A DNA stretch of 64,000 bases from an uncultured Paracoccaceae bacterium (lineage in GTDB: Bacteria > Pseudomonadota > Alphaproteobacteria > Rhodobacterales > Rhodobacteraceae). The notes below the pieces were generated by a model. The model saw only the letters and a list, made by a program, of their open reading frames with translations, was not told the origin of the DNA and did not search any database. The translations under genes were made by a program, and so were the position numbers. Shown one piece after another: positions 1 through 64,000 of this stretch. Every line of letters starts with the position of its first letter. Position 1 is the first letter of the stretch. The DNA is taken from positions 310,001 to 374,000 of the forward strand of contig CANLVD010000002.1 in the NCBI GenBank assembly GCA_947494445.1. The letters run 5' to 3'.

Positions 1-1093
1 GACCTGCAGCCGTGGACACGGTGGCAAAGCCTTCCTGAATGAACTTGTCATCACCGGCAGTTGCTTCGGAGTTGATGGGAAGCTGGCCGATCGTGGCGTT
101 CCACTCGGTCTGCACATCAGGACGGGCGACAAAGGCCAGGAACTTGCGTGCATCTTCCTTGTTCTTTGCTCCCGATGGGATGAAGAACGCATCAGCCGGT
201 GCCTCTTCGGCACGTGGCAGACCAGGCGTGATCTCAGGGAACTGGAAGTAGTCGATCTGGTCGTAGGTCAGACCGGCATTTTTATAGGCATCTACCGAGA
301 AGTTGCCCATGACATACATGGCCGCTTCACCGTTGGCGAAGGGTGCAACCGCATCCTGCCAGGACATGGTTGCGTGGTTTTCGATGAAGTAACCGGGCTC
401 AACCAGCTCCTGCCACTTTTCGAAAGTCGCCTTGATCCGTGGGTCGGTGTACTTGATCTCGCCTGCTGTCAGTGCGTTGTGCACGTCATAGCCGTTGGTG
501 CGCAGGTTCAGGTAGTCAAAGACACCTGCTGCGGTCCACAGGAACTTTGTGCCGATGGTGAACGGAGTAACGCCGTTTTCCTTCAGCTTGGCAGAGGCTG
601 CCAGAAGCTCGTCCCAGGTGGTTGGCTCTTCGATGCCCAGATTGTCGAAGATGTCTTTGCGGTAGTAGATGCCCCACTGGTAGTATGTGTAGGGCACACC
701 CCACTGCTTGCCGTCGCGGGTCATGGTCGGCTTGATCGCGGACAGCGTCTCACCAAAGCCCTGCTCTTCCCACAGATCGGATACATCCTCGAACAGACCG
801 GCATCCACGAATGGACCCATCCGGTTGCCGGGGTACCAAGAGGTCACGTCAGGCGCATCAGCAGACAGGAAGTTGCGGATCGCAGTCTTGTGCGCTTCGC
901 GGTCGTTGATGTTGACGATGACGTTGATGTCAGGATTCTCGGCCGAGAATTTCGCAACCGCATCCTCAAAGCCCTTCTTCGGGCCTGGGTTCGGATCATC
1001 GAAGTTGATGACCAGATCAGCAGACAGCGCTGCAGACGCCAAGATCGTTGACGCAGCAAAAGCGGCAACGGCCACTTTGGTTTTATGGAACAT
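1..1093 (-). CDS. Sugar-type ABC transporter substrate-binding protein (C-terminus outside window)
   Basis: Periplasmic binding protein of an importer, solute-binding family 1 (MalE/UgpB type). It opens with an exported N-terminus (MFHKTKVAVAAFAAS, then ILASAALSADL). Family-like stretches follow: FEDAVAKFSAENPDI, a DVTSWYPGNR region, WGVPYTYYQWGIYYRKDIF, and an AMYVMGNF region near residue 260. About 364 codons are present and the frame is still open at base 1, so the C-terminus is missing. The start has GGGAGGAAAAC just upstream. It is divergent from the IclR gene, and the matching ATPase lies just beyond that. Permeases are not in the window and would be expected to the left. The substrate is not readable; carbohydrate is the family default. 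Confidence 0.9.
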   Translation of the reverse strand, partial: MFHKTKVAVAAFAASTILASAALSADLVINFDDPNPGPKKGFEDAVAKFSAENPDINVIVNINDREAHKTAIRNFLSADAPDVTSWYPGNRMGPFVDAGLFEDVSDLWEEQGFGETLSAIKPTMTRDGKQWGVPYTYYQWGIYYRKDIFDNLGIEEPTTWDELLAASAKLKENGVTPFTIGTKFLWTAAGVFDYLNLRTNGYDVHNALTAGEIKYTDPRIKATFEKWQELVEPGYFIENHATMSWQDAVAPFANGEAAMYVMGNFSVDAYKNAGLTYDQIDYFQFPEITPGLPRAEEAPADAFFIPSGAKNKEDARKFLAFVARPDVQTEWNATIGQLPINSEATAGDDKFIQEGFATVSTAAG

Positions 1094-1125
1094 GTTTTCC
1101 TCCCGCATGTATCCAAGTCGGATTG

Positions 1126-1163
1126 GTTTCAAATAGTGAAACTTGGTTTTGATTATTGAAAAC
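1126..1163. promoter_or_regulatory. Putative IclR operator: two adjacent palindromes
   Basis: GTTTCA-aatag-TGAAAC (1126-1142) is a perfect 6-bp inverted repeat. GTTTT-n8-AAAAC (1146-1163) is a near-palindrome next to it. Their centres are about 20 bp apart, roughly two helical turns. Both lie between the divergent starts of the binding-protein gene and the IclR gene, where IclR regulators usually bind. Assignment to this regulator is inference. Confidence 0.5.
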
Positions 1164-1239
1164 TATGGATTCCTAAATTAACGTTGTCAACACAATCACA
1201 CCGCGCAGACCTAGAAGTTTGCGGATTTTAGGGAACGAA

Positions 1240-2061
1240 ATGTCGGAACAGGGTCCTCATGCTGATGGGACGGTTGGCAAGGCGCTCGATGTGCTGGAAG
1301 CCGTGGCCTCATTTGCCAAACCTGTAAGGTTTACTGAGCTTCTGGCGCTCGGCCACTGGCCCAAGGCCACGCTTTATCGGCTTTTGCAGACCCTGACCAA
1401 CCAGCGGATGCTGGCCCATGATCCGGCCACCAACACCTATTCGCTCGGCGTCAGACTGATTCGCCTCGCCCATGGTGCATGGCGACAGGCATCGCTGGCC
1501 CCGATCGCGGCGCCCTTCATCGATCAACTGTCCGCCGAGATCGGTGAAACCGTGCATCTGGCCCAGCTTGATCACGGACAGGTTCTGTATGTGGACAAGC
1601 GCAACGCGCTGAAGCCAATCGACATGTTTTCAGACGCAGGCAAGGTCGGACCGGCCTACTGCACCGGCGTGGGAAAGGCGATGCTCGCCTATCTGCCTCA
1701 GGACGATCTGGAAACCGCGCTGAAACAGCAATCCTTTCACCCCCACACAGATCACACGCTGGCCAGCCCGGAGCGCTTGAAGGCTGATCTGTGCGAAATC
1801 AGATCCAGTGGCATCTCGTTCGACCGACAGGAACATGAGCTTTCCATCATTTGCGTGGCCGTGCCGATTCTGGACCGGTCCGAACGTCCATTGGGCGCAA
1901 TTTCCGTGACAAGTTCCACGCTCAGACATTCACTGTCCGATCTGGAAGAATTTGCAGCCTCACTGAAACGAACCGCTGCCGATATTGCGGCAGAGGCACA
2001 GCCCTGGGCCTTTCCCAGCCTGTCCATTGACCCGAAACATTCATCCCTCAGGAGCCATTGA
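1240..2061 (+). CDS. IclR family transcriptional regulator
   Basis: A 273-residue regulator. An N-terminal winged helix-turn-helix (about residues 10-75, GKALDVLEAVASF through KATLYRLLQTL) is followed by the IclR effector domain (about 95-255), with GETVHLAQLDHGQVLYVDK and YCTGVGKAMLAYLP typical of the family. The ATG at 1240 is chosen over an upstream TTG at 1219 because AGGGAA precedes it at good distance. It sits between a divergent sugar-type binding protein and a MalK-type ATPase whose start is 2 bases past its stop. It therefore most likely controls that importer; the ligand is unknown. Confidence 0.92.
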   Translation: MSEQGPHADGTVGKALDVLEAVASFAKPVRFTELLALGHWPKATLYRLLQTLTNQRMLAHDPATNTYSLGVRLIRLAHGAWRQASLAPIAAPFIDQLSAEIGETVHLAQLDHGQVLYVDKRNALKPIDMFSDAGKVGPAYCTGVGKAMLAYLPQDDLETALKQQSFHPHTDHTLASPERLKADLCEIRSSGISFDRQEHELSIICVAVPILDRSERPLGAISVTSSTLRHSLSDLEEFAASLKRTAADIAAEAQPWAFPSLSIDPKHSSLRSH

Positions 2062-2063
2062 CC

Positions 2064-3116
2064 ATGGGTGTTACCTTAAGAAACGTGATCAAGAAATACG
2101 GCGAAACCCAAGTGATCCACGGTGTTGATCTGGACATTCAGGAAGGCGAGTTCTGCGTCTTCGTGGGCCCGTCCGGCTGTGGCAAGTCCACTTTGCTCCG
2201 CATGATCGCGGGTCTGGAGGAGACAACCGGTGGCGAGATGCGGATCATGGACCGTGATGTCACCCACACGGACGCATCCGAGCGGGGCATCGCCATGGTG
2301 TTCCAGACTTATGCACTTTATCCGCACATGACCGTGCAGGAAAACATGGGTTTCGGTCTGAAAATGAATGGCGTGCCCAAGGCCGAGATTGACGAGAAGG
2401 TCGGCAAGGCTTCGAAAATCCTCAAACTCGACGACTATCTCGCGCGCAAGCCCGGTGCCCTGTCAGGCGGTCAGCGTCAGCGGGTTGCCATCGGACGGGC
2501 GATTGTCCGGGGACCGGATGTGTTTCTCTTTGACGAGCCGCTCTCGAACCTCGATGCCGAGCTGCGAGTTGAGATGCGGGTTGAAATCGCGCGTCTGCAC
2601 AACGAGATCGGCGCAACCATGATCTATGTGACCCATGATCAGGTCGAAGCGATGACACTGGCCGACAAGATCGTGGTGCTGCGCGCCGGTGTGATCGAAC
2701 AGGTCGGTGCACCGCTTGAGCTTTATGACAACCCGGACAATCAGTTCGTAGCAGGCTTCATTGGCTCACCTGCCATGAACTTCGTCACTGGCGTTGTGTC
2801 TGGCGCAGGAGTGTCGATCCCTGATCTCGGCCTGAATTTTGCAACTGACGTTTCGCTGCCAGCCGAAGGCCAGCAAGTCACGGTCGGCATCCGGCCAGAG
2901 CACATCATGATCACAGAAGGTGATCATCTGACTGTCGATCTGGCCGAGCATCTGGGTGGTGTTTCTTATCTCTATCTGGTCAGTGCCGGCGGGGATCGTC
3001 TGATTGTCGAGGCCCGCGAAGGCCGCAGCAGGCAGAAAGGCACCAAGGTTGGCCTGTCTGTCGATCCGTCATCTGTCTATCTGTTTGATCCCAGCACGCA
3101 AAAGCGCATTCGCTAA
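2064..3116 (+). CDS. MalK/UgpC-type ABC transporter ATP-binding protein
   Basis: ATPase subunit of a carbohydrate-type importer, 350 residues. It has Walker A GPSGCGKST, Q-loop FQTYALYPHMT, signature LSGGQRQR, Walker B VFLFDEPLSNLD and switch histidine YVTHDQ. A C-terminal TOBE/OB regulatory region of about 110 residues contains the family-typical VGIRPEHI. The ATG at 2064 has GGAG upstream and starts immediately after the IclR stop, so the two are likely co-transcribed. With the divergent binding protein this makes a partial transporter locus; the membrane subunits are outside the window. Confidence 0.93.
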   Translation: MGVTLRNVIKKYGETQVIHGVDLDIQEGEFCVFVGPSGCGKSTLLRMIAGLEETTGGEMRIMDRDVTHTDASERGIAMVFQTYALYPHMTVQENMGFGLKMNGVPKAEIDEKVGKASKILKLDDYLARKPGALSGGQRQRVAIGRAIVRGPDVFLFDEPLSNLDAELRVEMRVEIARLHNEIGATMIYVTHDQVEAMTLADKIVVLRAGVIEQVGAPLELYDNPDNQFVAGFIGSPAMNFVTGVVSGAGVSIPDLGLNFATDVSLPAEGQQVTVGIRPEHIMITEGDHLTVDLAEHLGGVSYLYLVSAGGDRLIVEAREGRSRQKGTKVGLSVDPSSVYLFDPSTQKRIR

Positions 3117-3124
3117 TGCAAGCT

Positions 3125-3160
3125 TCTGCCAGAGCCGCCATGGCCCTGGCAGACCTTTTT
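3125..3160 (+). terminator. Probable terminator after the MalK-type gene
   Basis: TCTGCCAG (3125-3132) pairs perfectly with CTGGCAGA (3146-3153), and CCTTTTT follows. It begins 9 bases past the stop codon. Confidence 0.6.
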
Positions 3161-3213
3161 CCCGAAGCACGTTAAGAGCTTTCACATATTAAAAATTTAC
3201 ATGTAACAAATAC

Positions 3214-3241
3214 TTGACACTTTAGGGCTTGTTCCTAGGTT
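3214..3241 (+). promoter_or_regulatory. Putative sigma-70 promoter for the small gene at 3293
   Basis: TTGACA (3214-3219), a 16-bp spacer and TAGGTT (3236-3241) lie in an A+T-rich stretch. Transcription would begin near 3248, which leaves almost no leader for an ATG at 3251 and favours the ATG at 3293 as the true start. Confidence 0.4.
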
Positions 3242-3292
3242 GACCCTCGAATGAGCAACCAATCTATGCATTTGCCTAAAGGTTATTGTCCG

Positions 3293-3484
3293 ATGTACAC
3301 TCCCAAAGATACCAATCAGATGGTGCAGATACTCGCCGGACTTCGCTCTTACGCAGAAACAAACGGGATGGTTGTTCTGGCAGAACACCTGTCAGATGCC
3401 TTGATGATGGTGTCACCCGAAGCCGACGCCCGGCTTCATCAGGATGCAAAGCGCGTCTTTTCAGAGGACGACAATCCGGGCTAG
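3293..3484 (+). CDS. Small hypothetical protein
   Basis: I do not recognise a named family. The 63-residue product is soluble, with an amphipathic helical middle (MVQILAGLRSYAETNGMVVL then AEHLSDALMMV) and an acidic tail. No signal peptide or membrane segment is seen. An in-frame ATG at 3251 would add 14 residues, but the promoter-like hexamers sit too close to it. It ends tail-to-tail with the acyl-CoA synthetase, 2 bases apart. Coding is supported by codon use and lack of a competing frame; function unknown. Confidence 0.5.
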   Translation: MYTPKDTNQMVQILAGLRSYAETNGMVVLAEHLSDALMMVSPEADARLHQDAKRVFSEDDNPG

Positions 3485-3486
3485 CG

Positions 3487-5382
3487 TTAGCTAGCGTCGG
3501 CGCGCTGCCAGGGCGCTGAAAAACTTCCCAGCACGTTCTGGATCGCTGCATCATCGGACCCACCCGCTGACAACATGGCCACCAGTCCAAGCTTTTTGCT
3601 TTCGACGACGTCGACCACGCGCTCCTCGATCCCTGCCTTGTCCAGCGCCTCGTTGTAGATCCGCGTGATTGCCATCTTGCGCAGGTCGGGCTTGAAAATC
3701 TTGCCAACGGCAGTCTTCGGCAACTCATCGACAATGCTCAGGAATTTGGGATGGGCTGCACGCTCCCCGATATTCTGCTCGGCATAGGCGGTCAGCTCCT
3801 CTTCGGACACTTTCCCGCCTTCGATCAGCTCGACATAGACGCACGGCACCTCGCCTGCATGGGCATCGGGCTGGCCGATTGCACCTGCAAAAGCAACCTG
3901 AGGATGGCCCATCAATGCTTCCTCGATCACTGCCGGGTCAATGTTATGACCACCACGAATGATCAGGTCTTTCGCGCGCCCTGTGATCCAGACATAACCG
4001 TCCGCGTCGATGCGCCCCAGATCACCGGTGCGCAGATGGGTGCCGCCTGAAAACAATCCGGTATTCTTGTGCTCTTCAGTGTAGGTCTCACCGACCATTA
4101 CCCCGGGATTGGCCACGCAGATTTCACCCACTTCATCGACTTCGCAGACTTTGGTCACGTTGCCCGCGTCATCGGAATACTGAATTTTAACGTCAGTGTA
4201 GGGAAATGGCAGCCCGACGGAGCCGATCTTGCGCTCACCAGCAGGCGGATTGATCGAGACCAGACAGGTGGCTTCTGTCATGCCGTAGCCCTCAAGGATC
4301 TTGACGCCCGTGGCATCCTCGAACTTGCGAAACAACTCGATCGGCATGGGGGCCGAGCCCGACAGCGCATAGCGCAGGGTGGAAACGTCAGCATTCACCG
4401 GGCGTTGCATCAACTGGGCAACTGCCGTGGGAACCGTGACCATGAAGGTCACTTTGTGCCGCTCGATCAGTTTCCACATGTTGTCGAACACGCCCTCGCC
4501 GCGATAGCCCTGTGGCGTTGGCATGACCATCTGGGCACCCGAATTCAGACAGGACATCATCACCGGATAGGCCGCGAGTACATGGAAAAGCGGAAGGGGA
4601 CAGATCAGCGTATCCTCTTCGGTGAACATGTAGGAATGGCCGCAGTAACCATTGTAAAGCATGCCGACATGGCGGTGGCGTGCCACTTTGGGCATGCCTG
4701 TCGTGCCACCGGTGTGGAACATCGAACAGAAGCGGTCATTGTCGACGTCTTCAAAACTCAATGCTGCGGTGGAATGGCGTGCCATCTCGGCGTTGAAATC
4801 CACCACACGTGCGGAATGGCTAGCCTCGACCTTCGGTCGGATCAGCGGCACGATCCAGCTTAACGGTGGTGACAGGTAGCGCTTGAGATCAACCTGATAG
4901 ATGGTCTTTACATTTGGCGCGAGGGCCACCGCCTGTGCCACTTTCTGTGCAACGTCGGTCTTTGGGAACGGGGCAAGGGTCACGACGGCCTTGGCACCCG
5001 TCTCGCGCAGGATCGCACCGATCTGTTCGGGGTCAAGCAGCGGATTGACCGGGTTGACGATGCCTGCAGTGGCACCGGCCAGAAGGGTGATGGCGGTCTC
5101 GTTACAATTGGGCAGGACGTAAGCCACCACGTCATCCAGCCCGATGCCATCGGCGCGGAACATGTTGGCCGCCGCTGTCACCTTGCCCTTGTACTCGGAC
5201 CAGGACAGTGATTCTGCCTTGTCGTTCTCGCCTGATTTGATCTGGAAGGTCACAGCCGGACGGTTGGGGAACTTCCCGGCCGTCGCACTCAACTGCTGAT
5301 AGACCGTGCGTGCGTCAATCCGGGCATCGAACGGCATTTCAGCTTCGGCTGCCTGTTTGTCGCTGAGCGTAATGATGGTCAT
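3487..5382 (-). CDS. Acyl-CoA synthetase (AMP-binding family)
   Basis: Adenylate-forming enzyme of 631 residues, activating a carboxylic acid to its CoA thioester. The AMP-binding loop is MFHTGGTTGMPKVARHRH, in which G replaces the usual S of SGTTG. Other motifs: ALSGSAPMP, the GYGMTEATC adenine-binding motif, LRTGDLGRIDADGYVWITGRAKDLIIRGG, and the C-terminal lysine motif KTAVGKIFKPDLRK. A GGAGGGG box lies upstream of the ATG. The substrate is not determinable; it is one of three intact acyl-CoA synthetases in the window. It stands alone between a small gene and an ABC exporter. Confidence 0.9.
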   Translation of the reverse strand: MTIITLSDKQAAEAEMPFDARIDARTVYQQLSATAGKFPNRPAVTFQIKSGENDKAESLSWSEYKGKVTAAANMFRADGIGLDDVVAYVLPNCNETAITLLAGATAGIVNPVNPLLDPEQIGAILRETGAKAVVTLAPFPKTDVAQKVAQAVALAPNVKTIYQVDLKRYLSPPLSWIVPLIRPKVEASHSARVVDFNAEMARHSTAALSFEDVDNDRFCSMFHTGGTTGMPKVARHRHVGMLYNGYCGHSYMFTEEDTLICPLPLFHVLAAYPVMMSCLNSGAQMVMPTPQGYRGEGVFDNMWKLIERHKVTFMVTVPTAVAQLMQRPVNADVSTLRYALSGSAPMPIELFRKFEDATGVKILEGYGMTEATCLVSINPPAGERKIGSVGLPFPYTDVKIQYSDDAGNVTKVCEVDEVGEICVANPGVMVGETYTEEHKNTGLFSGGTHLRTGDLGRIDADGYVWITGRAKDLIIRGGHNIDPAVIEEALMGHPQVAFAGAIGQPDAHAGEVPCVYVELIEGGKVSEEELTAYAEQNIGERAAHPKFLSIVDELPKTAVGKIFKPDLRKMAITRIYNEALDKAGIEERVVDVVESKKLGLVAMLSAGGSDDAAIQNVLGSFSAPWQRADAS

Positions 5383-5407
5383 AACCTGACCCCTCCCTGT
5401 GCATCAC

Positions 5408-5425
5408 GCGAGGGTTTGCCCTCGC
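5408..5425. promoter_or_regulatory. Inverted repeat in the leader of the acyl-CoA synthetase gene
   Basis: GCGAGGG-tttg-CCCTCGC, a 7-bp perfect stem with a 4-base loop, lies 26 bases before the start codon. It could be the terminator hairpin of the exporter gene ending at 5485 (no T-run on that strand) or a leader structure. Confidence 0.35.
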
Positions 5426-5484
5426 TTTGTATTTGATCGTGCACTTTTAATAGGGGGTGTTGTCAAGGCAAGTCCGACGCTACG

Positions 5485-7257
5485 TCAGGCAGCGGCACCT
5501 TCGGTGAACTGCAGACGGGCCAGTCGCGCGTACAGACCGCCCTGTGCGACCAGCGCATCATGGCTGCCTTCTGCCACGATTTGCCCGGCTTCCATGACCA
5601 CGATCCGATCGGCGGCTTTCACTGTGGCTAGGCGGTGCGCGATGATGATCGTCGTGCGATTTTCCGACAGACGTTCGACGGCCATTTGCACCGCGCGCTC
5701 GCTTTCGGCATCAAGCGCTGATGTCGCCTCATCGAGCAGCAGAACCGGCGCATCCCGCAAAATGGCACGCGCAATGGCTATGCGCTGTTTTTGCCCGCCA
5801 GACAGCATGACGCCACGCTCACCTACATAAGTGTCATAGCCCTGCGGCAGAGCGCTGAGGAAATCATGCGCAGCTGCAGCTTTTGCGGCGTCTTCCACCT
5901 CTGCATCGCTGGCACCCGGCCTGCCGAAGCGGATGTTTTCGCGCGCGGTGGTTGCGAAAATTACCGGGTCCTGCGGGACCAGCGCCATGTTCTGTCGCAT
6001 CTCTTCGCGGCGCATGGCGTCCAGCGCAATGCCATCAAGTGTCACCCGCCCCTGATCGGGATCGAAGAATCGCATCAGCAGTTGAAACACCGTTGTCTTG
6101 CCCGCGCCTGATGGTCCAACCAATGCAACCGTTTCACCCGGCTGGATTGTCAGGTTCAAACCACTGAGGGCCGCAATCTCGGGCCGTGCGGGGTAGTGAA
6201 AAGTCACGTCTTCAAAACCGATGGCCCCGTTGGCGCGCTTTGGCGCGGCAACCGGATCATCAGGGTCTTCAATCGTGTCGCGCAGGTTCAGCAATTCCAC
6301 CAGACGCTCCGTTGCACCTGAGGCGCGCTGCAATTCTCCCCAGATCTCGGAAAATGCGGCAACCGCACCTGCAACCATGACCGAATAGATCACGAACTGG
6401 ACCAATTCGCCCGCGCTCATCACATCAGCACGCACATCACGTGCACCGATCCACAAGACGCCCACAACAGAAGTGAACACCATGAAGATCACAAGGGCGG
6501 TCATGAAGGCGCGGGTCTGGATCCGGCGCTTGGCTGTGTCGAACGACCGCTCCGTCACTTCACCGAATTGCGCACGGCTGACTGTCTCATGGGTGTAGGA
6601 CTGCACGGCTTGTGCCGCCAGCAGCGTCTCTGACGCCTGACCGGAGCTTTCCGCGATCCGGTCCTGGTTTTCGCGCGACAAGACCCTGAGGCGGCGACCC
6701 AGCGTGATGATCGGCACCAGCACCAGCGGCACGCCCAGCAGCACCAGCCCGGTCAGCTTGGCAGATGTAAAAAGCATGAAGATCAGGCCGCCGAAAAACG
6801 TCAGCAGGTTACGCAGGGCAATCGATACGGACGAGCCGATAACCGACTGGATCAGCGTCGTGTCCGTGGTCAGGCGCGACAGCACTTCGCCTGTCATGAT
6901 CCGCTCGAAAAACGCGGGCGACATGCCGATGACGCGATTGTAGACCGCCTTGCGGATGTCTGCGACCACGCGCTCCCCCAGCTTGGTCACGAAGTAGAAA
7001 CGCAGCGCCGCTCCGACGCCCAGCAGGGCCGCAATGCCAACGGCAGCTGCGAAATACTTGTCCATCAGCGCCAGTTCGTCGGAGAATCCATCCACCACGC
7101 GGCGTACCGCCAAAGGCAGGATCAGGGACAGGCAGGCTGTGACCACAAGGGCAATGCCTGCCAGTGCCAACAGCGCCTTGTAGGGTGCCAGAAACGGCAA
7201 CAACCCACGCAACGATCCCATGGATTTGGATTTCGGGCGATCAGCCTCGGTGCTCAT
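5485..7257 (-). CDS. MsbA-like ABC exporter (fused membrane and ATPase domains)
   Basis: A 590-residue half-transporter. Residues about 25-310 form the six-helix exporter domain and about 340-585 the ATPase: Walker A GPSGAGKTT, signature LSGGQKQR, Walker B VLLLDEATSALD, switch IIAHRLATV. Such proteins work as dimers and export lipids or hydrophobic compounds; the substrate is unknown. The open frame extends upstream to 7431, but that runs through a tRNA gene, so the ATG at 7257 (MSTEADRPKSKS) is used; an alternative ATG is at 7275. It lies just downstream of tRNA-Gly in the same direction. Confidence 0.88.
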   Translation of the reverse strand: MSTEADRPKSKSMGSLRGLLPFLAPYKALLALAGIALVVTACLSLILPLAVRRVVDGFSDELALMDKYFAAAVGIAALLGVGAALRFYFVTKLGERVVADIRKAVYNRVIGMSPAFFERIMTGEVLSRLTTDTTLIQSVIGSSVSIALRNLLTFFGGLIFMLFTSAKLTGLVLLGVPLVLVPIITLGRRLRVLSRENQDRIAESSGQASETLLAAQAVQSYTHETVSRAQFGEVTERSFDTAKRRIQTRAFMTALVIFMVFTSVVGVLWIGARDVRADVMSAGELVQFVIYSVMVAGAVAAFSEIWGELQRASGATERLVELLNLRDTIEDPDDPVAAPKRANGAIGFEDVTFHYPARPEIAALSGLNLTIQPGETVALVGPSGAGKTTVFQLLMRFFDPDQGRVTLDGIALDAMRREEMRQNMALVPQDPVIFATTARENIRFGRPGASDAEVEDAAKAAAAHDFLSALPQGYDTYVGERGVMLSGGQKQRIAIARAILRDAPVLLLDEATSALDAESERAVQMAVERLSENRTTIIIAHRLATVKAADRIVVMEAGQIVAEGSHDALVAQGGLYARLARLQFTEGAAA

Positions 7258-7363
7258 GTTCGGGACGCCCCTCATCTCACTGGGAACAGTGCGTAGCAAT
7301 CCCGCATCAAACTGACAAGCACCTGCCACGCTTGGTCGCAGTCTGGGGCGCTTGAAGGGAAGT

Positions 7364-7437
7364 TGGAGCGGGTAGCGGGAATCGAACCCGCACCTTAAGC
7401 TTGGAAGGCTCTTATGATACCATTTCACCATACCCGC
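7364..7437 (-). tRNA. tRNA-Gly (anticodon TCC)
   Basis: A 74-nt cloverleaf including an encoded CCA. The acceptor arms GCGGGTA and TACCCGC pair; the anticodon loop is CTTCCAA giving TCC; the T-arm is GCGGG-TTCGATT-CCCGC. No integrase or duplicated 3' end is seen nearby, so it is not an obvious integration site. Confidence 0.97.
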
Positions 7438-7498
7438 TCGGGATGCGGGAACGGGTATGGGAAGCCGCTGCCATCGTCAAGACCGGAGTTGGCCCTGA

Positions 7499-8161
7499 TC
7501 AGTCAAAGAGGCCTGACAGCACCGCAGGCAAATCGTCATAGTGGTCAAGCAGTGCCTCGGGTTGCAGATCGCGCACAGCCATCCCGGTTGGACCGAAGGT
7601 GACCAGAACACTGGGTACGCCTGCGTTTCTTGCCGCTTCACGGTCCGTCACGGTGTCCCCGATCAGGGTCGCCTTGGCAGGATCTCCACCGATCAGACGA
7701 ATGGTCTCCAGCAAAGGGGCAGCATCCGGCTTGCGTGTGGGCAGAGTGTCCGCGCCGATCATCGCACCAAAGCGGTCGCGAATGCCCAAACGCACCAGAA
7801 GATCCTGTGCCAATCCTTCAGGCTTGTTGGTGCAAACACCCAGAAGCCAGCCCTTGGTTGCCAGCAGATCAAGGCAACGTTCCACGCCAGGATAAAGCAC
7901 AGTGTAGCGGTCGATGTTTTCGCCGTAGTGTTCCAGCAGAACGGGATAGAGTGCATTCACTTTGTCCGTTCGTGCGTTGCCATCGGGAAATCCCAGACGC
8001 GAAAGACCCAAAGTCAGCATTGCCCGCCCGCCGGCAAAGGCTGTCGCGGCATCGGCTTGCGCATCAAGTTGCGGTTTGTCAAAGCAGGCATTGGCCGCAG
8101 CGATCAGATCCGCCGAGGTATCTGCCAAGGTGCCATCCAGATCGAAGATAACGCTGCCCAT
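7499..8161 (-). CDS. gph: Phosphoglycolate phosphatase-type HAD hydrolase
   Basis: A 220-residue HAD phosphatase that would dephosphorylate 2-phosphoglycolate (from DNA repair or Rubisco oxygenation). Motif I is FDLDGTLADT at the very N-terminus, motif II GVCTNKPEGL, motif III lysine in TRKPDAAPL, and motif IV IGDTVTDREAARNAG. The ATG at 8161 has GGAGG upstream, and a longer frame to 8203 lacks support. It is divergent from glmU across about 140 bp. Many HAD proteins of this subgroup act on other small phosphate esters, so the exact substrate is a family-based call. Confidence 0.85.
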   Translation of the reverse strand: MGSVIFDLDGTLADTSADLIAAANACFDKPQLDAQADAATAFAGGRAMLTLGLSRLGFPDGNARTDKVNALYPVLLEHYGENIDRYTVLYPGVERCLDLLATKGWLLGVCTNKPEGLAQDLLVRLGIRDRFGAMIGADTLPTRKPDAAPLLETIRLIGGDPAKATLIGDTVTDREAARNAGVPSVLVTFGPTGMAVRDLQPEALLDHYDDLPAVLSGLFD

Positions 8162-8303
8162 AAAGCCTCCATCGTTTTGCCGCACTCGTGACACATGCTG
8201 CAACGATATGAAATCAAAACTGAACTCAGGTTTGCTTTAGTTTTGAAATGGCGACTGTTACAAGCGCCAAAAATCAATGTGGCCGAGCGGGGGCGTCACA
8301 ATT

Positions 8304-9647
8304 ATGTCTGTTGCAGTGATCATTTTGGCCGCGGGCGCGGGGACGCGCATGCAGTCGGATCTTCCCAAGGTGCTTCATCAGGTGGCCCATGCGCCCCTTG
8401 TGGCCCATGCCATTGCCAGCACAGCCGAACTGACGCCATCGCGGTTCGTTGTCGTCACGGGACACGGCGCAGATGCAGTTGAGGCCGAAGTCAGCAACTT
8501 CTTGCCGGAAGCGAGTTTTGCCCGTCAGGAAGAACGCCTTGGCACTGGCCATGCGGTTGCGCAGGCCAGGCCAGCGCTTGAGGGGTTCGCGGGCAAGGCG
8601 CTGGTGTTGTTTGGCGATACGCCTTTCGTGAAACCCGAAACCCTGTCCCGAATGCTGGCCTCGGACGCCGACATCACTGTGCTGGGATTCGAGGCGGCCA
8701 ATCCGAAGGGCTATGGCCGCTTGGTATTGGGGGCAGACGGCTTTCTGGACCGGATCGTCGAGCAGAAAGACGCGAATGCCGCAGAAGACGCCGTGACCCT
8801 GTGCAACTCAGGCGTCATGTGCGTGGCAGTGCCGCAGATGTTTGACCTGATCGACAGGATCGATAACACCAATGCGAGCGGTGAGTATTACCTGACCAGC
8901 CTGCCCGAAATCGGCAATGCGCAAGGTTTGAAAACCGCCGTTGTGACCTGCGAGGAGGCCGAGACGCTCGGCGTCAACTCCCGCACCGACCTTGCCAAGG
9001 CGGAGGCGTTGTTCCAGTCGCGTGCGCGCAGCGAGCTTCTTGCAAACGGTGTTTCGCTTCACGCACCCGACACCGTTTTTCTGGCGCAGGACACAGTGAT
9101 TGGCCGGGATGCCGTGATCGAGGCCAATGTCGTATTTGGCCCCGGCGTGACAGTCGAAAGTGACGCGCGCATCCGCGCCTTCAGCCATCTTGAAGGCTGT
9201 CATGTGAGTGCCGGTGCCATTGTCGGACCCTATGCCCGGCTGCGGCCCGGCGCCGAGATTGGGCCTGATGCCAAGGTTGGCAACTTTGTCGAGATCAAAT
9301 CAGCCGATATTCAAGCCGGTGCCAAGGTCAACCACCTGTCCTATGTGGGCGATGCAACCGTGGGAGAAGCAGCCAATATCGGCGCAGGCGCGATCACCTG
9401 TAATTATGACGGTGTGATGAAACACCGGACGGAGATCGGCGAGCGCGCCTTTGTCGGCTCGAACTCCTCTCTGGTCGCCCCGGTCACCATCGGGAAACAG
9501 GCGTTGGTCGGCTCCGGCTCGGTGATCACACGGAATGTGCCTGACGGCGCGCTCGCCATCGGGCGCGGCGATCAGGTCAACAAACCCGGTCTTGCGATCC
9601 GTCTGATGGATCGTCTCAGGGCCATCAAGGCAAGGAAACAAAGCTGA
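8304..9647 (+). CDS. glmU: Bifunctional UDP-GlcNAc pyrophosphorylase / glucosamine-1-P acetyltransferase
   Basis: Makes UDP-GlcNAc for peptidoglycan and lipopolysaccharide from glucosamine-1-phosphate, acetyl-CoA and UTP. The N-terminal uridyltransferase domain begins ILAAGAGTRMQSDLPKVLH (nucleotide loop with catalytic Arg and Lys). NPKGYGRLV and NSGVM follow, and the C-terminal half is a left-handed beta-helix of hexapeptide repeats with GPYARLRPG and NYDGVMKHRT. It has 447 residues, normal for the family. The ATG at 8304 is used; the frame extends 9 codons upstream without reason. Its TGA overlaps the ATG of glmS (TGATG), so the two are translationally coupled. Confidence 0.97.
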   Translation: MSVAVIILAAGAGTRMQSDLPKVLHQVAHAPLVAHAIASTAELTPSRFVVVTGHGADAVEAEVSNFLPEASFARQEERLGTGHAVAQARPALEGFAGKALVLFGDTPFVKPETLSRMLASDADITVLGFEAANPKGYGRLVLGADGFLDRIVEQKDANAAEDAVTLCNSGVMCVAVPQMFDLIDRIDNTNASGEYYLTSLPEIGNAQGLKTAVVTCEEAETLGVNSRTDLAKAEALFQSRARSELLANGVSLHAPDTVFLAQDTVIGRDAVIEANVVFGPGVTVESDARIRAFSHLEGCHVSAGAIVGPYARLRPGAEIGPDAKVGNFVEIKSADIQAGAKVNHLSYVGDATVGEAANIGAGAITCNYDGVMKHRTEIGERAFVGSNSSLVAPVTIGKQALVGSGSVITRNVPDGALAIGRGDQVNKPGLAIRLMDRLRAIKARKQS

Positions 9648-11470
9648 TGTGCGGCATCGTCGGAATTCTCGGAAAACACGAAGTCGGCCCGATCCTCGTT
9701 GAGGCTTTGAAGCGGCTGGAATATCGCGGCTATGACAGTGCAGGCGTTGCCACGGTCACGCATGGCAGGCTGGACCGCAGACGCGCCATCGGCAAACTGG
9801 CGGCCTTGTCCGACCTTCTGGTACATGAACCGATTGAGGGAACAAGTGGCATTGGCCACACCCGCTGGGCCACACATGGTGCGGCTTCTCTGCGCAATGC
9901 CCATCCGCACCGGTCCGGCAATGTGGTCGTCGTGCACAACGGCATCATCGAAAACTTCCGCACCTTGCGTATGGAACTGGAGGCCGAAGGTCATCAGTTT
10001 GAGACGGAAACAGACACGGAAACCATCGTGGCGCTTTGCAATCGGGAACTGGACGCGGGCAAATCGCCGAAAGACGCAGTTCAGGCGACACTTGCCCAGC
10101 TTGAAGGCGCATTTGCGCTGTGCTTCCTCTTTGCCGGCCAGGATGATCTGATGATTGCCGCCCGCAAGGGCTCGCCGCTTGCCCTGGGCTATGGCGAGGG
10201 TGAGATGTATGTGGGCTCCGATGCCTTGGCACTGGCACCGCTGACCAACCGCATCAGCTATCTGGAAGAGGGTGACTGGGCCGTTTTGACCCGCACCTCC
10301 GTACAGGTTTTTGACGCCGACAATGCGCCGGTTGAGCGTGAGGTCCAGACGGTGCAGGCGGCCAATGCCTACGCTGACAAGGGCAACCACAAGCATTTCA
10401 TGGACAAGGAAATCCACGAGCAGCCCTCGGTGATGTCCTACGCCCTGTCCAACTATACCAGCGATGACGGGCGCAGTGTCAGTCTAGGTAAGCAGGATGT
10501 TGATTTCTCGGGCATCGAACGGATCGTCATCGTAGCCTGCGGCACAGCGTTTCTGGCAGGCCACGTGGCCCGCTACTGGTTCGAGCAGGTGGCCCGCATC
10601 CCCGTCGAGATCGAAGTTGCAAGCGAGTTTCGCTACCGGGAGCCACCGATTTCCAAGGGCACCATGGCCGTCTTCATCTCGCAATCCGGAGAAACGGCAG
10701 ATACCTTGGCAGCGCTCAGGTACTGCCACGGCAAGGCTGACAGCATCGTCTCGGTCGTCAATGTGGCTGGCAGTTCGATCGCACGCGAAAGCGATGTTGC
10801 CCTGCAGATCTATGCGGGCCCCGAGATTGGCGTTGCCTCGACCAAGGCATTCACTTGCCAATTGTCCGTACTGGCCAGCCTTGTGCTGCTCGCAGGCCGT
10901 CAGAAGGGCGCGCTGGATGCGGCGCAAGAAGCAAAATATCTTGATGCCTTGCGCACCGTTCCAGGCGCGATGACCACCGCCCTGATGCTGGAAAAGCAGA
11001 TCAGCAGCATCTGCTGGGATCTTTCCAAGGCACAGGACATCCTGTTTCTGGGACGCGGTGCGATGTATCCGCTGGCCCTTGAAGGCGCGCTCAAGCTCAA
11101 GGAAATCAGCTATATTCACGCCGAAGGCTATGCCAGCGGTGAATTGAAACACGGGCCGATTGCCCTGATCGACGAGACTGTGCCCGTGATCGTCATGGCT
11201 CCTCGGGATGCATTGTTTGAAAAAACCGTCTCGAACATGCAGGAAGTTATGGCACGCGGTGGCAAGGTCTTGCTGATTTCCGATGAAACCGGTCTTGAAG
11301 AGGCCGGAGATGGCGTCTGGAAGTCGCTCAAGATGCCGACAGTTGATCCATTCGTGGCTCCTATCCTTTATGCCGTGCCCGCGCAGATGCTGGCCTATCA
11401 TACAGCCGTGACCAAGGGGACGGATGTGGATCAGCCGCGCAATCTGGCAAAATCAGTGACTGTGGAATAG
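9647..11470 (+). CDS. glmS: Glutamine-fructose-6-phosphate aminotransferase (isomerizing)
   Basis: Converts fructose-6-phosphate and glutamine to glucosamine-6-phosphate, feeding the pathway that ends with GlmU. It starts MCGIVGILG, with Cys2 (the N-terminal nucleophile after Met removal), followed by GHTRWATHG and VHNGIIEN of the glutaminase domain. Two SIS sugar-isomerase domains follow (SQSGETADTLAALR near residue 345, and GRGAMYPLALEGALKLKEISYIHAEGY), ending DQPRNLAKSVTVE. The 607-residue length is standard. The start overlaps the glmU stop by one base. I see no glmS ribozyme and none is expected in this group. Confidence 0.98.
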   Translation: MCGIVGILGKHEVGPILVEALKRLEYRGYDSAGVATVTHGRLDRRRAIGKLAALSDLLVHEPIEGTSGIGHTRWATHGAASLRNAHPHRSGNVVVVHNGIIENFRTLRMELEAEGHQFETETDTETIVALCNRELDAGKSPKDAVQATLAQLEGAFALCFLFAGQDDLMIAARKGSPLALGYGEGEMYVGSDALALAPLTNRISYLEEGDWAVLTRTSVQVFDADNAPVEREVQTVQAANAYADKGNHKHFMDKEIHEQPSVMSYALSNYTSDDGRSVSLGKQDVDFSGIERIVIVACGTAFLAGHVARYWFEQVARIPVEIEVASEFRYREPPISKGTMAVFISQSGETADTLAALRYCHGKADSIVSVVNVAGSSIARESDVALQIYAGPEIGVASTKAFTCQLSVLASLVLLAGRQKGALDAAQEAKYLDALRTVPGAMTTALMLEKQISSICWDLSKAQDILFLGRGAMYPLALEGALKLKEISYIHAEGYASGELKHGPIALIDETVPVIVMAPRDALFEKTVSNMQEVMARGGKVLLISDETGLEEAGDGVWKSLKMPTVDPFVAPILYAVPAQMLAYHTAVTKGTDVDQPRNLAKSVTVE

Positions 11471-11497
11471 CATCAGCCTTTGACCAAAGGCCCACAG

Positions 11498-12169
11498 ATG
11501 ATCCTTGACCAGTTACGCGCACGCGCGAACCCGCAGAAGGCTGCCGAGATGGCCGCCTATCATAAGGCGGAGCGCGTCTATCTGGGCGTGTCGAACCCGG
11601 ACATCGATGCAATTGTGCGGGGTTACCAGCAAGGTGGGCCAGCACATCTGCATCTGGCAGAGGCTGCATCCCTGTGGGACAGCAACATCCATGAGGCGCG
11701 TGTCGCAGCCGCCAAGCTACTGACCAAGGCACGCATTCGTGAGGGTGAGGCCGAGGTCTGGGCCGAAATTGCACGCTGGGTGCCGCAGTTCGATGCATGG
11801 GCCGTGGCGGATCACGCCTGTGCCGCAGGTTCTCGTCGTCTCAGCGCTGTGCCGGACCGGCTGGATCAGGTTGAGACCTGGACCGGGGATTCGTCAAAAT
11901 GGGTGCGTCGCGCGGCTTTGGTGATGACCCTGCCCTGGGCCAAACTGACCCATCCAAATGAGGCCGAACTGGCTGCGCGCGAACGAATTCTGGGATGGGC
12001 TGCAAGCTACACAACGGATAAGGACTGGTTCATCCAGAAATCCGTGAGCTGGTGGCTCAGGACCCTCTCGAAAAAGGACCCTGAGCGTGTGACCCGCTTC
12101 GTTGACGCGCATGGCGCATCAATGAAGGCCTTTGCGCGAAAGGATGCTTTGCGCGCGATCTCAGGCTGA
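11498..12169 (+). CDS. AlkD-like DNA alkylation repair protein
   Basis: A 223-residue all-helical HEAT-like protein of the AlkD/AlkC superfamily, whose characterised members excise alkylated purines. Diagnostic stretches are LWDSNIHEARVAAAKLL, FDAWAVADHACAAGS, WVRRAALVMTLPWAK and the C-terminal DWFIQKSVSWWLRTLSKKDP. The ATG at 11498 has AAAGG upstream; an in-frame TTG at 11480 is an alternative. It follows glmS by 27 bases and may be co-transcribed. Its end overlaps the convergent antiporter gene by 9 bases. Confidence 0.85.
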   Translation: MILDQLRARANPQKAAEMAAYHKAERVYLGVSNPDIDAIVRGYQQGGPAHLHLAEAASLWDSNIHEARVAAAKLLTKARIREGEAEVWAEIARWVPQFDAWAVADHACAAGSRRLSAVPDRLDQVETWTGDSSKWVRRAALVMTLPWAKLTHPNEAELAARERILGWAASYTTDKDWFIQKSVSWWLRTLSKKDPERVTRFVDAHGASMKAFARKDALRAISG

Positions 12170-13954
12170 GGCCCCCTCCGGTTTGGGCGGTGCAAATGCC
12201 AGAATTTTCTCACCCGCTTTGGGCGCAGGCTTGCCTCCGGATGCGAGCGGCTGGAATGCCCCGGATTTGGTCAGGATGCCGATGATCTCTACCCCTTCGC
12301 GCTCGGACAGATATTGCTCCAACCCGTATTCGTCGCTCAGTCCTGTCTGGGTGAATTCCCATCCGTCGCGTGCACGTTTGACATAGGCCTCAAAGGATTG
12401 ACCAGACCCGAGCGTGCGCCCGCCAATGGTGACAGGCAAATCACGGTCATCTTCACCCGCCTCATGGCGTCCAACCTGAAAGACATTGCTGCGACCGAAT
12501 TCCGGCCCGAATTCGGTACAGATCAGCGCGTTGTAGGAATCATTATCCGTGGCTGCGATCAGTATACCGTAGCGGTTCAGGTCGATGGTGTGTTCGGCGG
12601 CCTCCGACAGGATCTCACCGAAGAACACTGGAACAGACGCGGCCCGGGCTTCCCGCAGACGGAACCAGTTACGATCTGCCAACAGCACAGGCACGCCCGC
12701 CTCTTTCAGGTCAGTTGCCAGATCGACCGTCCATTTTGTCCCACCGATGATCAGCACGCCGGGTGGTTCTTTCGAGGTTAGGTTCAACAGACGCGCCAGC
12801 GGGGTCATGGAAAACCCGTGGATCACAACCGTGGCAGCGACCAGCGCGAAGGCAAGGGGTGCCAGCGTTGCCCCATCGGGCACGCCCAGTTCCGCCAGAC
12901 GCGATCCGAAAAGACCCGCAACCGCAACCGCGACCACACCGCGAGGACCAATCCAGGCGATCATCAGTTTTTCGTTCAGCGGCAATCCGGTGCCGATGAG
13001 CGAGATCATCACCGTAACTGGTCGCGCAAAGAGAATGATCAGAGCCACAAACAGGATCGCCCGCCAGTTCAGCTGGCTGACCATTTCGACTTTGAGCGAG
13101 GCCGCAAGCAGGATGAAGACGCCCGAGACAAGGATGACCGTGATGTGCTCCTTGAAGCGCTTCAATTCCTCCAGCGATGGCAGATGGGCGTTGGCGATCA
13201 CGATGCCCATCAGGGTCACGGCCAGAAGCCCGCTTTCATGCAGCACGCTGTCGGTTGAGGCATAAACTGCCAGAACCGCACCGAAAAGCACGGGCACCTT
13301 CATATATTCCGGGACCCACGCCCGTTTGAAGGCCATCACAAGAAAACGACCGCCCGCATACCCGACAAGCGAGGCGACAACGATGCCGATCGCCAGATGC
13401 TCAGCCGCCTCGATCAGGGTGGTGGAGCCATAAAGGGCCGTGATCACCTCAAAGGCCAGAACAGCTGCAAGCGCGCCCACGGGGTCGTTTACAATCGCTT
13501 CCCAGCGCAGGATCGACGCAGGCCGAGAGGCCATACGCGCCTGCCTGAGAAGCGGGGTCACAACCGTCGGCCCGGTGACCACAAGGATGCCGCCGAAGAC
13601 AGCTGCACTTTCCCAACTCAGACCTGCGCCGTAGCGAATGGCTAGGGTCGACAACAACCAGCCAATAGGCGCGCCGACATAGACCAGGCGCCGCACGGCC
13701 TTGCCTGCATCGCGCAATTCCTTAAAATTCAGGGTCAATCCGCCCTCGAACAGGATCACCGCCACAGCGATCGATATTATCGGGCGAAAAAGTTCTCCCA
13801 GATCCTGCTCGGGCGAAATCAAGCCAGTAACAGGCCCGGCCAGAATGCCAGCAGCCAGCATCAGGACAATTGCAGGCATCTGCAAACGCCATGCAAGCCA
13901 TTGCGAGCCGATGCCAAGAACACCGATCAATGCGAACAATACTGCGGGTTCCAT
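12161..13954 (-). CDS. Cation:proton antiporter with C-terminal nucleotide-binding region
   Basis: A 597-residue inner-membrane protein. Residues 1 to about 390 contain roughly a dozen hydrophobic helices of the CPA1/CPA2 Na+/H+ exchanger fold, including ILRWEAIVNDPVGA with the acidic NDP motif typical of the exchange site. After about residue 400 comes a Rossmann/RCK-like region (GVLIIGGTKWTVDLATDLKEAG, ILIAATDNDSYNALI) expected to gate transport. The ATG at 13954 follows GGGAGC; a GTG is directly before it. The ion is not determinable; Na+ or K+ are both possible. Converges on the alkylation-repair gene. Confidence 0.88.
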   Translation of the reverse strand: MEPAVLFALIGVLGIGSQWLAWRLQMPAIVLMLAAGILAGPVTGLISPEQDLGELFRPIISIAVAVILFEGGLTLNFKELRDAGKAVRRLVYVGAPIGWLLSTLAIRYGAGLSWESAAVFGGILVVTGPTVVTPLLRQARMASRPASILRWEAIVNDPVGALAAVLAFEVITALYGSTTLIEAAEHLAIGIVVASLVGYAGGRFLVMAFKRAWVPEYMKVPVLFGAVLAVYASTDSVLHESGLLAVTLMGIVIANAHLPSLEELKRFKEHITVILVSGVFILLAASLKVEMVSQLNWRAILFVALIILFARPVTVMISLIGTGLPLNEKLMIAWIGPRGVVAVAVAGLFGSRLAELGVPDGATLAPLAFALVAATVVIHGFSMTPLARLLNLTSKEPPGVLIIGGTKWTVDLATDLKEAGVPVLLADRNWFRLREARAASVPVFFGEILSEAAEHTIDLNRYGILIAATDNDSYNALICTEFGPEFGRSNVFQVGRHEAGEDDRDLPVTIGGRTLGSGQSFEAYVKRARDGWEFTQTGLSDEYGLEQYLSEREGVEIIGILTKSGAFQPLASGGKPAPKAGEKILAFAPPKPEGASA

Positions 13955-14014
13955 CACCGCTCCCTCATCTGATCTTTTGGCAAACCTAGGGCAGTGATCG
14001 CAGTTCGAACAGGG

Positions 14015-14668
14015 TTAACGTAACAATCCGATCATGCCCTCGCGTCGATAACCGACCTCCAACGCGATCAGATAGGTCGCACCTCGCAGGATGTTGAAGG
14101 GCCAAGCCAGCATCTCGCGCGGGACCGCGCGTGCAATGTAGGGCAGATCAAACCAACCGCCTGCACCGGAGAAGCCGACAACCGGCATCCCGAAGGTCAG
14201 GGCGCTCGCATAGCTGCGCGGGATGTGAAACCCTTCCGTGACCAATATGGCATCACTCAGCGCCTCATCGCGCATGATGTTGCGCGTGAACAGGATGTTT
14301 TGCAGGGTCGAATGCGATTGCCCCTCTTCAAGCAGCACAGTCGCTGGCACACCAAGGTCATAGGCATATTTGGCCATGACCGAGGCCGCCGTCGGTCCTT
14401 CATCATTCTCATATGGCGATCCGCCTGAAAACAGAATGCGCGTGGCCAGACCTGCCTTGTACAACGCGACCCCCTGCTCGACCCGGCGACGAGATCCGTT
14501 GCCCAGTTCGCCATCTTCCGTCAGCGATGCGCCAAGCACGACAATCACATCGGCTTTGACCGAACCATCCGTGCGCACGGTGAAAAACTGCATGATCAAC
14601 ATGCCCAGCAGGATCGAGCAACACAGGGCCAAGTAGAGCTTCAGCACCCAGTTGAGCAATCTGCCCAT
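14015..14668 (-). CDS. YdcF/DUF218 family membrane-anchored protein
   Basis: A 217-residue protein with one N-terminal membrane helix (LYLALCCSILLGMLIMQFF). A DUF218 domain follows: DVIVVLGASLTEDGELGNG, LFSGGSPYENDEGPT and the SHSTLQNI stretch match the family pattern. Family members (YdcF, ElyC, SanA) bind adenosyl compounds or affect envelope integrity; the reaction is not known. Its ATG overlaps the stop of the acyl-CoA synthetase gene (ATGA), so the two form a coupled pair. Confidence 0.85.
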   Translation of the reverse strand: MGRLLNWVLKLYLALCCSILLGMLIMQFFTVRTDGSVKADVIVVLGASLTEDGELGNGSRRRVEQGVALYKAGLATRILFSGGSPYENDEGPTAASVMAKYAYDLGVPATVLLEEGQSHSTLQNILFTRNIMRDEALSDAILVTEGFHIPRSYASALTFGMPVVGFSGAGGWFDLPYIARAVPREMLAWPFNILRGATYLIALEVGYRREGMIGLLR

Positions 14669-16293
14669 CAACCGACGCTCCTTGTCTTGAGTTCGCGACG
14701 CATCACCTTCCCTGTCGCCGTCATCGGCAGTGCATCCGTGATTTCAACCAGACGTGGCGCGACATGCGGTGACAGCCTCGTGCGCACGTGGTCGATCAAA
14801 CGGGTTTCAATATCCTCCTGCGAGGCTCCCGGTTGCAAAACCACGAAAGCCTTAACAAGTTCCGTACGAACCGGGTCTGGCACGCCAACCACCCCTGCCA
14901 TCAGCACATCTTCATGGGTGACAAGACAATCCTCGACCTCTGACGGCCCAATGCGATAGCCCGACGAAGTGATGACATCATCCGAACGCGCCACGAAGTG
15001 AAAGTAGCCATCCCCGTCCATCACGCCTTCATCACCCGTCCGCATCCAATTCCCGATAAATTTGTCCGAGGTTTTCTCTGGAGCATTCCAGTAGTTGAGG
15101 AACATGACCGGATCAGGGCGTTTTATGGCAATCTCGCCCTCTTCTCCGGGGGCCAGCGGATTTCCCTGACTGTCGATCACTGCAACGTCGTGCCCCGGCA
15201 CAGGCTTGCCCATGGAACCAGGCTTGGGGGCCATTACCTTGGCGCAATTGGACAGCACCAGATTGCATTCGGTCTGGCCGTAAAACTCGTTGATCTCGCG
15301 TTTGAAGACGCTCTTGCCCCAGTCAAGCAGCCCCGCGCCCAGCGCTTCGCCGCCTGAGGCAACCGTGCGCAGATGGCCGGCCTGCGCGCCGGTGACCTGA
15401 CGCATCAATTTCAGGGCGGTTGGCGGCAGGAAAGTGTTGCGCACTCCCAGATTGCGCATCACCGCAAAGGCCTGCTCGGGATCGAATTTCAGCATCCGGT
15501 GCGCGACAAGGGGAACACCCAGCATCAGGGCTGGCAGCATGACATTTGTCAGACCCCCCATCCACGCCCAATCCGCAGGGGTCCAGAGACAATCGCCTTT
15601 CTGGGGCATGAATTCATGATGCATCTCGACACCGGGCAGATGACCCAGCACAACCCTGTGTCCATGCAATGCGCCCTTGGGAGGGCCGGTCGTGCCCGAC
15701 GTATAGGAAATGAAGGCCGGATCATCGAGCGTGGTGTCGGCCATCACCTCGGTATCCGATGCCTTTCCCAACTCCTGCCAGAAGCCGTAAACTCCGCCCT
15801 CGCGCCCATCGATCGAGAAGATCTCCCGCAGATGGGTCAGGTCGTTCCGGATGTTCAGAACCTTCTCAAGATTGGCGCCATCGGTGACCACGGCCGCACA
15901 GCCCGCATCCTCCAGCCGGAACTTCAGCCCGTCTTCACCAAAAAGCGTGAACAGCGGCACGACAATTGCGCCGATCCTGTAACAGGCCAGATGGGTCAGC
16001 ACCGTCTCGGGTGTTTGCGGCAGCAGCACTGCCACCCGGTCACCGCGCTTGATGCCATGGCCCAAAAGAACATTGGCCAACCGACGCGAGGCCCGGGCCA
16101 GTTGGATATACGTGTAGTCGCGCACGTCGCCATCAGGCCGCAGATAGGTCAGCGCCCGGCGTTCAGGCTCGGCGCGGGCCCAGCGCGCACAGGCCATCTC
16201 GGCAATGTTGAACTGCACAGGTTCCGGCCAGACAAAACGCGTGCGCATGGCCTGCCACGTGTCGGGCCGTTCAATCGTCGTCAACAATTCCAT
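14668..16293 (-). CDS. Acyl-CoA synthetase (acetyl/medium-chain type AMP-dependent ligase)
   Basis: A 541-residue adenylate-forming CoA ligase. Motifs: FISYTSGTTGPPKGALHGH (nucleotide loop), DWAWMGGLTN, NEFYGQTECNL, WMRTGDEGVMDGDGYFHFVARSDDVITSSGYRIGPSEVE, and PMTATGKVMRRELK with the catalytic lysine. The pattern resembles the acetyl-CoA synthetase/MACS branch rather than long-chain FadD. The ATG at 16293 has AGGGAA upstream; the frame extends to 16341 without support. It precedes the DUF218 gene with a 4-base overlap and is divergent from moaA across about 118 bp. Substrate not determinable. Confidence 0.9.
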   Translation of the reverse strand: MELLTTIERPDTWQAMRTRFVWPEPVQFNIAEMACARWARAEPERRALTYLRPDGDVRDYTYIQLARASRRLANVLLGHGIKRGDRVAVLLPQTPETVLTHLACYRIGAIVVPLFTLFGEDGLKFRLEDAGCAAVVTDGANLEKVLNIRNDLTHLREIFSIDGREGGVYGFWQELGKASDTEVMADTTLDDPAFISYTSGTTGPPKGALHGHRVVLGHLPGVEMHHEFMPQKGDCLWTPADWAWMGGLTNVMLPALMLGVPLVAHRMLKFDPEQAFAVMRNLGVRNTFLPPTALKLMRQVTGAQAGHLRTVASGGEALGAGLLDWGKSVFKREINEFYGQTECNLVLSNCAKVMAPKPGSMGKPVPGHDVAVIDSQGNPLAPGEEGEIAIKRPDPVMFLNYWNAPEKTSDKFIGNWMRTGDEGVMDGDGYFHFVARSDDVITSSGYRIGPSEVEDCLVTHEDVLMAGVVGVPDPVRTELVKAFVVLQPGASQEDIETRLIDHVRTRLSPHVAPRLVEITDALPMTATGKVMRRELKTRSVG

Positions 16294-16411
16294 CGCATTC
16301 CCTGAGTGAGCACACCAAAAAACGTGCCAAACTTGCCCCAATGAGACAGGTGTATCGCTTGCGCATGGCGGCGCGCAAGACTACGTTTAGCCGCAATAAT
16401 GTGAGGAAAAC

Positions 16412-17425
16412 ATGACTGACACTGCACCGTTGATCGATCCGTTTGCACGCGCAATCACCTATCTGCGGGTCTCCGTCACTGATCGCTGCGATTTCCGCTG
16501 CGTCTATTGCATGTCCGAGAACATGAACTTCCTGCCCAAGGCCGAGTTGCTGAGCCTTGAAGAGCTTGACCGCCTCAGCTCGCGCTTCATCGCAATGGGC
16601 GTAAAGAAACTCCGCATCACCGGCGGGGAGCCTTTGGTGCGCAAGGGCATCATGACCTATTTCGAGGCCATGGGCCGTCATCTGGCCAGTGGTGCCCTGT
16701 CGGAACTGACGCTGACCACCAATGGCTCGCAACTGCGGCGCTTTGCAAAACCGCTGGCCGATTGCGGTGTAAAGCGGGTCAATGTCTCGCTCGACACGCT
16801 CAACGAGCAGAAATTCAAGGACATCACCCGCTGGGGGCGGTTTGCTCAGGTCATGGACGGGATCGATGCCGCCCAGGAGGCCGGTCTGAAGATCAAGATC
16901 AACGCTGTGGCCCTGAAAGGCACCAATGACGACGAAGCTTTGAGCATGATCGACTGGTGCCATGCGCGCGGCTTTGACATCACCTTCATCGAAGTGATGC
17001 CGATGGGTGAGGATATGGGCGAAGGATTGCGGCTGGATCAGTTCTGGTCACTCAAGGACGTTCAATCCCACATCGCCAGCAAATACACCCTGATCGATTT
17101 GCCCGATAACACCGGTGGCCCGGCGCGCTATGTCCGGGCTGAGGAAACCGGTGGACGGATCGGGTTCATCACGCCGCTCTCCCATAATTTCTGCGAAAGC
17201 TGCAACCGTGTGCGGGTCACCTGCACAGGTCAGTTGTTCATGTGTCTTGGGCAGGAGGACGAGGCTGACCTGCGCTCCGTTCTGCGTCGGGCCGAGGACA
17301 ACACGGCGCTTGACGCCGCCATCCGCAAGGCAATCGAGCGCAAGCCCAAAGGACATGATTTCGACTATTCCCGCCAACGGGTCGCAGGCGAAATGACCCG
17401 CCACATGAGCCACACTGGCGGCTGA
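16412..17425 (+). CDS. moaA: GTP 3',8-cyclase (molybdopterin biosynthesis)
   Basis: Radical SAM enzyme for the first step of molybdenum cofactor synthesis, converting GTP to 3',8-cyclo-dihydro-GTP before MoaC acts. The N-terminal cluster motif is [12 protein letters not shown] (CxxxCxxC). [11 protein letters not shown] is the SAM-binding region. The C-terminal second cluster is [20 protein letters not shown]. The chain ends in a double glycine (HTGG), as required for activity. Length 337 is typical. Its TGA overlaps the ATG of the following transporter gene. moaC, moaE and other partners are not in the window. Confidence 0.97.
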
Positions 17426-18333
17426 TGCTCGCCTGGATCGGGGCACGTGCCCGCTACGTGCTGAGCCTTGGCTGCCTGGCAGCATTGTTCCTGCCAGATC
17501 TTGCAGCCTTTGTGCGCCCTGCCCTGCCTTATCTTGTCTCGGTCGTACTTGCGATGGGGATGGCCCGGGTTGATCTGGGACAGGTATTGCGAGAGGCGCT
17601 GTCGATCCGCAAACTCTCCATGCTGGTGTCGGCCTCCATTGCCCTGATGCCTGTGTCCGCTGCACTGTATCTGGGTGTGGCCAAACTGACCGGCTTGCCG
17701 ACATCGATGCAGACAGCCCTGATTTATCTGGCCGCCGCACCACCCATCGCGTCTTCGGCAGGTCTTTGTTTCTTGCTGGGTTTCAACGCGCGGCTGGCGC
17801 TTGAGGTGACGGTAAGTGCAACCCTTCTGACGCCGATCCTTGGGCCGTTGACGGTCAACTGGCTGCTGCCGGTCGTCTCGCCCCTGTCACCCGTGCTGCT
17901 GGCGACCAACCTCGCCGCCATGATCGCAGGCGGCATCATCCTTGCCCTGATCATCCGAACGCTCATCGGCGCTGAGCGGATCGCAGCCAATAAGTTGAGT
18001 TTTGACGGAGCGGCTGCCCTGACCATGCTGCTCTTTGTGATCCCGCTCTTTGACGGGGTCGGCCCGACCATGCTGGCGCGTCCCGGGCTGAGCGCTGGTA
18101 TCTTTGCGCTGTCGATCCTGTTCAATCTGGGGATCAACCTGTCCGTCAACACAGCCGCCCGCCGCATGACCGATCCGGCTACGGCCGGGGCCTGTGGCAT
18201 TCTTGCCGGAAACCGCACGATTGCGATGTATCTGGCTGCTCTGCCCCCTGACCCGGTTTTCACGGCCTTTGTGGCGCTCTATCAGTTTCCCATGTACTTC
18301 ACGCCTCTGGTGCTTCAGCGCTTTCGGGTGTGA
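17425..18333 (+). CDS. Bile acid:sodium symporter-like (BASS) membrane transporter
   Basis: A 302-residue membrane protein with about nine or ten hydrophobic helices. The pattern AAAPPIASSAGLCFLLGFNARLALE, followed by a long hydrophobic second half ending FYQ-like (ALYQFPMYFTPLVLQRF), resembles the SBF/BASS fold. Substrates in this family range from bile acids to pantoate, pyruvate and other organic acids, so no substrate is claimed. The start codon overlaps the moaA stop (TGATG), which implies co-translation; a link with molybdenum cofactor metabolism is not established. Confidence 0.7.
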   Translation: MLAWIGARARYVLSLGCLAALFLPDLAAFVRPALPYLVSVVLAMGMARVDLGQVLREALSIRKLSMLVSASIALMPVSAALYLGVAKLTGLPTSMQTALIYLAAAPPIASSAGLCFLLGFNARLALEVTVSATLLTPILGPLTVNWLLPVVSPLSPVLLATNLAAMIAGGIILALIIRTLIGAERIAANKLSFDGAAALTMLLFVIPLFDGVGPTMLARPGLSAGIFALSILFNLGINLSVNTAARRMTDPATAGACGILAGNRTIAMYLAALPPDPVFTAFVALYQFPMYFTPLVLQRFRV

Positions 18334-18414
18334 ATATTAACAAATGGTGCGCTGGTCACATTTCACGTGATTTGGCCAGTTGACCAAAGCGCTTTCATAA
18401 GGAACCTTGCCCCC

Positions 18415-19581
18415 ATGTCTGCTGCCTTGCCTTCCCGCGACCTGCTTGCCCGGCTGGTCGGTTTCAACACAGTCTCGGATCGAAGCAACCTCGATCTGAT
18501 CGAATTTGTGGCCGACTACCTGAATGGCCTGGGCGTCTCTTCAACGATTGTGCCAGCCGAGGATCAACCCAAGGCCTCGCTCTATGCACAGATCGGACCG
18601 GATGTGGATGGCGGCGTAATCCTGTCAGGTCATACGGATGTGGTCCCGGTTGAAGGGCAGGACTGGGTGACCGATCCCTTTTTGATGACGGAACGTGACG
18701 GTAATCTCTACGGTCGCGGCACCTGTGACATGAAGGGCTTTGCCGCCTGTGTGCTGGCAGCCGTGCCCGACATGCTGGCAGCTGACCTGAAACGACCCAT
18801 CCAGATTGCCCTGACCTATGACGAAGAGATCGGCTGCATCGCAGCACCACCCCTGATCGAAGCGATGCGCCCGCTGCCGCGTGCATCAGCCGCCATCATC
18901 GGTGAGCCATCGATGATGAAGGTTGTCACCGGGCACAAGGGCATCGTGGAACTTGCCACCCATATTCGCGGCTATGAGGTGCATTCATCACTGATGCACA
19001 AAGGTGTTTCCGCCGTCATGGTTGCGGCCCGGTTGATCACATGGATCGAAGCACAGTCCGAGGCCAACCGCACAGCCGCACCTGCCCAGAGCGATCCTGA
19101 TGGTGCCTACGAGCCACCCTGGACCACGCTTCATGTGGGCGTCATTCACGGCGGCACGGCCCATAACATCACCGCACGGGACTGCACCTTCTCCATCGAC
19201 ATCCGCAACATGCCTGACGAGGGCCAGCGGGACTGGATCAATCGCTATGCTGCGTTTTGTGCCGAAGTTGAACGCGAGATACAGGCCATAAGCCCAAAGA
19301 CTTCGATCACGATTTCGGAAAGCGCCGTGGTGCCGGGATGCCGCGAAGAAAACGATGGTACGGCAGAAGCACTGGCGCGTCGTCTGACCGGTGACAACGC
19401 ACGCAACGTGGTATCTTACGCAACCGAGGCCGGGCAGTTTCAGGATGGCGGGTATTCCGCCGTGATTTGCGGTCCCGGCTCGATCGATCAGGCCCATCAG
19501 GCCAATGAGTTTGTATCGCTTGACCAATTATCCCAATGCGACCGGTTCTTACGCAAGCTGATTTCCCATCTCTCTGAGTGA
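18415..19581 (+). CDS. argE: Acetylornithine deacetylase
   Basis: M20-family metallohydrolase of 388 residues that removes acetate from N-acetylornithine in arginine synthesis. Visible metal-site motifs: LSGHTDVVPVEGQDW (His-x-Asp), LYGRGTCDMKGFAA, YDEEIGC (catalytic Glu), GEPSMMKVVTGHKG and a C-terminal histidine in DQAHQANEF. The ATG at 18415 has AAGGAA upstream; the frame extends 16 codons further without support. A second M20 gene follows 25 bases downstream. Roseobacter genomes often hold several ArgE-like paralogues, so a related N-acyl amino acid substrate remains possible. Confidence 0.88.
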   Translation: MSAALPSRDLLARLVGFNTVSDRSNLDLIEFVADYLNGLGVSSTIVPAEDQPKASLYAQIGPDVDGGVILSGHTDVVPVEGQDWVTDPFLMTERDGNLYGRGTCDMKGFAACVLAAVPDMLAADLKRPIQIALTYDEEIGCIAAPPLIEAMRPLPRASAAIIGEPSMMKVVTGHKGIVELATHIRGYEVHSSLMHKGVSAVMVAARLITWIEAQSEANRTAAPAQSDPDGAYEPPWTTLHVGVIHGGTAHNITARDCTFSIDIRNMPDEGQRDWINRYAAFCAEVEREIQAISPKTSITISESAVVPGCREENDGTAEALARRLTGDNARNVVSYATEAGQFQDGGYSAVICGPGSIDQAHQANEFVSLDQLSQCDRFLRKLISHLSE

Positions 19582-19606
19582 TTTTCACCCCAAGGATGCC
19601 CCACTG

Positions 19607-20782
19607 ATGCCTATTGTGAACAGATTTGCCGACCTGCACGACGAGATCACCGCCTGGCGACAGGACCTGCATGCTCATCCCGAGCTGCTGTTCGACACAC
19701 ACAGAACATCTGCCAGTGTGGCTGAAAAACTGCGGGCCTTTGGCTGCGATGACGTGGTTGAGGGGCTGGGGCGCACGGGTGTTGTCGGGGTTATCAAGGG
19801 CAAGGCTGCGACATCCGCCAAGGTGATCGGGCTGCGCGCGGACATGGATGCCCTGCCGATCATCGAGACGACAGGGCTAGACTATGCCTCGTCCGAGACA
19901 GGCAAGATGCATGCCTGCGGCCATGACGGCCATACTGCGATGCTGTTGGGCGCTGCCAAATACCTGTGCGAGACGCGGCGTTTCGACGGCACGGCCATCG
20001 TGATCTTCCAGCCCGCCGAAGAAGGCGGCGGCGGCGGACGCGAGATGTGTGAAGATGGCCTGATGGATCGTTTCGGCATTCAGGAGGTTTACGGCATGCA
20101 CAACATGCCCGGCCGCAAACTGGGCTCGTTCGCGATCAGGCCCGGTCCGGTCATGGCAGCGGCTGATCTGTTCACGATCCGTGTCGAAGGTATGGGCGGT
20201 CATGCCGCGCGCCCCAACACGACCATAGATACCACACTGGTGGCCGCACAGATCGTGATCGCGCTGCAATCCATCGCTTCGCGCACCGCTGATCCTCTGG
20301 ACGGATTTGTTCTGTCCGTCACCGGAATCCGCACGGAAAGCGACACGTTCAACGTGATCCCCCAACGCGCCACGATGAAGGGCACCGTGCGCACGCTGAA
20401 CCCAGCACTGCGCGATCAGGCCGAAGCCATGATGGAGCAGATCATCACCAACACAGCACTTGCCTACGGTGCCAAGGCGAGCCTTGACTATGTGCGCAAC
20501 TATCCGGTCACCGTGAACGCGCCCGCGCAGACCGCCTTTGCATTGGAAGTTGCAAACAATCTGGTCGATCCCTCAATGATCGAGCCGAACACCCCGCCCG
20601 TGATGGGGGCCGAGGATTTTTCCTTCATGCTGGAAGAACGCCCCGGCGCGATGATCTATATCGGCAATGGCGACAGCGCCAACCTGCACCATCCAGACTA
20701 TGATTTCGACGACAGCATCATTCCGCTGGGATGCTCCTATTGGTCGCGTCTGGTCGAATTGGCGATGCCGCTCAAGGTCTGA
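19607..20782 (+). CDS. M20 family amidohydrolase (HipO/aminoacylase-like)
   Basis: A 391-residue metallopeptidase-family amidohydrolase that cleaves an N-acyl or N-aryl amide of an amino acid. It begins with the characteristic WRQDLHAHPELLFDTHRT. Metal ligands appear in RADMDALPI, MHACGHDGHTAMLLGAA and FQPAEEGGGGGREM (catalytic Glu pair), with HNMPG and a C-terminal MGAEDFSFM. AAGGAT lies upstream of the ATG. Probably in one operon with argE. It overlaps the convergent sulfotransferase-like gene by 11 bases. Exact substrate unknown. Confidence 0.9.
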   Translation: MPIVNRFADLHDEITAWRQDLHAHPELLFDTHRTSASVAEKLRAFGCDDVVEGLGRTGVVGVIKGKAATSAKVIGLRADMDALPIIETTGLDYASSETGKMHACGHDGHTAMLLGAAKYLCETRRFDGTAIVIFQPAEEGGGGGREMCEDGLMDRFGIQEVYGMHNMPGRKLGSFAIRPGPVMAAADLFTIRVEGMGGHAARPNTTIDTTLVAAQIVIALQSIASRTADPLDGFVLSVTGIRTESDTFNVIPQRATMKGTVRTLNPALRDQAEAMMEQIITNTALAYGAKASLDYVRNYPVTVNAPAQTAFALEVANNLVDPSMIEPNTPPVMGAEDFSFMLEERPGAMIYIGNGDSANLHHPDYDFDDSIIPLGCSYWSRLVELAMPLKV

Positions 20783-21509
20783 GCCAGACCACCCCGTCCA
20801 GTGCCGCCACCTGCCTTTTCTGGTTGCACCAATGGTCCGACAACCGTTTGATGTCGTCTGGATACCAAGGGCTGTAGGGCGTATCAGCCACCCGCTCAGG
20901 CCCATCCAACCGGTCTCCTAGCTTTGCAGAGATCTTGGCAAAGGACTGGCGGCGGCGCTTTGGGCGACCGCTCAATTGCCAATCCAGAACATGACCGGTC
21001 ATGTCGGACAGGATGGAACCTGCCAGATGCTCCAGATCCGCATGATCCCAGATGCTCAATTCGGCCTTTGGAAACAAGGTACGCACCCGCCGCAGAAATC
21101 CTGCCCAGTCCGGTGGAGTTGTCAGAAACCGCGCGCGCATCTGCGCCTCTCCTCTGGGACCACCGTGGCGCAGATACTCCGCGTAGATAGAAGCTAGATA
21201 ATCAGGCGTGTTGCGCAGAGCAACAAACACCCTGTCAGGAGGTGTTTGAAGCCTTTGCAGACGCTCTTCCATCTGCGGGTACAAAGCCGCGGTCTTGATC
21301 ACATGGCGCGGCGTGCCGATCAGGTTTTCGTCCGACACGACCAGTTTTTTGCCCGGTACAGGGTGGTAACTCATGGTGTCCCGGCGACATTCCGGTGGTA
21401 ACTCCACCGCCACCCCCGTTGCGTCAAGCGTTTCACGCTGCGCCCGCATCCGGCTTTGCAGCCAGGACGTTGCGGTCTTGTGCACACCAAGATGCAGGGT
21501 CAGGGTCAT
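20772..21509 (-). CDS. Sulfotransferase-like P-loop protein
   Basis: A 245-residue protein whose N-terminus HLGVHKTATSWLQSRM matches the 5'-phosphosulfate-binding loop (GxxKTGTxxLQ) of sulfotransferase-like NTP/PAPS-binding folds. A second likely PAPS contact is ALRNTPDYLASIYAEYLRHGG near residues 105-125. No signal peptide. The ATG at 21509 places the loop at the N-terminus as usual; the open frame runs up to 21632 without support. The acceptor is unknown; cell-surface polysaccharide is common for relatives. It overlaps the convergent amidohydrolase gene by 11 bases. Confidence 0.6.
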   Translation of the reverse strand: MTLTLHLGVHKTATSWLQSRMRAQRETLDATGVAVELPPECRRDTMSYHPVPGKKLVVSDENLIGTPRHVIKTAALYPQMEERLQRLQTPPDRVFVALRNTPDYLASIYAEYLRHGGPRGEAQMRARFLTTPPDWAGFLRRVRTLFPKAELSIWDHADLEHLAGSILSDMTGHVLDWQLSGRPKRRRQSFAKISAKLGDRLDGPERVADTPYSPWYPDDIKRLSDHWCNQKRQVAALDGVVWLRP

Positions 21510-22013
21510 CTGTCCGACATGTCCGATCAGGCCGTTGCTCGACTGAAGGCACAGCCATTGCACAGGTCCATTTGTTTGACCAGTCTTTACGCTCCGCCCG
21601 GCCTCCGGGTATCCGTAAAGAAGGCCCAACACCTGAGGATTCGCTCAAGTAAGCTGTCCAACCCATCGGTATTTCGGTCAGGGCAGCAAACTCGGTTTCG
21701 AGAAACGCTCCCAGCTTAGAATTTTTTCCTTTTGTAGCTCGGTCACCTGTAACTTCTGGTCGGATCCGTGAAGGAAGGAGGATTTTTCCTGTGTTGTCAT
21801 AAGCTTATCACAAACGAGCCCCTCATTTCCTCCAATTTGCATGAAAAATGCCCTATGCATTCGAACAGGTCGCATGGGCGCAAAACTGCTTGTGCATTCA
21901 TCACGCGAAAAAGCGTGCAGAAAAAAGCGGCATTCTCGACTTTACAGCCTTTGCGAGGTTTGCCACCTTGCACGGCAGTAAAAAAAGAAACCGACCAACA
22001 GGGGTCATCAAAT
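21510..22013. other. Intergenic region upstream of polyamine-type transporter
   Basis: About 500 bp between divergent genes. It is A+T-richer than its surroundings, with runs of T and A around 21720-21800 and 21905-21995. No gene, riboswitch or recognised operator is visible. It presumably holds the promoters and a long leader for the transporter operon. Confidence 0.4.
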
Positions 22014-23105
22014 ATGGCAACATCCGCAACGGATGCATTTGTGGCGTTTGACCGCGTCCAGAAAAGTTACGATGGCGAAACGCTGGTCGTCAAAGATCTG
22101 AACCTCTTCATCGACAAGGGCGAGTTTCTGACAATGCTTGGCCCCTCGGGCTCGGGCAAGACCACTTGCCTTATGATGCTTGCAGGGTTCGAGACGGCGA
22201 CCCATGGCGATATTCTTCTCGACGGTCGGCCGATCAACAACATCCCGCCCCACAAGCGTGGCATCGGGATGGTTTTCCAGAACTACGCGCTGTTTCCCCA
22301 TATGACCGTGGCCGAAAATCTGGCTTTTCCGCTTGAAGTGCGCGGCATGGGCAAGGCGGACCGCGAGGCCAAGGTCAACAGGGCGCTGGACATGGTTCAA
22401 ATGGGTGAGTTTGGCAGCAGACGCCCTGCGCAGCTTTCAGGTGGCCAGCAGCAGCGTGTCGCTCTTGCCCGCGCTCTGGTGTTCGAGCCGGAACTGGTTC
22501 TTATGGACGAACCGCTTGGCGCGCTCGACAAGCAGTTGCGCGAGCACATGCAATACGAGATCAAGCACATTCACGAAAGGCTGGGCGTCACCGTGGTCTA
22601 CGTGACCCATGACCAGTCGGAAGCGCTGACCATGTCGGACCGGATTGCTGTCTTTGAGGATGGCCGCATTCAACAGCTTGCCCCACCTGCGGATCTGTAC
22701 GAGCGGCCCGACAACGCGTTTGTCGCCCAGTTCATCGGCGAGAACAACAAACTGACAGGAACAGTCGAAGCAATCGATGGGTCAACCGTCAGCGTTGGCT
22801 TTGCCGATGGTGAAAGCTGCAAGGCGCTGAGTGTGAACAACGGTCCTGTGGGCGGTCCGACCCTGCTGTCGATCCGACCCGAGCGGGTGCAGATTGGCGC
22901 GGAAGAGGGCCCCAACACAGTTGAGGCACAGGTTCTGGAACTGATCTACCTTGGCGATCACATTCGCTGCAGGATGCGGGTCCACGGCAATGATGACTTC
23001 ATCGTCAAGGTTCCGAACTCGGCCGGTCACGAGCATCTGCGAGTTGGAGAAACCACCCGTGTTGCCTGGAAAATCGAAGACTGTCGCGCATTGGATGCCG
23101 CTTGA
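22014..23105 (+). CDS. Polyamine-type ABC transporter ATP-binding protein (PotA-like)
   Basis: A 363-residue ATPase. Walker [11 protein letters not shown]-loop [20 protein letters not shown], signature LSGGQQQR, Walker [13 protein letters not shown], switch [15 protein letters not shown], then a C-terminal TOBE domain ([11 protein letters not shown]). The [15 protein letters not shown] region is typical of the spermidine/putrescine and opine import branch. The open frame reaches 21768, but only the ATG at 22014 has both an AGGGGT ribosome site and the canonical N-terminus. First gene of a four-gene operon with binding protein and two permeases. Actual substrate not certain. Confidence 0.9.
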
Positions 23106-23203
23106 GACAGCAGCCGTGAGGGTGATGAGAAACCTTCGATCCCAATGCCCATTCAGGGATTGAAGGACAACAGAGACCAATGGGTATCAACAAGGAGAGA
23201 GAC

Positions 23204-24280
23204 ATGAAACTTTCGCATGTTATGCTGGGCGCTGCGAGCGCTCTTGCAATCAGCACTGCGGTCTATGCCGAGGACAAAATCACTGTCGTCAGCTGGGGCG
23301 GCGCTTACACCAAAAGTCAGGTAGAGGCTTACCACAAGCCATGGATCGCAAAGACCGGCAACCAGATCGTGTCGGAGGACTACAATGGTGGTCTGGCCGA
23401 GATCAAAGCGCAGGTTGAAGCTGGCAATGTGACCTGGGACATCGTGGACGTCGAGTATTCCGACGCGATCCGCGGCTGTGACGAAGGCCTGCTTGAAGAA
23501 ATCGATCCTTCGATCCTTCCAGCTGGTGCCGACGGCACGCCCGCAATGGACGACTTCATCGAAGGCGCTGTCACCGATTGTGCGGTATCCAACATCGTCT
23601 GGTCGACCATCTTTGCCTATGACACAACCAAAGTGTCCGGCGTTGAGGGCATCTCGGACTTCTTTGACCTCGACAAGTTCCCCGGCAAGCGCGGCATCCG
23701 CAAGAACCCGAAAGCCAACCTTGAAATGGCTCTGATGGCTGACGGCGTTCCTGCTGCAGAAGTCTATGACATGCTGGAAACGGATGAAGGCGTTGACCGC
23801 GCATTTGCCAAACTCGACACCATCAAGGACAGCGTTGTCTGGTGGGAAGCAGGCGCACAGCCTCCACAGCTTCTGGCTGATGGTGAAGTTCTGATGACCA
23901 CTGCCTACAATGGCCGGATCTTTAACGCCGCTGCAGGCGAAGGTCAGCCGTTTGAAGTCAACTGGGACGGTCAGATCCTTGACTTCGATCTCTGGGTCAT
24001 CCCCAAAGGTTCGCCCAACAAAGAAGCCGCCATGGACTTCCTGACCTTCTCGACAGAGACAGAGCAGCTGGCAGCACAGGCGTCCTGGATCGCTTATGGT
24101 CCTGCGCGCAAGTCTTCGGGTGCGCTGGTTGGCCTCTACAATGATGGCAAGACCGAAATGGCACCTCACATGCCAACAGCGGCTGACAACCTGGGCAATG
24201 CTCTGGTCAACAACTTCGAGTTCTGGGCCGACAACCAGGACGAGCTGAACGAGCGCTTCGCCGCTTGGCTGGCTCAATAA
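23204..24280 (+). CDS. Polyamine-type ABC transporter substrate-binding protein (PotD-like)
   Basis: Periplasmic binding protein of 358 residues. It has a signal peptide MKLSHVMLGAASALAISTA ending near VYA, then DKITVVSWGGAYTKSQVEAY, which matches the PotD/PotF and opine-binding group. Other family stretches: WDIVDVEYSDAIRGCDEGLLEEID and WVIPKGSPNKEAAMDFLTF. The ATG at 23204 follows AGGAGAGA. It lies 98 bases after the ATPase gene and is followed by a strong hairpin before the first permease, an arrangement that often raises binding-protein yield. Ligand unknown. Confidence 0.9.
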   Translation: MKLSHVMLGAASALAISTAVYAEDKITVVSWGGAYTKSQVEAYHKPWIAKTGNQIVSEDYNGGLAEIKAQVEAGNVTWDIVDVEYSDAIRGCDEGLLEEIDPSILPAGADGTPAMDDFIEGAVTDCAVSNIVWSTIFAYDTTKVSGVEGISDFFDLDKFPGKRGIRKNPKANLEMALMADGVPAAEVYDMLETDEGVDRAFAKLDTIKDSVVWWEAGAQPPQLLADGEVLMTTAYNGRIFNAAAGEGQPFEVNWDGQILDFDLWVIPKGSPNKEAAMDFLTFSTETEQLAAQASWIAYGPARKSSGALVGLYNDGKTEMAPHMPTAADNLGNALVNNFEFWADNQDELNERFAAWLAQ

Positions 24281-24292
24281 TCTGACAAGAAC

Positions 24293-24334
24293 CCGGGAAG
24301 GGGCGCTGCCCCCTCCCGGACCCACCCCCGGGGG
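24293..24334 (+). other. Intercistronic hairpins after the binding-protein gene
   Basis: CCGGGA-a-GGGGC pairs with GCCCC-c-TCCCGG around a 3-base loop (24293-24319), and CCCCCGGGGG (24325-24334) follows. There is no T-run. This is likely an RNA-stabilising or partial-termination element between the binding-protein and permease cistrons. Confidence 0.6.
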
Positions 24335-24360
24335 CCAGTCCCCGACAGGAGCAGATACCC

Positions 24361-25623
24361 ATGGCCGATATGACAGCACTTGACAGCGGAGTGATGATGG
24401 CGGCTGATGGCACGCCTTTGAAAAAGAAGCTCAAGCAAGCCCTTTTTCTGAGCCGTGTGCGGGCTTTCGCACTGGTTGCCCCATTGCTGCTGTTCATTCT
24501 CGCCAGCTTCATCGTACCGATTGTCATGCTGTTGTGGCAAGGCGTGCACAATGACACCTACACCAAGAACATGCCGCTGAGCGCAAAGGCGCTTTACGAA
24601 TGGGATGGCCAATCAGACCCCACCGAAAGCATGGCTGAAGCCCTGGTTGCCGATCTTGTGGTGGCCCGGGACAACAAGACAATCGGGCGTGTCGCGACCC
24701 GTGTGAACCGGGAATATTCCGGTACACGCTCGCTGTTCACGAAATCCGCCAGATCCGCTGCCAAGATGGAAGCCCCCTTCCTTGAAGCGCTGATCGACAA
24801 GGACAAGGATTGGGCCGATATCGAGGTTTGGAAAGCGATGAAAATCGCCTCCAAATCCTATACGCCTGCCTTCTATGCCGCCGCCGTCGACATGACCTAC
24901 AACGCCGATGGCAGCTTCGAACGCGTCGAGGAGCAGGGCCGCATCTACGTCAAACTCTTCTTGCGAACCTTCATGGTTTCGCTGGTCGTGACACTTGCCT
25001 GTTTCGTGCTCGGCTTCCCGGTCGCATACCTGCTGTCCACTCTGCCAATGCGGACTTCAAACCTGCTGATGATCCTTGTGTTGCTGCCTTTCTGGACCTC
25101 ACTTCTGGTGCGCACAACGGCCTGGATCGCGATGCTGCAAAGTCAGGGGATACTGAACAACATCTTCGTGGCGGTCGGCATCACCTCCGATGATGCGCGC
25201 TTCTCACTGATTTACAACATGACCGGCACGCTGATCGCGATGACCCATATCCTGCTGCCTTTCATGATCCTGCCGCTCTATTCGGTCATGCGGGGTATTT
25301 CGCCCTCTTACGTGCGGGCTGCAAAATCGCTGGGCGCGACAAACTGGACAGCGTTCTGGCGGGTCTATTTCCCGGCCACCATTCCAGGCATCGGCGCGGG
25401 CGCCCTGCTCGTCTTCATCCTGTCCATCGGCTACTACATCACACCGGCCCTGGTGGGCGGACAGAACGGCACGCTGATCTCGAACTTTATCGCGGATCAC
25501 ATGCAGAAAACTCTCAACTGGTCTTTGGCTGCGGCCCTTGGCGGACTGCTTCTTGCAAGCGTCCTGATCCTTTACTGGATCTATGACAAGGTCGTTGGCA
25601 TCGACAACATGAAACTGGGCTGA
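24361..25623 (+). CDS. Polyamine-type ABC transporter permease (PotB-like)
   Basis: A 420-residue inner-membrane permease. Helix 1 is near residues 38-60 (LVAPLLLFILASFIVPIVML). A long, mostly polar loop of about 140 residues follows, absent in short PotB proteins. The BPD_transp_1 core begins around residue 200. The EAA loop is SPSYVRAAKSLGATNWTAFWRVYFP. The large loop probably sits in the periplasm near the binding protein. GGAG lies upstream of the ATG, and the second permease starts 4 bases after the stop. Confidence 0.9.
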   Translation: MADMTALDSGVMMAADGTPLKKKLKQALFLSRVRAFALVAPLLLFILASFIVPIVMLLWQGVHNDTYTKNMPLSAKALYEWDGQSDPTESMAEALVADLVVARDNKTIGRVATRVNREYSGTRSLFTKSARSAAKMEAPFLEALIDKDKDWADIEVWKAMKIASKSYTPAFYAAAVDMTYNADGSFERVEEQGRIYVKLFLRTFMVSLVVTLACFVLGFPVAYLLSTLPMRTSNLLMILVLLPFWTSLLVRTTAWIAMLQSQGILNNIFVAVGITSDDARFSLIYNMTGTLIAMTHILLPFMILPLYSVMRGISPSYVRAAKSLGATNWTAFWRVYFPATIPGIGAGALLVFILSIGYYITPALVGGQNGTLISNFIADHMQKTLNWSLAAALGGLLLASVLILYWIYDKVVGIDNMKLG

Positions 25624-25627
25624 TCAC

Positions 25628-26533
25628 ATGGCACTTCCCATCTATGCATCGACCGGCGAGCGGATCTGGTACTACACCTTCCGCGTGATCTGCGCCCTGA
25701 TCTTCATCTTTCTGATCACCCCGATCCTGATCATCATCCCGCTGAGCTTCAACGCCCAGCCCTATTTCTCGATCACCGAAGGAATGCTGCGGCTGGACCC
25801 TGAGGCCTATTCCCTGCGCTGGTACGCGGACATCTTCCGAAATGGCATGGCAGCCCCGGATGCGACCGAAGGCTGGTGGGCCGACATGTGGGCCAATGCG
25901 CAATGGGTGCGCGCGATGAAGAACTCCTTTGTCATCGGGTTCTTTGCGACGCTTCTGGCAACCGGGTTTGGCACGCTGGCCGCCATCGGCCTCAGCCGGT
26001 CCGAGATGCCCTATCGCGGTCTGATCATGTCGATCCTGATCTCGCCCATGATTGTACCGCTGGTGATCACCGCAGCTGGCATGTTCTACTTCTACAGCCA
26101 GATTGGCCTCAGCCAGACCAAGTTCGGCGTGATCCTTGCCCACGCGGCCCTTGGCACACCTTTCGTGATCATCACCGTGACGGCCACTCTGGTTGGCTTT
26201 GACAAAAGCCTTGTGCGGGCCGCAGCCTCCATGGGGGCTGATCCGGTGCGGACGTTCTTCAAGATCCAGATGCCGCTGATCCTGCCAGGTGTGATCTCTG
26301 GCGGTCTCTTTGCTTTCATCACCTCGTTTGATGAGGTGGTGGCCGTGCTGTTCCTTGCATCGCCTGAGGATCGGACGATCCCGCGGCAGATGTTCTCGGG
26401 CATTCGTGAGCAGATCAGCCCGACAATTCTGGCGGTCGCAACGATATTGGTGATCATCTCCATTGGCCTTCTGACCATGGTTGAAATCCTGCGCAGACGC
26501 TCAGAGCGGATGCGCGGGCTGACACCGAGCTAA
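25628..26533 (+). CDS. Polyamine-type ABC transporter permease (PotC-like)
   Basis: A 301-residue permease with about six membrane helices. The core begins NSFVIGFFATLLATGFGTLAAIGL, and the EAA loop is LVRAAASMGADPVRTFFKIQMP, the contact for the ATPase. VISGGLFAFITSFDEVVAVLFL is typical of PotC. It starts 4 bases after the PotB-like gene and ends 10 bases before the HyuA-like gene, so that enzyme is probably co-transcribed with the transporter. Confidence 0.92.
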   Translation: MALPIYASTGERIWYYTFRVICALIFIFLITPILIIIPLSFNAQPYFSITEGMLRLDPEAYSLRWYADIFRNGMAAPDATEGWWADMWANAQWVRAMKNSFVIGFFATLLATGFGTLAAIGLSRSEMPYRGLIMSILISPMIVPLVITAAGMFYFYSQIGLSQTKFGVILAHAALGTPFVIITVTATLVGFDKSLVRAAASMGADPVRTFFKIQMPLILPGVISGGLFAFITSFDEVVAVLFLASPEDRTIPRQMFSGIREQISPTILAVATILVIISIGLLTMVEILRRRSERMRGLTPS

Positions 26534-26543
26534 GTCCTCTAAC

Positions 26544-28550
26544 ATGGCCCTGATGCTGGGCATCGACACCGGTGGCACGTTCACCGATGCGGTGATTTAT
26601 GATGATGCCGCAAAGAATCCGGTGCTGGCCAAGGCCAAATCCCTGACCACGCGCCATGACCTTTCGATCGGGATCGGACTGGCTGCGCGTGCCGCCTTGG
26701 AGGGCAGCAAGGCAAAGCCCGAGGACATCGCGATGGTCTCGGTATCGACCACGCTGGCCACCAACGCACTTGTTGAGGGTCAGGGCGGTCGGGCAGCCTT
26801 GATCTTCATAGGCTTCGATCCCGGTGATCTGGGGCGTGGCGGGCTGGCTGCCGCACTTGGCGACGATCCCGTCGCCAGCATCACGGGCGGGCATGATCCG
26901 TCTGGACATCAGGCAAAACCGCTGGACACAACAGCACTCAGTGATGCCATCAACGCGCTTGGCCCCGGTGTCGAGGCCTTCGCCGTGGTCGCCCGGTTCG
27001 GCAGCAGAAATCCGGCACATGAAATCGCCGCGCGCGATCTGATCCTGTCGCGCAGCAGCGCGCCGGTCACTTGCGGTCATGAGTTGTCGGCACGCCTGAA
27101 CGGGCCGAAACGCGCGCTCACCTGCCTGTTGAACGCACGGCTTGTCGGCATGATCTCGGACCTTATCACGGCCACAACCCAGGTGATGCAGGAGGCTGGA
27201 CTTGGTCATGCCCCGCTGATGCTGGTGCGCGGCGATGGTGCCCTGGTCTCAGCTGAATTTGCCCGCACGCGTCCGATTGAGACGATCCTGTCAGGGCCTG
27301 CCGCCAGTCTGGTCGGCGCACGCGCACTTACGGGAGCGGACCACGCCCTTGTCTCGGACATCGGCGGGACAACGACCGACATTGCCCTGCTCAGAAATGG
27401 TCAACCGCAGCTGAGCCCAACCGGCGCCACTGTTGGTGGTTTCGAGACGATGGTCGAGGCGGTCGATATGGCGACCCATGGTCTGGGTGGTGACAGCGAG
27501 GTGACGGTTCTCGACAGCGGCTTGACCGGGGGTGTGACCCTTGGGCCGCGCCGGGCCATCCCGCTTTGCCTGCTTGCTCATGACCATGGCGCGCTGGTCC
27601 TTGATCACCTGAGCAGGCAAGCCAGCCGCGCAACAGCTTCGGATCTTGATGCACGCTTTGCGATGCGCAACCCTTCTGCGCGAACCGATGGCCTGGGGAG
27701 TGCCGAGGAAAAACTGCTGTCGCGTGTCACAGACGCCCCTGAGTTGCTTGAGACCCTGTTGAACACCCGCGCCGATCGCGCAGCGCTCACCCGTCTGGTG
27801 GCGCGTGGGATCCTGCGCCTGTCAACCTTCACACCGACCGATGCCGCCCATATCCTGAACATACAGTCCGGATGGTCACAGGACGCAGCCCGTCTTGGAG
27901 CATCGCTTTTGGCACGACGCCGGGCAGGAAGCGGCATGGTGATCTCCGAGACGGCGGAGGGGTTTGCAGAAATGACCTTGCGCACCCTGCGCGACCGGTC
28001 TGTCGAGATGCTGCTGACAACGGCGCTCAAAGAGGACGGTCTGGATCAGGTAAACCCGGCAAATGACCCGCTTCTGCTCGCAGCACTGAACCGCAGGACG
28101 CAGTGTCTGGACATCCAGATCAACCTGTCCTTGCCCGTCATCGGACTGGGGGCGTCAGCCCCAGCGTATTACCCGGAAATCGCCGATCGGCTGGGCACCC
28201 GGGCCTTGATCCCCGACCATGCCGATGTTGCCAATGCTGTTGGTGCGGTTGCGGGTCAGATCAGCATGCGCCAGAGCATCTCGGTGATTGAAACAGACGG
28301 CGGCGGGTTCAGCGCACTCATGCCGTCAGGCCCCGAGACCTTCTCAAGCCTTGATGCCGCAAAAGCCGCAATGACCCGCATTGCCACTGAACTGGCCCAT
28401 GGACAGGCCCTCGCTGCAGGTGCCGAAGCACCGCAGATCCGCATCTCCTACACAGCCAAAACCGCAACGATAGAGGGTCAGGTCAAGATTGTTGAAGGTG
28501 AGATCGAGGCGATTGCCACCGGCCGCCCCGGACTTAAACGTCCGGACTGA
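26544..28550 (+). CDS. Hydantoinase/oxoprolinase family protein (HyuA-like)
   Basis: A 668-residue protein of the HyuA/N-methylhydantoinase A group, ATP-dependent enzymes that open cyclic amides such as hydantoin or 5-oxoproline. The N-terminal domain starts MALMLGIDTGGTFTDAVIYDD with ATNALVEGQG further on. The main domain has the phosphate-binding VSDIGGTTTDIALL and GGFETMVEAVDMATHGLGGDSEV. The usual HyuB partner is not adjacent. It directly follows the PotC-like permease, which suggests its substrate enters through that transporter (inference). Confidence 0.88.
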   Translation: MALMLGIDTGGTFTDAVIYDDAAKNPVLAKAKSLTTRHDLSIGIGLAARAALEGSKAKPEDIAMVSVSTTLATNALVEGQGGRAALIFIGFDPGDLGRGGLAAALGDDPVASITGGHDPSGHQAKPLDTTALSDAINALGPGVEAFAVVARFGSRNPAHEIAARDLILSRSSAPVTCGHELSARLNGPKRALTCLLNARLVGMISDLITATTQVMQEAGLGHAPLMLVRGDGALVSAEFARTRPIETILSGPAASLVGARALTGADHALVSDIGGTTTDIALLRNGQPQLSPTGATVGGFETMVEAVDMATHGLGGDSEVTVLDSGLTGGVTLGPRRAIPLCLLAHDHGALVLDHLSRQASRATASDLDARFAMRNPSARTDGLGSAEEKLLSRVTDAPELLETLLNTRADRAALTRLVARGILRLSTFTPTDAAHILNIQSGWSQDAARLGASLLARRRAGSGMVISETAEGFAEMTLRTLRDRSVEMLLTTALKEDGLDQVNPANDPLLLAALNRRTQCLDIQINLSLPVIGLGASAPAYYPEIADRLGTRALIPDHADVANAVGAVAGQISMRQSISVIETDGGGFSALMPSGPETFSSLDAAKAAMTRIATELAHGQALAAGAEAPQIRISYTAKTATIEGQVKIVEGEIEAIATGRPGLKRPD

Positions 28551-28616
28551 TTGCGAAACCGGGCCAGACGCCCTACTTGCTATGCAGCGACTGACCCGAA
28601 TTGAAGGCCACCAACC

Positions 28617-29108
28617 ATGCCCATTGCCGCCCTCCTGATCGTCTTAGCCGGATCTGCAGCGATTGCCGTACTCTATCCGCACCTCCGCCTTGCCGCGGTT
28701 TTGGTGATGACACTGGTCGGTGCACTTTTCGCGTCGCTGCTGTTCACACCGGGATCCGAGACGGACAGCCGCACCACCCGTATCCCGGCAAGTGATGTCA
28801 TCCTTAGCGATCTGGATTTCACCGATGACGAAAGGCTGGCCAAGCTGAGCGGCAAGGTCACAAACGGATCTGACAGCTTCACATTGCGCGGCATGACAAT
28901 CGGCGTCGACGTCCTCGATTGCCCAAATGCCGAGGCAGACAAAAGCGATTGCACGGTGATCGCATCTGACACCGGAGAGGTCTTTGCAAATGTGCCCGCC
29001 GGTCAGGCCCGCAGCTTCTCCCTGCCCCTGAGGTTTCCCAACCGGCCTGAGATCGAGGGCGTTCTTGTCTGGCAACACAGTTTGATCCAGACCGACGCCA
29101 CGAGATGA
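28617..29108 (+). CDS. Small membrane-anchored hypothetical protein
   Basis: I do not recognise a named family. Of 163 residues, the first 45 hold two hydrophobic segments (IAALLIVLAGSAAIAVLY and LAAVLVMTLVGALFASLLF). A soluble, probably periplasmic domain of about 110 residues follows, with two cysteines (VLDCPNAEADKSDCTVIA) that could form a disulfide. The stretch LSGKVTNGSDSFTLRGMTI suggests a beta-sandwich. Its stop overlaps the kynureninase start (ATGA). Confidence 0.7.
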   Translation: MPIAALLIVLAGSAAIAVLYPHLRLAAVLVMTLVGALFASLLFTPGSETDSRTTRIPASDVILSDLDFTDDERLAKLSGKVTNGSDSFTLRGMTIGVDVLDCPNAEADKSDCTVIASDTGEVFANVPAGQARSFSLPLRFPNRPEIEGVLVWQHSLIQTDATR

Positions 29109-30301
29109 GCACCGACTTCAAGGCCACACGTGCACTGTTCGACCTGCCCGACGGCCTGATCTATCTGGATGGAAATTCACTCGGTCCCCTGCCGCATGCG
29201 GCCAAGGCGCGGGTTGCGAAGGCTGTCTCAGATGAATGGGGTGAGATGCTGATCGGGGGCTGGAACACCGCAGGCTGGATGGACATGCCCCAGCATCTGG
29301 GCAACCGGATTGCCCCCCTGATCGGAGCCGAACAGGACACCGTGCTGGTTGGCGACACGCTTTCGATCCGCGTCTATCAATGCCTTGCAGCAGCGCTGGA
29401 CCTCGTTGCGGACCGCAAGGTCATCCTGTCGGACCGAGGCAACTTTCCTACCGATCTTTACATGGCTGAAGGCCTGATAAACACCCTAGAACGAGGCCAT
29501 GAACTGCGCCTTGTGGACCCTGATGCAGTTGCCGATCATCTGACAGACGATGTTGCCGTGCTGATGCTCACCGAAGTCGACTATCGCACCGGCCGCAAAC
29601 ACGACATGGCGGCGCTGACCAAACAGGCGCAGGCCAAAGGCATCGTGACCTTTTGGGATCTGGCCCACAGCGCGGGTGCCTTGCCGGTGGATCTGCGTGC
29701 CTGCAACGTCGATTTTGCAGCAGGCTGTACCTATAAGTACCTCAACGCAGGGCCGGGTGCGCCCGCATTTGCCTATGTCGCACCTAAATGGGCAGAGAGC
29801 GTCAAACCTGCCCTCCCGGGGTGGCTGGGACATGCGGCCCCCTTTGCCTTTGAAACCGAATACCGCCCGGCACATGGTGCAGCCCGCATGCGCGTCGGCA
29901 CCCCGCCGGTTTTGCAAATGGCCGCACTGGATGCTGCATTGGACGTCTGGGATCAGGTCGATCTTCAGAGCGTGCGGGAGCAGTCTCTGGCGCTCACTGA
30001 CGCATTCATGGATCTGGTGGCAACATCATGCCCGTCCCTGACCTGCATCACACCATCAGATCATGCGCAACGCGGCTCTCAGGTCTCGTTTCGACATCCC
30101 GACGGCTATGCGATCATGCAGGCCCTGATCGCACGGGGCGTGATCGGGGATTTTCGTGCACCTGACATCCTGCGTTTCGGCATCACACCGCTTTATATCT
30201 CTGACAGGGACATTGAGCGCGCCGTCGCCATTCTTGCTGACATTCTGAAAAACACTCTGTGGGACCGACCTGAATACCACCAACGCGCGCAGGTCACCTG
30301 A
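29105..30301 (+). CDS. kynU: Kynureninase
   Basis: PLP enzyme of tryptophan breakdown, cleaving kynurenine to anthranilate and alanine. The N-terminus IYLDGNSLGPLPHAAK, WNTAGWMDMPQHLGNRIAPLIG and GDTLSIRVYQCL are hallmark kynureninase stretches. FWDLAHSAGALPVDL contains the cofactor aspartate region, and the Schiff-base lysine is in CTYKYLNAGPG. Length 398 is normal. Coupled by ATGA to the preceding membrane protein. kynA and kynB are not in the window, so the pathway is incomplete here. Confidence 0.95.
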   Translation: MSTDFKATRALFDLPDGLIYLDGNSLGPLPHAAKARVAKAVSDEWGEMLIGGWNTAGWMDMPQHLGNRIAPLIGAEQDTVLVGDTLSIRVYQCLAAALDLVADRKVILSDRGNFPTDLYMAEGLINTLERGHELRLVDPDAVADHLTDDVAVLMLTEVDYRTGRKHDMAALTKQAQAKGIVTFWDLAHSAGALPVDLRACNVDFAAGCTYKYLNAGPGAPAFAYVAPKWAESVKPALPGWLGHAAPFAFETEYRPAHGAARMRVGTPPVLQMAALDAALDVWDQVDLQSVREQSLALTDAFMDLVATSCPSLTCITPSDHAQRGSQVSFRHPDGYAIMQALIARGVIGDFRAPDILRFGITPLYISDRDIERAVAILADILKNTLWDRPEYHQRAQVT

Positions 30302-30311
30302 AGACCCCCAT

Positions 30312-30343
30312 CACTTCTTGGCAAAAATATCCCCGCCGGAGGC
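30312..30343 (+). repeat. Dispersed intergenic repeat, copy a
   Basis: CTTCTTGG, then AAAAATATCCCCGCCGGAGGC, in the gap between the kynureninase stop and the convergent DNA ligase gene. One of at least seven related copies in the window. Confidence 0.75.
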
Positions 30344-30386
30344 ACAGGCGCCGGAACGGCGCTTGAATGGCCATGCGCGAAAGCGC

Positions 30387-31967
30387 TCAATTGTCCAGCA
30401 ATTGCGACAGGGTGGCCAACGTGTCGGCTTCTCGTGGGGGTTTGTCCCAACGCAGCCGTGCAATCCGCGGAAAGCGCATGGCCACGCCGGATTTGTGCCG
30501 TGTCGAACGGTTCAACCCCTCGAAGGCCACCTCCAGCACAAGCCCATGGCCCGCTTCTGCCCTGACGGCTCGGACCGGTCCAAAACGGTCGATGGTGTTG
30601 GCGCGAACAAATTTGTCGATCTCTTTCAATTCGGCATCGGTAAATCCGAAATAGGCCTTGCCCACGGGCACAAGCACATCGTCATCAGTCCAGACCGCAA
30701 AAGTATAATCCGAATAGAAACCAGAGCGTTTTCCGTGGCCACGCTGCGCATAGATCAGGACCGCATCGATCGTGAACGGATCGCGCTTCCATTTGAACCA
30801 CGGCCCCTTTGGCCTGCCTGGCACATAGACGCTGTCTTTGCGTTTCAGCATCAGGCCCTCGATGACGCGTTCAGGTGGTGCGGCCCGGAACTGCGCGAGG
30901 TCATCCCAGGTCTCAAACCTGATGTCACGCGACAGATCCACACGATCCTCGTCAAGGGTGTCGATCAGAGACTTGAGCCTGTCGCGCCTCACCTCAAATG
31001 GTAAGGAGCGCAAATCCTCGTCAGCGTCCTGCAACAGATCATAGGCCCGGATCCCAGCCGGATAGGCGGCCATCTGCCTGGCAGACACCGTTTTTCGGTT
31101 CAAACGTTTTTGCAGATCGGAAAACGGGGCCGTGACGCCGTTCTTGCGCACCAGCAACTCGCCATCAATGGCACCTTCAAAGCCAAGCGCTTCCAGCAGA
31201 TCGGGAAATGCGCCCGAGATGTCATCGCCGGTGCGTGAATACAGCCGCCGAACACCTTCTTCGCTAACCGCCTGCACCCGGATGCCATCCCATTTCCACT
31301 CTGCGATGAAGTCGCTCGGTGCAAGCTCAGAAAGGGCCGTCTCATCAAGCGCGGTTGCCAACATGACCGGGCGGAAGCGCGCAAGCCCTGCCTGCGCCGG
31401 CTTTTCAGCATGTCCTTCCAGCCACGCGAACAGATCTGTGTAGGGTGGGCTCAATCCATGCCAAAGCTCTTCGATCTCGGCCACATCAGCATCCCCGAAA
31501 TCAGCAAGCGCCTGCTTGGCCAACCGGGCTGATACACCGACCCGAAGGCCACCTGTGGCCAGTTTCAGCAGGGCATAGCGTTGATCAGCAGGCAGACTGT
31601 CCAGAAGACCTGCAAAGACGGCAGGTGCGTCACTGCGCGAGGCAGAGTTCAGCAGCGTCACAACCTCAGCAATGCTGCGCTCAATCGGTTCGGCATCGCT
31701 GTTCCAGATAAGCGACACGGTTTCTGCCAGATCTCCGACATAGTCATATGACAGCCGGAACAACTCGCCGTCGACGCGTTCAGACACGAGCGTGCGCAAC
31801 ATGGCCGGTTTGACTGTGCGCAGGTCAAGATCGCGGGTGATTGCAGCCAGCGCCAATCCCCTGTCCGGATCAGGCACGCCGGTCATGTAGTCGCGCAGCA
31901 AACGCAGCTTTCCAAGGCGCGACGGCGTGACTGTCAACCGATCCAGCAAGGCAGCGAAGTGTTTCAT
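30387..31967 (-). CDS. ATP-dependent DNA ligase (exonuclease-associated type)
   Basis: A 526-residue nick-sealing ligase. An N-terminal helical domain (about 1-190) is followed by the adenylation domain with the active-site lysine motif EWKWDGIRVQAV (KxDG). IDGELLV, EGLMLKRKDSVY and PWFKWKR are motifs III to V, and a C-terminal OB domain follows. The 4-base overlap with an upstream MBL-fold exonuclease places it in the bacterial ligase-associated DNA-repair group, which usually also includes an Lhr-type helicase and the phosphoesterase PdeM. Neither partner is adjacent here. Confidence 0.92.
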   Translation of the reverse strand: MKHFAALLDRLTVTPSRLGKLRLLRDYMTGVPDPDRGLALAAITRDLDLRTVKPAMLRTLVSERVDGELFRLSYDYVGDLAETVSLIWNSDAEPIERSIAEVVTLLNSASRSDAPAVFAGLLDSLPADQRYALLKLATGGLRVGVSARLAKQALADFGDADVAEIEELWHGLSPPYTDLFAWLEGHAEKPAQAGLARFRPVMLATALDETALSELAPSDFIAEWKWDGIRVQAVSEEGVRRLYSRTGDDISGAFPDLLEALGFEGAIDGELLVRKNGVTAPFSDLQKRLNRKTVSARQMAAYPAGIRAYDLLQDADEDLRSLPFEVRRDRLKSLIDTLDEDRVDLSRDIRFETWDDLAQFRAAPPERVIEGLMLKRKDSVYVPGRPKGPWFKWKRDPFTIDAVLIYAQRGHGKRSGFYSDYTFAVWTDDDVLVPVGKAYFGFTDAELKEIDKFVRANTIDRFGPVRAVRAEAGHGLVLEVAFEGLNRSTRHKSGVAMRFPRIARLRWDKPPREADTLATLSQLLDN

Positions 31968-32971
31968 TCCGCCTCATCCTCGTAGCCCACAAGGTTGAGG
32001 GGGCGGGCTTTTCGACCCTGCAACTCGCACCAGCGCACAAGTGCCTCTTCGCGGCCGTGAGTAACCCAGGTCTCGTCTGGCGAAAGTTCCGTGATGGTGT
32101 CTGTCAGCTCCTGCCAGTCGCAATGGTCCGAGATCACGAGAGGCAGCTCTACCCCGCGCTGACGGATGCGGGCACGCACCTGCATCCAGCCCGAGGCAAA
32201 TCCGATCAGCGGATCAGGGAAGCGCTGCGCCCAAGTCCCGCCAAAGGCTGAAGGTGGCCCGAGGATGATCTTTCCTGCAAAATCCGCCTTTGTCAGAGCG
32301 CTGTCGGTGGCCAGTTGCAATGCGCCCAGATCAACGCCCTGAGACTGATAATACCGGCTGAGCGTCTCAAGCGCTCCGTGAATGAAAAGCGGTTCGTCGT
32401 ACCCAGCATCCCGGATCAGCCGGATCACCCGCTGCGCCTTGCCCAGCGCATAAACCCCGACCAGATGCGCGCGGTCGGGGAACTGGTCAAGCGAGGTCAG
32501 GAGCTTGGCAATTTCCGAACGCGGATCGGGATGACGAAAGACCGGCAGGGCGAATGTTGCTTCCGTTATGAAGACATCGCAGGGCACCGGTTCGAAATCC
32601 GCACAGGTCGGATCAGTGCCGCGCTTGTAATCACCCGCAGCCACGATCCTCAAACCCTTGTGCTCTACCAGTATCTGCGCAGAGCCCAGCACATGCCCGG
32701 CAGGATGGAAAGAAACGGCAACACCGTTTACATCCAAACTGCCTGCCTCTGCCGCCTGTTGTGACGCGCAAAACCCATCACCATATCGCAACGCCATGAT
32801 GTCGAGCGTCTGGCGTGTCGCAAGAACCTTGCCGTGACCGGCCCGCGCATGATCCGCGTGTCCATGGGTAATCAAGGCGCGCGCCACCGGGCGCACCGGA
32901 TCGATGTAGAAATCACCTGCCGGGCAGTAGAGCCCTTCGGGCCGTGGGTGCAAAAGCGCATCGGGTGTCAT
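31964..32971 (-). CDS. Ligase-associated DNA exonuclease (MBL-fold, SNM1-like)
   Basis: A 335-residue metallo-beta-lactamase-fold nuclease. The metal site is LITHGHADHARAGHG (HxHxDH), with HPAGHVLGSAQI, VAAGDYKRGTDPTC and EATFALP typical of the ligase-associated exonuclease family, and ISDHCDWQEL and TWVTHGREEALV in the C-terminal beta-CASP-like part. It probably processes DNA ends before the downstream ligase, with which it overlaps by ATGA. Confidence 0.92.
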   Translation of the reverse strand: MTPDALLHPRPEGLYCPAGDFYIDPVRPVARALITHGHADHARAGHGKVLATRQTLDIMALRYGDGFCASQQAAEAGSLDVNGVAVSFHPAGHVLGSAQILVEHKGLRIVAAGDYKRGTDPTCADFEPVPCDVFITEATFALPVFRHPDPRSEIAKLLTSLDQFPDRAHLVGVYALGKAQRVIRLIRDAGYDEPLFIHGALETLSRYYQSQGVDLGALQLATDSALTKADFAGKIILGPPSAFGGTWAQRFPDPLIGFASGWMQVRARIRQRGVELPLVISDHCDWQELTDTITELSPDETWVTHGREEALVRWCELQGRKARPLNLVGYEDEAE

Positions 32972-33011
32972 GAAGGATCATCTAGGGCAGGTTGCGCGCG
33001 ATGGCAGAGTG

Positions 33012-33049
33012 CGGACCCTCCGGGGGGGGGATATTTCTGCCAAGAAGTA
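33012..33049 (-). repeat. Dispersed intergenic repeat, copy b
   Basis: Read on the minus strand: ACTTCTTGGCAGAAATATC then an expanded C-run and GGAGG. It lies between ureG and the exonuclease gene. The C-run is longer than in the other copies. Confidence 0.7.
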
Positions 33050-33084
33050 TGCGTGTTGACCCGGAACCGTCTGTTTGCAGATCC

Positions 33085-33696
33085 TCAGAGGCCACCCATT
33101 CTCGACAGGGTTTCAACAATCCTGTCCACGCCCTTGCCTTTGCGCACCTGGGCAAAGATGAAGGGGCGCTCGCCGCGCTGACGCGCAGCATCGCGTTCCA
33201 TCACCTCAAGCGAGACTTCCACATGAGGGGCAAGGTCGGTCTTGTTGATCACAAGAATGTCCGATCGCGTGATGCCCGGCCCGCCTTTGCGGGGGATCTC
33301 CTCGCCGGCTGCCACATCGATCATGTAGATCGTCAAATCAGCCAGTTCAGGCGAGAAGGTAGCCGACAGATTGTCACCACCGCTTTCGATGAAAATGACA
33401 TCCAGATCGGGGAACTGGGTCTGAAGATCATCGACCGCTGCCAGATTGATCGACGCATCTTCGCGAATGGCTGTGTGGGGACAGCCCCCTGTCTCGACCC
33501 CGCGAATGCGCTCCAGCGGCAGGGCCTGGGCGCGCATCAGATACTCGGCATCCTCGCGCGTGTAGATGTCATTTGTGATCACGGCCACTGACAGTCTCGG
33601 ATAAAGCGCCTTGCACAGCGCTTCTGTCAGGGAGGTCTTTCCGGCACCCACGGGGCCGCCGATGCCGACGCGCAAGGGTCCATTGGGGGAAGTCAT
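33085..33696 (-). CDS. ureG: Urease accessory GTPase UreG
   Basis: SIMIBI GTPase of 203 residues that, with UreE, UreF and UreD, loads nickel into urease. The P-loop is [43 protein letters not shown] (with the nickel-binding CPH), [39 protein letters not shown]-like text and [10 protein letters not shown] are all present. The ATG at 33696 overlaps the ureF stop (ATGA); the open frame extends upstream through ureF without reason. Last gene of the ureEFG set. Confidence 0.97.
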
Positions 33697-34331
33697 GTGC
33701 GGAATATCCTTGTGGGCAGGGTTTCGTGACGGGCAGCAGACATATCGCTGAGGATCGTGGCGCTGCCCAGATCGTCTTCGGTTGCCGACAGGCATTCAAG
33801 CGCAGTTGTCTGGAGTGTCTGGCGCAGGTTGGTCAGCATCATCTGGCCCGCGGTCTGGCCCAGCGGGATCAGACGCACAGCAACGCTGATCAGGTTGGCG
33901 GCAAAGGCCTGCAGCATCATGGGCAAGGCCAAACCGGCGTCAATGCCTTCACAGCTACAGGCTGCTCCGAGTGCGACCGGGTAGGGCATGGCTGGCAGGT
34001 CAGGACCGTTTGAGCCTTTGAGGGTTCGCACGAACGCCGCCCCCTGATCGCGGGTCTCTGTCAGGCGCTCGGCTGAGTTGGCAAGGGCAAGCGCCAGTTC
34101 TGACAGATCGTCCCAACTGTCGCGACCGCACGCAAGCGCCATCAGGATCGCATCATTGCGGGCTGAGCCATGGGTGATCAGCGCCTTTACCCAATCTGCA
34201 ACATCCTGTGATGTGGCAACACTGCCCTCGGCAATTGCCGTCTCAAGCCCGTGGGAATAGGAAAACGCGCTGACGGGAAAGGCAGGCGACAGCCAGTTCT
34301 GCAAAATCAGGTTTTGGTCTGCTGCGTTCAA
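33693..34331 (-). CDS. ureF: Urease accessory protein UreF
   Basis: All-helical scaffold of 212 residues that bridges UreD and UreG on apo-urease and gates nickel delivery. [23 protein letters not shown] is the diagnostic N-terminal region, and the C-terminal [17 protein letters not shown] also fits. Coupled by ATGA overlaps to ureE on one side and ureG on the other. Confidence 0.95.
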
Positions 34332-34792
34332 TGCTCATGCCCGTGGGTGCGGCCGTGGTCATATGCGCCACCCTCGGGCGTGAACGGGCCATCCTTTCGG
34401 GTCACATCGCAGCCCAGCACCTCCAGCATTTCGGCAATTACATGATCCCAGCGCAACACCAGACGGTCAGGCAGGATCTGTGCCGGAAGGTGTCGGTTCC
34501 CCACATGCCAGGCGGTGCGGATCAGATGATGCGTGTCCTGGCAGGTGGCGATCATCAGGGGTTCAGCCGCTGCCTTGACCGCTATCGTCTCACCCGTGGT
34601 CAGGATCAGGTGGTCGCCTGCCTGCAGGGTCGTTGCCTGCGGCAGGTCGAGAAGGAAACGAAATCCCCCTTCGCAGGTCATCGTCATCCGACGCCTGTGT
34701 CTGTCCTCATAGGCCAGAACCACACTGTCCTTGGCGGGATGGTGGCTGTGATCGGATACAGACGTTGCACGGGATAGTATTTGGTCGGTCAT
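34328..34792 (-). CDS. ureE: Urease accessory metallochaperone UreE
   Basis: Nickel-binding chaperone of 154 residues. An N-terminal peptide-binding beta-domain is followed by the metal-binding domain beginning near AWHVGNRHLPAQI. The chain ends with a short histidine-rich tail (HGRTHGHEH) that would hold nickel. The ATG at 34792 (MTDQILSR) is used; the frame runs 12 codons further. No ureD, ureA, ureB or ureC lies upstream, where they are common in relatives; an unrelated SRPBCC gene is there instead. Confidence 0.93.
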   Translation of the reverse strand: MTDQILSRATSVSDHSHHPAKDSVVLAYEDRHRRRMTMTCEGGFRFLLDLPQATTLQAGDHLILTTGETIAVKAAAEPLMIATCQDTHHLIRTAWHVGNRHLPAQILPDRLVLRWDHVIAEMLEVLGCDVTRKDGPFTPEGGAYDHGRTHGHEH

Positions 34793-34871
34793 GGACCCAT
34801 GACTAGCAACCGATGGGCTGCCCGCCAAGCCGTTACAGTAAGAAGACTTGCGTGACGGGCAAACTGATCAT

Positions 34872-35333
34872 TCAGGCAGCAAGGCTTTGGCAGGCTGCCT
34901 TGAATTGAACCTCGAATACATTGACCCAGCCAGCATTGTAGCCCTCTCGCATGGCCACAGCGCTTTCGCCCATCACCTCCCAGCCCGAATGGGTGAGGGT
35001 GACCAGTGTGCCGCTGTCGCTGGCTTCAAAGGCGACTTCTACGCTTGTGGCCTGCTCTGCCGGCAGTCCGATGTGCCAGTCAAGCACCAGCCGCTTTCCC
35101 GGTTGCCAATCGGACACTGATCCCCACATGACCGTTTCACCATCGGCTTTAACTTCCGTGATCTTGCCCCCGACATGGGGCTCCAACGCGACGGATCTAG
35201 CGGTCTCTCCACCCATTGCCGAGACCGAGTGCTTGTCCTTGGGCCACCAGGTGGAAAAATCTGCCGTGAAGATGCTGAAAGCCTTGTCGGGTGCACAGGG
35301 CACGGTGATGGTTTTGACAACCGGATCAGTCAT
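34872..35333 (-). CDS. SRPBCC (AHSA1-like) domain protein
   Basis: A 153-residue START-like protein. VVKTITVPCAPDKAFSIFT opens the domain, with WWPKDKHSVSAMGGETARSV, VGGKITEVKADGETVMWGSV and LTHSGWEVMGE in later strands. It is a typical partner of an upstream ArsR regulator: the two genes overlap by 8 bases and GAGGA precedes this ATG. In such pairs the SRPBCC protein binds a small hydrophobic ligand; the ligand is unknown. Confidence 0.88.
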   Translation of the reverse strand: MTDPVVKTITVPCAPDKAFSIFTADFSTWWPKDKHSVSAMGGETARSVALEPHVGGKITEVKADGETVMWGSVSDWQPGKRLVLDWHIGLPAEQATSVEVAFEASDSGTLVTLTHSGWEVMGESAVAMREGYNAGWVNVFEVQFKAACQSLAA

Positions 35334-35646
35334 TTTGAGACTCCTCATTCTGTTTGGAAACTTCTGAGGCAAATGCGTCCAGCACATCCTCCCAGAAACT
35401 GTCGAGATAGGACCTGAGCGGGGCTAGGCCGTCCCGATCAATGGCATAAAGCCGTCGCGTGCCCTGCGCGGTGACCTTCAAAAGGCCGGCATCGCTGAGC
35501 ACTTTAAGATGTTGGGAAACCGCAGGCCGCGAAACGGGCCGGTCACTGGCCAGATCGGTGACAGATCGAGCACCTTTGCGAAGATCCTCGAAAATCATCC
35601 GACGGGTCGGATCAGCAAGCGCGGTGAGTATTGATTCGTAAGTCAT
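35326..35646 (-). CDS. ArsR family transcriptional regulator
   Basis: A 106-residue winged helix-turn-helix repressor: ALADPTRRMIFEDLRKGARSVTDLA, then recognition helix region SRPAVSQHLKVLSDAGLL and the wing around TRRLYAID. It lacks the metal-binding cysteine box of ArsR proper, like other SRPBCC-linked members. The start codon sits inside a perfect 16-bp palindrome, which suggests self-repression. Co-transcribed with the SRPBCC gene. Confidence 0.93.
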   Translation of the reverse strand: MTYESILTALADPTRRMIFEDLRKGARSVTDLASDRPVSRPAVSQHLKVLSDAGLLKVTAQGTRRLYAIDRDGLAPLRSYLDSFWEDVLDAFASEVSKQNEESQND

Positions 35647-35653
35647 GACTTAC
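35638..35653. promoter_or_regulatory. Probable ArsR operator over the start codon
   Basis: GTAAGTCATGACTTAC is a perfect 16-bp palindrome centred on the ArsR gene's ATG. A related partial copy (GTTAGT ... ACTTAC) follows within 20 bases at about 35655-35671. Placement fits autoregulation; binding is inferred. Confidence 0.6.
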
Positions 35654-35799
35654 AGTTAGTCAAAACTTACGCAACTGTCAATCCGACTGCCCCTCCACAG
35701 TGACTGACTGCAGGTTTGGGAGGCCGGTAAATGGTCGGATCAGATCAAAAGCACCTCCGGTTGTGGTCCCGGAGGCGCATTCGGGGCCATGCCCTAATG

Positions 35800-36009
35800 T
35801 CAGTAAAAGAACCTGTCATTAAAGACATGACTGTAGATCTGGTCGCGGTTCAGGCCCATCTTGGCCAATTCCAGATCAGACAGGTTGTTCAGACGTTCGA
35901 TCGAGTCCAGACGTCGCTGCATCGGATGATTGGTGAACATCCAGGTCCAGAAACGCTCCCAGATCGGAGCCTTATGTGTTGTTTCGAAGTAAGTGGTCGT
36001 TGCAGCCAT
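35800..36009 (-). CDS. DUF1127 domain small protein
   Basis: A 69-residue protein. The C-terminal region RRLDSIERLNNLSDLELAKMGLNRDQIYSHVFNDRFFY matches DUF1127, a short helical domain that in some alphaproteobacteria binds RNA or affects phosphate and stress responses. The ATG at 36009 has AAGGA upstream; an ATG at 36030 is possible. A second DUF1127 gene lies upstream on the same strand. Confidence 0.85.
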   Translation of the reverse strand: MAATTTYFETTHKAPIWERFWTWMFTNHPMQRRLDSIERLNNLSDLELAKMGLNRDQIYSHVFNDRFFY

Positions 36010-36216
36010 TGGAAAGATCCTTCTCGGCATGAGGTTGGATTTTCCGCCCTAGGGACTGATTTTGGTTTTCGTTGGTGTCCAGAGAATAGGCCCGATTTCC
36101 AAAGGCACCAGATACAGAATTGCAATGCGAGATTGCACAATTTGCAAGGCTCTGGTGACGAAGTCTTAACGAAACACGCGGATGCAAATGGTGGTTCTTG
36201 ATCTGCTTGCCGATCC

Positions 36217-36456
36217 TCAGGACGTCAGCAGATCCCGAAAGACATGGGCCACAAGGTCCTGCCGTCTGAGCCCAAGCGCGTGAAGATCACGATCCGACAA
36301 TGCATTGAGCCGCGCCAGTTCCTGCGCTCTGAGCGCAGGTCGCAAAACGCTTTCGGGATCGCGATCCATATCCACAGCCAAAGCCGCCAACCGGGATCTC
36401 AGAGACATCACCTGATGGCTGTCAGTTCTGCTGTCTATGTGTTTTGCAAAGGTCAC
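36217..36456 (-). CDS. DUF1127-like small protein
   Basis: A product of up to 79 residues ending ELARLNALSDRDLHALGLRR then QDLVAHVFRDLL, the same pattern as the neighbouring DUF1127 protein but divergent elsewhere. The listed start is GTG at 36456; an in-frame ATG at 36408 would give 63 residues and keep the whole domain. The two DUF1127 genes are about 200 bp apart and probably arose by duplication. Confidence 0.7.
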   Translation of the reverse strand: MTFAKHIDSRTDSHQVMSLRSRLAALAVDMDRDPESVLRPALRAQELARLNALSDRDLHALGLRRQDLVAHVFRDLLTS

Positions 36457-36560
36457 TGGCCTGCCCTTTTCTGAGGTTGTCCCCGGAGAGCATCGCGCAT
36501 TCTGCCGCCGATTTCTGTGACTTTCTGCTCGCTTTGCGGTCAGTCAGACCGCCCGCCAGA

Positions 36561-36734
36561 TCAATGACCGTCAGCGCCATCCTTGAGCACGAACACCTTG
36601 CCGCAATAGCCGCATTCCACCTTGCGCGTCTCGGGGTCGATCTGCAGCCAGACCCTTGGGTGCCCAAGCGTGCCGCCATCACAGGCAATCCGCGATTTCG
36701 TCACCTCTTCGGTCTCCACTGCCTGCTCAGCCAT
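36561..36734 (-). CDS. Zinc-finger domain protein (zf-CHCC type)
   Basis: A 57-residue protein with the zinc ligands of the CHCC family: C18 (RIACDGG), H25 (LGHPRVWL), C41 and C44 (VECGYCGKVF). This is the bacterial relative of the mitochondrial complex I NDUFS6 subunit. The ATG at 36734 gives the usual short form; the frame extends to 36782. It stands alone between a DUF1127 gene and an ABC ATPase. Confidence 0.88.
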   Translation of the reverse strand: MAEQAVETEEVTKSRIACDGGTLGHPRVWLQIDPETRKVECGYCGKVFVLKDGADGH

Positions 36735-36844
36735 CCGTCTCGTCCTTCCACTGACCCGGCGCAATCCGCCTTGTTCGTCCAAGGGTCACATGATACCTCA
36801 AGCGCCAGCAGCCTCAAGTGCCAAGCAGCAGGATAGAGCGCAAC

Positions 36845-37774
36845 ATGCCCCAAAATGCGATCGAAATCCGGCAATTGACCAAGACCTACAGAGGCCGTGG
36901 GGCAGAGCCCGCGAAAGAAGCGCTGAAAGGCCTCGATCTCGACATTCCCGCCGGATCCATCTTTGGACTTCTGGGACCAAATGGCGCGGGAAAGTCGACC
37001 ACGATCAACATCCTTGCCGGTCTGGTCAACAAGACCAGCGGCAGTGTGAAAATCTGGGGTTTCGATCAGGACATCAATCCGCGCCAGTCACGCGCGGCCA
37101 TCGGGGTCGTGCCGCAGGAATTGAACCTTGACCCGTTTTTCTCGCCCCGTGGCGCGCTTGAGGTCCAGGCAGGCCTGTACGGTGTGCCCAAGTCCCAGCG
37201 CCGCACAGCGGAAATTCTCGAAGCGGTCGGGCTGACCGACAAGGCAGAGGCTTATGCCCGCACGCTGTCAGGCGGAATGCGCAGACGTCTTTTGATCGCA
37301 AAAGCTCTGGTCCATGCCCCTCAGGTGCTGGTGCTTGATGAACCGACCGCAGGGGTCGATATCGAATTGCGCCAGATGCTCTGGGCCTATGTCAGGAACT
37401 TGAATGCCGCCGGAACGACCATCATTCTGACAACCCATTATCTTGAAGAAGCACAAGAGATGTGTGACCGGATCGGCATCATCAACCACGGCACATTGGT
37501 CGCCTGTGACGATACGGCCAACCTGCTCTCCCGGCTCGACAGCAAATCGCTGGTGGTCACGCCCGAAAACCCGGTCTCTGAACTGCCCCAAACACCCCCT
37601 TCTATCGCAGTTGACCGCCGCAAGGATGGTCGTCTGGCGTTCACCTATCGTCGCTCGGACGCATCGGCCGAGATGGTTCTGGATCTAATCCGCTCAGCGG
37701 GCATCCACATCCGCGATGTCGCGTCCGAGGAACCGGATCTGGAAGACGTCTTTTTGTCGCTCACCAGCGACTGA
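36845..37774 (+). CDS. ABC-2-type transporter ATP-binding protein
   Basis: A 309-residue ATPase. Walker A GPNGAGKST, Q-loop VPQELNLDPFFS, signature LSGGMRRR, Walker B VLVLDEPTAGVD, switch LTTHYLEEAQEMCDR, and a C-terminal domain ending EPDLEDVFLSLT. Closest in style to YadG/NodI-like exporters. An ABC-2 permease normally follows directly, but the next gene is convergent and unrelated, so this ATPase looks orphaned. The ATG at 36845 is used. Confidence 0.9.
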   Translation: MPQNAIEIRQLTKTYRGRGAEPAKEALKGLDLDIPAGSIFGLLGPNGAGKSTTINILAGLVNKTSGSVKIWGFDQDINPRQSRAAIGVVPQELNLDPFFSPRGALEVQAGLYGVPKSQRRTAEILEAVGLTDKAEAYARTLSGGMRRRLLIAKALVHAPQVLVLDEPTAGVDIELRQMLWAYVRNLNAAGTTIILTTHYLEEAQEMCDRIGIINHGTLVACDDTANLLSRLDSKSLVVTPENPVSELPQTPPSIAVDRRKDGRLAFTYRRSDASAEMVLDLIRSAGIHIRDVASEEPDLEDVFLSLTSD

Positions 37775-37783
37775 CATGTGTTT

Positions 37784-37830
37784 TACTTCTTGGATCAAAT
37801 ATCCCGGGGGTCCGGGGGCTGGCCCCCGGT
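37784..37830 (+). repeat. Dispersed intergenic repeat, copy c, with GC hairpin
   Basis: ACTTCTTGGATCAAATATC then CCGGGGGTCC and GGGGGCTGGCCCCC. It lies just after the ABC ATPase stop and 9 bases before the convergent permease end. The GC-rich part can fold and may serve as a terminator for both genes. Confidence 0.7.
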
Positions 37831-37838
37831 TCGCCTGC

Positions 37839-38747
37839 TCAGGCCCGCCGATGCGGTGCAAAAAGGCAGGCAAATGCCAGTAGCAGACCTGACACGGTCG
37901 CGATCATGCCGGCTGCACTGACGGAATTGTCCAACCCGAACCAAAGCGGTCCGTAGCCTGCTAGCACATAGCCCAGAATGGCTGAAATCGCTGCAAATCC
38001 GAGCGACCATGCCACTTGGATCCCCAGACGGTTGGTCATCAGCCGGGCCGCGGCGGGCGGGCAGATGAACATGGCGATCACGATGATCGAACCCACCGCA
38101 TCAAAGGCCGCCACAGCGGCAATGGCTGCAGCCACAACAACACCCAGTCCCAGCAGACTTACCGGCACCCCGATGGAGGCAGCATACCCCTCGTCAAACG
38201 TACTGATCGCCAGCGGACGCCAGAACACCCAGACGAGCGAGGCAATGAGCACAGCCACAATCCCGATGCGGGGCAGTTCCGAGGGGATTTCTGCAAGCGC
38301 GCCCGGATCCGCCAGCGAACTCCAGCCATCTGCGGACAGCCAGATCAGGCTTTCCAGATTGCCAAAGAGCGCATGTTCCACATCCAGATGCACCGCAGAA
38401 GTGTCGCTTTGTTCCAGCACTAGAACGCCAGCCGCGAACATCGCTGTGAAGGTCACTCCCATGGCCGCTCCCGGCTCAATGCGCCCCAATCGACGGATCG
38501 CCTCGATCAACCCGACCGCAACCAGCGCCGCACCCGCCGCCCCGATCATCATCGGCCATGTCGAAATCGTGCCTGTGACCAGAAAGGCCACGACAATGCC
38601 CGGCAAGACCACATGGCTGATCGCATCGCCGATCAGGGCCTGCTTGCGCAGCACCAGAAAATTACCCGGCAACGCGCAGGCAATCGCTGCCAGAACACCA
38701 ATGGCCATCGGCACAAGGCTCAGTTGAACAAATTCCACACCCATCAT
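37839..38747 (-). CDS. Metal ABC transporter permease (ABC-3 family, second permease)
   Basis: A 302-residue membrane protein of the ZnuB/MntB/SitD family with about eight helices. ALPGNFLVLRKQALIGDAISHVVLPGIV is the family signature near the N-terminus; FDEGYAASIGVPV and VGSIIVIAMFICPPAAARLMT follow. The start overlaps the stop of the other permease (ATGA). It ends a four-gene operon of binding protein, ATPase and two permeases, the SitABCD/MntABCD layout. Confidence 0.92.
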   Translation of the reverse strand: MMGVEFVQLSLVPMAIGVLAAIACALPGNFLVLRKQALIGDAISHVVLPGIVVAFLVTGTISTWPMMIGAAGAALVAVGLIEAIRRLGRIEPGAAMGVTFTAMFAAGVLVLEQSDTSAVHLDVEHALFGNLESLIWLSADGWSSLADPGALAEIPSELPRIGIVAVLIASLVWVFWRPLAISTFDEGYAASIGVPVSLLGLGVVVAAAIAAVAAFDAVGSIIVIAMFICPPAAARLMTNRLGIQVAWSLGFAAISAILGYVLAGYGPLWFGLDNSVSAAGMIATVSGLLLAFACLFAPHRRA

Positions 38748-39943
38748 GTAACCGGCCCAAGCTCAGCGTCTATTGCCTTCAATTCATCACGGGTCAGCAC
38801 TTCCGAGATGGGTTTCAACCCATCCAGCAGGCCCGATTGCGCCTCTTCAGGCCTGGCCCGTCTGGCGATGGCATAGCGACGTTCATCCAGAAGCGCCTTT
38901 GCCGCAACGGCCCGCCCTTCATCAGTGGCAACTCCATCGGGTCGGATCAAGCGCTCGCGGCTGAGCACCTTAAGGGTCAGGGGATCATAGATTTTCTCGC
39001 CATGTGCGAGGGCCAGCAAGCCTTGGCGCAAATGCACCCTGTGCTGGAAAGACCTGTGACGCAACAAGGCCGAAACGACACCGCGCCCGGGAGCAAACAC
39101 CATCGAGAGAATGAACACACCCGCTGCCACCAGCACGATGATCGGCCCCGTCGGCAGATCAGGTGCCGAGGCCGAGATTGCTGCCCCGATCCAGCCGGAC
39201 AGCCCCCCGATAGCGCCTGCAATCCAGACCACTCCTTCGGTGCGATTGGTCCAGAACCGTGCAGTGGCCGACGGAATGATCAGCATGGCCACCACAAGGA
39301 TCAGGCCCACCAGTTTCAACCCGATCACCGTCACGGCCATGACCAGTCCCATCATCGCCAGATCGATCCGGCGGATGTTCACACCGGTGCTTTGCGCATA
39401 GCTTTCGTCAAACGTGACCAGCGTCATGGGACGGCGCAGGGCGATCAGGGCCAAGAGGCTCAATCCACCACCAACGGCAATCACAACCGCATCGGCCCGC
39501 AGCATTCCAGCGGTAGAACCAAGCAGAAATCCCTCCAGCCCCGCCTGGCGTCCGGCGCTCATGGTTTGAATGATGGTCAGAAGCACGATGCCGAAGCCGA
39601 AGAAAACGGAAAGGACCGCACCAATCGCGGCATCCTCTGACAGCCGCGTCTTACGGGTGATCCAGTCAACCGCCAGCAGGCCCAGTCCGGCACTGATCGC
39701 AGAGCCGACCAGAAGACCGATCAGCGAACGGCCATCCAGACCGAAGGCAACCATGATCATGAAGGCAATGCCGACACCGGGCAGCGTCGCATGTGCCACC
39801 GCGTCCGAGACCAGAGCCCGCTTGCGCAGATACAGAAACGTGCCCGTTGCACCTGCCGATATGCCCAGAAGGGCTGCACCGATGGTGACCAGGGCTGCGT
39901 TGTAACCAGACTGAAGCGTCAGCGCCTCAAACAGGGCAGACAT
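38744..39943 (-). CDS. Metal ABC transporter permease with extended C-terminus
   Basis: A 399-residue ABC-3 permease. The membrane core spans about residues 1-285 (FLYLRKRALVSDAVAHATLPGVGI, FDESYAQSTGVNI, LILVVAMLIIPSATARFWT). The last ~110 residues are soluble, with LLALAHGEKIYDPLTLKVLSRERLIRPDG, a winged-helix-like stretch also known in MntD/TroC-type permeases. Coupled to the second permease by ATGA and 3 bases after the ATPase gene. Probable Mn/Fe/Zn import; manganese is favoured by the adjacent regulator. Confidence 0.9.
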   Translation of the reverse strand: MSALFEALTLQSGYNAALVTIGAALLGISAGATGTFLYLRKRALVSDAVAHATLPGVGIAFMIMVAFGLDGRSLIGLLVGSAISAGLGLLAVDWITRKTRLSEDAAIGAVLSVFFGFGIVLLTIIQTMSAGRQAGLEGFLLGSTAGMLRADAVVIAVGGGLSLLALIALRRPMTLVTFDESYAQSTGVNIRRIDLAMMGLVMAVTVIGLKLVGLILVVAMLIIPSATARFWTNRTEGVVWIAGAIGGLSGWIGAAISASAPDLPTGPIIVLVAAGVFILSMVFAPGRGVVSALLRHRSFQHRVHLRQGLLALAHGEKIYDPLTLKVLSRERLIRPDGVATDEGRAVAAKALLDERRYAIARRARPEEAQSGLLDGLKPISEVLTRDELKAIDAELGPVT

Positions 39944-39946
39944 GCC

Positions 39947-40744
39947 TCAGGCCCGGTCCGCTATGGGAGCTTGTGCTGCGCCCAGCTTGCCACCATAGGC
40001 CTCCTGCAAGGCAGATTGCGTGAAGGCATCCGCAATCGAACCTTCGGATATTTTCCGGCGGTTCAGGAGCAGGACGTGGTCAAAATACTCAGGAACAGTG
40101 CTCAGGTCGTGGTGCACGGCCACAATCGTCCGCCCCTCATCCCGCAGGGATTTCAGGACAGAGACAATCGCCTTTTCGGTCGCTGCATCAACACCGGCAA
40201 AGGGCTCGTCCAGCACGAACAGATCGGCATTTTGCGCCAAGGCACGGGCCAGAAAAACGCGCTGCTGCTGACCGCCTGACAGTTGGCCGATCTGCCGCTC
40301 AGCAAAATCAGCCATGCCAACCCTGTCCAGACAGGCACGTGCGCGCAATTTATGTGCCCCGGTCATCCGACCCAGAAGGCCAAGCTCTGCATAAAGGCCC
40401 ATCATGACCACATCGATCACACGGGTCGGAAAATCCCAGTCGACGGATGCGCGCTGGGGCACATAGGCCACTTTCGAACGGGCGGCTTCAAAGGGCAGGC
40501 CGAACACTTCGACCGAGCCGGAAAGCCGCTTGACGATGCTAAGTACGGCCTTGAGGAAGGTTGATTTGCCAGCACCATTGGGCCCGACAATCGCAGTCAT
40601 CTGACCAAGAGGCAGATCGGCATCCACCGAGAAGACCACCGGGCTTTCCCCATAGGAGACGGTCAAACCGCGCACGGACACTGCCGCCGGTTTGCTTGAC
40701 TGCGTGACTGAATTTCCGTCCTGCCGCACCAGTTCCATTGTCAT
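39947..40744 (-). CDS. Metal ABC transporter ATP-binding protein
   Basis: A 265-residue ATPase of the ZnuC/MntB/SitB group. Walker A GPNGAGKST, Q-loop YVPQRASVDWDFPT (typical of manganese/zinc systems), signature LSGGQQQR, Walker B LFVLDEPFAGVD, switch AVHHDLSTVPEYFD. The ATG at 40744 overlaps the binding-protein stop (ATGA); an ATG two codons later is possible. Confidence 0.92.
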   Translation of the reverse strand: MTMELVRQDGNSVTQSSKPAAVSVRGLTVSYGESPVVFSVDADLPLGQMTAIVGPNGAGKSTFLKAVLSIVKRLSGSVEVFGLPFEAARSKVAYVPQRASVDWDFPTRVIDVVMMGLYAELGLLGRMTGAHKLRARACLDRVGMADFAERQIGQLSGGQQQRVFLARALAQNADLFVLDEPFAGVDAATEKAIVSVLKSLRDEGRTIVAVHHDLSTVPEYFDHVLLLNRRKISEGSIADAFTQSALQEAYGGKLGAAQAPIADRA

Positions 40745-41697
40745 CCCCCCACCGAAAGCCGACCAAGCCGTCCGGCCGGATCCACAGTCGCGCCCAAAGC
40801 GCGGGCAATCGTCGTGATATTGTGGTCGATCATGCCAAGATAAGTGCCCTCGTAGGTGCCGTCCGGCCCCATCGCGTCCGAGAACAGCTCGCCACCCACC
40901 TGTACCTCATGGCCACGGCTGGCAGCTCCCTCGATCAGCGCGCGCATGTTGCGGTCAGAGACCGAGCTTTCCACAAAGACCGCCTTGATCCCGCGCTCGA
41001 CCAGCAGGTCCACCAATTCCGAGATCCGGTTCAACCCGGCCTCGGATTCAGTGGAAATGCCCTGAATACCGATCACCTCAAATCCGTAGGCTTTGCCGAA
41101 ATAACCAAAGGCATCATGGGCTGTGACCAGAACACGGGCCTCGGGCGGGACACTGGACAAAGCGTCAGTGGCATAGGCGTCAAGCGCCAGTATCTCATCG
41201 ATATGCGCCTCCGCACGGGCCCTGAATTCAGGCTCGGCTTCGGGTCGGAGTTCCGACAGGGTCACGCCTGCACCTGCCACAATAAAAGCCCAAAGCTTCG
41301 GGTCCATCCAGATGTGCGGGTCGAACCTGCCAGCGTAATCCGCATGGCTGATCAACTGTGTTTCAGGCACCATATCGGCCAAAGCTGTTACCTTGCGGCT
41401 TTTGCCAAGGCGTTCGAAAAAATCCTCCATCTGGGCTTCAAGGAAAAGCCCATGCCAGACCACCAGATCAGCCCGTGTCATGGCAACGATATCACTGCGG
41501 GTCTGCCTGTAGGCATGCGGATCGACCCCCGGCCCCATCAGACCGCGCACATCAACAAGATCCTGCCCGACCACCCGCAGGGCATCCGCCAGCATGCCGG
41601 TTGTGGTAACCACATTCAGACGGTCTTGTGCAAACGCGGCTGTGCCCGGCAATGCCAAAGCAGCGGTTGCGAGTTTCAGGATCTGACGACGGTTCAT
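40741..41697 (-). CDS. Metal ABC transporter substrate-binding protein (Mn/Zn/Fe type)
   Basis: Cluster A-I (ZnuA/MntA/SitA) binding protein of 318 residues. The N-terminus MNRRQILKLATAALALPG has a twin-arginine look and ends near AFA. Metal-ligand regions visible: GVDPHAYRQT, WHGLFLEAQMEDFF and TAHDAFGYFGKAYGFEVIGIQGIST. No long His-rich loop is present, which argues for Mn/Fe rather than Zn. The ATG at 41697 is used; the frame extends to 41817 across the operator region. First gene of the transporter operon, divergent from the Mur/Fur gene. Confidence 0.92.
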   Translation of the reverse strand: MNRRQILKLATAALALPGTAAFAQDRLNVVTTTGMLADALRVVGQDLVDVRGLMGPGVDPHAYRQTRSDIVAMTRADLVVWHGLFLEAQMEDFFERLGKSRKVTALADMVPETQLISHADYAGRFDPHIWMDPKLWAFIVAGAGVTLSELRPEAEPEFRARAEAHIDEILALDAYATDALSSVPPEARVLVTAHDAFGYFGKAYGFEVIGIQGISTESEAGLNRISELVDLLVERGIKAVFVESSVSDRNMRALIEGAASRGHEVQVGGELFSDAMGPDGTYEGTYLGMIDHNITTIARALGATVDPAGRLGRLSVGG

Positions 41698-41747
41698 AAC
41701 GGTTTTCCAGAGCGAATCCCGCCTTTGGGACGCTTTCCAGTTGAATA

Positions 41748-41762
41748 TGCGAACCATTCTCA
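41748..41762. promoter_or_regulatory. Fur-family box 1
   Basis: TGCGAAC-C-ATTCTCA, a 7-1-7 inverted repeat like a Fur/Mur site, lies between the divergent metal-transporter and regulator genes. Confidence 0.65.
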
Positions 41763-41777
41763 AGAAGTCAATGCAAT

Positions 41778-41792
41778 TGCGAATTATTCTCA
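41778..41792. promoter_or_regulatory. Fur-family box 2
   Basis: TGCGAAT-T-ATTCTCA, nearly identical to box 1 and in the same orientation exactly 30 bp away. Probable Mur/Fur operator controlling both divergent transcripts. Confidence 0.65.
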
Positions 41793-41834
41793 TGTAATAT
41801 TTGCACATGCGTCGCAACTGGCTATGATGTGCCT

Positions 41835-42269
41835 ATGGAGTCGCCCAAATCTGATCGTGCAAAAGAGATGGAAGCCGCCCTGCGCCGTGACGGTGTGCGG
41901 CTGACCCGTCAGCGTGCCGCCCTGCTGGAAGTGTTGGGCGATGCCGAGGATCACCCTGATGCCAATGAATTGCACCGGCGGGCCAAGGGCCTTGATGAGA
42001 CCGTTTCACTTGCGACGGTTTACCGGACGCTGTCGGTGCTTGAAGCACAAGGCGTGATCCATCGTCATGCATTTGAAGGTGGTGGCGCGCGGTTTGAAAC
42101 CGCAGACAGTCCGCATCACGACCATATCATAGATCTGGATACGGAAGAGGTGATCGAATTCCGCTCCGAGAAGATCGAGCGCCTGCAGGCGGAGATCGCA
42201 GCCGAACTGGGCTATGATGTGGTGCACCACCGGTTGGAACTTTACTGCCGCAAGGCACCCGAAAAGTAG
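41835..42269 (+). CDS. mur: Fur-family metal-responsive regulator (Mur/Fur type)
   Basis: A 144-residue regulator. The DNA-binding half is RLTRQRAALLEVLGDAEDHPDANELHRR with SLATVYRTLSVLEAQGV. The metal site includes HHDHIIDLDTEEVIEF, in which the CxxC that follows in zinc-stabilised Fur is absent, as in alphaproteobacterial Mur/Fur. VVHHRLELYCRK ends the chain. It is divergent from the four-gene metal importer with twin boxes between, so it probably represses that importer with manganese as corepressor. ATG at 41835; a GTG lies 2 codons earlier. Confidence 0.88.
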   Translation: MESPKSDRAKEMEAALRRDGVRLTRQRAALLEVLGDAEDHPDANELHRRAKGLDETVSLATVYRTLSVLEAQGVIHRHAFEGGGARFETADSPHHDHIIDLDTEEVIEFRSEKIERLQAEIAAELGYDVVHHRLELYCRKAPEK

Positions 42270-42271
42270 GT

Positions 42272-42301
42272 TTGCGCCGGAAGATCGCTCCCCCGGCGCA
42301 A
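42272..42301. terminator. Hairpin between convergent mur and clpB
   Basis: TTGCGCCGG (42272-42280) pairs perfectly with CCGGCGCAA (42293-42301). No T-run; likely a bidirectional end-of-transcript hairpin. Confidence 0.5.
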
Positions 42302-42305
42302 TGGA

Positions 42306-44912
42306 TCAGTGGAGCGCCACCGCTTTGGGTTTCGCCTCGGTCGTGAAATCACCAAGGATCAGCCCATCCGCACCGGCGGTCACATCAATTGCATCCCCAT
42401 CCAGAACTTCGCCTGACAGAAGAAGTTCGGCCAATGGATCCTGCAACGCTTTTTGCATCACCCGCTTGAGCGGCCGTGCGCCATAGACTGGATCATACCC
42501 CTGATCGGCCAGCCAGGTCTGCGCATCCTCATCAAGGTTGAGCGTGATCTTGCGTGGCTTCAGACGCTTGCCAAGGATCGCAAGCTGGATGTCCACGATG
42601 CCGTCCATATTGGCCCGGCTCAACCGGTCAAAGAGCACGATCTCATCCAGGCGGTTCAGGAATTCGGGCCGGAAATGCGCGCGCACAGCATCCATCACCT
42701 GTTCCTTGGCCTCGTCCGTGTCAGCTCCGTCCGGCAGAGCCGACAAGGCCTGCGCCCCAAGGTTCGAGGTCAGGATGATCAGCGAGTGCTTGAAATCCAC
42801 AACGCGTCCCTGCCCGTCGGTCAGACGACCGTCATCCAGCACCTGCAACAGCACGTTGAAGACATCCAGATGCGCCTTTTCGACCTCATCGAACAGGATC
42901 ACCTGATAGGGCTTGCGCCGAACCGCTTCGGTCAGAACGCCGCCCTCATCATAGCCGACATAGCCCGGAGGGGCACCGATCAGACGCGCGACCGAATGCT
43001 TTTCCATGAACTCCGACATGTCGATCCGCGCCATGGCGGTGTCATCGTCAAACAGGAACTCAGCTACGGCTTTGGTCAGCTCGGTCTTGCCCACACCGGT
43101 AGGTCCCAGGAACAGGAACGAGCCTTGCGGCCTGTTCGGGTCTGACAACCCGGCACGCGACCGGCGCACGGCATTGGCCACGGCAGCGACCGCGTCTTCC
43201 TGACCTATCACCCGATTGCCAATCATCTCTTCCATGCGCAAAAGCTTGTCGCGCTCCCCTTCAAGCATCTTGTCCACAGGAATACCTGTCCAGCGCTCCA
43301 CCACACTTGCGATGTGTTCAGGCAGCACGGCCTCTTCGACCATGATGTCGCCTTCCTCAGCAGCCTCTGCCTCGGCCAGACGTTTCTCAAGACCCGGAAT
43401 GACGCCGAATTGCAGCTCGCCAGCCTTGGCCAGATCGCCGCTGCGCTTTGCCTGATCCAGACCGGCACGCGCGTGATCCAGCTCTTCCTTGATGTCACGT
43501 GCACCGGCCAGCTTGTCACGCTCTGACTGCCACTGGGCGGTCATCTCGGCCGATTGCTCTTGCAGGACCGCGAGGTCCTTCTCAAGCTTTGCCAGACGGT
43601 CCTTGGAGGCCGCGTCGCTTTCCTTTTTCAACGCCTCCGCCTCGATCTGCTTTTGCAGCAATTCGCGGTCAATGGCGTCCAGTTCCTCAGGCTTGCTGTC
43701 AACTTCCATGCGCAGGCGCGAAGCAGCCTCGTCCATCAGGTCAATCGCCTTGTCAGGCAGAAAACGGTCACTGATGTAGCGGTGGCTGAGCGTGGCAGCA
43801 GATACCAGAGACGCGTCGCTGATCCGCACTCCATGGTGCACTTCGTATTTCTCCTTGATGCCTCGCAGGATGGAGATCGTGTCCTCCACCGTTGGTTCAT
43901 CGACCAGCACCGGCTGGAATCGCCGGGCAAGGGCTGCGTCCTTTTCTACATGCTTGCGGTATTCATCCAGCGTGGTTGCGCCCACACAGTGCAACTCCCC
44001 CCGCGCAAGGGCAGGCTTCAGCAGGTTGGAGGCATCCATTGCCCCGTCGGCCTTGCCAGCACCCACAAGCGTGTGCATCTCATCGATAAAGAGGATGATC
44101 TCACCAGCTGCGTGCGTGACCTCGTTGAGCACGGCCTTCAGCCGCTCTTCAAACTCGCCACGGTATTTCGCACCGGCAATCAGTGCACCCATGTCAAGCG
44201 CCATCAGGCGTTTGTTTTCAAGGCTTTCAGGTACGTCGCGATTGACGATCCTGAGCGCGAGGCCTTCGGCAATCGCGGTCTTGCCCACACCCGGCTCACC
44301 AATCAGGACAGGGTTGTTCTTGGTGCGGCGGCTGAGCACTTGCATGGTGCGGCGAATTTCCTCGTCCCGGCCAATGATCGGATCGATCTTGCCCTCGCGC
44401 GCCGCCTCAGTCAGGTCGCGGGCGTATTTCTCAAGCGCCTCGAAATTATCCTCGGCACTCGCGCTGTCAGCGGTCCGGCCCTTGCGGATGTCATTGATCG
44501 CGGCATTGAGTGACTGGGCCGAGACACCGGCCTCGCTCAGCGCGTCCTTGGCGGCTGATTTGGTGACTGCCAGAGCTGTCAGAAGCCGCTCTGCCGTGAC
44601 ATAGCTGTCGCTGGCCTTCTCGGCCAGTTTCTCCGCCTCGGACAGGACCTTGGATGTCTGACCATCAAGGTAAAGTTGTCCCTGCGCTTCGACCTTGGGC
44701 TGTTTCGAAAGCGCTGTTTCAATCGCGCCGAGCGCCCGGCTTGGGTCACCACCTGCCTGTTTGATCAGGTTGGATGCCAGCCCCTGATCATCATCCAGCA
44801 TGGCCTTCAAAAGGTGGTCGGGCAGAAATCTCTGGTGATCTTCGCGCATGGCGATGGTTTGTGCCGCTTGCACGAAACCCCGTGCGCGGTCTGTGAACTT
44901 TTCAAAGTTCAT
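42306..44912 (-). CDS. clpB: ATP-dependent disaggregase ClpB
   Basis: Hexameric AAA+ chaperone of 868 residues that resolubilises aggregated proteins with DnaK. Starts [18 protein letters not shown] (N-domain). NBD1 has Walker A GEPGVGKT and [13 protein letters not shown]. The coiled-coil middle domain spans about residues 410-525 ([20 protein letters not shown] and on). NBD2 has [23 protein letters not shown] and [15 protein letters not shown]-like text. The ATG at 44912 follows GAGGAG; the frame runs 18 codons further. Heat-shock control is usual, but I found no convincing sigma-32 promoter. Confidence 0.97.
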
Positions 44913-45141
44913 GGGTCGTCTCCTCTTCAGCGCTGATCCCGGCGACACCTCGCAAAAGCATATCACACATCAGCCTATGTGGTCTTGCCGGCCCGAAACG
45001 TGTGTGGCACCGGCAATCTGACACTGTATTTGGGTGGTGTTTTGATATGGCTCAAGACCGGAACGGAAATTTCCATCTATTTGGGTGGCAATTTCAGTGA
45101 ACTTGACGCAGGAAGAGCGTCAGACCCAGCAGGAGCGGACC
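44913..45141. other. Divergent clpB/pyrF regulatory region
   Basis: About 230 bp. The 11-mer TATTTGGGTGG occurs twice in direct orientation (45027-45037 and 45078-45088), flanking the palindrome GGAAATTTCC (45065-45074). No gene is visible. No clear promoter hexamers could be assigned. Confidence 0.4.
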
Positions 45142-45834
45142 ATGAGCAACCCCAATGATCGACTGATTGTGGCACTGGATGTGCCAAACGCGCTGGAGGG
45201 GCTGCAACTGGCAGAAAAGCTGGGCGATCAGGTGACCTTCTACAAGATCGGGCTGGGGATGCTGACCGGTGGCGGGCTGGCGCTGGCCGATGAGTTGAAA
45301 CAGCTTGGCAAACGCGTGTTTCTGGACATGAAGCTTTTCGACATCAGCGCGACCGTATCGGCTGCGGTATCCGGACTGGCGCAGTATGATCTGGATTTCC
45401 TGACCGTGCACGGCGATCCGCATGTGGTGCACGCAGCTGTGGCGGGTCGTGGTGACAAGGCCACCAAGATCCTGGCAGTCACCATTCTGACCTCTCTGGA
45501 TCGCGCGGATCTGGACATCTCACTCATCAAGTCCGGAGAGATTGCCGATCTGGTTGTCGAACGCGCACGTCTGGCGTTTCGGGCGGGTGCAGATGGCGTG
45601 ATCGCCTCACCTAATGAGGCTCGGGCGATCCGGGCCCTGCCGGAGGCGGCGGGCAAGCTGATCGTGACCCCGGGCGTGCGGCCTCTGGGCAGCGCCAAGG
45701 GCGATCAGAAGCGCATCGCCACGCCGCAAGGTGCTATCAATGAGGGTGCCGATCACATCGTGGTTGGCAGGCCGGTCTGGCAAAGCCATGATCCTGCACA
45801 GGTCGCGCGCGACATTCTCGACAGCCTGTCCTGA
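45142..45834 (+). CDS. pyrF: Orotidine 5'-phosphate decarboxylase
   Basis: Last step of UMP synthesis, OMP to UMP. A 230-residue TIM barrel: RLIVALDVPNALEGLQLAE, the catalytic VFLDMKLFDISATV (KxxD array), VHGDPHVV, and the phosphate-binding end GVRPLGSAKGDQKRIATP, VVGRPVWQS. The ATG at 45142 has AGGAGCGG upstream; the frame extends 19 codons without support. Divergent from clpB. Confidence 0.97.
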   Translation: MSNPNDRLIVALDVPNALEGLQLAEKLGDQVTFYKIGLGMLTGGGLALADELKQLGKRVFLDMKLFDISATVSAAVSGLAQYDLDFLTVHGDPHVVHAAVAGRGDKATKILAVTILTSLDRADLDISLIKSGEIADLVVERARLAFRAGADGVIASPNEARAIRALPEAAGKLIVTPGVRPLGSAKGDQKRIATPQGAINEGADHIVVGRPVWQSHDPAQVARDILDSLS

Positions 45835-45872
45835 CGCCCCCACGCCTTAGGGACGGACCCATGCGCCAGCAT

Positions 45873-45922
45873 GGGCCGGGCCCAACCGGCCCTGCCGGGC
45901 GGGAGCCCCCTTTCTTGGCTCC
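45873..45922 (+). other. Hairpin pair between pyrF and dinB
   Basis: GGGCCGG/CCGGCCC (45873-45892) and GGAGCC/GGCTCC (45902-45922, T-rich loop). Likely transcript-end or leader structures; no T-run follows. Confidence 0.4.
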
Positions 45923-45945
45923 GGTCACCATAGTAGACTGAATGG

Positions 45946-47208
45946 ATGTCCACCGATCCATCCCTGTGCCGCGACTGCCTGCATCTGAGTGTCGGGCAAA
46001 ACCGCTGCCCGTCCTGCGGCTCACCAAGGCTGATCAGGCATGCGGAACTGACCCAATTGTCGATTGCACATATGGATTGCGACGCGTTCTACGCCTCGGT
46101 CGAGAAACGCGACAACCCGTCCTTGCGCGACAAGCCGGTGATCATCGGCGGGGGCCGGCGTGGTGTGGTTTCAACAGCCTGCTACATCGCCCGGATCAAG
46201 GGTGTGCGTTCGGCCATGCCGATGTTCAAAGCGCTTGAACTGTGCCCAGAAGCCGAAGTCGTGCGCCCGCGCATGTCTGTCTATGTCGAGGTGTCGCGGC
46301 AGATTCGCGCCATGATGGAAGACATGACCCCGTCCATCGAACCGCTGTCGCTGGACGAGGCTTTCCTTGACCTAACCGGAACCGAGCGACTGCATGGTGC
46401 GCCACCGGCGGTCATGATGGCTCGGCTAGTCCGGCGGATGGAACAGGAGTTGGGTCTGTCCGGATCTGTCGGCCTGTCGCACAACAAGTTTCTGGCCAAG
46501 ATCGCGTCAGATATGGACAAACCGCGGGGATTTTCCGTCATCGGGCGGGCGGAGACCGAAAGTTTTCTCGAAGGACAGTCGGTTTCGGTGATCTGGGGAG
46601 TTGGGGCTGCGATGCGCCAGACGCTTGAACGTGACGGCATCCGCACCATCGCCGATCTCAAGCGCCGCGACCGCAAGGCGCTTTGTGATCGCTACGGGTC
46701 CATGGGTGACCGGCTCTGGCATCTCTCTCACGGTCTGGACGCGCGCAAGGTTTCCAGCCGCAACCAGACCAAGAGCATTTCGAACGAGACCACATTCAAC
46801 GAGGATATCACCGATCCGGATCTTCTGGATGGCCATATATGGCGCCTGAGCGAAAAGGTGGCGGATCGGGCAAAAGCAAAATCTCTGGCGGGATCCGTTG
46901 TGCAGCTGAAGCTGAAACAGGCGGATTTCAAGCTGATCTCACGCAGAACCGCCCTGCACCAGCCCACGCAACTGACCCATATGATCTATGCACAGGCCCG
47001 GGAAATGCTGAAGAGAGAGCTGCCGCAGGCCCCGTTTCGGTTGATAGGTGTGGGCATCAGCGGCATCGTTGAGGGGCATCTGGCTGATATCGAGGATGAT
47101 TTTCTGAGACCTGAAGCAAAAGCCGCCAGCGCAGCGGAAAAAGCCGCAGACAAGATCCGCTCCAGATTCGGCCCCGATGCCATTTTGAAAGGCCGTTCGC
47201 TGCGGTAG
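45946..47208 (+). CDS. dinB: DNA polymerase IV with N-terminal zinc-ribbon-like segment
   Basis: Y-family translesion polymerase of 420 residues. The catalytic palm begins IAHMDCDAFYASVEKRDNP and carries LSLDEAFLDLTG (second metal site). GLSHNKFLAKIASDMDKP and GVGAAMRQTLERDGI are in the thumb, and the little-finger domain follows. Before residue 40 lies an extra module with C8, C11, C21 and C24 (CRDC and CPSC), which looks like a zinc ribbon and is absent from E. coli DinB. No second start codon fits the shorter form well. No LexA box was identified. Confidence 0.93.
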   Translation: MSTDPSLCRDCLHLSVGQNRCPSCGSPRLIRHAELTQLSIAHMDCDAFYASVEKRDNPSLRDKPVIIGGGRRGVVSTACYIARIKGVRSAMPMFKALELCPEAEVVRPRMSVYVEVSRQIRAMMEDMTPSIEPLSLDEAFLDLTGTERLHGAPPAVMMARLVRRMEQELGLSGSVGLSHNKFLAKIASDMDKPRGFSVIGRAETESFLEGQSVSVIWGVGAAMRQTLERDGIRTIADLKRRDRKALCDRYGSMGDRLWHLSHGLDARKVSSRNQTKSISNETTFNEDITDPDLLDGHIWRLSEKVADRAKAKSLAGSVVQLKLKQADFKLISRRTALHQPTQLTHMIYAQAREMLKRELPQAPFRLIGVGISGIVEGHLADIEDDFLRPEAKAASAAEKAADKIRSRFGPDAILKGRSLR

Positions 47209-47325
47209 ACGTTCTGCGGATGCTGTAAATCTGTACATTTGAGCGGACATGCTCAAATTTCCGGCATGAAAGTCACGGATTTTACCAAGCGATCAAGAAT
47301 TCTCGATTTTTGTGCACCTGCACAG

Positions 47326-47351
47326 TTGACTATGCTGCACTGCGATATAAT
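47326..47351 (+). promoter_or_regulatory. Promoter-like hexamers before the sRNA candidate
   Basis: TTGACT (47326-47331) and a perfect TATAAT (47346-47351), with a short 14-bp spacer. Transcription would start near 47358. Confidence 0.45.
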
Positions 47352-47357
47352 CTCTGA

Positions 47358-47443
47358 ATTGTTGATGCGTTGCATCGACGTTCGCCCGTTTCGGGCGTTT
47401 CCTCCCTAGACTTGGGCCGTGCTTCGTGCACGGCCTTTTTTTT
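47358..47443 (+). ncRNA. Candidate small RNA with three hairpins and CCTCCC
   Basis: About 86 nt. Hairpin 1 is GATGC-gtt-GCATC (47364-47376); hairpin 2 is CGCCCG-ttt-CGGGCG (47383-47397). A single-stranded stretch with CCTCCC (47401-47406) could pair with Shine-Dalgarno sites. It ends in a textbook terminator, GGCCGTGC-ttcgt-GCACGGCC (47415-47435) plus eight T. A consensus -10 box lies just upstream and no ORF explains the structure. The loop motif recalls the CCUCC-bearing stress RNAs of Rhodobacter (resemblance only). Confidence 0.6.
47415..47443 (+). terminator. Intrinsic terminator of the sRNA candidate
   Basis: A perfect 8-bp stem, 5-base loop, and T8 run (47436-47443). Confidence 0.9.
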
Positions 47444-47465
47444 GCAAATGTCTGGGATTGCAGCG

Positions 47466-48323
47466 TTATTCAGCTGCCAGCGAGAGTGCTGTACCGCCCT
47501 GCTGGGCCAATTGACCAACGACCTTGCGCAGTGCCGCTTCCATCTCGGCAAAGGCACCAGACTTCTCAAGGGTCAACTCATCCATGTAAAGAGCCCGGTC
47601 GATCTCGATCTGTACAGCATGGATGTTCTGCGACGGACGGCCATAAAACTGGGTAATGTACCCTCCGGCAAAGGGCGCATTGCGGGCAACGACAAAACCT
47701 TGCGCTGCAAAGATATCCTGTGCCGCATCCATCAGCCACCGCATGCAGGATGACCCGAACCGATCGCCAAGCACGATATCGGGCCGCTTTCCTTTCACCA
47801 TGGGGGCTGAACAGAGCGCATCATGAGGCATCGAGTGGCAATCATAGAGGATCGCCATGCCATGTCGGTCGCGCTGGGTTTTCAAAAGCGCGCGCAACTG
47901 GTTGTGATAGGGGTCATAGACCTCACGCAGTCGCTCCATCGCTTCCTTGCTTGTGATCTTGCCGTCCCGGATCACCCGGCCCTCGGACACCACACGGGGG
48001 ATCACACCCAGACCTGCTGCAATCCTCGGGTTGGTGACACTGCGCTGAATGCCCTCGATCAGGGCTGGGTCCAATTCGTCCCGCGCCCGGTTGAGGTCCA
48101 CATAGGCCCGTGGCAGACGCGCCGACAGAAGGGGCGCGCCATTTTCCGGTGCACTGGCAAAAAGGTCATCAACATAGGCATCCTCCGAAGACCGGATGGC
48201 CTTTGCGTCAAGCTTTCCACTGTCCAGAAAGGCACGCGGATACCTAGAGCCCGAATGCGGTGAACTGAACACCGCACAGGACGACCAGACATTGGGCGCA
48301 TTCAGGCAGAAGGAAGAATTCAA
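47466..48323 (-). CDS. N-formylglutamate amidohydrolase family protein
   Basis: A 285-residue protein of the N-formylglutamate deformylase family, last step of one histidine-degradation route. VFSSPHSGSRYP near the N-terminus, EDAYVDDLF, PRAYVDLNRARDELDP, LYDCHSMPH and GGYITQFYGRPSQNIHAVQIEIDR are family stretches. No in-frame ATG fits well. The TTG at 48323 is chosen because GGAG lies 8 bases upstream and it begins next to the conserved core; the frame stays open to 48419. No other hut gene is near, so the substrate is uncertain. Confidence 0.85.
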   Translation of the reverse strand: MNSSFCLNAPNVWSSCAVFSSPHSGSRYPRAFLDSGKLDAKAIRSSEDAYVDDLFASAPENGAPLLSARLPRAYVDLNRARDELDPALIEGIQRSVTNPRIAAGLGVIPRVVSEGRVIRDGKITSKEAMERLREVYDPYHNQLRALLKTQRDRHGMAILYDCHSMPHDALCSAPMVKGKRPDIVLGDRFGSSCMRWLMDAAQDIFAAQGFVVARNAPFAGGYITQFYGRPSQNIHAVQIEIDRALYMDELTLEKSGAFAEMEAALRKVVGQLAQQGGTALSLAAE

Positions 48324-48456
48324 GCTGCTGACTCCATGACCTGCGGCATATCTTATTCCGGTTTTCACCTCAAGCAAAAGGGCTTGAACACCGCACCGAC
48401 TCCTTTTATACGATCCCAACGCGAGACGGGGGGCAACCCACGTTACAGGTGTGTGC

Positions 48457-48531
48457 GGGCGTATAGCTCAGCGGGAGAGCACTTCGTTGACATCGAAGGG
48501 GTCACTGGTTCAATCCCAGTTACGCCCACCA
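48457..48531 (+). tRNA. tRNA-Val (anticodon GAC)
   Basis: 75 nt with encoded CCA. Acceptor arms GGGCGTA and TACGCCC; D-arm AGCTCAGCGGGAGAGC; anticodon stem CTTCG/CGAAG with loop TTGACAT (GAC); T-arm CTGG-TTCAATC-CCAG. Confidence 0.97.
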
Positions 48532-48617
48532 TACACTCCCCGGTCTGACCGGGGTCGGAACTGAAATTTGGCGCAATCACGCGCCGCATGAGACGCCGAA
48601 AGGCAAGGAGAGAGGCC

Positions 48618-48743
48618 ATGAAAGTTCGCAATTCGCTTCGCTCCCTCAAGCAGCGCCACCGCGATTGCCGCGTGGTGCGCCGGAAGGGGCGGGTCTATGT
48701 GATCAACAAGACCCAGAAACGGTTCAAGGCCCGTCAGGGCTGA
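48618..48743 (+). CDS. rpmJ: 50S ribosomal protein L36
   Basis: A 41-residue ribosomal protein: [17 protein letters not shown], then [19 protein letters not shown] and KARQG. It carries a single cysteine, so it is the zinc-free (C-minus) alphaproteobacterial form. AAGGAGAGAGG precedes the ATG, and an intrinsic terminator begins 20 bases after the stop. It lies between tRNA-Val and the convergent peptidoglycan-binding gene. Confidence 0.97.
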
Positions 48744-48762
48744 AGCATCCGCTTCGGAATTC

Positions 48763-48794
48763 AAAAAACCGCGCCTCAACAGCGCGGTTTTTTT
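48763..48794. terminator. Bidirectional terminator after rpmJ
   Basis: AAAAAACCGCGC, 7-base loop, GCGCGGTTTTTTT. The symmetric A/T tails allow use by rpmJ and by the convergent gene ending at 48845. Confidence 0.88.
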
Positions 48795-48844
48795 ATGTCC
48801 GGGCGGGGGCCTGCCGCAGCATTGCCCCCTAAACCCGATAGACC

Positions 48845-50437
48845 TTACTGACTGCTCGCGATGATCAACCGCTGCAACGTCTGCGCTGTCAGATACCCGG
48901 TTTCAGGCAGGCCCGAGCGGTTCTGGAACGCACGTATTGCCTTGCGGGCCTGTGCATCCAACGTGCCATCCACAGCGCCCACGTCATAACGCAGCATCTT
49001 GATCCGCTGCTCGATCAAGGCCCGGCTGGCAGAATTCAGACCAAGCGCATCCTCGATCTTCTTGTACTCGGCCGCCTGAGCGTTCGTGTTCGAGTTCTGG
49101 GTCAGGGCCGCAATCCGCGCATTGGCGGCATCCCTGAAGCTGCCCTGAGGGTATTTGGCAAGATAGGCACGATAAGCGCTGGCACTGTCTGTCGCGGTCG
49201 CCTGATCCCAGTCTGCCCGTTCGGTGGCCTGAGCTCGGCGGCGTTCTTCTTCCTCGAACGGCTCCAGCTTGCGTCTTGCTTCGCGTGCATAGATGCCTTC
49301 GGGGTAACGTGACAGATAGGCCCTGAGGTCCGGCGCAAGTCCCGATGATCCGGTCGCGCGCCAGAACTCGATATCAGCAAGTTCCGCCTGACGCTTGCGC
49401 GCCTCCTCTTCTGCTGCAATCTCGGCAGAGCGGGCATCAGCACGGGCTTTCAGCAATTCGATCTGATCCGCGTTCAGATACCCGGACGTCTTAAGACGCT
49501 CGTCTTTCTGCCAGGCCGTGATGGCCGCACGCGACCCGCGCCCAAAAATCCCGTCAACACCACGCGTGTCATAGCCAAGGATGGTCAATCGTTCCTGCAC
49601 AGCGCGCCGGGCTGCACGGTTGAGCGCGAGCGCCTGCTCAGCAGCCACGTCCGGATCGACCTTGTTGCGTTCGATCTCGTCCAGTTTGGCTTTTGCCTCC
49701 GCGGCGAAAACCCCTTGAGGGAAGCGGTCAAGATAAGCCCGCAAATTTGCCTCGTTCGGGTTCTGCTCAGCCAATGTCCAGAGTGTCCGCTCCACCACTC
49801 CGATCTGTGGCGCAGTGTTCTGAGCAGGTTGGGCTGCCTGTGGCGCCGGTTCAGGTCCAAACCCGATGTTGGGAGAGGCAAAACCCGCAACAGTCAAATC
49901 ACTACGCTCCGAGGCTTGCGCGACTGTGCGCCCTTCTGCCAGAAACTGGCCCTGAACACTGCGTGCCAGTTCTGTGGCGGACCCCGATGCCACGAAAACA
50001 CCCTGTGGGACCGCATCAAGATCAAGCTCGGCCTCTGTACCAAGGAAAACGGCGACCTGACCGGGATGCCGACTGGCCAGACCCAAAAGGTAGTTCAGGG
50101 AAATCGCATCACGCTCAAGCCCTGTCAGAGCCGAGCCTTCGTTGGGAGCATAGACATAGCTCACGCCATCTGCTGTTGCCACATCGGCCGTGACATGAAG
50201 GATGACGCGGTCTGCCCGCTTCATCCGCCGCTCGGCATCATCGAGCACGGCAAAAACATCCGCTCTGGCATCGCCGCGCCGGTCCAGCACATCATATCCC
50301 GCATCGCGGTAGGCTTGCGTCAAGCGCCTGTGGTCACGGCTTCCCCAATTGTCTGGGTCGGTCAGAACCACGGCAAGATCCTGCGCGCCGGCACCGCCGG
50401 CAAGGCACATGGCCATCAGAAAAGCTTTGGTATGCAT
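48845..50437 (-). CDS. Exported modular protein: caspase-like region, repeats and two peptidoglycan-binding domains
   Basis: 530 residues with signal peptide MHTKAFLMAMCLAGGAGAQ. Residues about 20-190 look like a caspase-like fold (LAVVLTDPDNWGSRDHRRL, RVILHVTADVATADG, NYLLGLASRH), but the SGHG and D-x-C catalytic motifs are not visible. Three copies of a roughly 20-residue repeat follow (LRAYLDRFPQGVFAAEAKAK, LRAYLSRYPEGIYAREARRK, YRAYLAKYPQGSFRDAANAR). Two PG_binding_1 domains carry LGYDTRGVDGIFGRGSRAAI and LRYDVGAVDGTLDAQARKAI. The ATG at 50437 follows GGAG. Probably periplasmic and wall-bound; activity unknown. Confidence 0.8.
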   Translation of the reverse strand: MHTKAFLMAMCLAGGAGAQDLAVVLTDPDNWGSRDHRRLTQAYRDAGYDVLDRRGDARADVFAVLDDAERRMKRADRVILHVTADVATADGVSYVYAPNEGSALTGLERDAISLNYLLGLASRHPGQVAVFLGTEAELDLDAVPQGVFVASGSATELARSVQGQFLAEGRTVAQASERSDLTVAGFASPNIGFGPEPAPQAAQPAQNTAPQIGVVERTLWTLAEQNPNEANLRAYLDRFPQGVFAAEAKAKLDEIERNKVDPDVAAEQALALNRAARRAVQERLTILGYDTRGVDGIFGRGSRAAITAWQKDERLKTSGYLNADQIELLKARADARSAEIAAEEEARKRQAELADIEFWRATGSSGLAPDLRAYLSRYPEGIYAREARRKLEPFEEEERRRAQATERADWDQATATDSASAYRAYLAKYPQGSFRDAANARIAALTQNSNTNAQAAEYKKIEDALGLNSASRALIEQRIKMLRYDVGAVDGTLDAQARKAIRAFQNRSGLPETGYLTAQTLQRLIIASSQ

Positions 50438-50518
50438 GTCTTTTTTCTCCACAAGCGCCCACCCGGGCAAAATTCTAGGCCGCCGGTCCACCGGTGGAAA
50501 GCAAAGAATTGTGTCGGG

Positions 50519-51730
50519 TTATTGCGCGTAATCGCGTGTGTCCTCGATCACAATGCCATCGCGCGGCAAACTGCCCGGTGCGCAAATCTCGATCTCGGCC
50601 CGCAATTTCAGGATGTCACGGGCCGCATTTGCCACGGCATCAGACGAGATTTCGGAACCTTCAACCTTCACTGTCAGCGTATCGGCATCCCCGTCCCGCC
50701 CTGCGATTACCCGGGCACGGCTGACAGCTTCAAGCCGGTCAACCAGTTGGGCCACCTGTTCGGGCCGCACAAACATGCCCTTGATCTTGGTGGTCTGGTC
50801 GGCCCGCCCCATCCAGCCCTTGATCCGCATGTTGGTCCGCCCGCACGGGCTGAGGCCGGGCAGAACAGCGCTCATGTCCCCGGTCGCAAAGCGGATCAGC
50901 GGATAATCCGGATTGAGCGTGGTGACCACAACCTCGCCCACATCGCCCGGCTCCACCGGCGTTCCAGTGCCCGGCGTGACGATTTCCACGATCACGTCCT
51001 CATCAACGATCATCCCTTCCATCGCCTCGGACTCAAAGGCAATCTGGCCAAGATCAGCGGTCGCATAGCACTGGCGACAGGTGATGCCGCGCGCGGCATA
51101 TGCTTCGCGCATCGCAGGGAAAAGCGCCCCGCCCGAGACGGCCGCCTTGGTGATCCCAAGACCCAGCCCCAATTCATCAGCCTTGGTCAACAGCACATTC
51201 AGGTAGTCCGGCGTGCCCGCATAAGTGGTCACGCCCAAGGCAGCAGCGGCTTGCACCTGCAGCTCCGTCTGACCAGTGCCCGCGGGCAACACGGCGGCAC
51301 CAACCGCGCGCGCACCGTTCTCGAACATCATGCCCGCAGGGGTCAGGTGATAGGAGAAACAGTTCTGAACGATGTCGCCTTCCCCAACACCAAGCGCATG
51401 CAGAAACCCACCAAACCGCCACCAGTTCCGGGCAAGCATGCCCGGCTCGTAAATCGGGCCGGGGCTCTGAAACACGTGCGCAAATCCGCTTGCTCCATGT
51501 GCCGCAAATCCTCCAAAGGGCGCGTCTGCCTTCTGACCGTCCACAAGGGTCGATTTGCGCAACACCGGCAGGCCTTCCAGGCCCTTGATGGATCCTGCAT
51601 CAAGACTTCCCCAAGCCGCCTGATAGCCAGGCAGTGCAGCCGCGCGAGCAATCTGGCTCTTCAATTCAGCGGCTTGCGCGGCCGCGCGCGCGCCCGGGTC
51701 CCGTCCCTCGGTTTCATCGAAAAAGCTCAT
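50519..51730 (-). CDS. PaaK-like AMP-binding protein
   Basis: A 403-residue member of the phenylacetate-CoA ligase branch. PVLRKSTLV, GVTTYAGTPDYLNVLLTKADELG, AVSGGALFPAMREAY, CYATADLGQIAFE, NPDYPLIRFATGDMSAV and GRADQTTKIKGMFVRPEQV all fit PaaK architecture. However, the usual SSGTTGKP nucleotide loop is replaced by a VFQSPGPIYEPG stretch, so ligase activity is doubtful or altered. Last gene of the liv cluster, transcribed with it. The ATG at 51730 is used; the frame runs 8 codons further. Confidence 0.82.
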   Translation of the reverse strand: MSFFDETEGRDPGARAAAQAAELKSQIARAAALPGYQAAWGSLDAGSIKGLEGLPVLRKSTLVDGQKADAPFGGFAAHGASGFAHVFQSPGPIYEPGMLARNWWRFGGFLHALGVGEGDIVQNCFSYHLTPAGMMFENGARAVGAAVLPAGTGQTELQVQAAAALGVTTYAGTPDYLNVLLTKADELGLGLGITKAAVSGGALFPAMREAYAARGITCRQCYATADLGQIAFESEAMEGMIVDEDVIVEIVTPGTGTPVEPGDVGEVVVTTLNPDYPLIRFATGDMSAVLPGLSPCGRTNMRIKGWMGRADQTTKIKGMFVRPEQVAQLVDRLEAVSRARVIAGRDGDADTLTVKVEGSEISSDAVANAARDILKLRAEIEICAPGSLPRDGIVIEDTRDYAQ

Positions 51731-51740
51731 GCCCACCCTC

Positions 51741-51771
51741 ACTTCTTGGTTCAAATATCCCCGCCGGAGGC
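51741..51771 (+). repeat. Dispersed intergenic repeat, copy d
   Basis: ACTTCTTGGTTCAAATATC then CCCGCCGGAGGC. On the minus strand the copy encodes the last six residues (ASGGDI) and the stop codon of the small gene at 51751-52050. Confidence 0.8.
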
Positions 51772-52050
51772 TTCCAACATCAGGGTCAGCGGCTTCTTAT
51801 CCGGGTCGCGTGTGATTTCACCGCGCACTTCCATCTCCAGACGCACCGTTGTCACGTGCCAGCCAATTGCGCCAAGGTCGTCCAGCTCGGCCTTGTCCAA
51901 CCGCTCCCGGACCGCCTCAACCAGCTCAGACGCCGGTCGCGGTCCATCTGCCAGTGTGGCCTGCACCGCTTTGGACACGCAATCATACTTCCAACTTGGA
52001 ATGTTGGTCGCACTGCTTCCTGCTGGCGTTCGGCAGGGCGTCTTGTCCAT
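51751..52050 (-). CDS. Small hypothetical protein, helix-turn-helix-like
   Basis: A 99-residue soluble protein. SWKYDCVSKAVQATLADGPR, then PASELVEAVRERLDK and IGWHVTTVRLEMEVRGEITRD suggest a winged-helix-like fold. It resembles small DUF6958-type proteins, but that assignment is tentative. Its start overlaps the livF stop (ATGA). Its last six codons and stop are supplied by repeat copy d, so its natural C-terminus may have been replaced. Confidence 0.7.
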   Translation of the reverse strand: MDKTPCRTPAGSSATNIPSWKYDCVSKAVQATLADGPRPASELVEAVRERLDKAELDDLGAIGWHVTTVRLEMEVRGEITRDPDKKPLTLMLEASGGDI

Positions 52051-52874
52051 CAGCTCAGCCAGCGTTTCCGGCGGCGGTAGGAGCGGACATCACGGAAGGA
52101 TTTGCGACCCTCGTCAGACATGCCGAGATAGAATTCCTTGACGTCCGGATTTTCGCGCAGCTCGGCCGCCGGACCGTCCATCACGATGCGACCGGATTCC
52201 AGAATATATCCGTAATGGGCAAAACGAAGCGCCACATTGGTGTTCTGTTCGGCCAGCAGAAACGACACGCCCTCTTTTTCGTTGAGGTCTTTCACAATGT
52301 TGAAAATCTCTTCAACCAGTTGCGGTGCCAGCCCCATGGATGGCTCATCAAGAAGGATCGTCTCGGGCCGGCTCATCAGCGCGCGGCCAATGGCCACCAT
52401 CTGCTGCTCTCCGCCTGAGGTGTAGCCCGCCAGCGAGCGTTTACGCTCAGCAAGCCGGGGGAAATAACTATAGACGAGTTCAAGGTCTTCAGCGACCTTC
52501 GCCTTGCCATCCTTGCGGGTATAAGCACCGGTCAGCAGGTTCTCCTCGACCGTCAGATGCTCGAAACAGTGGCGGCCCTCCATCACCTGGATCACACCAC
52601 GCTTGACCAGATCAGTCGGGCTGAGATTGCCCACATCTGTGCCGCGATAGGCAATAGAGCCTTTGGTGATCTCACCCCGTTCGGAATGCAGAAGGTTGGA
52701 TATCGCCTTGAGCGTCGTGGTCTTGCCCGCTCCGTTGCCGCCCAGAAGCGCTGTGATCCCGCCTTTAGGCACTCTCAACGACACGCCTTTGAGGACCAGA
52801 ATAACATGGTTGTAGATCACTTCGATGTTGTTGACCTCAAGCAGGGTCTCATCGGTTTTGGCAGCGTCCAGCAT
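52050..52874 (-). CDS. livF: Branched-chain amino acid-type ABC transporter ATPase LivF
   Basis: A 274-residue second ATPase of a HAAT-family importer. Walker A GGNGAGKTT, signature TSGGEQQM, Walker B TILLDEPSMGLAP, then FLLAEQNTNVALRFAHYGYILE, typical of LivF. Compared with E. coli LivF it has a short N-terminal and C-terminal extension. It lies 121 bases after livK, with a strong hairpin in the gap. With the CoA ligases nearby, the cargo may be an organic acid rather than an amino acid (inference). Confidence 0.93.
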   Translation of the reverse strand: MLDAAKTDETLLEVNNIEVIYNHVILVLKGVSLRVPKGGITALLGGNGAGKTTTLKAISNLLHSERGEITKGSIAYRGTDVGNLSPTDLVKRGVIQVMEGRHCFEHLTVEENLLTGAYTRKDGKAKVAEDLELVYSYFPRLAERKRSLAGYTSGGEQQMVAIGRALMSRPETILLDEPSMGLAPQLVEEIFNIVKDLNEKEGVSFLLAEQNTNVALRFAHYGYILESGRIVMDGPAAELRENPDVKEFYLGMSDEGRKSFRDVRSYRRRKRWLS

Positions 52875-52949
52875 TTGCGTATTCCGGGTTCTGTTCAGCT
52901 AAATTCAGCACATCACTGTCGCCATCTTGGCCGTTGCGATGTGTCGGTA

Positions 52950-52984
52950 GTCTGGCCCACGAACCTGAGGTCAGTGGGCCAGAC
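52950..52984 (-). other. Intercistronic hairpin between livK and livF
   Basis: GTCTGGCCCAC (52950-52960) pairs perfectly with GTGGGCCAGAC (52974-52984) around 13 bases, directly downstream of the binding-protein gene. Likely an mRNA-stabilising or partial-terminator element. Confidence 0.65.
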
Positions 52985-52995
52985 AATTGTTCAGG

Positions 52996-54279
52996 TCAGC
53001 TGCAATCGCGTGGTGTCAGCGAGTTTTCAGCCGCATAGGCCGCACTGTCTTCTTCGATCAGCGCATTGATCACATCGCTGTCCGATGGACCGAACTCGGT
53101 GATCAGCGACCACTTGCCGGCAGCTGCATCCCACTGCTGGACTGCCCCCAGACCTGGACCACCATGGTTGTCGCAGGAAACGGCAAACTCAGGACCAAAG
53201 TTCGGCAAGCCAAGCGCTTCCATACCAGCAGCCGTGATCTCCAACGCTTCCATGCCGTCTCGCATCATCGCCGGTGTTATGTCACCCACGCCGTGGATTT
53301 CCTGTGCCTTTTTGGCAGCTTCAGCAGCCAGCATGGCAGCATACATACCGCGATTATAAAGCACTGTGCCCAACTGATCGCCAGCACCGGCCGCCTTGCC
53401 TGCATCCACGACATACTTCTGCAAGTCGCCGTAAATCGGGAAGTCTGACCCCGTGCTGTTCATGGCAAGTGCCTTGTAACCGTTGGCACCGTCACCCGCT
53501 GGCAGCACGTCATTCTCGGACGCTGACCACCAGATGCCGATGAAGTTTTCCATCGGGAAGCGAATGTTGGCGGCTTCCTGAATGGCCACCTGGTTCATTA
53601 CGCCCCAGCCCCACATGGTCACATAGTCAGGACGCTCGCGGCGGATCTGCAGCCACTGGGATTTCTGCTCCTGGCCAGGATGATCCACTGGGATCAGGCT
53701 CAACTCGAACCCATGCTTCTTGGACAGCTCTTCCAGCGTGCGGATCGGTTCCTTGCCGTAGGCAGAGTTGTGATAGACAAGCGCGATTTTCTTGCCTGTG
53801 ACGTCTCCACCATTTTCTTCGAGAATATGGTTCACCACGTGGCTCGCACCGTTCCAGTAGTTGGCAGGGTAGTTGAAGATCCACTCAAAGACTTTGCCGT
53901 TCGCAGCAGATGTCCGGCCATACCCCATGGAGTGCACAGGGATGCCATCAGCAGAGGCTTTCGGGATCAACTGATAGGTGATGCCGGTGGACAGTGGCTG
54001 ATAAACCAGTGCGCCTTCGCCCTTGGTGCTTTCATAGCATTCAACGCCTTTCTCGGTGTTGTAGCCGGTTTCGCACTCAACCATGCGGATCGGCACGCCA
54101 CCGATCCCGCCGTCACGCTCGTTCAGGAGCGTGAAGTAATCCGCATAGCCATCGGCAAAGGGAATGCCGTTGGCGGCATAAGGGCCCGTGCGATAGCTCA
54201 GGCTGGGGAACACGAGGTCCGCCAGAACCGGGCTTGCGGCCATCACCGCAGCGGTTGCCAAAGTTGCCAGTTTTTTCAT
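52996..54279 (-). CDS. livK: Branched-chain amino acid-type ABC transporter substrate-binding protein
   Basis: A 427-residue periplasmic binding protein. Signal peptide MKKLATLATAAVMAASPVLA, then DLVFPSLSYRTGPYAANGIPFADGYADYFTLLNERDGGIGG, characteristic of the ABC subfamily found beside PaaK/FadD ligases rather than of true leucine-binding protein. YHNSAYGKEPIRTLEEL and GYGRTSAANGKVFEWIFNYPANYW also fit. It ends with CDNHGGPGLGAVQQWD. The ATG at 54279 is used; the frame extends 28 codons. Ligand unknown. Confidence 0.9.
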   Translation of the reverse strand: MKKLATLATAAVMAASPVLADLVFPSLSYRTGPYAANGIPFADGYADYFTLLNERDGGIGGVPIRMVECETGYNTEKGVECYESTKGEGALVYQPLSTGITYQLIPKASADGIPVHSMGYGRTSAANGKVFEWIFNYPANYWNGASHVVNHILEENGGDVTGKKIALVYHNSAYGKEPIRTLEELSKKHGFELSLIPVDHPGQEQKSQWLQIRRERPDYVTMWGWGVMNQVAIQEAANIRFPMENFIGIWWSASENDVLPAGDGANGYKALAMNSTGSDFPIYGDLQKYVVDAGKAAGAGDQLGTVLYNRGMYAAMLAAEAAKKAQEIHGVGDITPAMMRDGMEALEITAAGMEALGLPNFGPEFAVSCDNHGGPGLGAVQQWDAAAGKWSLITEFGPSDSDVINALIEEDSAAYAAENSLTPRDCS

Positions 54280-54344
54280 AGTCAGGTCTCTCCCATTGAT
54301 TGTTGTGTGCCGGTTTTCCCGGTGTTTTTGTCTTGGACCCCAGC

Positions 54345-55421
54345 CTAGTGCGGGAAGGGCCATAAGCGCAATTTTTCCTTGATGACGCGCCAGAGCGCAG
54401 CCAGTCCGTGCGGCTCGACGATCAGGAAAAAGATGATCAACCCGCCCAGAATGACGAACTCGAAATGGGCCGCAATATCTGTTGGCCAGCCCAACCCGCC
54501 GACCATGATGTTCTTCAACAGAACAGGCAGCAGTACGATGAAGGCCGCGCCCGCGAAAGAGCCGAAAATCGACCCCAGCCCGCCAATGATGATCATGAAG
54601 AGCGCGAGGAAGGACTTGTTGATGCCGAAGGCCTCACCAACCTCGACCGCTCCAAGGTACACGGTGAAGAACAATGCCCCCCCGACACCGACGAAAAACG
54701 ATGAGATGGCAAAGGCCGACAGTTTGGCCTTGAGCGGGTCCACTCCGATGATCTCGGCTGCGATGTCCATATCACGGATCGCCATCCAGGACCGGCCCAG
54801 TTTGCCGCGTGTCAGGTTGCGCGCAACGATCCCCAGTAGGATCACGAAGGCAAGACAGAACAGGTATTTCGCCTCCGCACTGGCCATAGGTCCTGTGACT
54901 TCAAAACCTGCGACCGTGCGTGTGGGGGCATTGATCTGGCCGGAGGCGGAATAGTTGTAGAACCAGCCGACCCGGTTAAACAGCCAGACAAGGAAGAACT
55001 GAGCGGCCAGCGTGGCCACGGCCAGATAAAATCCCTTGATGCGCAGACTGGGCAAACCAAACAGAAGACCCACAAGGGCGGTCACCCCACCAGACAACAG
55101 GACAACAAAGAAGATGTTCAACTCGGGCATTGCCGTCATGATCTTGTAGGCCGCATAAGCACCGACGGCCATGAACCCGCCCGTGCCAAGGCTTACCTGA
55201 CCGCAGTAGCCCGTCAGAATGTTCAGCCCGATGGCGATGATCGACCAGATCAGAAAAGGCACCAGCACGGCCGAGGCAAAATATTCGTTGATGGTCAGTG
55301 GGATCACGATCATCGCGAATGCCACAACGAAATAATACCGATACCGGTCGAAGGCGATCGGGAAGGTCTGGCTGTCATCCTGATAGGAGGTCTTGAAATC
55401 TCCGGCTTCGCGGTAAAACAT
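54345..55421 (-). CDS. livM: Branched-chain amino acid-type ABC transporter permease LivM
   Basis: A 358-residue permease with roughly ten helices. NILTGYCGQVSLGTGGFMAVGAYAAY and GFYLAVATLAAQFFL are LivM signatures; RDMDIAAEIIGVDPLKAKLSAFAISSFFVGVGGALF is the ATPase-contact loop. GGAG-poor start, but the ATG overlaps the VOC-gene stop by one base (TGATG), supporting coupling. Confidence 0.93.
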   Translation of the reverse strand: MFYREAGDFKTSYQDDSQTFPIAFDRYRYYFVVAFAMIVIPLTINEYFASAVLVPFLIWSIIAIGLNILTGYCGQVSLGTGGFMAVGAYAAYKIMTAMPELNIFFVVLLSGGVTALVGLLFGLPSLRIKGFYLAVATLAAQFFLVWLFNRVGWFYNYSASGQINAPTRTVAGFEVTGPMASAEAKYLFCLAFVILLGIVARNLTRGKLGRSWMAIRDMDIAAEIIGVDPLKAKLSAFAISSFFVGVGGALFFTVYLGAVEVGEAFGINKSFLALFMIIIGGLGSIFGSFAGAAFIVLLPVLLKNIMVGGLGWPTDIAAHFEFVILGGLIIFFLIVEPHGLAALWRVIKEKLRLWPFPH

Positions 55422-55801
55422 CAGGTCTCTCCCCAGGATGTGGCAGTATCGTCAAAGCTGGCATTCTGCGGATTTACCACGCAGAAGCGATGGCCGGTGG
55501 GCGCTTCCATCACGGTCCAGGTCTTGGCTTTGTGCAGCGGTTTTGCACCAAGCGCCGTCAGACGCGCAATCTCGGCTGCCGGATCGTCGCTTTCGATGTC
55601 CAGATGCACGCGTGGATCATGATCGACCGCCTGCAGCAGAACGACCGGGCTTGCCTCCCGGCTGCCGATGGCTGCGTATTTTCCATCCGCATCAATCGCG
55701 GCTTCGGCTCCAAGCGCACCGGCCCAGAACGCAGCCGCGTCCTGCAAATCAACGGTCTGGCAATCAATCACGATCACGCCAAGGCGGCTCTTGTGGCTCA
55801 T
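55421..55801 (-). CDS. VOC (glyoxalase/bleomycin-resistance fold) family protein
   Basis: A 126-residue VOC protein: LGVIVIDCQTVDLQDAAAFWAGALG, VVLLQAVDHDPRVHLDIESDDP, EIARLTALGAKPLHKAKTW and APTGHRFCVVNP are the paired beta-alpha-beta-beta-beta units, with candidate metal ligands His and Glu. The frame extends into repeat copy e (MRLRREYFGKLE), so the ATG at 55801 is preferred. Inserted between livH and livM, and coupled to livM. Function unknown. Confidence 0.85.
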   Translation of the reverse strand: MSHKSRLGVIVIDCQTVDLQDAAAFWAGALGAEAAIDADGKYAAIGSREASPVVLLQAVDHDPRVHLDIESDDPAAEIARLTALGAKPLHKAKTWTVMEAPTGHRFCVVNPQNASFDDTATSWGET

Positions 55802-55816
55802 ATCCGCCCCCGTTTC

Positions 55817-55850
55817 GAGTTTCCCGAAATACTCCCGCCGGAGGCGCATC
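55817..55850 (+). repeat. Dispersed intergenic repeat, copy e
   Basis: Variant form GAGTTTCCCGAAATACTCC then CGCCGGAGGCGCATCTG, in the livH/VOC gap. Confidence 0.75.
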
Positions 55851-55882
55851 TGTCAGCCGGGACCGAAAGCTTCGTCATATGC

Positions 55883-56878
55883 TCAAACCCGCTCAATGAT
55901 CTTGTCTCCGAACAGGCCCTGCGGGCGGAACACCAGAAAGATCAGCGCCAGAACATAGGCAAACCAGTTCTCGGTTGCGCCCCCGATCATCGGCCCGATG
56001 GCAAATTCAAACAGCTTCTCACCCACACCGATGATCAGCCCGCCGACAATCGCACCGGGGATCGAGGTGAACCCGCCCAGCATCAGCACCGGCAGCGCTT
56101 TCAATGCGATCAGCGACAGTGAGAACTGCACGCCCAGTTTCGAGCCCCACATGATGCCTGCAACAAGTGCCACGAAACCCGCAACACCCCAGACCACAAC
56201 CCAGATCTTCTCAAGGTTGATCCCGACCGATAAGGCGGCCTGATGGTCATCCGCCACAGCCCTGAGCGCGCGCCCTGTGGCCGTATATTGCGAGAAGAGC
56301 GTCAGCGCGACCACCAGCAGGGTTGCGATCACCGCAGCCCAGATGTCCAGATTGTCCAGATAGAACCCATAGAAGTCAGGGCCTCCAAGGCTGGCAGTTG
56401 CCTCCTCGATGGCAAAATTGCCGCCCTGAGGGAGCCCGACATCAAGCTTCTTGATGTCCGATCCCCACATCAGATCGCCAAATCCTTCCATGAAATACGC
56501 AAGCCCGATGGTCGCCATGAACAGGATGATTGGCTCCTGCCCGGCAAGCGGTTTCAGCACAAGCTTGATCACCACCCAGGCAAATCCGATCATCACCAGG
56601 GTTGTCAGAAGGATCGACAGAATGCCCGGAATATGCCAGCCGAAATGGTGAACATCCGTGCCAAGGGCCGCATTGATCAGATGCGAGAACGGCACCAAAC
56701 CGGTCTGAATGCCAACAAGTGTCTGTGCTGCAAAAAGCGCCATAACCCCTTGCGCATAATTGAAAATTCCCGACGATTTGAAGATCAGCACAAAGCCGAG
56801 CGCGACCAGGGCATACATGACGCCTGCCATCAGGCCGTTGAGGAACACCTCGATCGTGTAGTAAAACTGTGCACCCAT
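55883..56878 (-). CDS. livH: Branched-chain amino acid-type ABC transporter permease LivH
   Basis: A 331-residue permease. FLNGLMAGVMYALVALGFVLIFKSSGIFNYAQGVMALFAA is the LivH signature; GRALRAVADDHQAALSVGINLEKIWVVVW is the coupling loop; GGFTSIPGAIVGGLIIGVGEKL follows. The ATG at 56878 follows AAGGAG. The preceding small exported gene stops one base upstream of this ATG. Confidence 0.93.
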   Translation of the reverse strand: MGAQFYYTIEVFLNGLMAGVMYALVALGFVLIFKSSGIFNYAQGVMALFAAQTLVGIQTGLVPFSHLINAALGTDVHHFGWHIPGILSILLTTLVMIGFAWVVIKLVLKPLAGQEPIILFMATIGLAYFMEGFGDLMWGSDIKKLDVGLPQGGNFAIEEATASLGGPDFYGFYLDNLDIWAAVIATLLVVALTLFSQYTATGRALRAVADDHQAALSVGINLEKIWVVVWGVAGFVALVAGIMWGSKLGVQFSLSLIALKALPVLMLGGFTSIPGAIVGGLIIGVGEKLFEFAIGPMIGGATENWFAYVLALIFLVFRPQGLFGDKIIERV

Positions 56879-56879
56879 C

Positions 56880-57182
56880 TCAGCCTGCTCCTTCTGTATC
56901 TGAGGCGATGAAAACAACCGGTCGGTTGCCGGACATCACCATCAGCCGCACTTGCAAATCACTGGCACTTTCCCGCGCCAGTCGAAACGCGCGCCGATAA
57001 TCGAAATTCACGCTTTCGGTTTCCTGTTTGAACACCATCAGGCTGTTGGGCACGCTGCCTGCCAGCATCGGGGACGGGCAACGGTTGTCGATCTGGCGCA
57101 TGAATTCACCGACCAGTGTGGTCTGGCCCTGCGCCACACTTGATGCGATCAGCAAAGGAAGAAGGATCAAAATGGCTTTCAT
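56880..57182 (-). CDS. Small exported hypothetical protein
   Basis: A 100-residue product with a signal peptide (MKAILILLPLLIASSVAQG) and a short mature domain containing one cysteine (NRCPSPMLAG) and FDYRRAFRLARESASDLQVRLM. Family not recognised. Lies within the liv cluster, one base before livH and 3 bases after a second exported small gene. Perhaps accessory to the transporter, but this is only positional. Confidence 0.7.
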   Translation of the reverse strand: MKAILILLPLLIASSVAQGQTTLVGEFMRQIDNRCPSPMLAGSVPNSLMVFKQETESVNFDYRRAFRLARESASDLQVRLMVMSGNRPVVFIASDTEGAG

Positions 57183-57185
57183 TGC

Positions 57186-57578
57186 CTAACCCTCCTTGTC
57201 GATCTCAGTGGCATGAAAGGTCAGTTCCCTGCCATTGTCGCGCAATTCCACCAACAGCACCGGCTCACGCCAGAGATGGCTTTCAAATCCACCGAGCACG
57301 TCCACGCTGGGACGATACCGATCCAAGGCCTTCATCTCGGCCACCCACTCCTCAAATCGGGCACGGACGGCAGCAGATTTGCGCGGATGCACGGTAAAGG
57401 CGCACCAATCAAATCCGTCTGTTTCGCCTGACCTCAAGCCATTGCCGTTTGGCGCTGGTTGAACGTCTTCCAGCGCGCCCAGACACCGGCCAAGCGCCTC
57501 GACCTCGAACGCGGCCACACCAGCACCGGACCACGCAGGTCCGGCCAGACACATCAGGAGGCAGCTCGCCCTAATCAT
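57186..57578 (-). CDS. Small exported hypothetical protein
   Basis: A 130-residue product with a signal peptide (MIRASCLLMCLAGPAWSGA) and a mature domain with two cysteines (LGRCLGALED, FDWCAFTVHP) that may pair. Family not recognised. Its ATG overlaps the end of livG by 8 bases, so it is co-translated with the transporter genes. Forms a pair with the next exported small gene. Confidence 0.7.
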   Translation of the reverse strand: MIRASCLLMCLAGPAWSGAGVAAFEVEALGRCLGALEDVQPAPNGNGLRSGETDGFDWCAFTVHPRKSAAVRARFEEWVAEMKALDRYRPSVDVLGGFESHLWREPVLLVELRDNGRELTFHATEIDKEG

Positions 57579-58380
57579 GGGAAACCCCGAGATAGGCGTC
57601 GATCACCGCCTGATCCTTGCGAACCTCATCGGGCGTGCCATCGCCGATTTTCGCACCGTAATCCATCACGACAACACGGTCAGAGATGTCCATGACCACA
57701 CCCATGTCATGCTCGATGAGCGCAATCGTGGTGCCAAACTCGTCGTTCACATCAAGGATGAAGCGCGACATATCTTCCTTTTCCTCGACATTCATGCCCG
57801 CCATCGGCTCATCAAGCAGCAGAAGTTTGGGTTCAGCAGCCAGTGCCCGGCCCAGTTCCACCCGCTTTTGAAGGCCGTAGGGCAGACGCCCCACCGGGGT
57901 CTTGCGGATCGACTGAATTTCAAGAAAGTCGATGATCTTTTCGACCACTTCGCGGTTCTCCACTTCCTCGCGTTCGGCCTTGCCCTTCCAAATAGCCTGC
58001 GCCAACAGGCCGGAAGTCATCTTGGTGAACCGCCCTGTCATGATATTGTCGAGTGTCGACATTCCCGAGAACAACGCGATGTTCTGAAAGGTCCGCGCGA
58101 TGCCAAGGCGGGCGATCTGATGCGGCTTCATAGGTCCGCGCTTTTCACCCCGGAACCAGACCTCTCCCTCCTGCGGATGATAGAACCCGTTTATCACATT
58201 GAGCATCGAGGATTTCCCGGCCCCGTTGGGCCCGATGATCGCCCGGATCTCACCCTCGCGGATGTCAAAGGAGATGTCCTTGATCGCCGTCACACCACCG
58301 AACTTCAGGGTGATGTTCTTCATCTCCATGACGACGTCGCCAATCACACGGCCATCTGGTGTGGTGTATCCGTCCTTCAC
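57571..58380 (-). CDS. livG: Branched-chain amino acid-type ABC transporter ATPase LivG
   Basis: A 269-residue ATPase. Walker A GPNGAGKSS, signature LPYGLQKRVELG, Walker B LLLLDEPMAGMN, switch LIEHDMGVVMDI. The start is the GTG at 58380, giving (V/M)KDGYTTPDGRVIGDVVMEM, because GGAGG lies 7 bases upstream. The frame continues to 58512, but that extension reads through repeat copy f (FEFLKILPPEAQ) and is not real. Confidence 0.9.
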   Translation of the reverse strand: MKDGYTTPDGRVIGDVVMEMKNITLKFGGVTAIKDISFDIREGEIRAIIGPNGAGKSSMLNVINGFYHPQEGEVWFRGEKRGPMKPHQIARLGIARTFQNIALFSGMSTLDNIMTGRFTKMTSGLLAQAIWKGKAEREEVENREVVEKIIDFLEIQSIRKTPVGRLPYGLQKRVELGRALAAEPKLLLLDEPMAGMNVEEKEDMSRFILDVNDEFGTTIALIEHDMGVVMDISDRVVVMDYGAKIGDGTPDEVRKDQAVIDAYLGVSHD

Positions 58381-58409
58381 GACAAACCTCCCGGTCCCTG
58401 GGGAAAGCT

Positions 58410-58446
58410 GCGCCTCCGGCGGGAGTATTTTAAGAAATTCGAAACC
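58410..58446 (-). repeat. Dispersed intergenic repeat, copy f
   Basis: Minus-strand copy: GGTTTCGAATTTCTTAAAA, TACTCCCGCCGGAGGCGC. Lies in the acyl-CoA synthetase/livG gap, inverted relative to copy g. Confidence 0.75.
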
Positions 58447-58562
58447 ATGATGCGGTGAAACTGACAATGCGGTACAGGCGGGAGCGCTGATGGCCGTGGA
58501 AGTCGAAGCCACTCTTCAGCCGGTGCGTTGCGGCGCCCGGCGAAGAGTGCGCGAAATGCGCC

Positions 58563-58597
58563 TTCGAATTTCCAGAAATACTCCCGCCGGAGGCATC
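58563..58597 (+). repeat. Dispersed intergenic repeat, copy g
   Basis: TTCGAATTTCCAGAAATAC, TCCCGCCGGAGGC. About 120 bp from copy f in opposite orientation, so the two could pair in the transcript. Confidence 0.75.
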
Positions 58598-58630
58598 CAA
58601 AATGTCCATGTTGCGCTGCCATAAGACATG

Positions 58631-60583
58631 TCATTGCGCGGCCACCTGTGCCGATGCGTCAACTGTTGCTGCGTCGCCCACGGTCAAAGTGGCCGAAATC
58701 TTGCCTTTGCGGCCATCCTCATAAGTCACCTCAGTTTCCGTGAAAACCGATGGAGAGCCATCGTAGAGCGCGCCCAGAAGATCCGCATATTTTTCTTCGA
58801 TGATGCGGCGGCGGACTTTCATGGTGCGGGTTAACTCGCCGTCATCGCCATCAAGCTGCTTGTGCAGGATCAGGAACCTGTGGATCTGGCAGCCTGAAAG
58901 CATTTCATCCTGTGCCACGGAGGCGTTGACCTCCTCCACATGGGCACGGATCATGTCATAGACCTTCGGGTGACCGGCCAATTCCTGATATGAGGCATAA
59001 GCGATGTTGTTGCGCTCGGCCCAGTTGCCCACCGCCGTCAGATCGATGTTGATGAAGGCCGTGCACATGTCGCGGCCCGAGCCGAAGACCACGGCCTCCA
59101 GAATGTTGGGGTAGAACTTCAGTTTGTTTTCGACATATTTCGGCGCAAACATCGCACCATTGGCCATCTTGCCGACATCCTTGGCCCGGTCGATGATCCT
59201 AAGGTGGCCTGTGTCAGGCTCGATGAAGCCCGCATCACCCGTTGCAACCCAGCCTTCTGCATCTTTGGTCGACGCAGTGCTTTCGGGGTTCTTGAAGTAT
59301 TCCACAAAAACACCCGGCGAGCGGTAGAAGACCTCTCCTGTATCATCGATGCGCAACTCAACACCTGGGGACGGAACGCCGACCGTATCGGCGCGCACTT
59401 CGCCGTCAGGCTGCTGGGTGATGAACACGGAAGCTTCGGTCTGGCCGTAGAGCTGTTTCAAGTTGATGCCGAGTGCACGGTAGAAATCAAAGATTTCCGG
59501 GCCGATCGCCTCACCGGCCGTATAGCCCACCCGCACTTTCGACAAGCCAAGCGTGTTCTTTAATGGGCCATAAACCAGAAAATTGCCGAGCCGGTATTTC
59601 AGCTTGTCCATTCCGCTGACCGACTTGCCATCAAGCAAAGCCGGGCCGATGCGTTTTGCGTGGTTCATGAAATGATCAAAGAGCCATTTCTTGAACCGGC
59701 CTGCGTCCTCCATGCGGATCATCACATTGGTCAGCAAGCCCTCAAAGAACCGCGGCGGGGCAAAGAAATAGGTCGGGCCGATTTCGCGCAGGTCATGCTG
59801 CATGGTGTCGGCGCTTTCCGGGCAGGCGACACAGAACCCCGAGACATAGGCCTGACCCACCGAAAAGATGAAATCGCCGACCCAGGCCATGGGAAGATAG
59901 GCCAGAATGCTGTCGTCTGTCTTAAGGTGATCGAATTCGCAGGTTGCCCGCGCTGTTTCTATAATGTTGCGGTTGGACAGGACCACACCCTTGGGTCGCC
60001 CTGTGGTTCCCGATGTATACAGCATTACACATGGACTGTCGGCAGTGAGCGCGTTCGAGCGCGCCTCGACCTCCGCTGTGTTTCCCGCCTTGCGGCCCAG
60101 TTCCTGCATATCGCTGAGCGAGATCAACTTGCCATGGTCGTATTTGCGCAGGCCTCGCGGGTCGAGATAGATGATCCGGTCTAACCCTTGCAGGCGGTCG
60201 CCGATTTCCAGAACCTTGTCGACCTGCTCCTGATCCTCGGCCATGATGAAACGCGCGCTGCAATGATCGAGCACATACGCCATCTCTTCTGCAACGCTGT
60301 CCTGATAGACCGGGACCGGCACAGCACCCGCACACTGGATGGCTGCCATGGACCAGTAGAGATGGGGCCGGTTGGAGCCGATGATTGCGACGTGATCACC
60401 CGGCACCAGCCCAAGTTCAACCAGACCGCAGGCCATGGCATGGACCTCTTTTGCGACCTCTGCCCAGGTCCAGCTTTGCCAGATCCCGAACTCCTTTTCA
60501 CGGTAAGCCGGACGATCCTTGAAGCGGGTCGCATTGGACGCAAGCAGTTGCGCAAATGTATCGAGGGCGCTGGATGCGCTCAT
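58631..60583 (-). CDS. Long-chain-type acyl-CoA synthetase
   Basis: A 650-residue AMP-dependent CoA ligase. CVMLYTSGTTGRPKGVVLSNRN nucleotide loop, DSILAYLPMAWVGDFIFSVGQAYVSG, LKQLYGQTEASVFIT, VATGDAGFIEPDTGHLRIIDRAKDVGKMANGAMFAPKYVENKLK. It resembles the large ligases at the head of liv clusters that process the imported acid. The ATG at 60583 is used. First gene of the leftward liv cluster; repeats f and g separate it from livG. Confidence 0.92.
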   Translation of the reverse strand: MSASSALDTFAQLLASNATRFKDRPAYREKEFGIWQSWTWAEVAKEVHAMACGLVELGLVPGDHVAIIGSNRPHLYWSMAAIQCAGAVPVPVYQDSVAEEMAYVLDHCSARFIMAEDQEQVDKVLEIGDRLQGLDRIIYLDPRGLRKYDHGKLISLSDMQELGRKAGNTAEVEARSNALTADSPCVMLYTSGTTGRPKGVVLSNRNIIETARATCEFDHLKTDDSILAYLPMAWVGDFIFSVGQAYVSGFCVACPESADTMQHDLREIGPTYFFAPPRFFEGLLTNVMIRMEDAGRFKKWLFDHFMNHAKRIGPALLDGKSVSGMDKLKYRLGNFLVYGPLKNTLGLSKVRVGYTAGEAIGPEIFDFYRALGINLKQLYGQTEASVFITQQPDGEVRADTVGVPSPGVELRIDDTGEVFYRSPGVFVEYFKNPESTASTKDAEGWVATGDAGFIEPDTGHLRIIDRAKDVGKMANGAMFAPKYVENKLKFYPNILEAVVFGSGRDMCTAFINIDLTAVGNWAERNNIAYASYQELAGHPKVYDMIRAHVEEVNASVAQDEMLSGCQIHRFLILHKQLDGDDGELTRTMKVRRRIIEEKYADLLGALYDGSPSVFTETEVTYEDGRKGKISATLTVGDAATVDASAQVAAQ

Positions 60584-60782
60584 GGTTGTTTCTCCCTGGC
60601 GGTCGGGGCTTTGCCCGGCCCGATGTGCGCGATGGCACCCGTTGCGGAATGGTTTTCCATCCTCTGCGCAGCGAGATTAGCAACAATCTTGCGCAGGGCA
60701 ATGGCAAAAATTGAACTAGCGTTCATTTATTTGTGTAACACCCACCCGGGACGGGTCTGGTTGGGCAAAATCTGGCCTAACA

Positions 60783-61520
60783 TCAGGCCAGCTTGCGGCT
60801 GACCTGTGGGCTGATGTGGAACTTGCGCTGATAGGCATGTGTCAAGGCTTCAGGGGATGCATAGCCATAGCGCCGAGCGACAGCGCTGACGGAATGTCCA
60901 AGACCGAAATCCTGACGTGCCAATGTCAGGCGCCAGTCACGCAAGTATGACGCTGGTGTCATGCCGGTGCGGGCACGAAAGAGATCGGCAAAGCGGCTGA
61001 GCGACAGACCCGCCTCTTGCGCAAGATCGGCATTGGTCCAAGCCGCACCGGGCCGGTCGTGCATGGCGACAATGGCACGCGACAAGCGTGGGTCGGACAG
61101 GCCACCGACCAGTCCGGTCTGCATCTTTCCGTTTTCTAGCTGGCGTCTGAGAAGATGGACGATCAGCACTTCTCCCAACCGGTTGAGCACCGATGCACTG
61201 CCGCAACGACCGGCCTGATGTTCGGCCCAGATCATGCCAGCCAACGGGCCCAGAACAGGATCCTCGGGCAGGTCGATCAAGATGGCCTCAGGAAGGGCTG
61301 CCATCAGCGGGTTGTCGCTTCCGCACCAATCAACCTTTGCCGCGACAAGAACCGGGGCCTCATCCTTGGACAGGCCCAGGGTGCGGGGAAAGAACGTGAT
61401 GTGATCCGGACCTGCATCGCGTTGCCCGGTCAAAAACAGGCAAGCCTGATCATCACTGGTGACTTCAACAGTCAGTGAAAAGCGGGACATCAGCGCAGAC
61501 AGGCGATCGACAGAGTTCAT
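60783..61520 (-). CDS. AraC family transcriptional regulator
   Basis: A 245-residue regulator. An N-terminal cupin-like ligand domain (about 1-125, DNPLMAALPEAILIDLPED) is followed by two helix-turn-helices (about 145-245: WTNADLAQEAGLSLSRFADLFRARTGMTPASYLRDWRL and VSAVARRYGYASPEALTHAYQRKF). Divergent from a peroxiredoxin-like gene across about 90 bp, which is its most likely target. Inducer unknown. Confidence 0.93.
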   Translation of the reverse strand: MNSVDRLSALMSRFSLTVEVTSDDQACLFLTGQRDAGPDHITFFPRTLGLSKDEAPVLVAAKVDWCGSDNPLMAALPEAILIDLPEDPVLGPLAGMIWAEHQAGRCGSASVLNRLGEVLIVHLLRRQLENGKMQTGLVGGLSDPRLSRAIVAMHDRPGAAWTNADLAQEAGLSLSRFADLFRARTGMTPASYLRDWRLTLARQDFGLGHSVSAVARRYGYASPEALTHAYQRKFHISPQVSRKLA

Positions 61521-61611
61521 TTCAGGTGTTTCAATCAGATTATTGGTTATTTTCTTTTCCAGAAGACTGATAAGCCCCTTTCATGAGTTTTGCAATCAAG
61601 GAGCCCACAAG

Positions 61612-62148
61612 ATGCTGATCCCACGCCAGAAGACCCCTGACCTGAGTGTTGAAACCCTGTCCAACGGAATATTTGACCTGTCCAAGGAAGCCACGGAGCG
61701 CGGGACGATCATCTGTTTCTATCGCGGTCTGCATTGCCCGATTTGTGCCAATTACCTCACGGAGCTGGAGAAGCGCGTCGATGATTTTGCCGAGCGTGGG
61801 GCATCGACCATCGCGATCAGTTCAGACGGACTGGACCGCACGCAAGCCATGGCTGACAAGATCAGCGCAGAAAAACTGCGTTTCGGGTATGGTCTGTCAC
61901 TTGAGGTCGCGCGAGCCTGGGGTCTGTACATTTCCACAAGCCGGGGCAAGACCTCCATCGGAATCGAGGAACCTGCGCTGTTCTCGGAACCTGGCCTGTT
62001 CATGGTGACACCGCAGCAGACACTATACTATGGCTCTGTTCAGACGATGCCTTTTGTACGTCCTCATTTCTCGGAGTTGGTCGGTGCGCTCGATTTCGCG
62101 ATCAAGGCGGACTACCCGGCTCGTGGGGAATATACCGGAGCTGTCTGA
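61612..62148 (+). CDS. Peroxiredoxin-like (AhpC/TSA) protein
   Basis: A 178-residue thioredoxin-fold protein. The redox site is FYRGLHCPICANYL, a CPIC motif rather than the classic TxxC peroxidatic site. VDDFAERGASTIAISSDGLDR and the C-terminal LYYGSVQTMPFVRPHFSEL fit the peroxiredoxin-like family. Likely a thiol reductase or peroxidase. The ATG at 61612 has AAGGAG upstream; the frame extends to 61459 into the AraC gene. Divergent from and probably controlled by that regulator. Confidence 0.87.
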   Translation: MLIPRQKTPDLSVETLSNGIFDLSKEATERGTIICFYRGLHCPICANYLTELEKRVDDFAERGASTIAISSDGLDRTQAMADKISAEKLRFGYGLSLEVARAWGLYISTSRGKTSIGIEEPALFSEPGLFMVTPQQTLYYGSVQTMPFVRPHFSELVGALDFAIKADYPARGEYTGAV

Positions 62149-62323
62149 AGCCTCGGACGTGATCCAGTTTGCACTCGCCGCTTAGGTAAGGTGGTGCCAA
62201 ACCCTGCAATGGTTGGAAAATGTTTCCGAGCACAAACAGGGTCGGGTTTTCATGTCCCAGGTGAGTTCAAAGTCCCTCAATTGAGATGCCCAGGGGATCG
62301 CGAAAGTATCGCTGAAAAGAGAA

Positions 62324-62355
62324 GAAGCCCGCGCAACATGCGCGGGCTTCTTTTT
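62324..62355 (+). terminator. Strong intrinsic terminator
   Basis: GAAGCCCGCGC-aacat-GCGCGGGCTTC, an 11-bp perfect stem, then TTTTT. It lies 175 bases after the peroxiredoxin-like stop; the intervening stretch may be its 3' region or an unassigned small RNA. Confidence 0.88.
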
Positions 62356-63144
62356 GGTCACTCCGAACGCCCTGTGGGGGCAGATTTGGCGTTTGGTGTT
62401 TCCAATTACCGTGTCGATAGAACTAAACACTTCCTGTCGACAAATCCTTAATGCCGGTCAATCAAGTGGTTAAAATGCTCCGAATTGGGCAAGTTAACCA
62501 CAATCACTCTAAACCCCTCTTCTAAAGGATAGGGATTGGCGGGTTTTCGGGGTCGAACTGGGCAACTCTGCGCCAACTAAACGCGATTCTCCCGGAAAAG
62601 TTGATGCGACTTTCAGGGATTCGCAGCAGCGACTGTGACGGGCGATTAACGTGTTCAGCCTTTTTATACAGGACTTGCTCGGCATCGGTGGGATCTTAAG
62701 GTGGAAAGCAGACGACATTCTATGTCCAGATGGCACTTTGGACGTGTCCGGTGGAGCGCTCTCCAGACACAAGGCCCAAACGCAACTTCTGATCCTGTCA
62801 AAACAGATCCTGAATGTGTTTGCAGTGGCAACACTTGTTAATCAGAGATTACTGCCTGCCCCAAGTTGCATCAGAAATGGTCATTTTTGCTGCTGTTTTA
62901 TGCATTGCCGCCCTGAGCACTCGCATAACTGCCTAAAATCTAGCACTTCGGCGGGAATCGCTCTCATGGTGGCGCTGCCGGATACGGCTTGAGTGCCGCG
63001 CGGGGGGCGATCCTGGCAGATACGATCCCTCCACGCGGCTGCAACATCACTGCTGCGTAGCCTTGATATCAAATCGGGGTCACCGGTGAAAGTTTGGGAA
63101 AGACCATTCTGCGCCGGGCAGCGTCCAACAGGGAAACTCTACCC
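62356..63144. other. Long non-coding region before urtA
   Basis: About 790 bp with no gene I can support; short frames on both strands lack family features and ribosome sites. It contains an inverted repeat GTGGTTAA/TTAACCAC (62466-62473 and 62494-62501) and A+T-rich patches near 62660 and 62830-62910. It should hold the urtA promoter; I found no clear sigma-54 or NtrC site. Confidence 0.5.
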
Positions 63145-64000
63145 ATGAAACTGACCACGAAATTCTCAGCCCTTGCTGCCGCAGCGCTTGTGACCACAAG
63201 CTCCGCTGCCATTGCGCAAAGCTGTGCCGAGCCGATCAAGGTGGGTGTTCTGCACTCGCTGTCCGGCACCATGGCAATCTCCGAGACCACATTGAAAGAC
63301 ACGATGCTGATGCTGATCGAGCAGCAGAACGCCAAGGGCGGCCTTCTTGGCTGCGAGCTTGAAGCCGTCGTTGTCGATCCTGCGTCCGACTGGCCGCTTT
63401 TCGCTGAGAAAGCCCGCGAGTTGCTGACCGTGCATGAGGTTGACGTGATCTTCGGCAACTGGACATCCGTCTCACGCAAATCCGTGCTGCCGGTGATCGA
63501 GGAACTCAATGGCCTGCTGTTCTATCCGGTTCAGTATGAGGGCGAGGAAAGCTCGAAGAACGTTTTCTACACAGGTGCGGCCCCGAACCAGCAGGCGATC
63601 CCTGCGGTTGATTATTTTCTCGAAGAACTGGGCGTTGAGAAATTCGCGCTTCTGGGAACTGACTATGTCTACCCGCGCACGACCAACAACATCCTTGAGC
63701 AGTATCTTCAGGACAACGGCATCGCGGCAGACGATATCTTCGTGAACTACACGCCTTTCGGTCATTCTGACTGGGCAACGATTGTGGCTGATGTTGTCGC
63801 CCTTGGCGAAGACGGCAAGCAGGTCGGCGTGATCTCGACTATCAACGGCGATGCGAACATCGGCTTCTACAAGGAACTGGCGGCAGCAGGCATTTCGGCC
63901 GACGACATTCCGGTGGTTGCCTTCTCCGTAGGTGAGGAAGAGCTGTCCGGTCTGGACACATCCAACCTCGTCGGTCATCTGGCGGCCTGGAACTACTTCC
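63145..64000 (+). CDS. urtA: Urea ABC transporter substrate-binding protein (C-terminus outside window)
   Basis: Periplasmic urea receptor. Signal peptide MKLTTKFSALAAAALVTTSS, mature start near QSCAEPIKVGVLHSLSGTMAISE, the UrtA/AmiC-type ligand entry. DWPLFAEKARELL, FGNWTSVSRKSVLPVIEELNGLLFYPVQYEGEE and LLGTDYVYPRTTNNILEQYL are diagnostic. About 285 codons are present and the frame is open at the window end; the family is about 420-430 residues. urtBCDE and urease structural genes would be expected to the right. Confidence 0.96.
   Translation, partial: MKLTTKFSALAAAALVTTSSAAIAQSCAEPIKVGVLHSLSGTMAISETTLKDTMLMLIEQQNAKGGLLGCELEAVVVDPASDWPLFAEKARELLTVHEVDVIFGNWTSVSRKSVLPVIEELNGLLFYPVQYEGEESSKNVFYTGAAPNQQAIPAVDYFLEELGVEKFALLGTDYVYPRTTNNILEQYLQDNGIAADDIFVNYTPFGHSDWATIVADVVALGEDGKQVGVISTINGDANIGFYKELAAAGISADDIPVVAFSVGEEELSGLDTSNLVGHLAAWNYF

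Follow-up and report, generated by a model that had tools for sequence, protein, structure and literature searches.

A probable alpha-r8 (MmgR/SisA) small RNA gene with a predicted PhaR-type promoter site in an uncultured Paracoccaceae bacterium

Organization of the locus

The window, that is, the whole stretch of 64,000 nucleotides analysed here, contains a dinB gene for a Y-family DNA polymerase (45946-47208, + strand; Pfam IMS PF00817, 159.5 bits) and, convergent with it, a gene for N-formylglutamate amidohydrolase (FGase; 47466-48419, - strand; PF05013, 247 bits). The gap between the two holds a series of elements on the + strand, beginning with the hexamers TTGACT (-35, 47326-47331) and TATAAT (-10, 47346-47351), which are separated by 14 bases. 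These are followed by a 5′ hairpin (47361-47379), a second hairpin, CGCCCGTTTCGGGCG (47383-47397), and the 10-mer UUUCCUCCCU (47398-47407), a putative anti-Shine-Dalgarno seed that includes an open CCTCCC (47401-47406). An intrinsic terminator closes the series, with a 9-bp stem at 47414-47435 and eight T at 47436-47443. The gap, the short spacer, the TATAAT box, the two hairpins, the open motif and the terminator had all been pointed out in the initial annotation, and each of them is present. A transcript of ~86 nt (47358-47443, + strand) is predicted from the promoter and the terminator, its start being placed from the -10 box.

The predicted fold of the 88-nt strand reaches -38.7 kcal/mol compared to a mean of -23.1 kcal/mol for 200 shuffles (z = -5.05, none of the 200 as low), and the one terminator found within 47200-47500 compares with 0.3 expected. 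A promoter scan demanding spacers of 16-18 did not report the TTGACT/TATAAT promoter, and its sole promoter-like site lies on the other strand. Mechanical reading frames that overlap the stretch include a 56-aa TTG frame (47239-47409) and a 127-aa TTG frame (47370-47753), the latter running antisense into the FGase gene. The window also contains tRNA genes at 48457-48528 and 7367-7437.

Identification as an alpha-r8 RNA

Rfam model RF00519 (suhB/MmgR, alpha-r8) matches the window at 47377-47451 (+ strand) with 60.4 bits against a cut-off of 41 (E = 5.8e-10, computed for the whole window), while no further sRNA family in Rfam attained its cut-off there. The initial annotation had taken the gene to be unannotated, but it is not undescribed, since RF00519 recognises it above the cut-off. 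Excerpts of PMC12559287 characterize alpha-r8 RNAs by a weak hairpin that precedes the 10-mer UUUCCUCCCU, by a Rho-independent terminator and, in most species, by an FGase gene alongside. In the window, the 10-mer is exact and unpaired in the predicted fold, a hairpin lies on its 5′ side, a Rho-independent terminator lies on its 3′ side, and the FGase gene adjoins the RNA. A covariance model of 11 sequences, built with the window excluded, recovers the window at 68.9 bits, and the genome itself has one RF00519 match above the cut-off.

The RNA belongs to alpha-r8 by covariance model, 10-mer, layout and neighbouring gene, and we consider it highly likely that 47358-47443 is this genome's alpha-r8 (MmgR/SisA) sRNA, a stand-alone gene of ~86 nt with predicted PhaR control. 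It is very probably one of an already described alphaproteobacterial sRNA family that blocks the ribosome-binding sites of mRNAs. The earlier proposal that the stretch encodes an sRNA whose anti-Shine-Dalgarno motif is exposed is supported, because characterized homologues act through this motif (PMC12559287, excerpts). The RNA is an ordinary yet well-supported member of its family, and what merits a test is its link to PhaR in this bacterial family; a literature search did not find MmgR treated together with Rhodobacterales.

Relatives were compared in a set of 22 selected loci, taken from 39 rows with the window included. The 17 rows dropped either lacked an FGase neighbour or had another spacer (GTTGG, GTCAG and single others), while L128 and L175 were retained despite having no FGase and L173 was retained with a distant one. 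This set was chosen largely by neighbourhood, so the FGase counts given below come from sets chosen otherwise.

Promoter and predicted PhaR control

Between the two hexamers, TGCACTGCG (47336-47344) fits the core YGCRNYGCR, a consensus derived from PhaR-regulated genes in a Sinorhizobium meliloti PhaR study (PMC12542648, excerpts). We took up this consensus after noticing a TGC-rich dyad in relatives, and counted it at -85 to -35 from CCTCCCT. The core occurs in 20 of the 22 selected loci, window included, compared to 2.5 expected from elsewhere in the loci and 1.8 in shuffles; the two loci without it are L130 and L137. A pattern scan supplied further loci that had no role in noticing the core, with 126 of 131 copies having enough flank, and among the matches listed 89 of these 126 carry it, compared to 7.2 expected elsewhere and 12.9 in shuffles (55 of the 70 copies next to FGase, and 34 of the 56 others). 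Many of the scanned loci are closely related and therefore do not represent independent events. Four of the 17 above-cut-off loci having the RNA core lack the PhaR core.

The short spacer had been read as a possible sign of an alternative sigma factor. No such factor is needed, because a PhaR-type core sits between the hexamers and, in 16 of the 20 loci with this core, the best-scoring hexamers picked by an admittedly crude procedure are 14-17 apart (11, 20, 20 and 25 in the other four). The TTG of the -35 hexamer is in the consensus of the 20 loci. Above the -35, the dyad TGTGCACCTGCACA (TGC-N4-GCA, 47311-47324) may be a second PhaR-type box, and a TGC-N4-GCA dyad whose middle letters differ can be seen by eye at the matching place in the same-genus relative L123. 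The mmgR dyad is reportedly TGC[N3]GCA, and an N-status heptamer is also said to have been described for mmgR. Excerpts of a review place mmgR under NtrC and AniA control.

The genome encodes PhaR (PF07879, 106.4 bits), Hfq and two phasins above the Pfam cut-off. Before the better-scoring phasin gene (L240:1309-1341), two PhaR-type boxes flank CTTGAC, around its -35, which is the arrangement described for S. meliloti phasins (PMC12542648, excerpts). The second phasin gene (L241) has no PhaR-type box before it, and a TGC-N3/4-GCA scan near phaR found none. We rejected TGCTGCNNYGCA as a regulon marker: it has 48 sites in the genome compared to 7 for the reversed form, and is too loose, many of the 30 sites inspected lying inside long frames. 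Boxes of this type also stand upstream of a crotonyl-CoA reductase-like frame and an ethylmalonyl-CoA-pathway mutase-like frame (L231, L232; names assigned by reading).

Some factor besides PhaR might instead be what binds the dyad of this alpha-r8 gene, or the dyad might be only a feature of the spacer, as the 2 of 22 selected loci without the core and the one weak half-site of the window core (GCG in place of GCA on the right) would allow. We consider this unlikely, given that the window core matches the motif of PhaR-regulated genes, that a phasin promoter of the same genome carries the core twice, and that in S. meliloti an EMSA shows PhaR on the mmgR promoter and the loss of phaR alters mmgR expression (PMC12542648, excerpts). 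The window core does not fit the Rhodobacter sphaeroides PhaR site as quoted, CTGCNNNGCAG; the window reads CTGCACTGCGA there. From its sequence, the promoter holds a conserved site that resembles a binding site of PhaR, the regulator of carbon storage.

SorX/SorY-like RNAs in the same genome

The initial annotation had likened the RNA to the CCUCC-motif stress RNAs of Rhodobacter, a comparison displaced by MmgR and SisA, which are its nearest kin. A photo-oxidative stress RNA like SorX, SorY or CcsR, transcribed with an alternative sigma factor and using CCUCCC to base-pair, would explain why the SorY (RF02651) and SorX (RF02784) models match the window at 36.8 and 32.1 bits, and why the layout CCUCCCU...GACUU...GGCCG is common to all three. 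Both scores, however, fall below the cut-offs of their models (111 and 46.6, respectively) and below the RF00519 score, the spacer is UAGACUU compared to UGUUGGACUU, the promoter is of the TTGACT/TATAAT type with a PhaR-type core, and the genome has separate SorX/SorY-like RNAs, leaving this reading very improbable.

Among these siblings, a SorX-like RNA (L183:1473-1539, - strand) scores 53.2 bits with the SorX model, above the cut-off of 46.6, and directly follows a response-regulator gene (L002:1617-2312). SorX is reportedly derived from a 3′ UTR, and its parent gene is of the OmpR type. A tandem SorX/SorY-like pair (L185:1292-1353 and 1473-1542, - strand) lies downstream of a LysR-type gene; one member scores 51.1 bits with SorX, while the other scores 56.8 bits with SorY, below the cut-off of 111, and 45.7 bits with SorX, just below the SorX cut-off. 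The response-regulator and LysR-type names were read from sequence. The siblings share CUCCCU with the alpha-r8 RNA, and the targets may therefore overlap.

Conservation and covariation of the hairpins

The initial annotation had made its reading depend on conservation of the hairpins in relatives. Counting the window, 21 of the 22 selected loci form a 5′ stem of at least 5 bp, and 21 different sequences occur among the 5′ arms. Shuffled segments form such a stem in 7.5 of 22 cases. Folded alone, the 5′ segment has a mean z of -1.97 over the 22 loci, with L136 at +1.83, and a mean z of -2.92 over the 126 pattern-scan copies among the matches listed, of which 112 are below -1. RNAalifold did not find the 5′ stem on the 22-sequence MAFFT alignment (A1), because the stems are misaligned there; the 5′ stems were then taken individually per locus, and on a sub-alignment of 11 sequences that excludes the window and was picked for having its stems in register.

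In this sub-alignment, 93.0% of the cells of the three-hairpin structure are paired, and its covariation score is 0.294, compared to 0.175 ± 0.020 when shuffled (none of 500 as high), the structure having come from the same alignment that was scored. Both sides change in 4 of the 7 pairs of the 5′ helix. In the second helix, 4 of 5 pairs are invariant, so covariation lends no support to this hairpin. Two of the five alignment measures are weak: further pair types number 17 compared to 15.8 when shuffled (141 of 500 as high), and pairs changed on both sides number 8 compared to 5.3 (16 of 500 as high). Three hairpins are not new to alpha-r8, since the predicted structure of MmgR also has three stem-loops, according to excerpts of a review. 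Most of a conserved 5′ hairpin is missing from the curated Rfam model; in the window, this hairpin lies mostly beyond the match.

It is hardly credible that the stretch is a bare terminator common to dinB and FGase with no independent RNA, as its place between convergent genes and the strong terminator at its end might suggest, given that a mere terminator would not be expected to come with a promoter, with a 5′ hairpin that covaries and with the exact 10-mer of the family, and that alpha-r8 homologues are proven sRNAs (PMC12559287, excerpts).

Neighbour genes and distribution

Of 18 loci inspected above the Rfam cut-off, window included (18 of 19 matches), 14 have FGase within the stretch covered. 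Among the matches listed for the pattern-scan loci, it is convergent and within 1 kb in 63 of 120, 111 of these 120 loci extending 900 bases downstream. In a covariance search across relatives, as the initial annotation had proposed, 198 genomes of the bacterial family were covered; 18 of them had an RF00519 score above the cut-off, and 86 had a match that reached E 0.001. The 11-sequence model reached E 0.001 in 56 of the 198 genomes and 44 bits in 18, some of which supplied sequences to the model. Both searches used strict filters, so that weak copies can be missed. The pattern TTTCCTCCCTN{0,4}GACTT gave 31/394, some with other spacers. Clear alpha-r8 copies are patchy in the searched genomes, although excerpts of PMC12559287 describe it as occurring in all Alphaproteobacteria save Rickettsiales. 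A further spacer type, CCTCCCTGTCAGACT, was seen in terminator-bearing RNA-like loci of relatives (L141, L142, L143, L147, L162 and L174).

The window's gene order of dinB, FGase and L36 recurs on a plasmid of Sulfitobacter sp. W027, where 2 bases separate dinB from FGase (L281:2661-2664). The alpha-r8 RNA is absent from that plasmid stretch, where the best model score is 7.2 bits (E = 0.29), although the strain may have a copy elsewhere; the RNA is therefore not indispensable at this site in the bacterial order. The host genome is placed in Rhodobacterales by its SorX/SorY-like RNAs and by protein matches. The best matches in the plasmid collection are both from Sulfitobacter (dinB 65.5%, FGase 50.6%). 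Among the matches listed for 80 of the 120 pattern-scan loci, the FGase is 54.9% identical over 175 aa to that of Oceanicella actignis (Rhodobacterales) and 55.8% identical over 113 aa to a Hyphomicrobiaceae fragment.

Candidate targets and proposed mechanism

In Caulobacter, SisA uses the 10-mer, together with Hfq, to repress mRNAs (PMC12559287, excerpts). The complement of the 10-mer, AGGGAGGAA, occurs 23 times in the genome, one occurrence being the sRNA itself, compared to 9 for the reversed form. Eleven of these sites lie 2-7 bases before an ATG frame of at least 102 aa, and their predicted duplexes with the RNA range from -16.3 to -22.1 kcal/mol. Ten of the 11 encoded proteins were scanned (all except L206, 102 aa), and five are solute-binding proteins, namely two Peripla_BP_4, two SBP_bac_1 and one DctP. 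The other five are a molybdopterin oxidoreductase, an aldolase/dehydrogenase, a glucose/sorbosone dehydrogenase, a phosphomannomutase-type protein and a CoA ligase. Target prediction over start regions, another suggestion of the initial annotation, thus yielded 11 candidates, but we claim no enrichment, because the intended control, AAGGAGGAA, has 7 genome sites and a single ATG start behind it. That AGGGAGGAA is ~3 times commoner than AAGGAGGAA (L186-L208, L243-L249; base composition uncorrected) is an odd preference among ribosome-site variants.

MmgR of Sinorhizobium limits PHB storage. The mRNAs of the two phasins above the Pfam cut-off were tried as targets and rejected for poor pairing (-6.3 and -6.4 kcal/mol), which means that the window RNA need not have the phenotype of MmgR. 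A crude scan for a CrfA-like sponge found no terminator-like structure behind any AGGGAGGAA site in the genome.

By analogy with MmgR and SisA, from which both direction and mechanism are borrowed, we infer that PhaR would repress the alpha-r8 gene when PHB is lacking and that storage granules would draw off PhaR and release the gene. The RNA would then bind Hfq, and UUUCCUCCCU would pair with G/A-rich ribosome-binding sites (AGGGAGG), lowering the translation of several mRNAs for carbon metabolism and uptake. By this prediction, the gene connects regulatory RNAs of a widespread type with the storage of carbon in another bacterial family. If the PhaR site works, PHB granules would have a simple way of acting on nutrient uptake, and the odd promoter spacer would be accounted for.

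A broader and quite tentative idea is that PhaR control of alpha-r8 is ancestral in Alphaproteobacteria, and that the granule-released RNA silences AGGGAGGAA-marked genes of uptake and carbon entry, here including those for periplasmic binding proteins, a TRAP receptor, a molybdopterin oxidoreductase and a CoA ligase, with targets held in common with the SorX/SorY-like siblings. Were this true, storage state and oxidative stress would converge on one set of messages.

Comparison with known systems

Excerpted descriptions of AbcR (alpha-r15) show a likeness in the anti-Shine-Dalgarno motifs, which occupy unpaired regions and are aimed at ABC-transporter mRNAs, although AbcR RNAs have two motifs and 114-120 nt, unlike the window RNA. 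SorX and SorY of Rhodobacter sphaeroides share with the window a CCUCCCU segment before a GGCCG terminator, and excerpts describe transporter mRNAs as their targets, which recalls the candidate targets here. Their spacers differ, however, and SorX, SorY and CcsR are described in such excerpts as being under stress sigma factors, unlike what is predicted for the window RNA.

SisA-D of Caulobacter crescentus, repressors that bind Hfq and act by way of the 10-mer, have the identical sequence UUUCCUCCCU, the preceding hairpin and the terminator, and sisA has an FGase neighbour, all as in the window. Caulobacter has four copies, while this genome has one match above the cut-off, and the Caulobacter sponge CrfA has no counterpart identified in this genome by the crude test above. 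The sisA-D promoters reportedly have no shared motif, in contrast to the PhaR-type core of the window promoter (PMC12559287, excerpts). The host of MmgR, Sinorhizobium meliloti, differs from that of the window, and the review excerpts place the MmgR motif in the first loop, whereas the fold predicted for the window RNA leaves the motif unpaired, with hairpins on either side. MmgR is like the window RNA in its RF00519 membership, terminator, anti-Shine-Dalgarno motif, three predicted stem-loops and PhaR promoter site, the last being predicted in the window.
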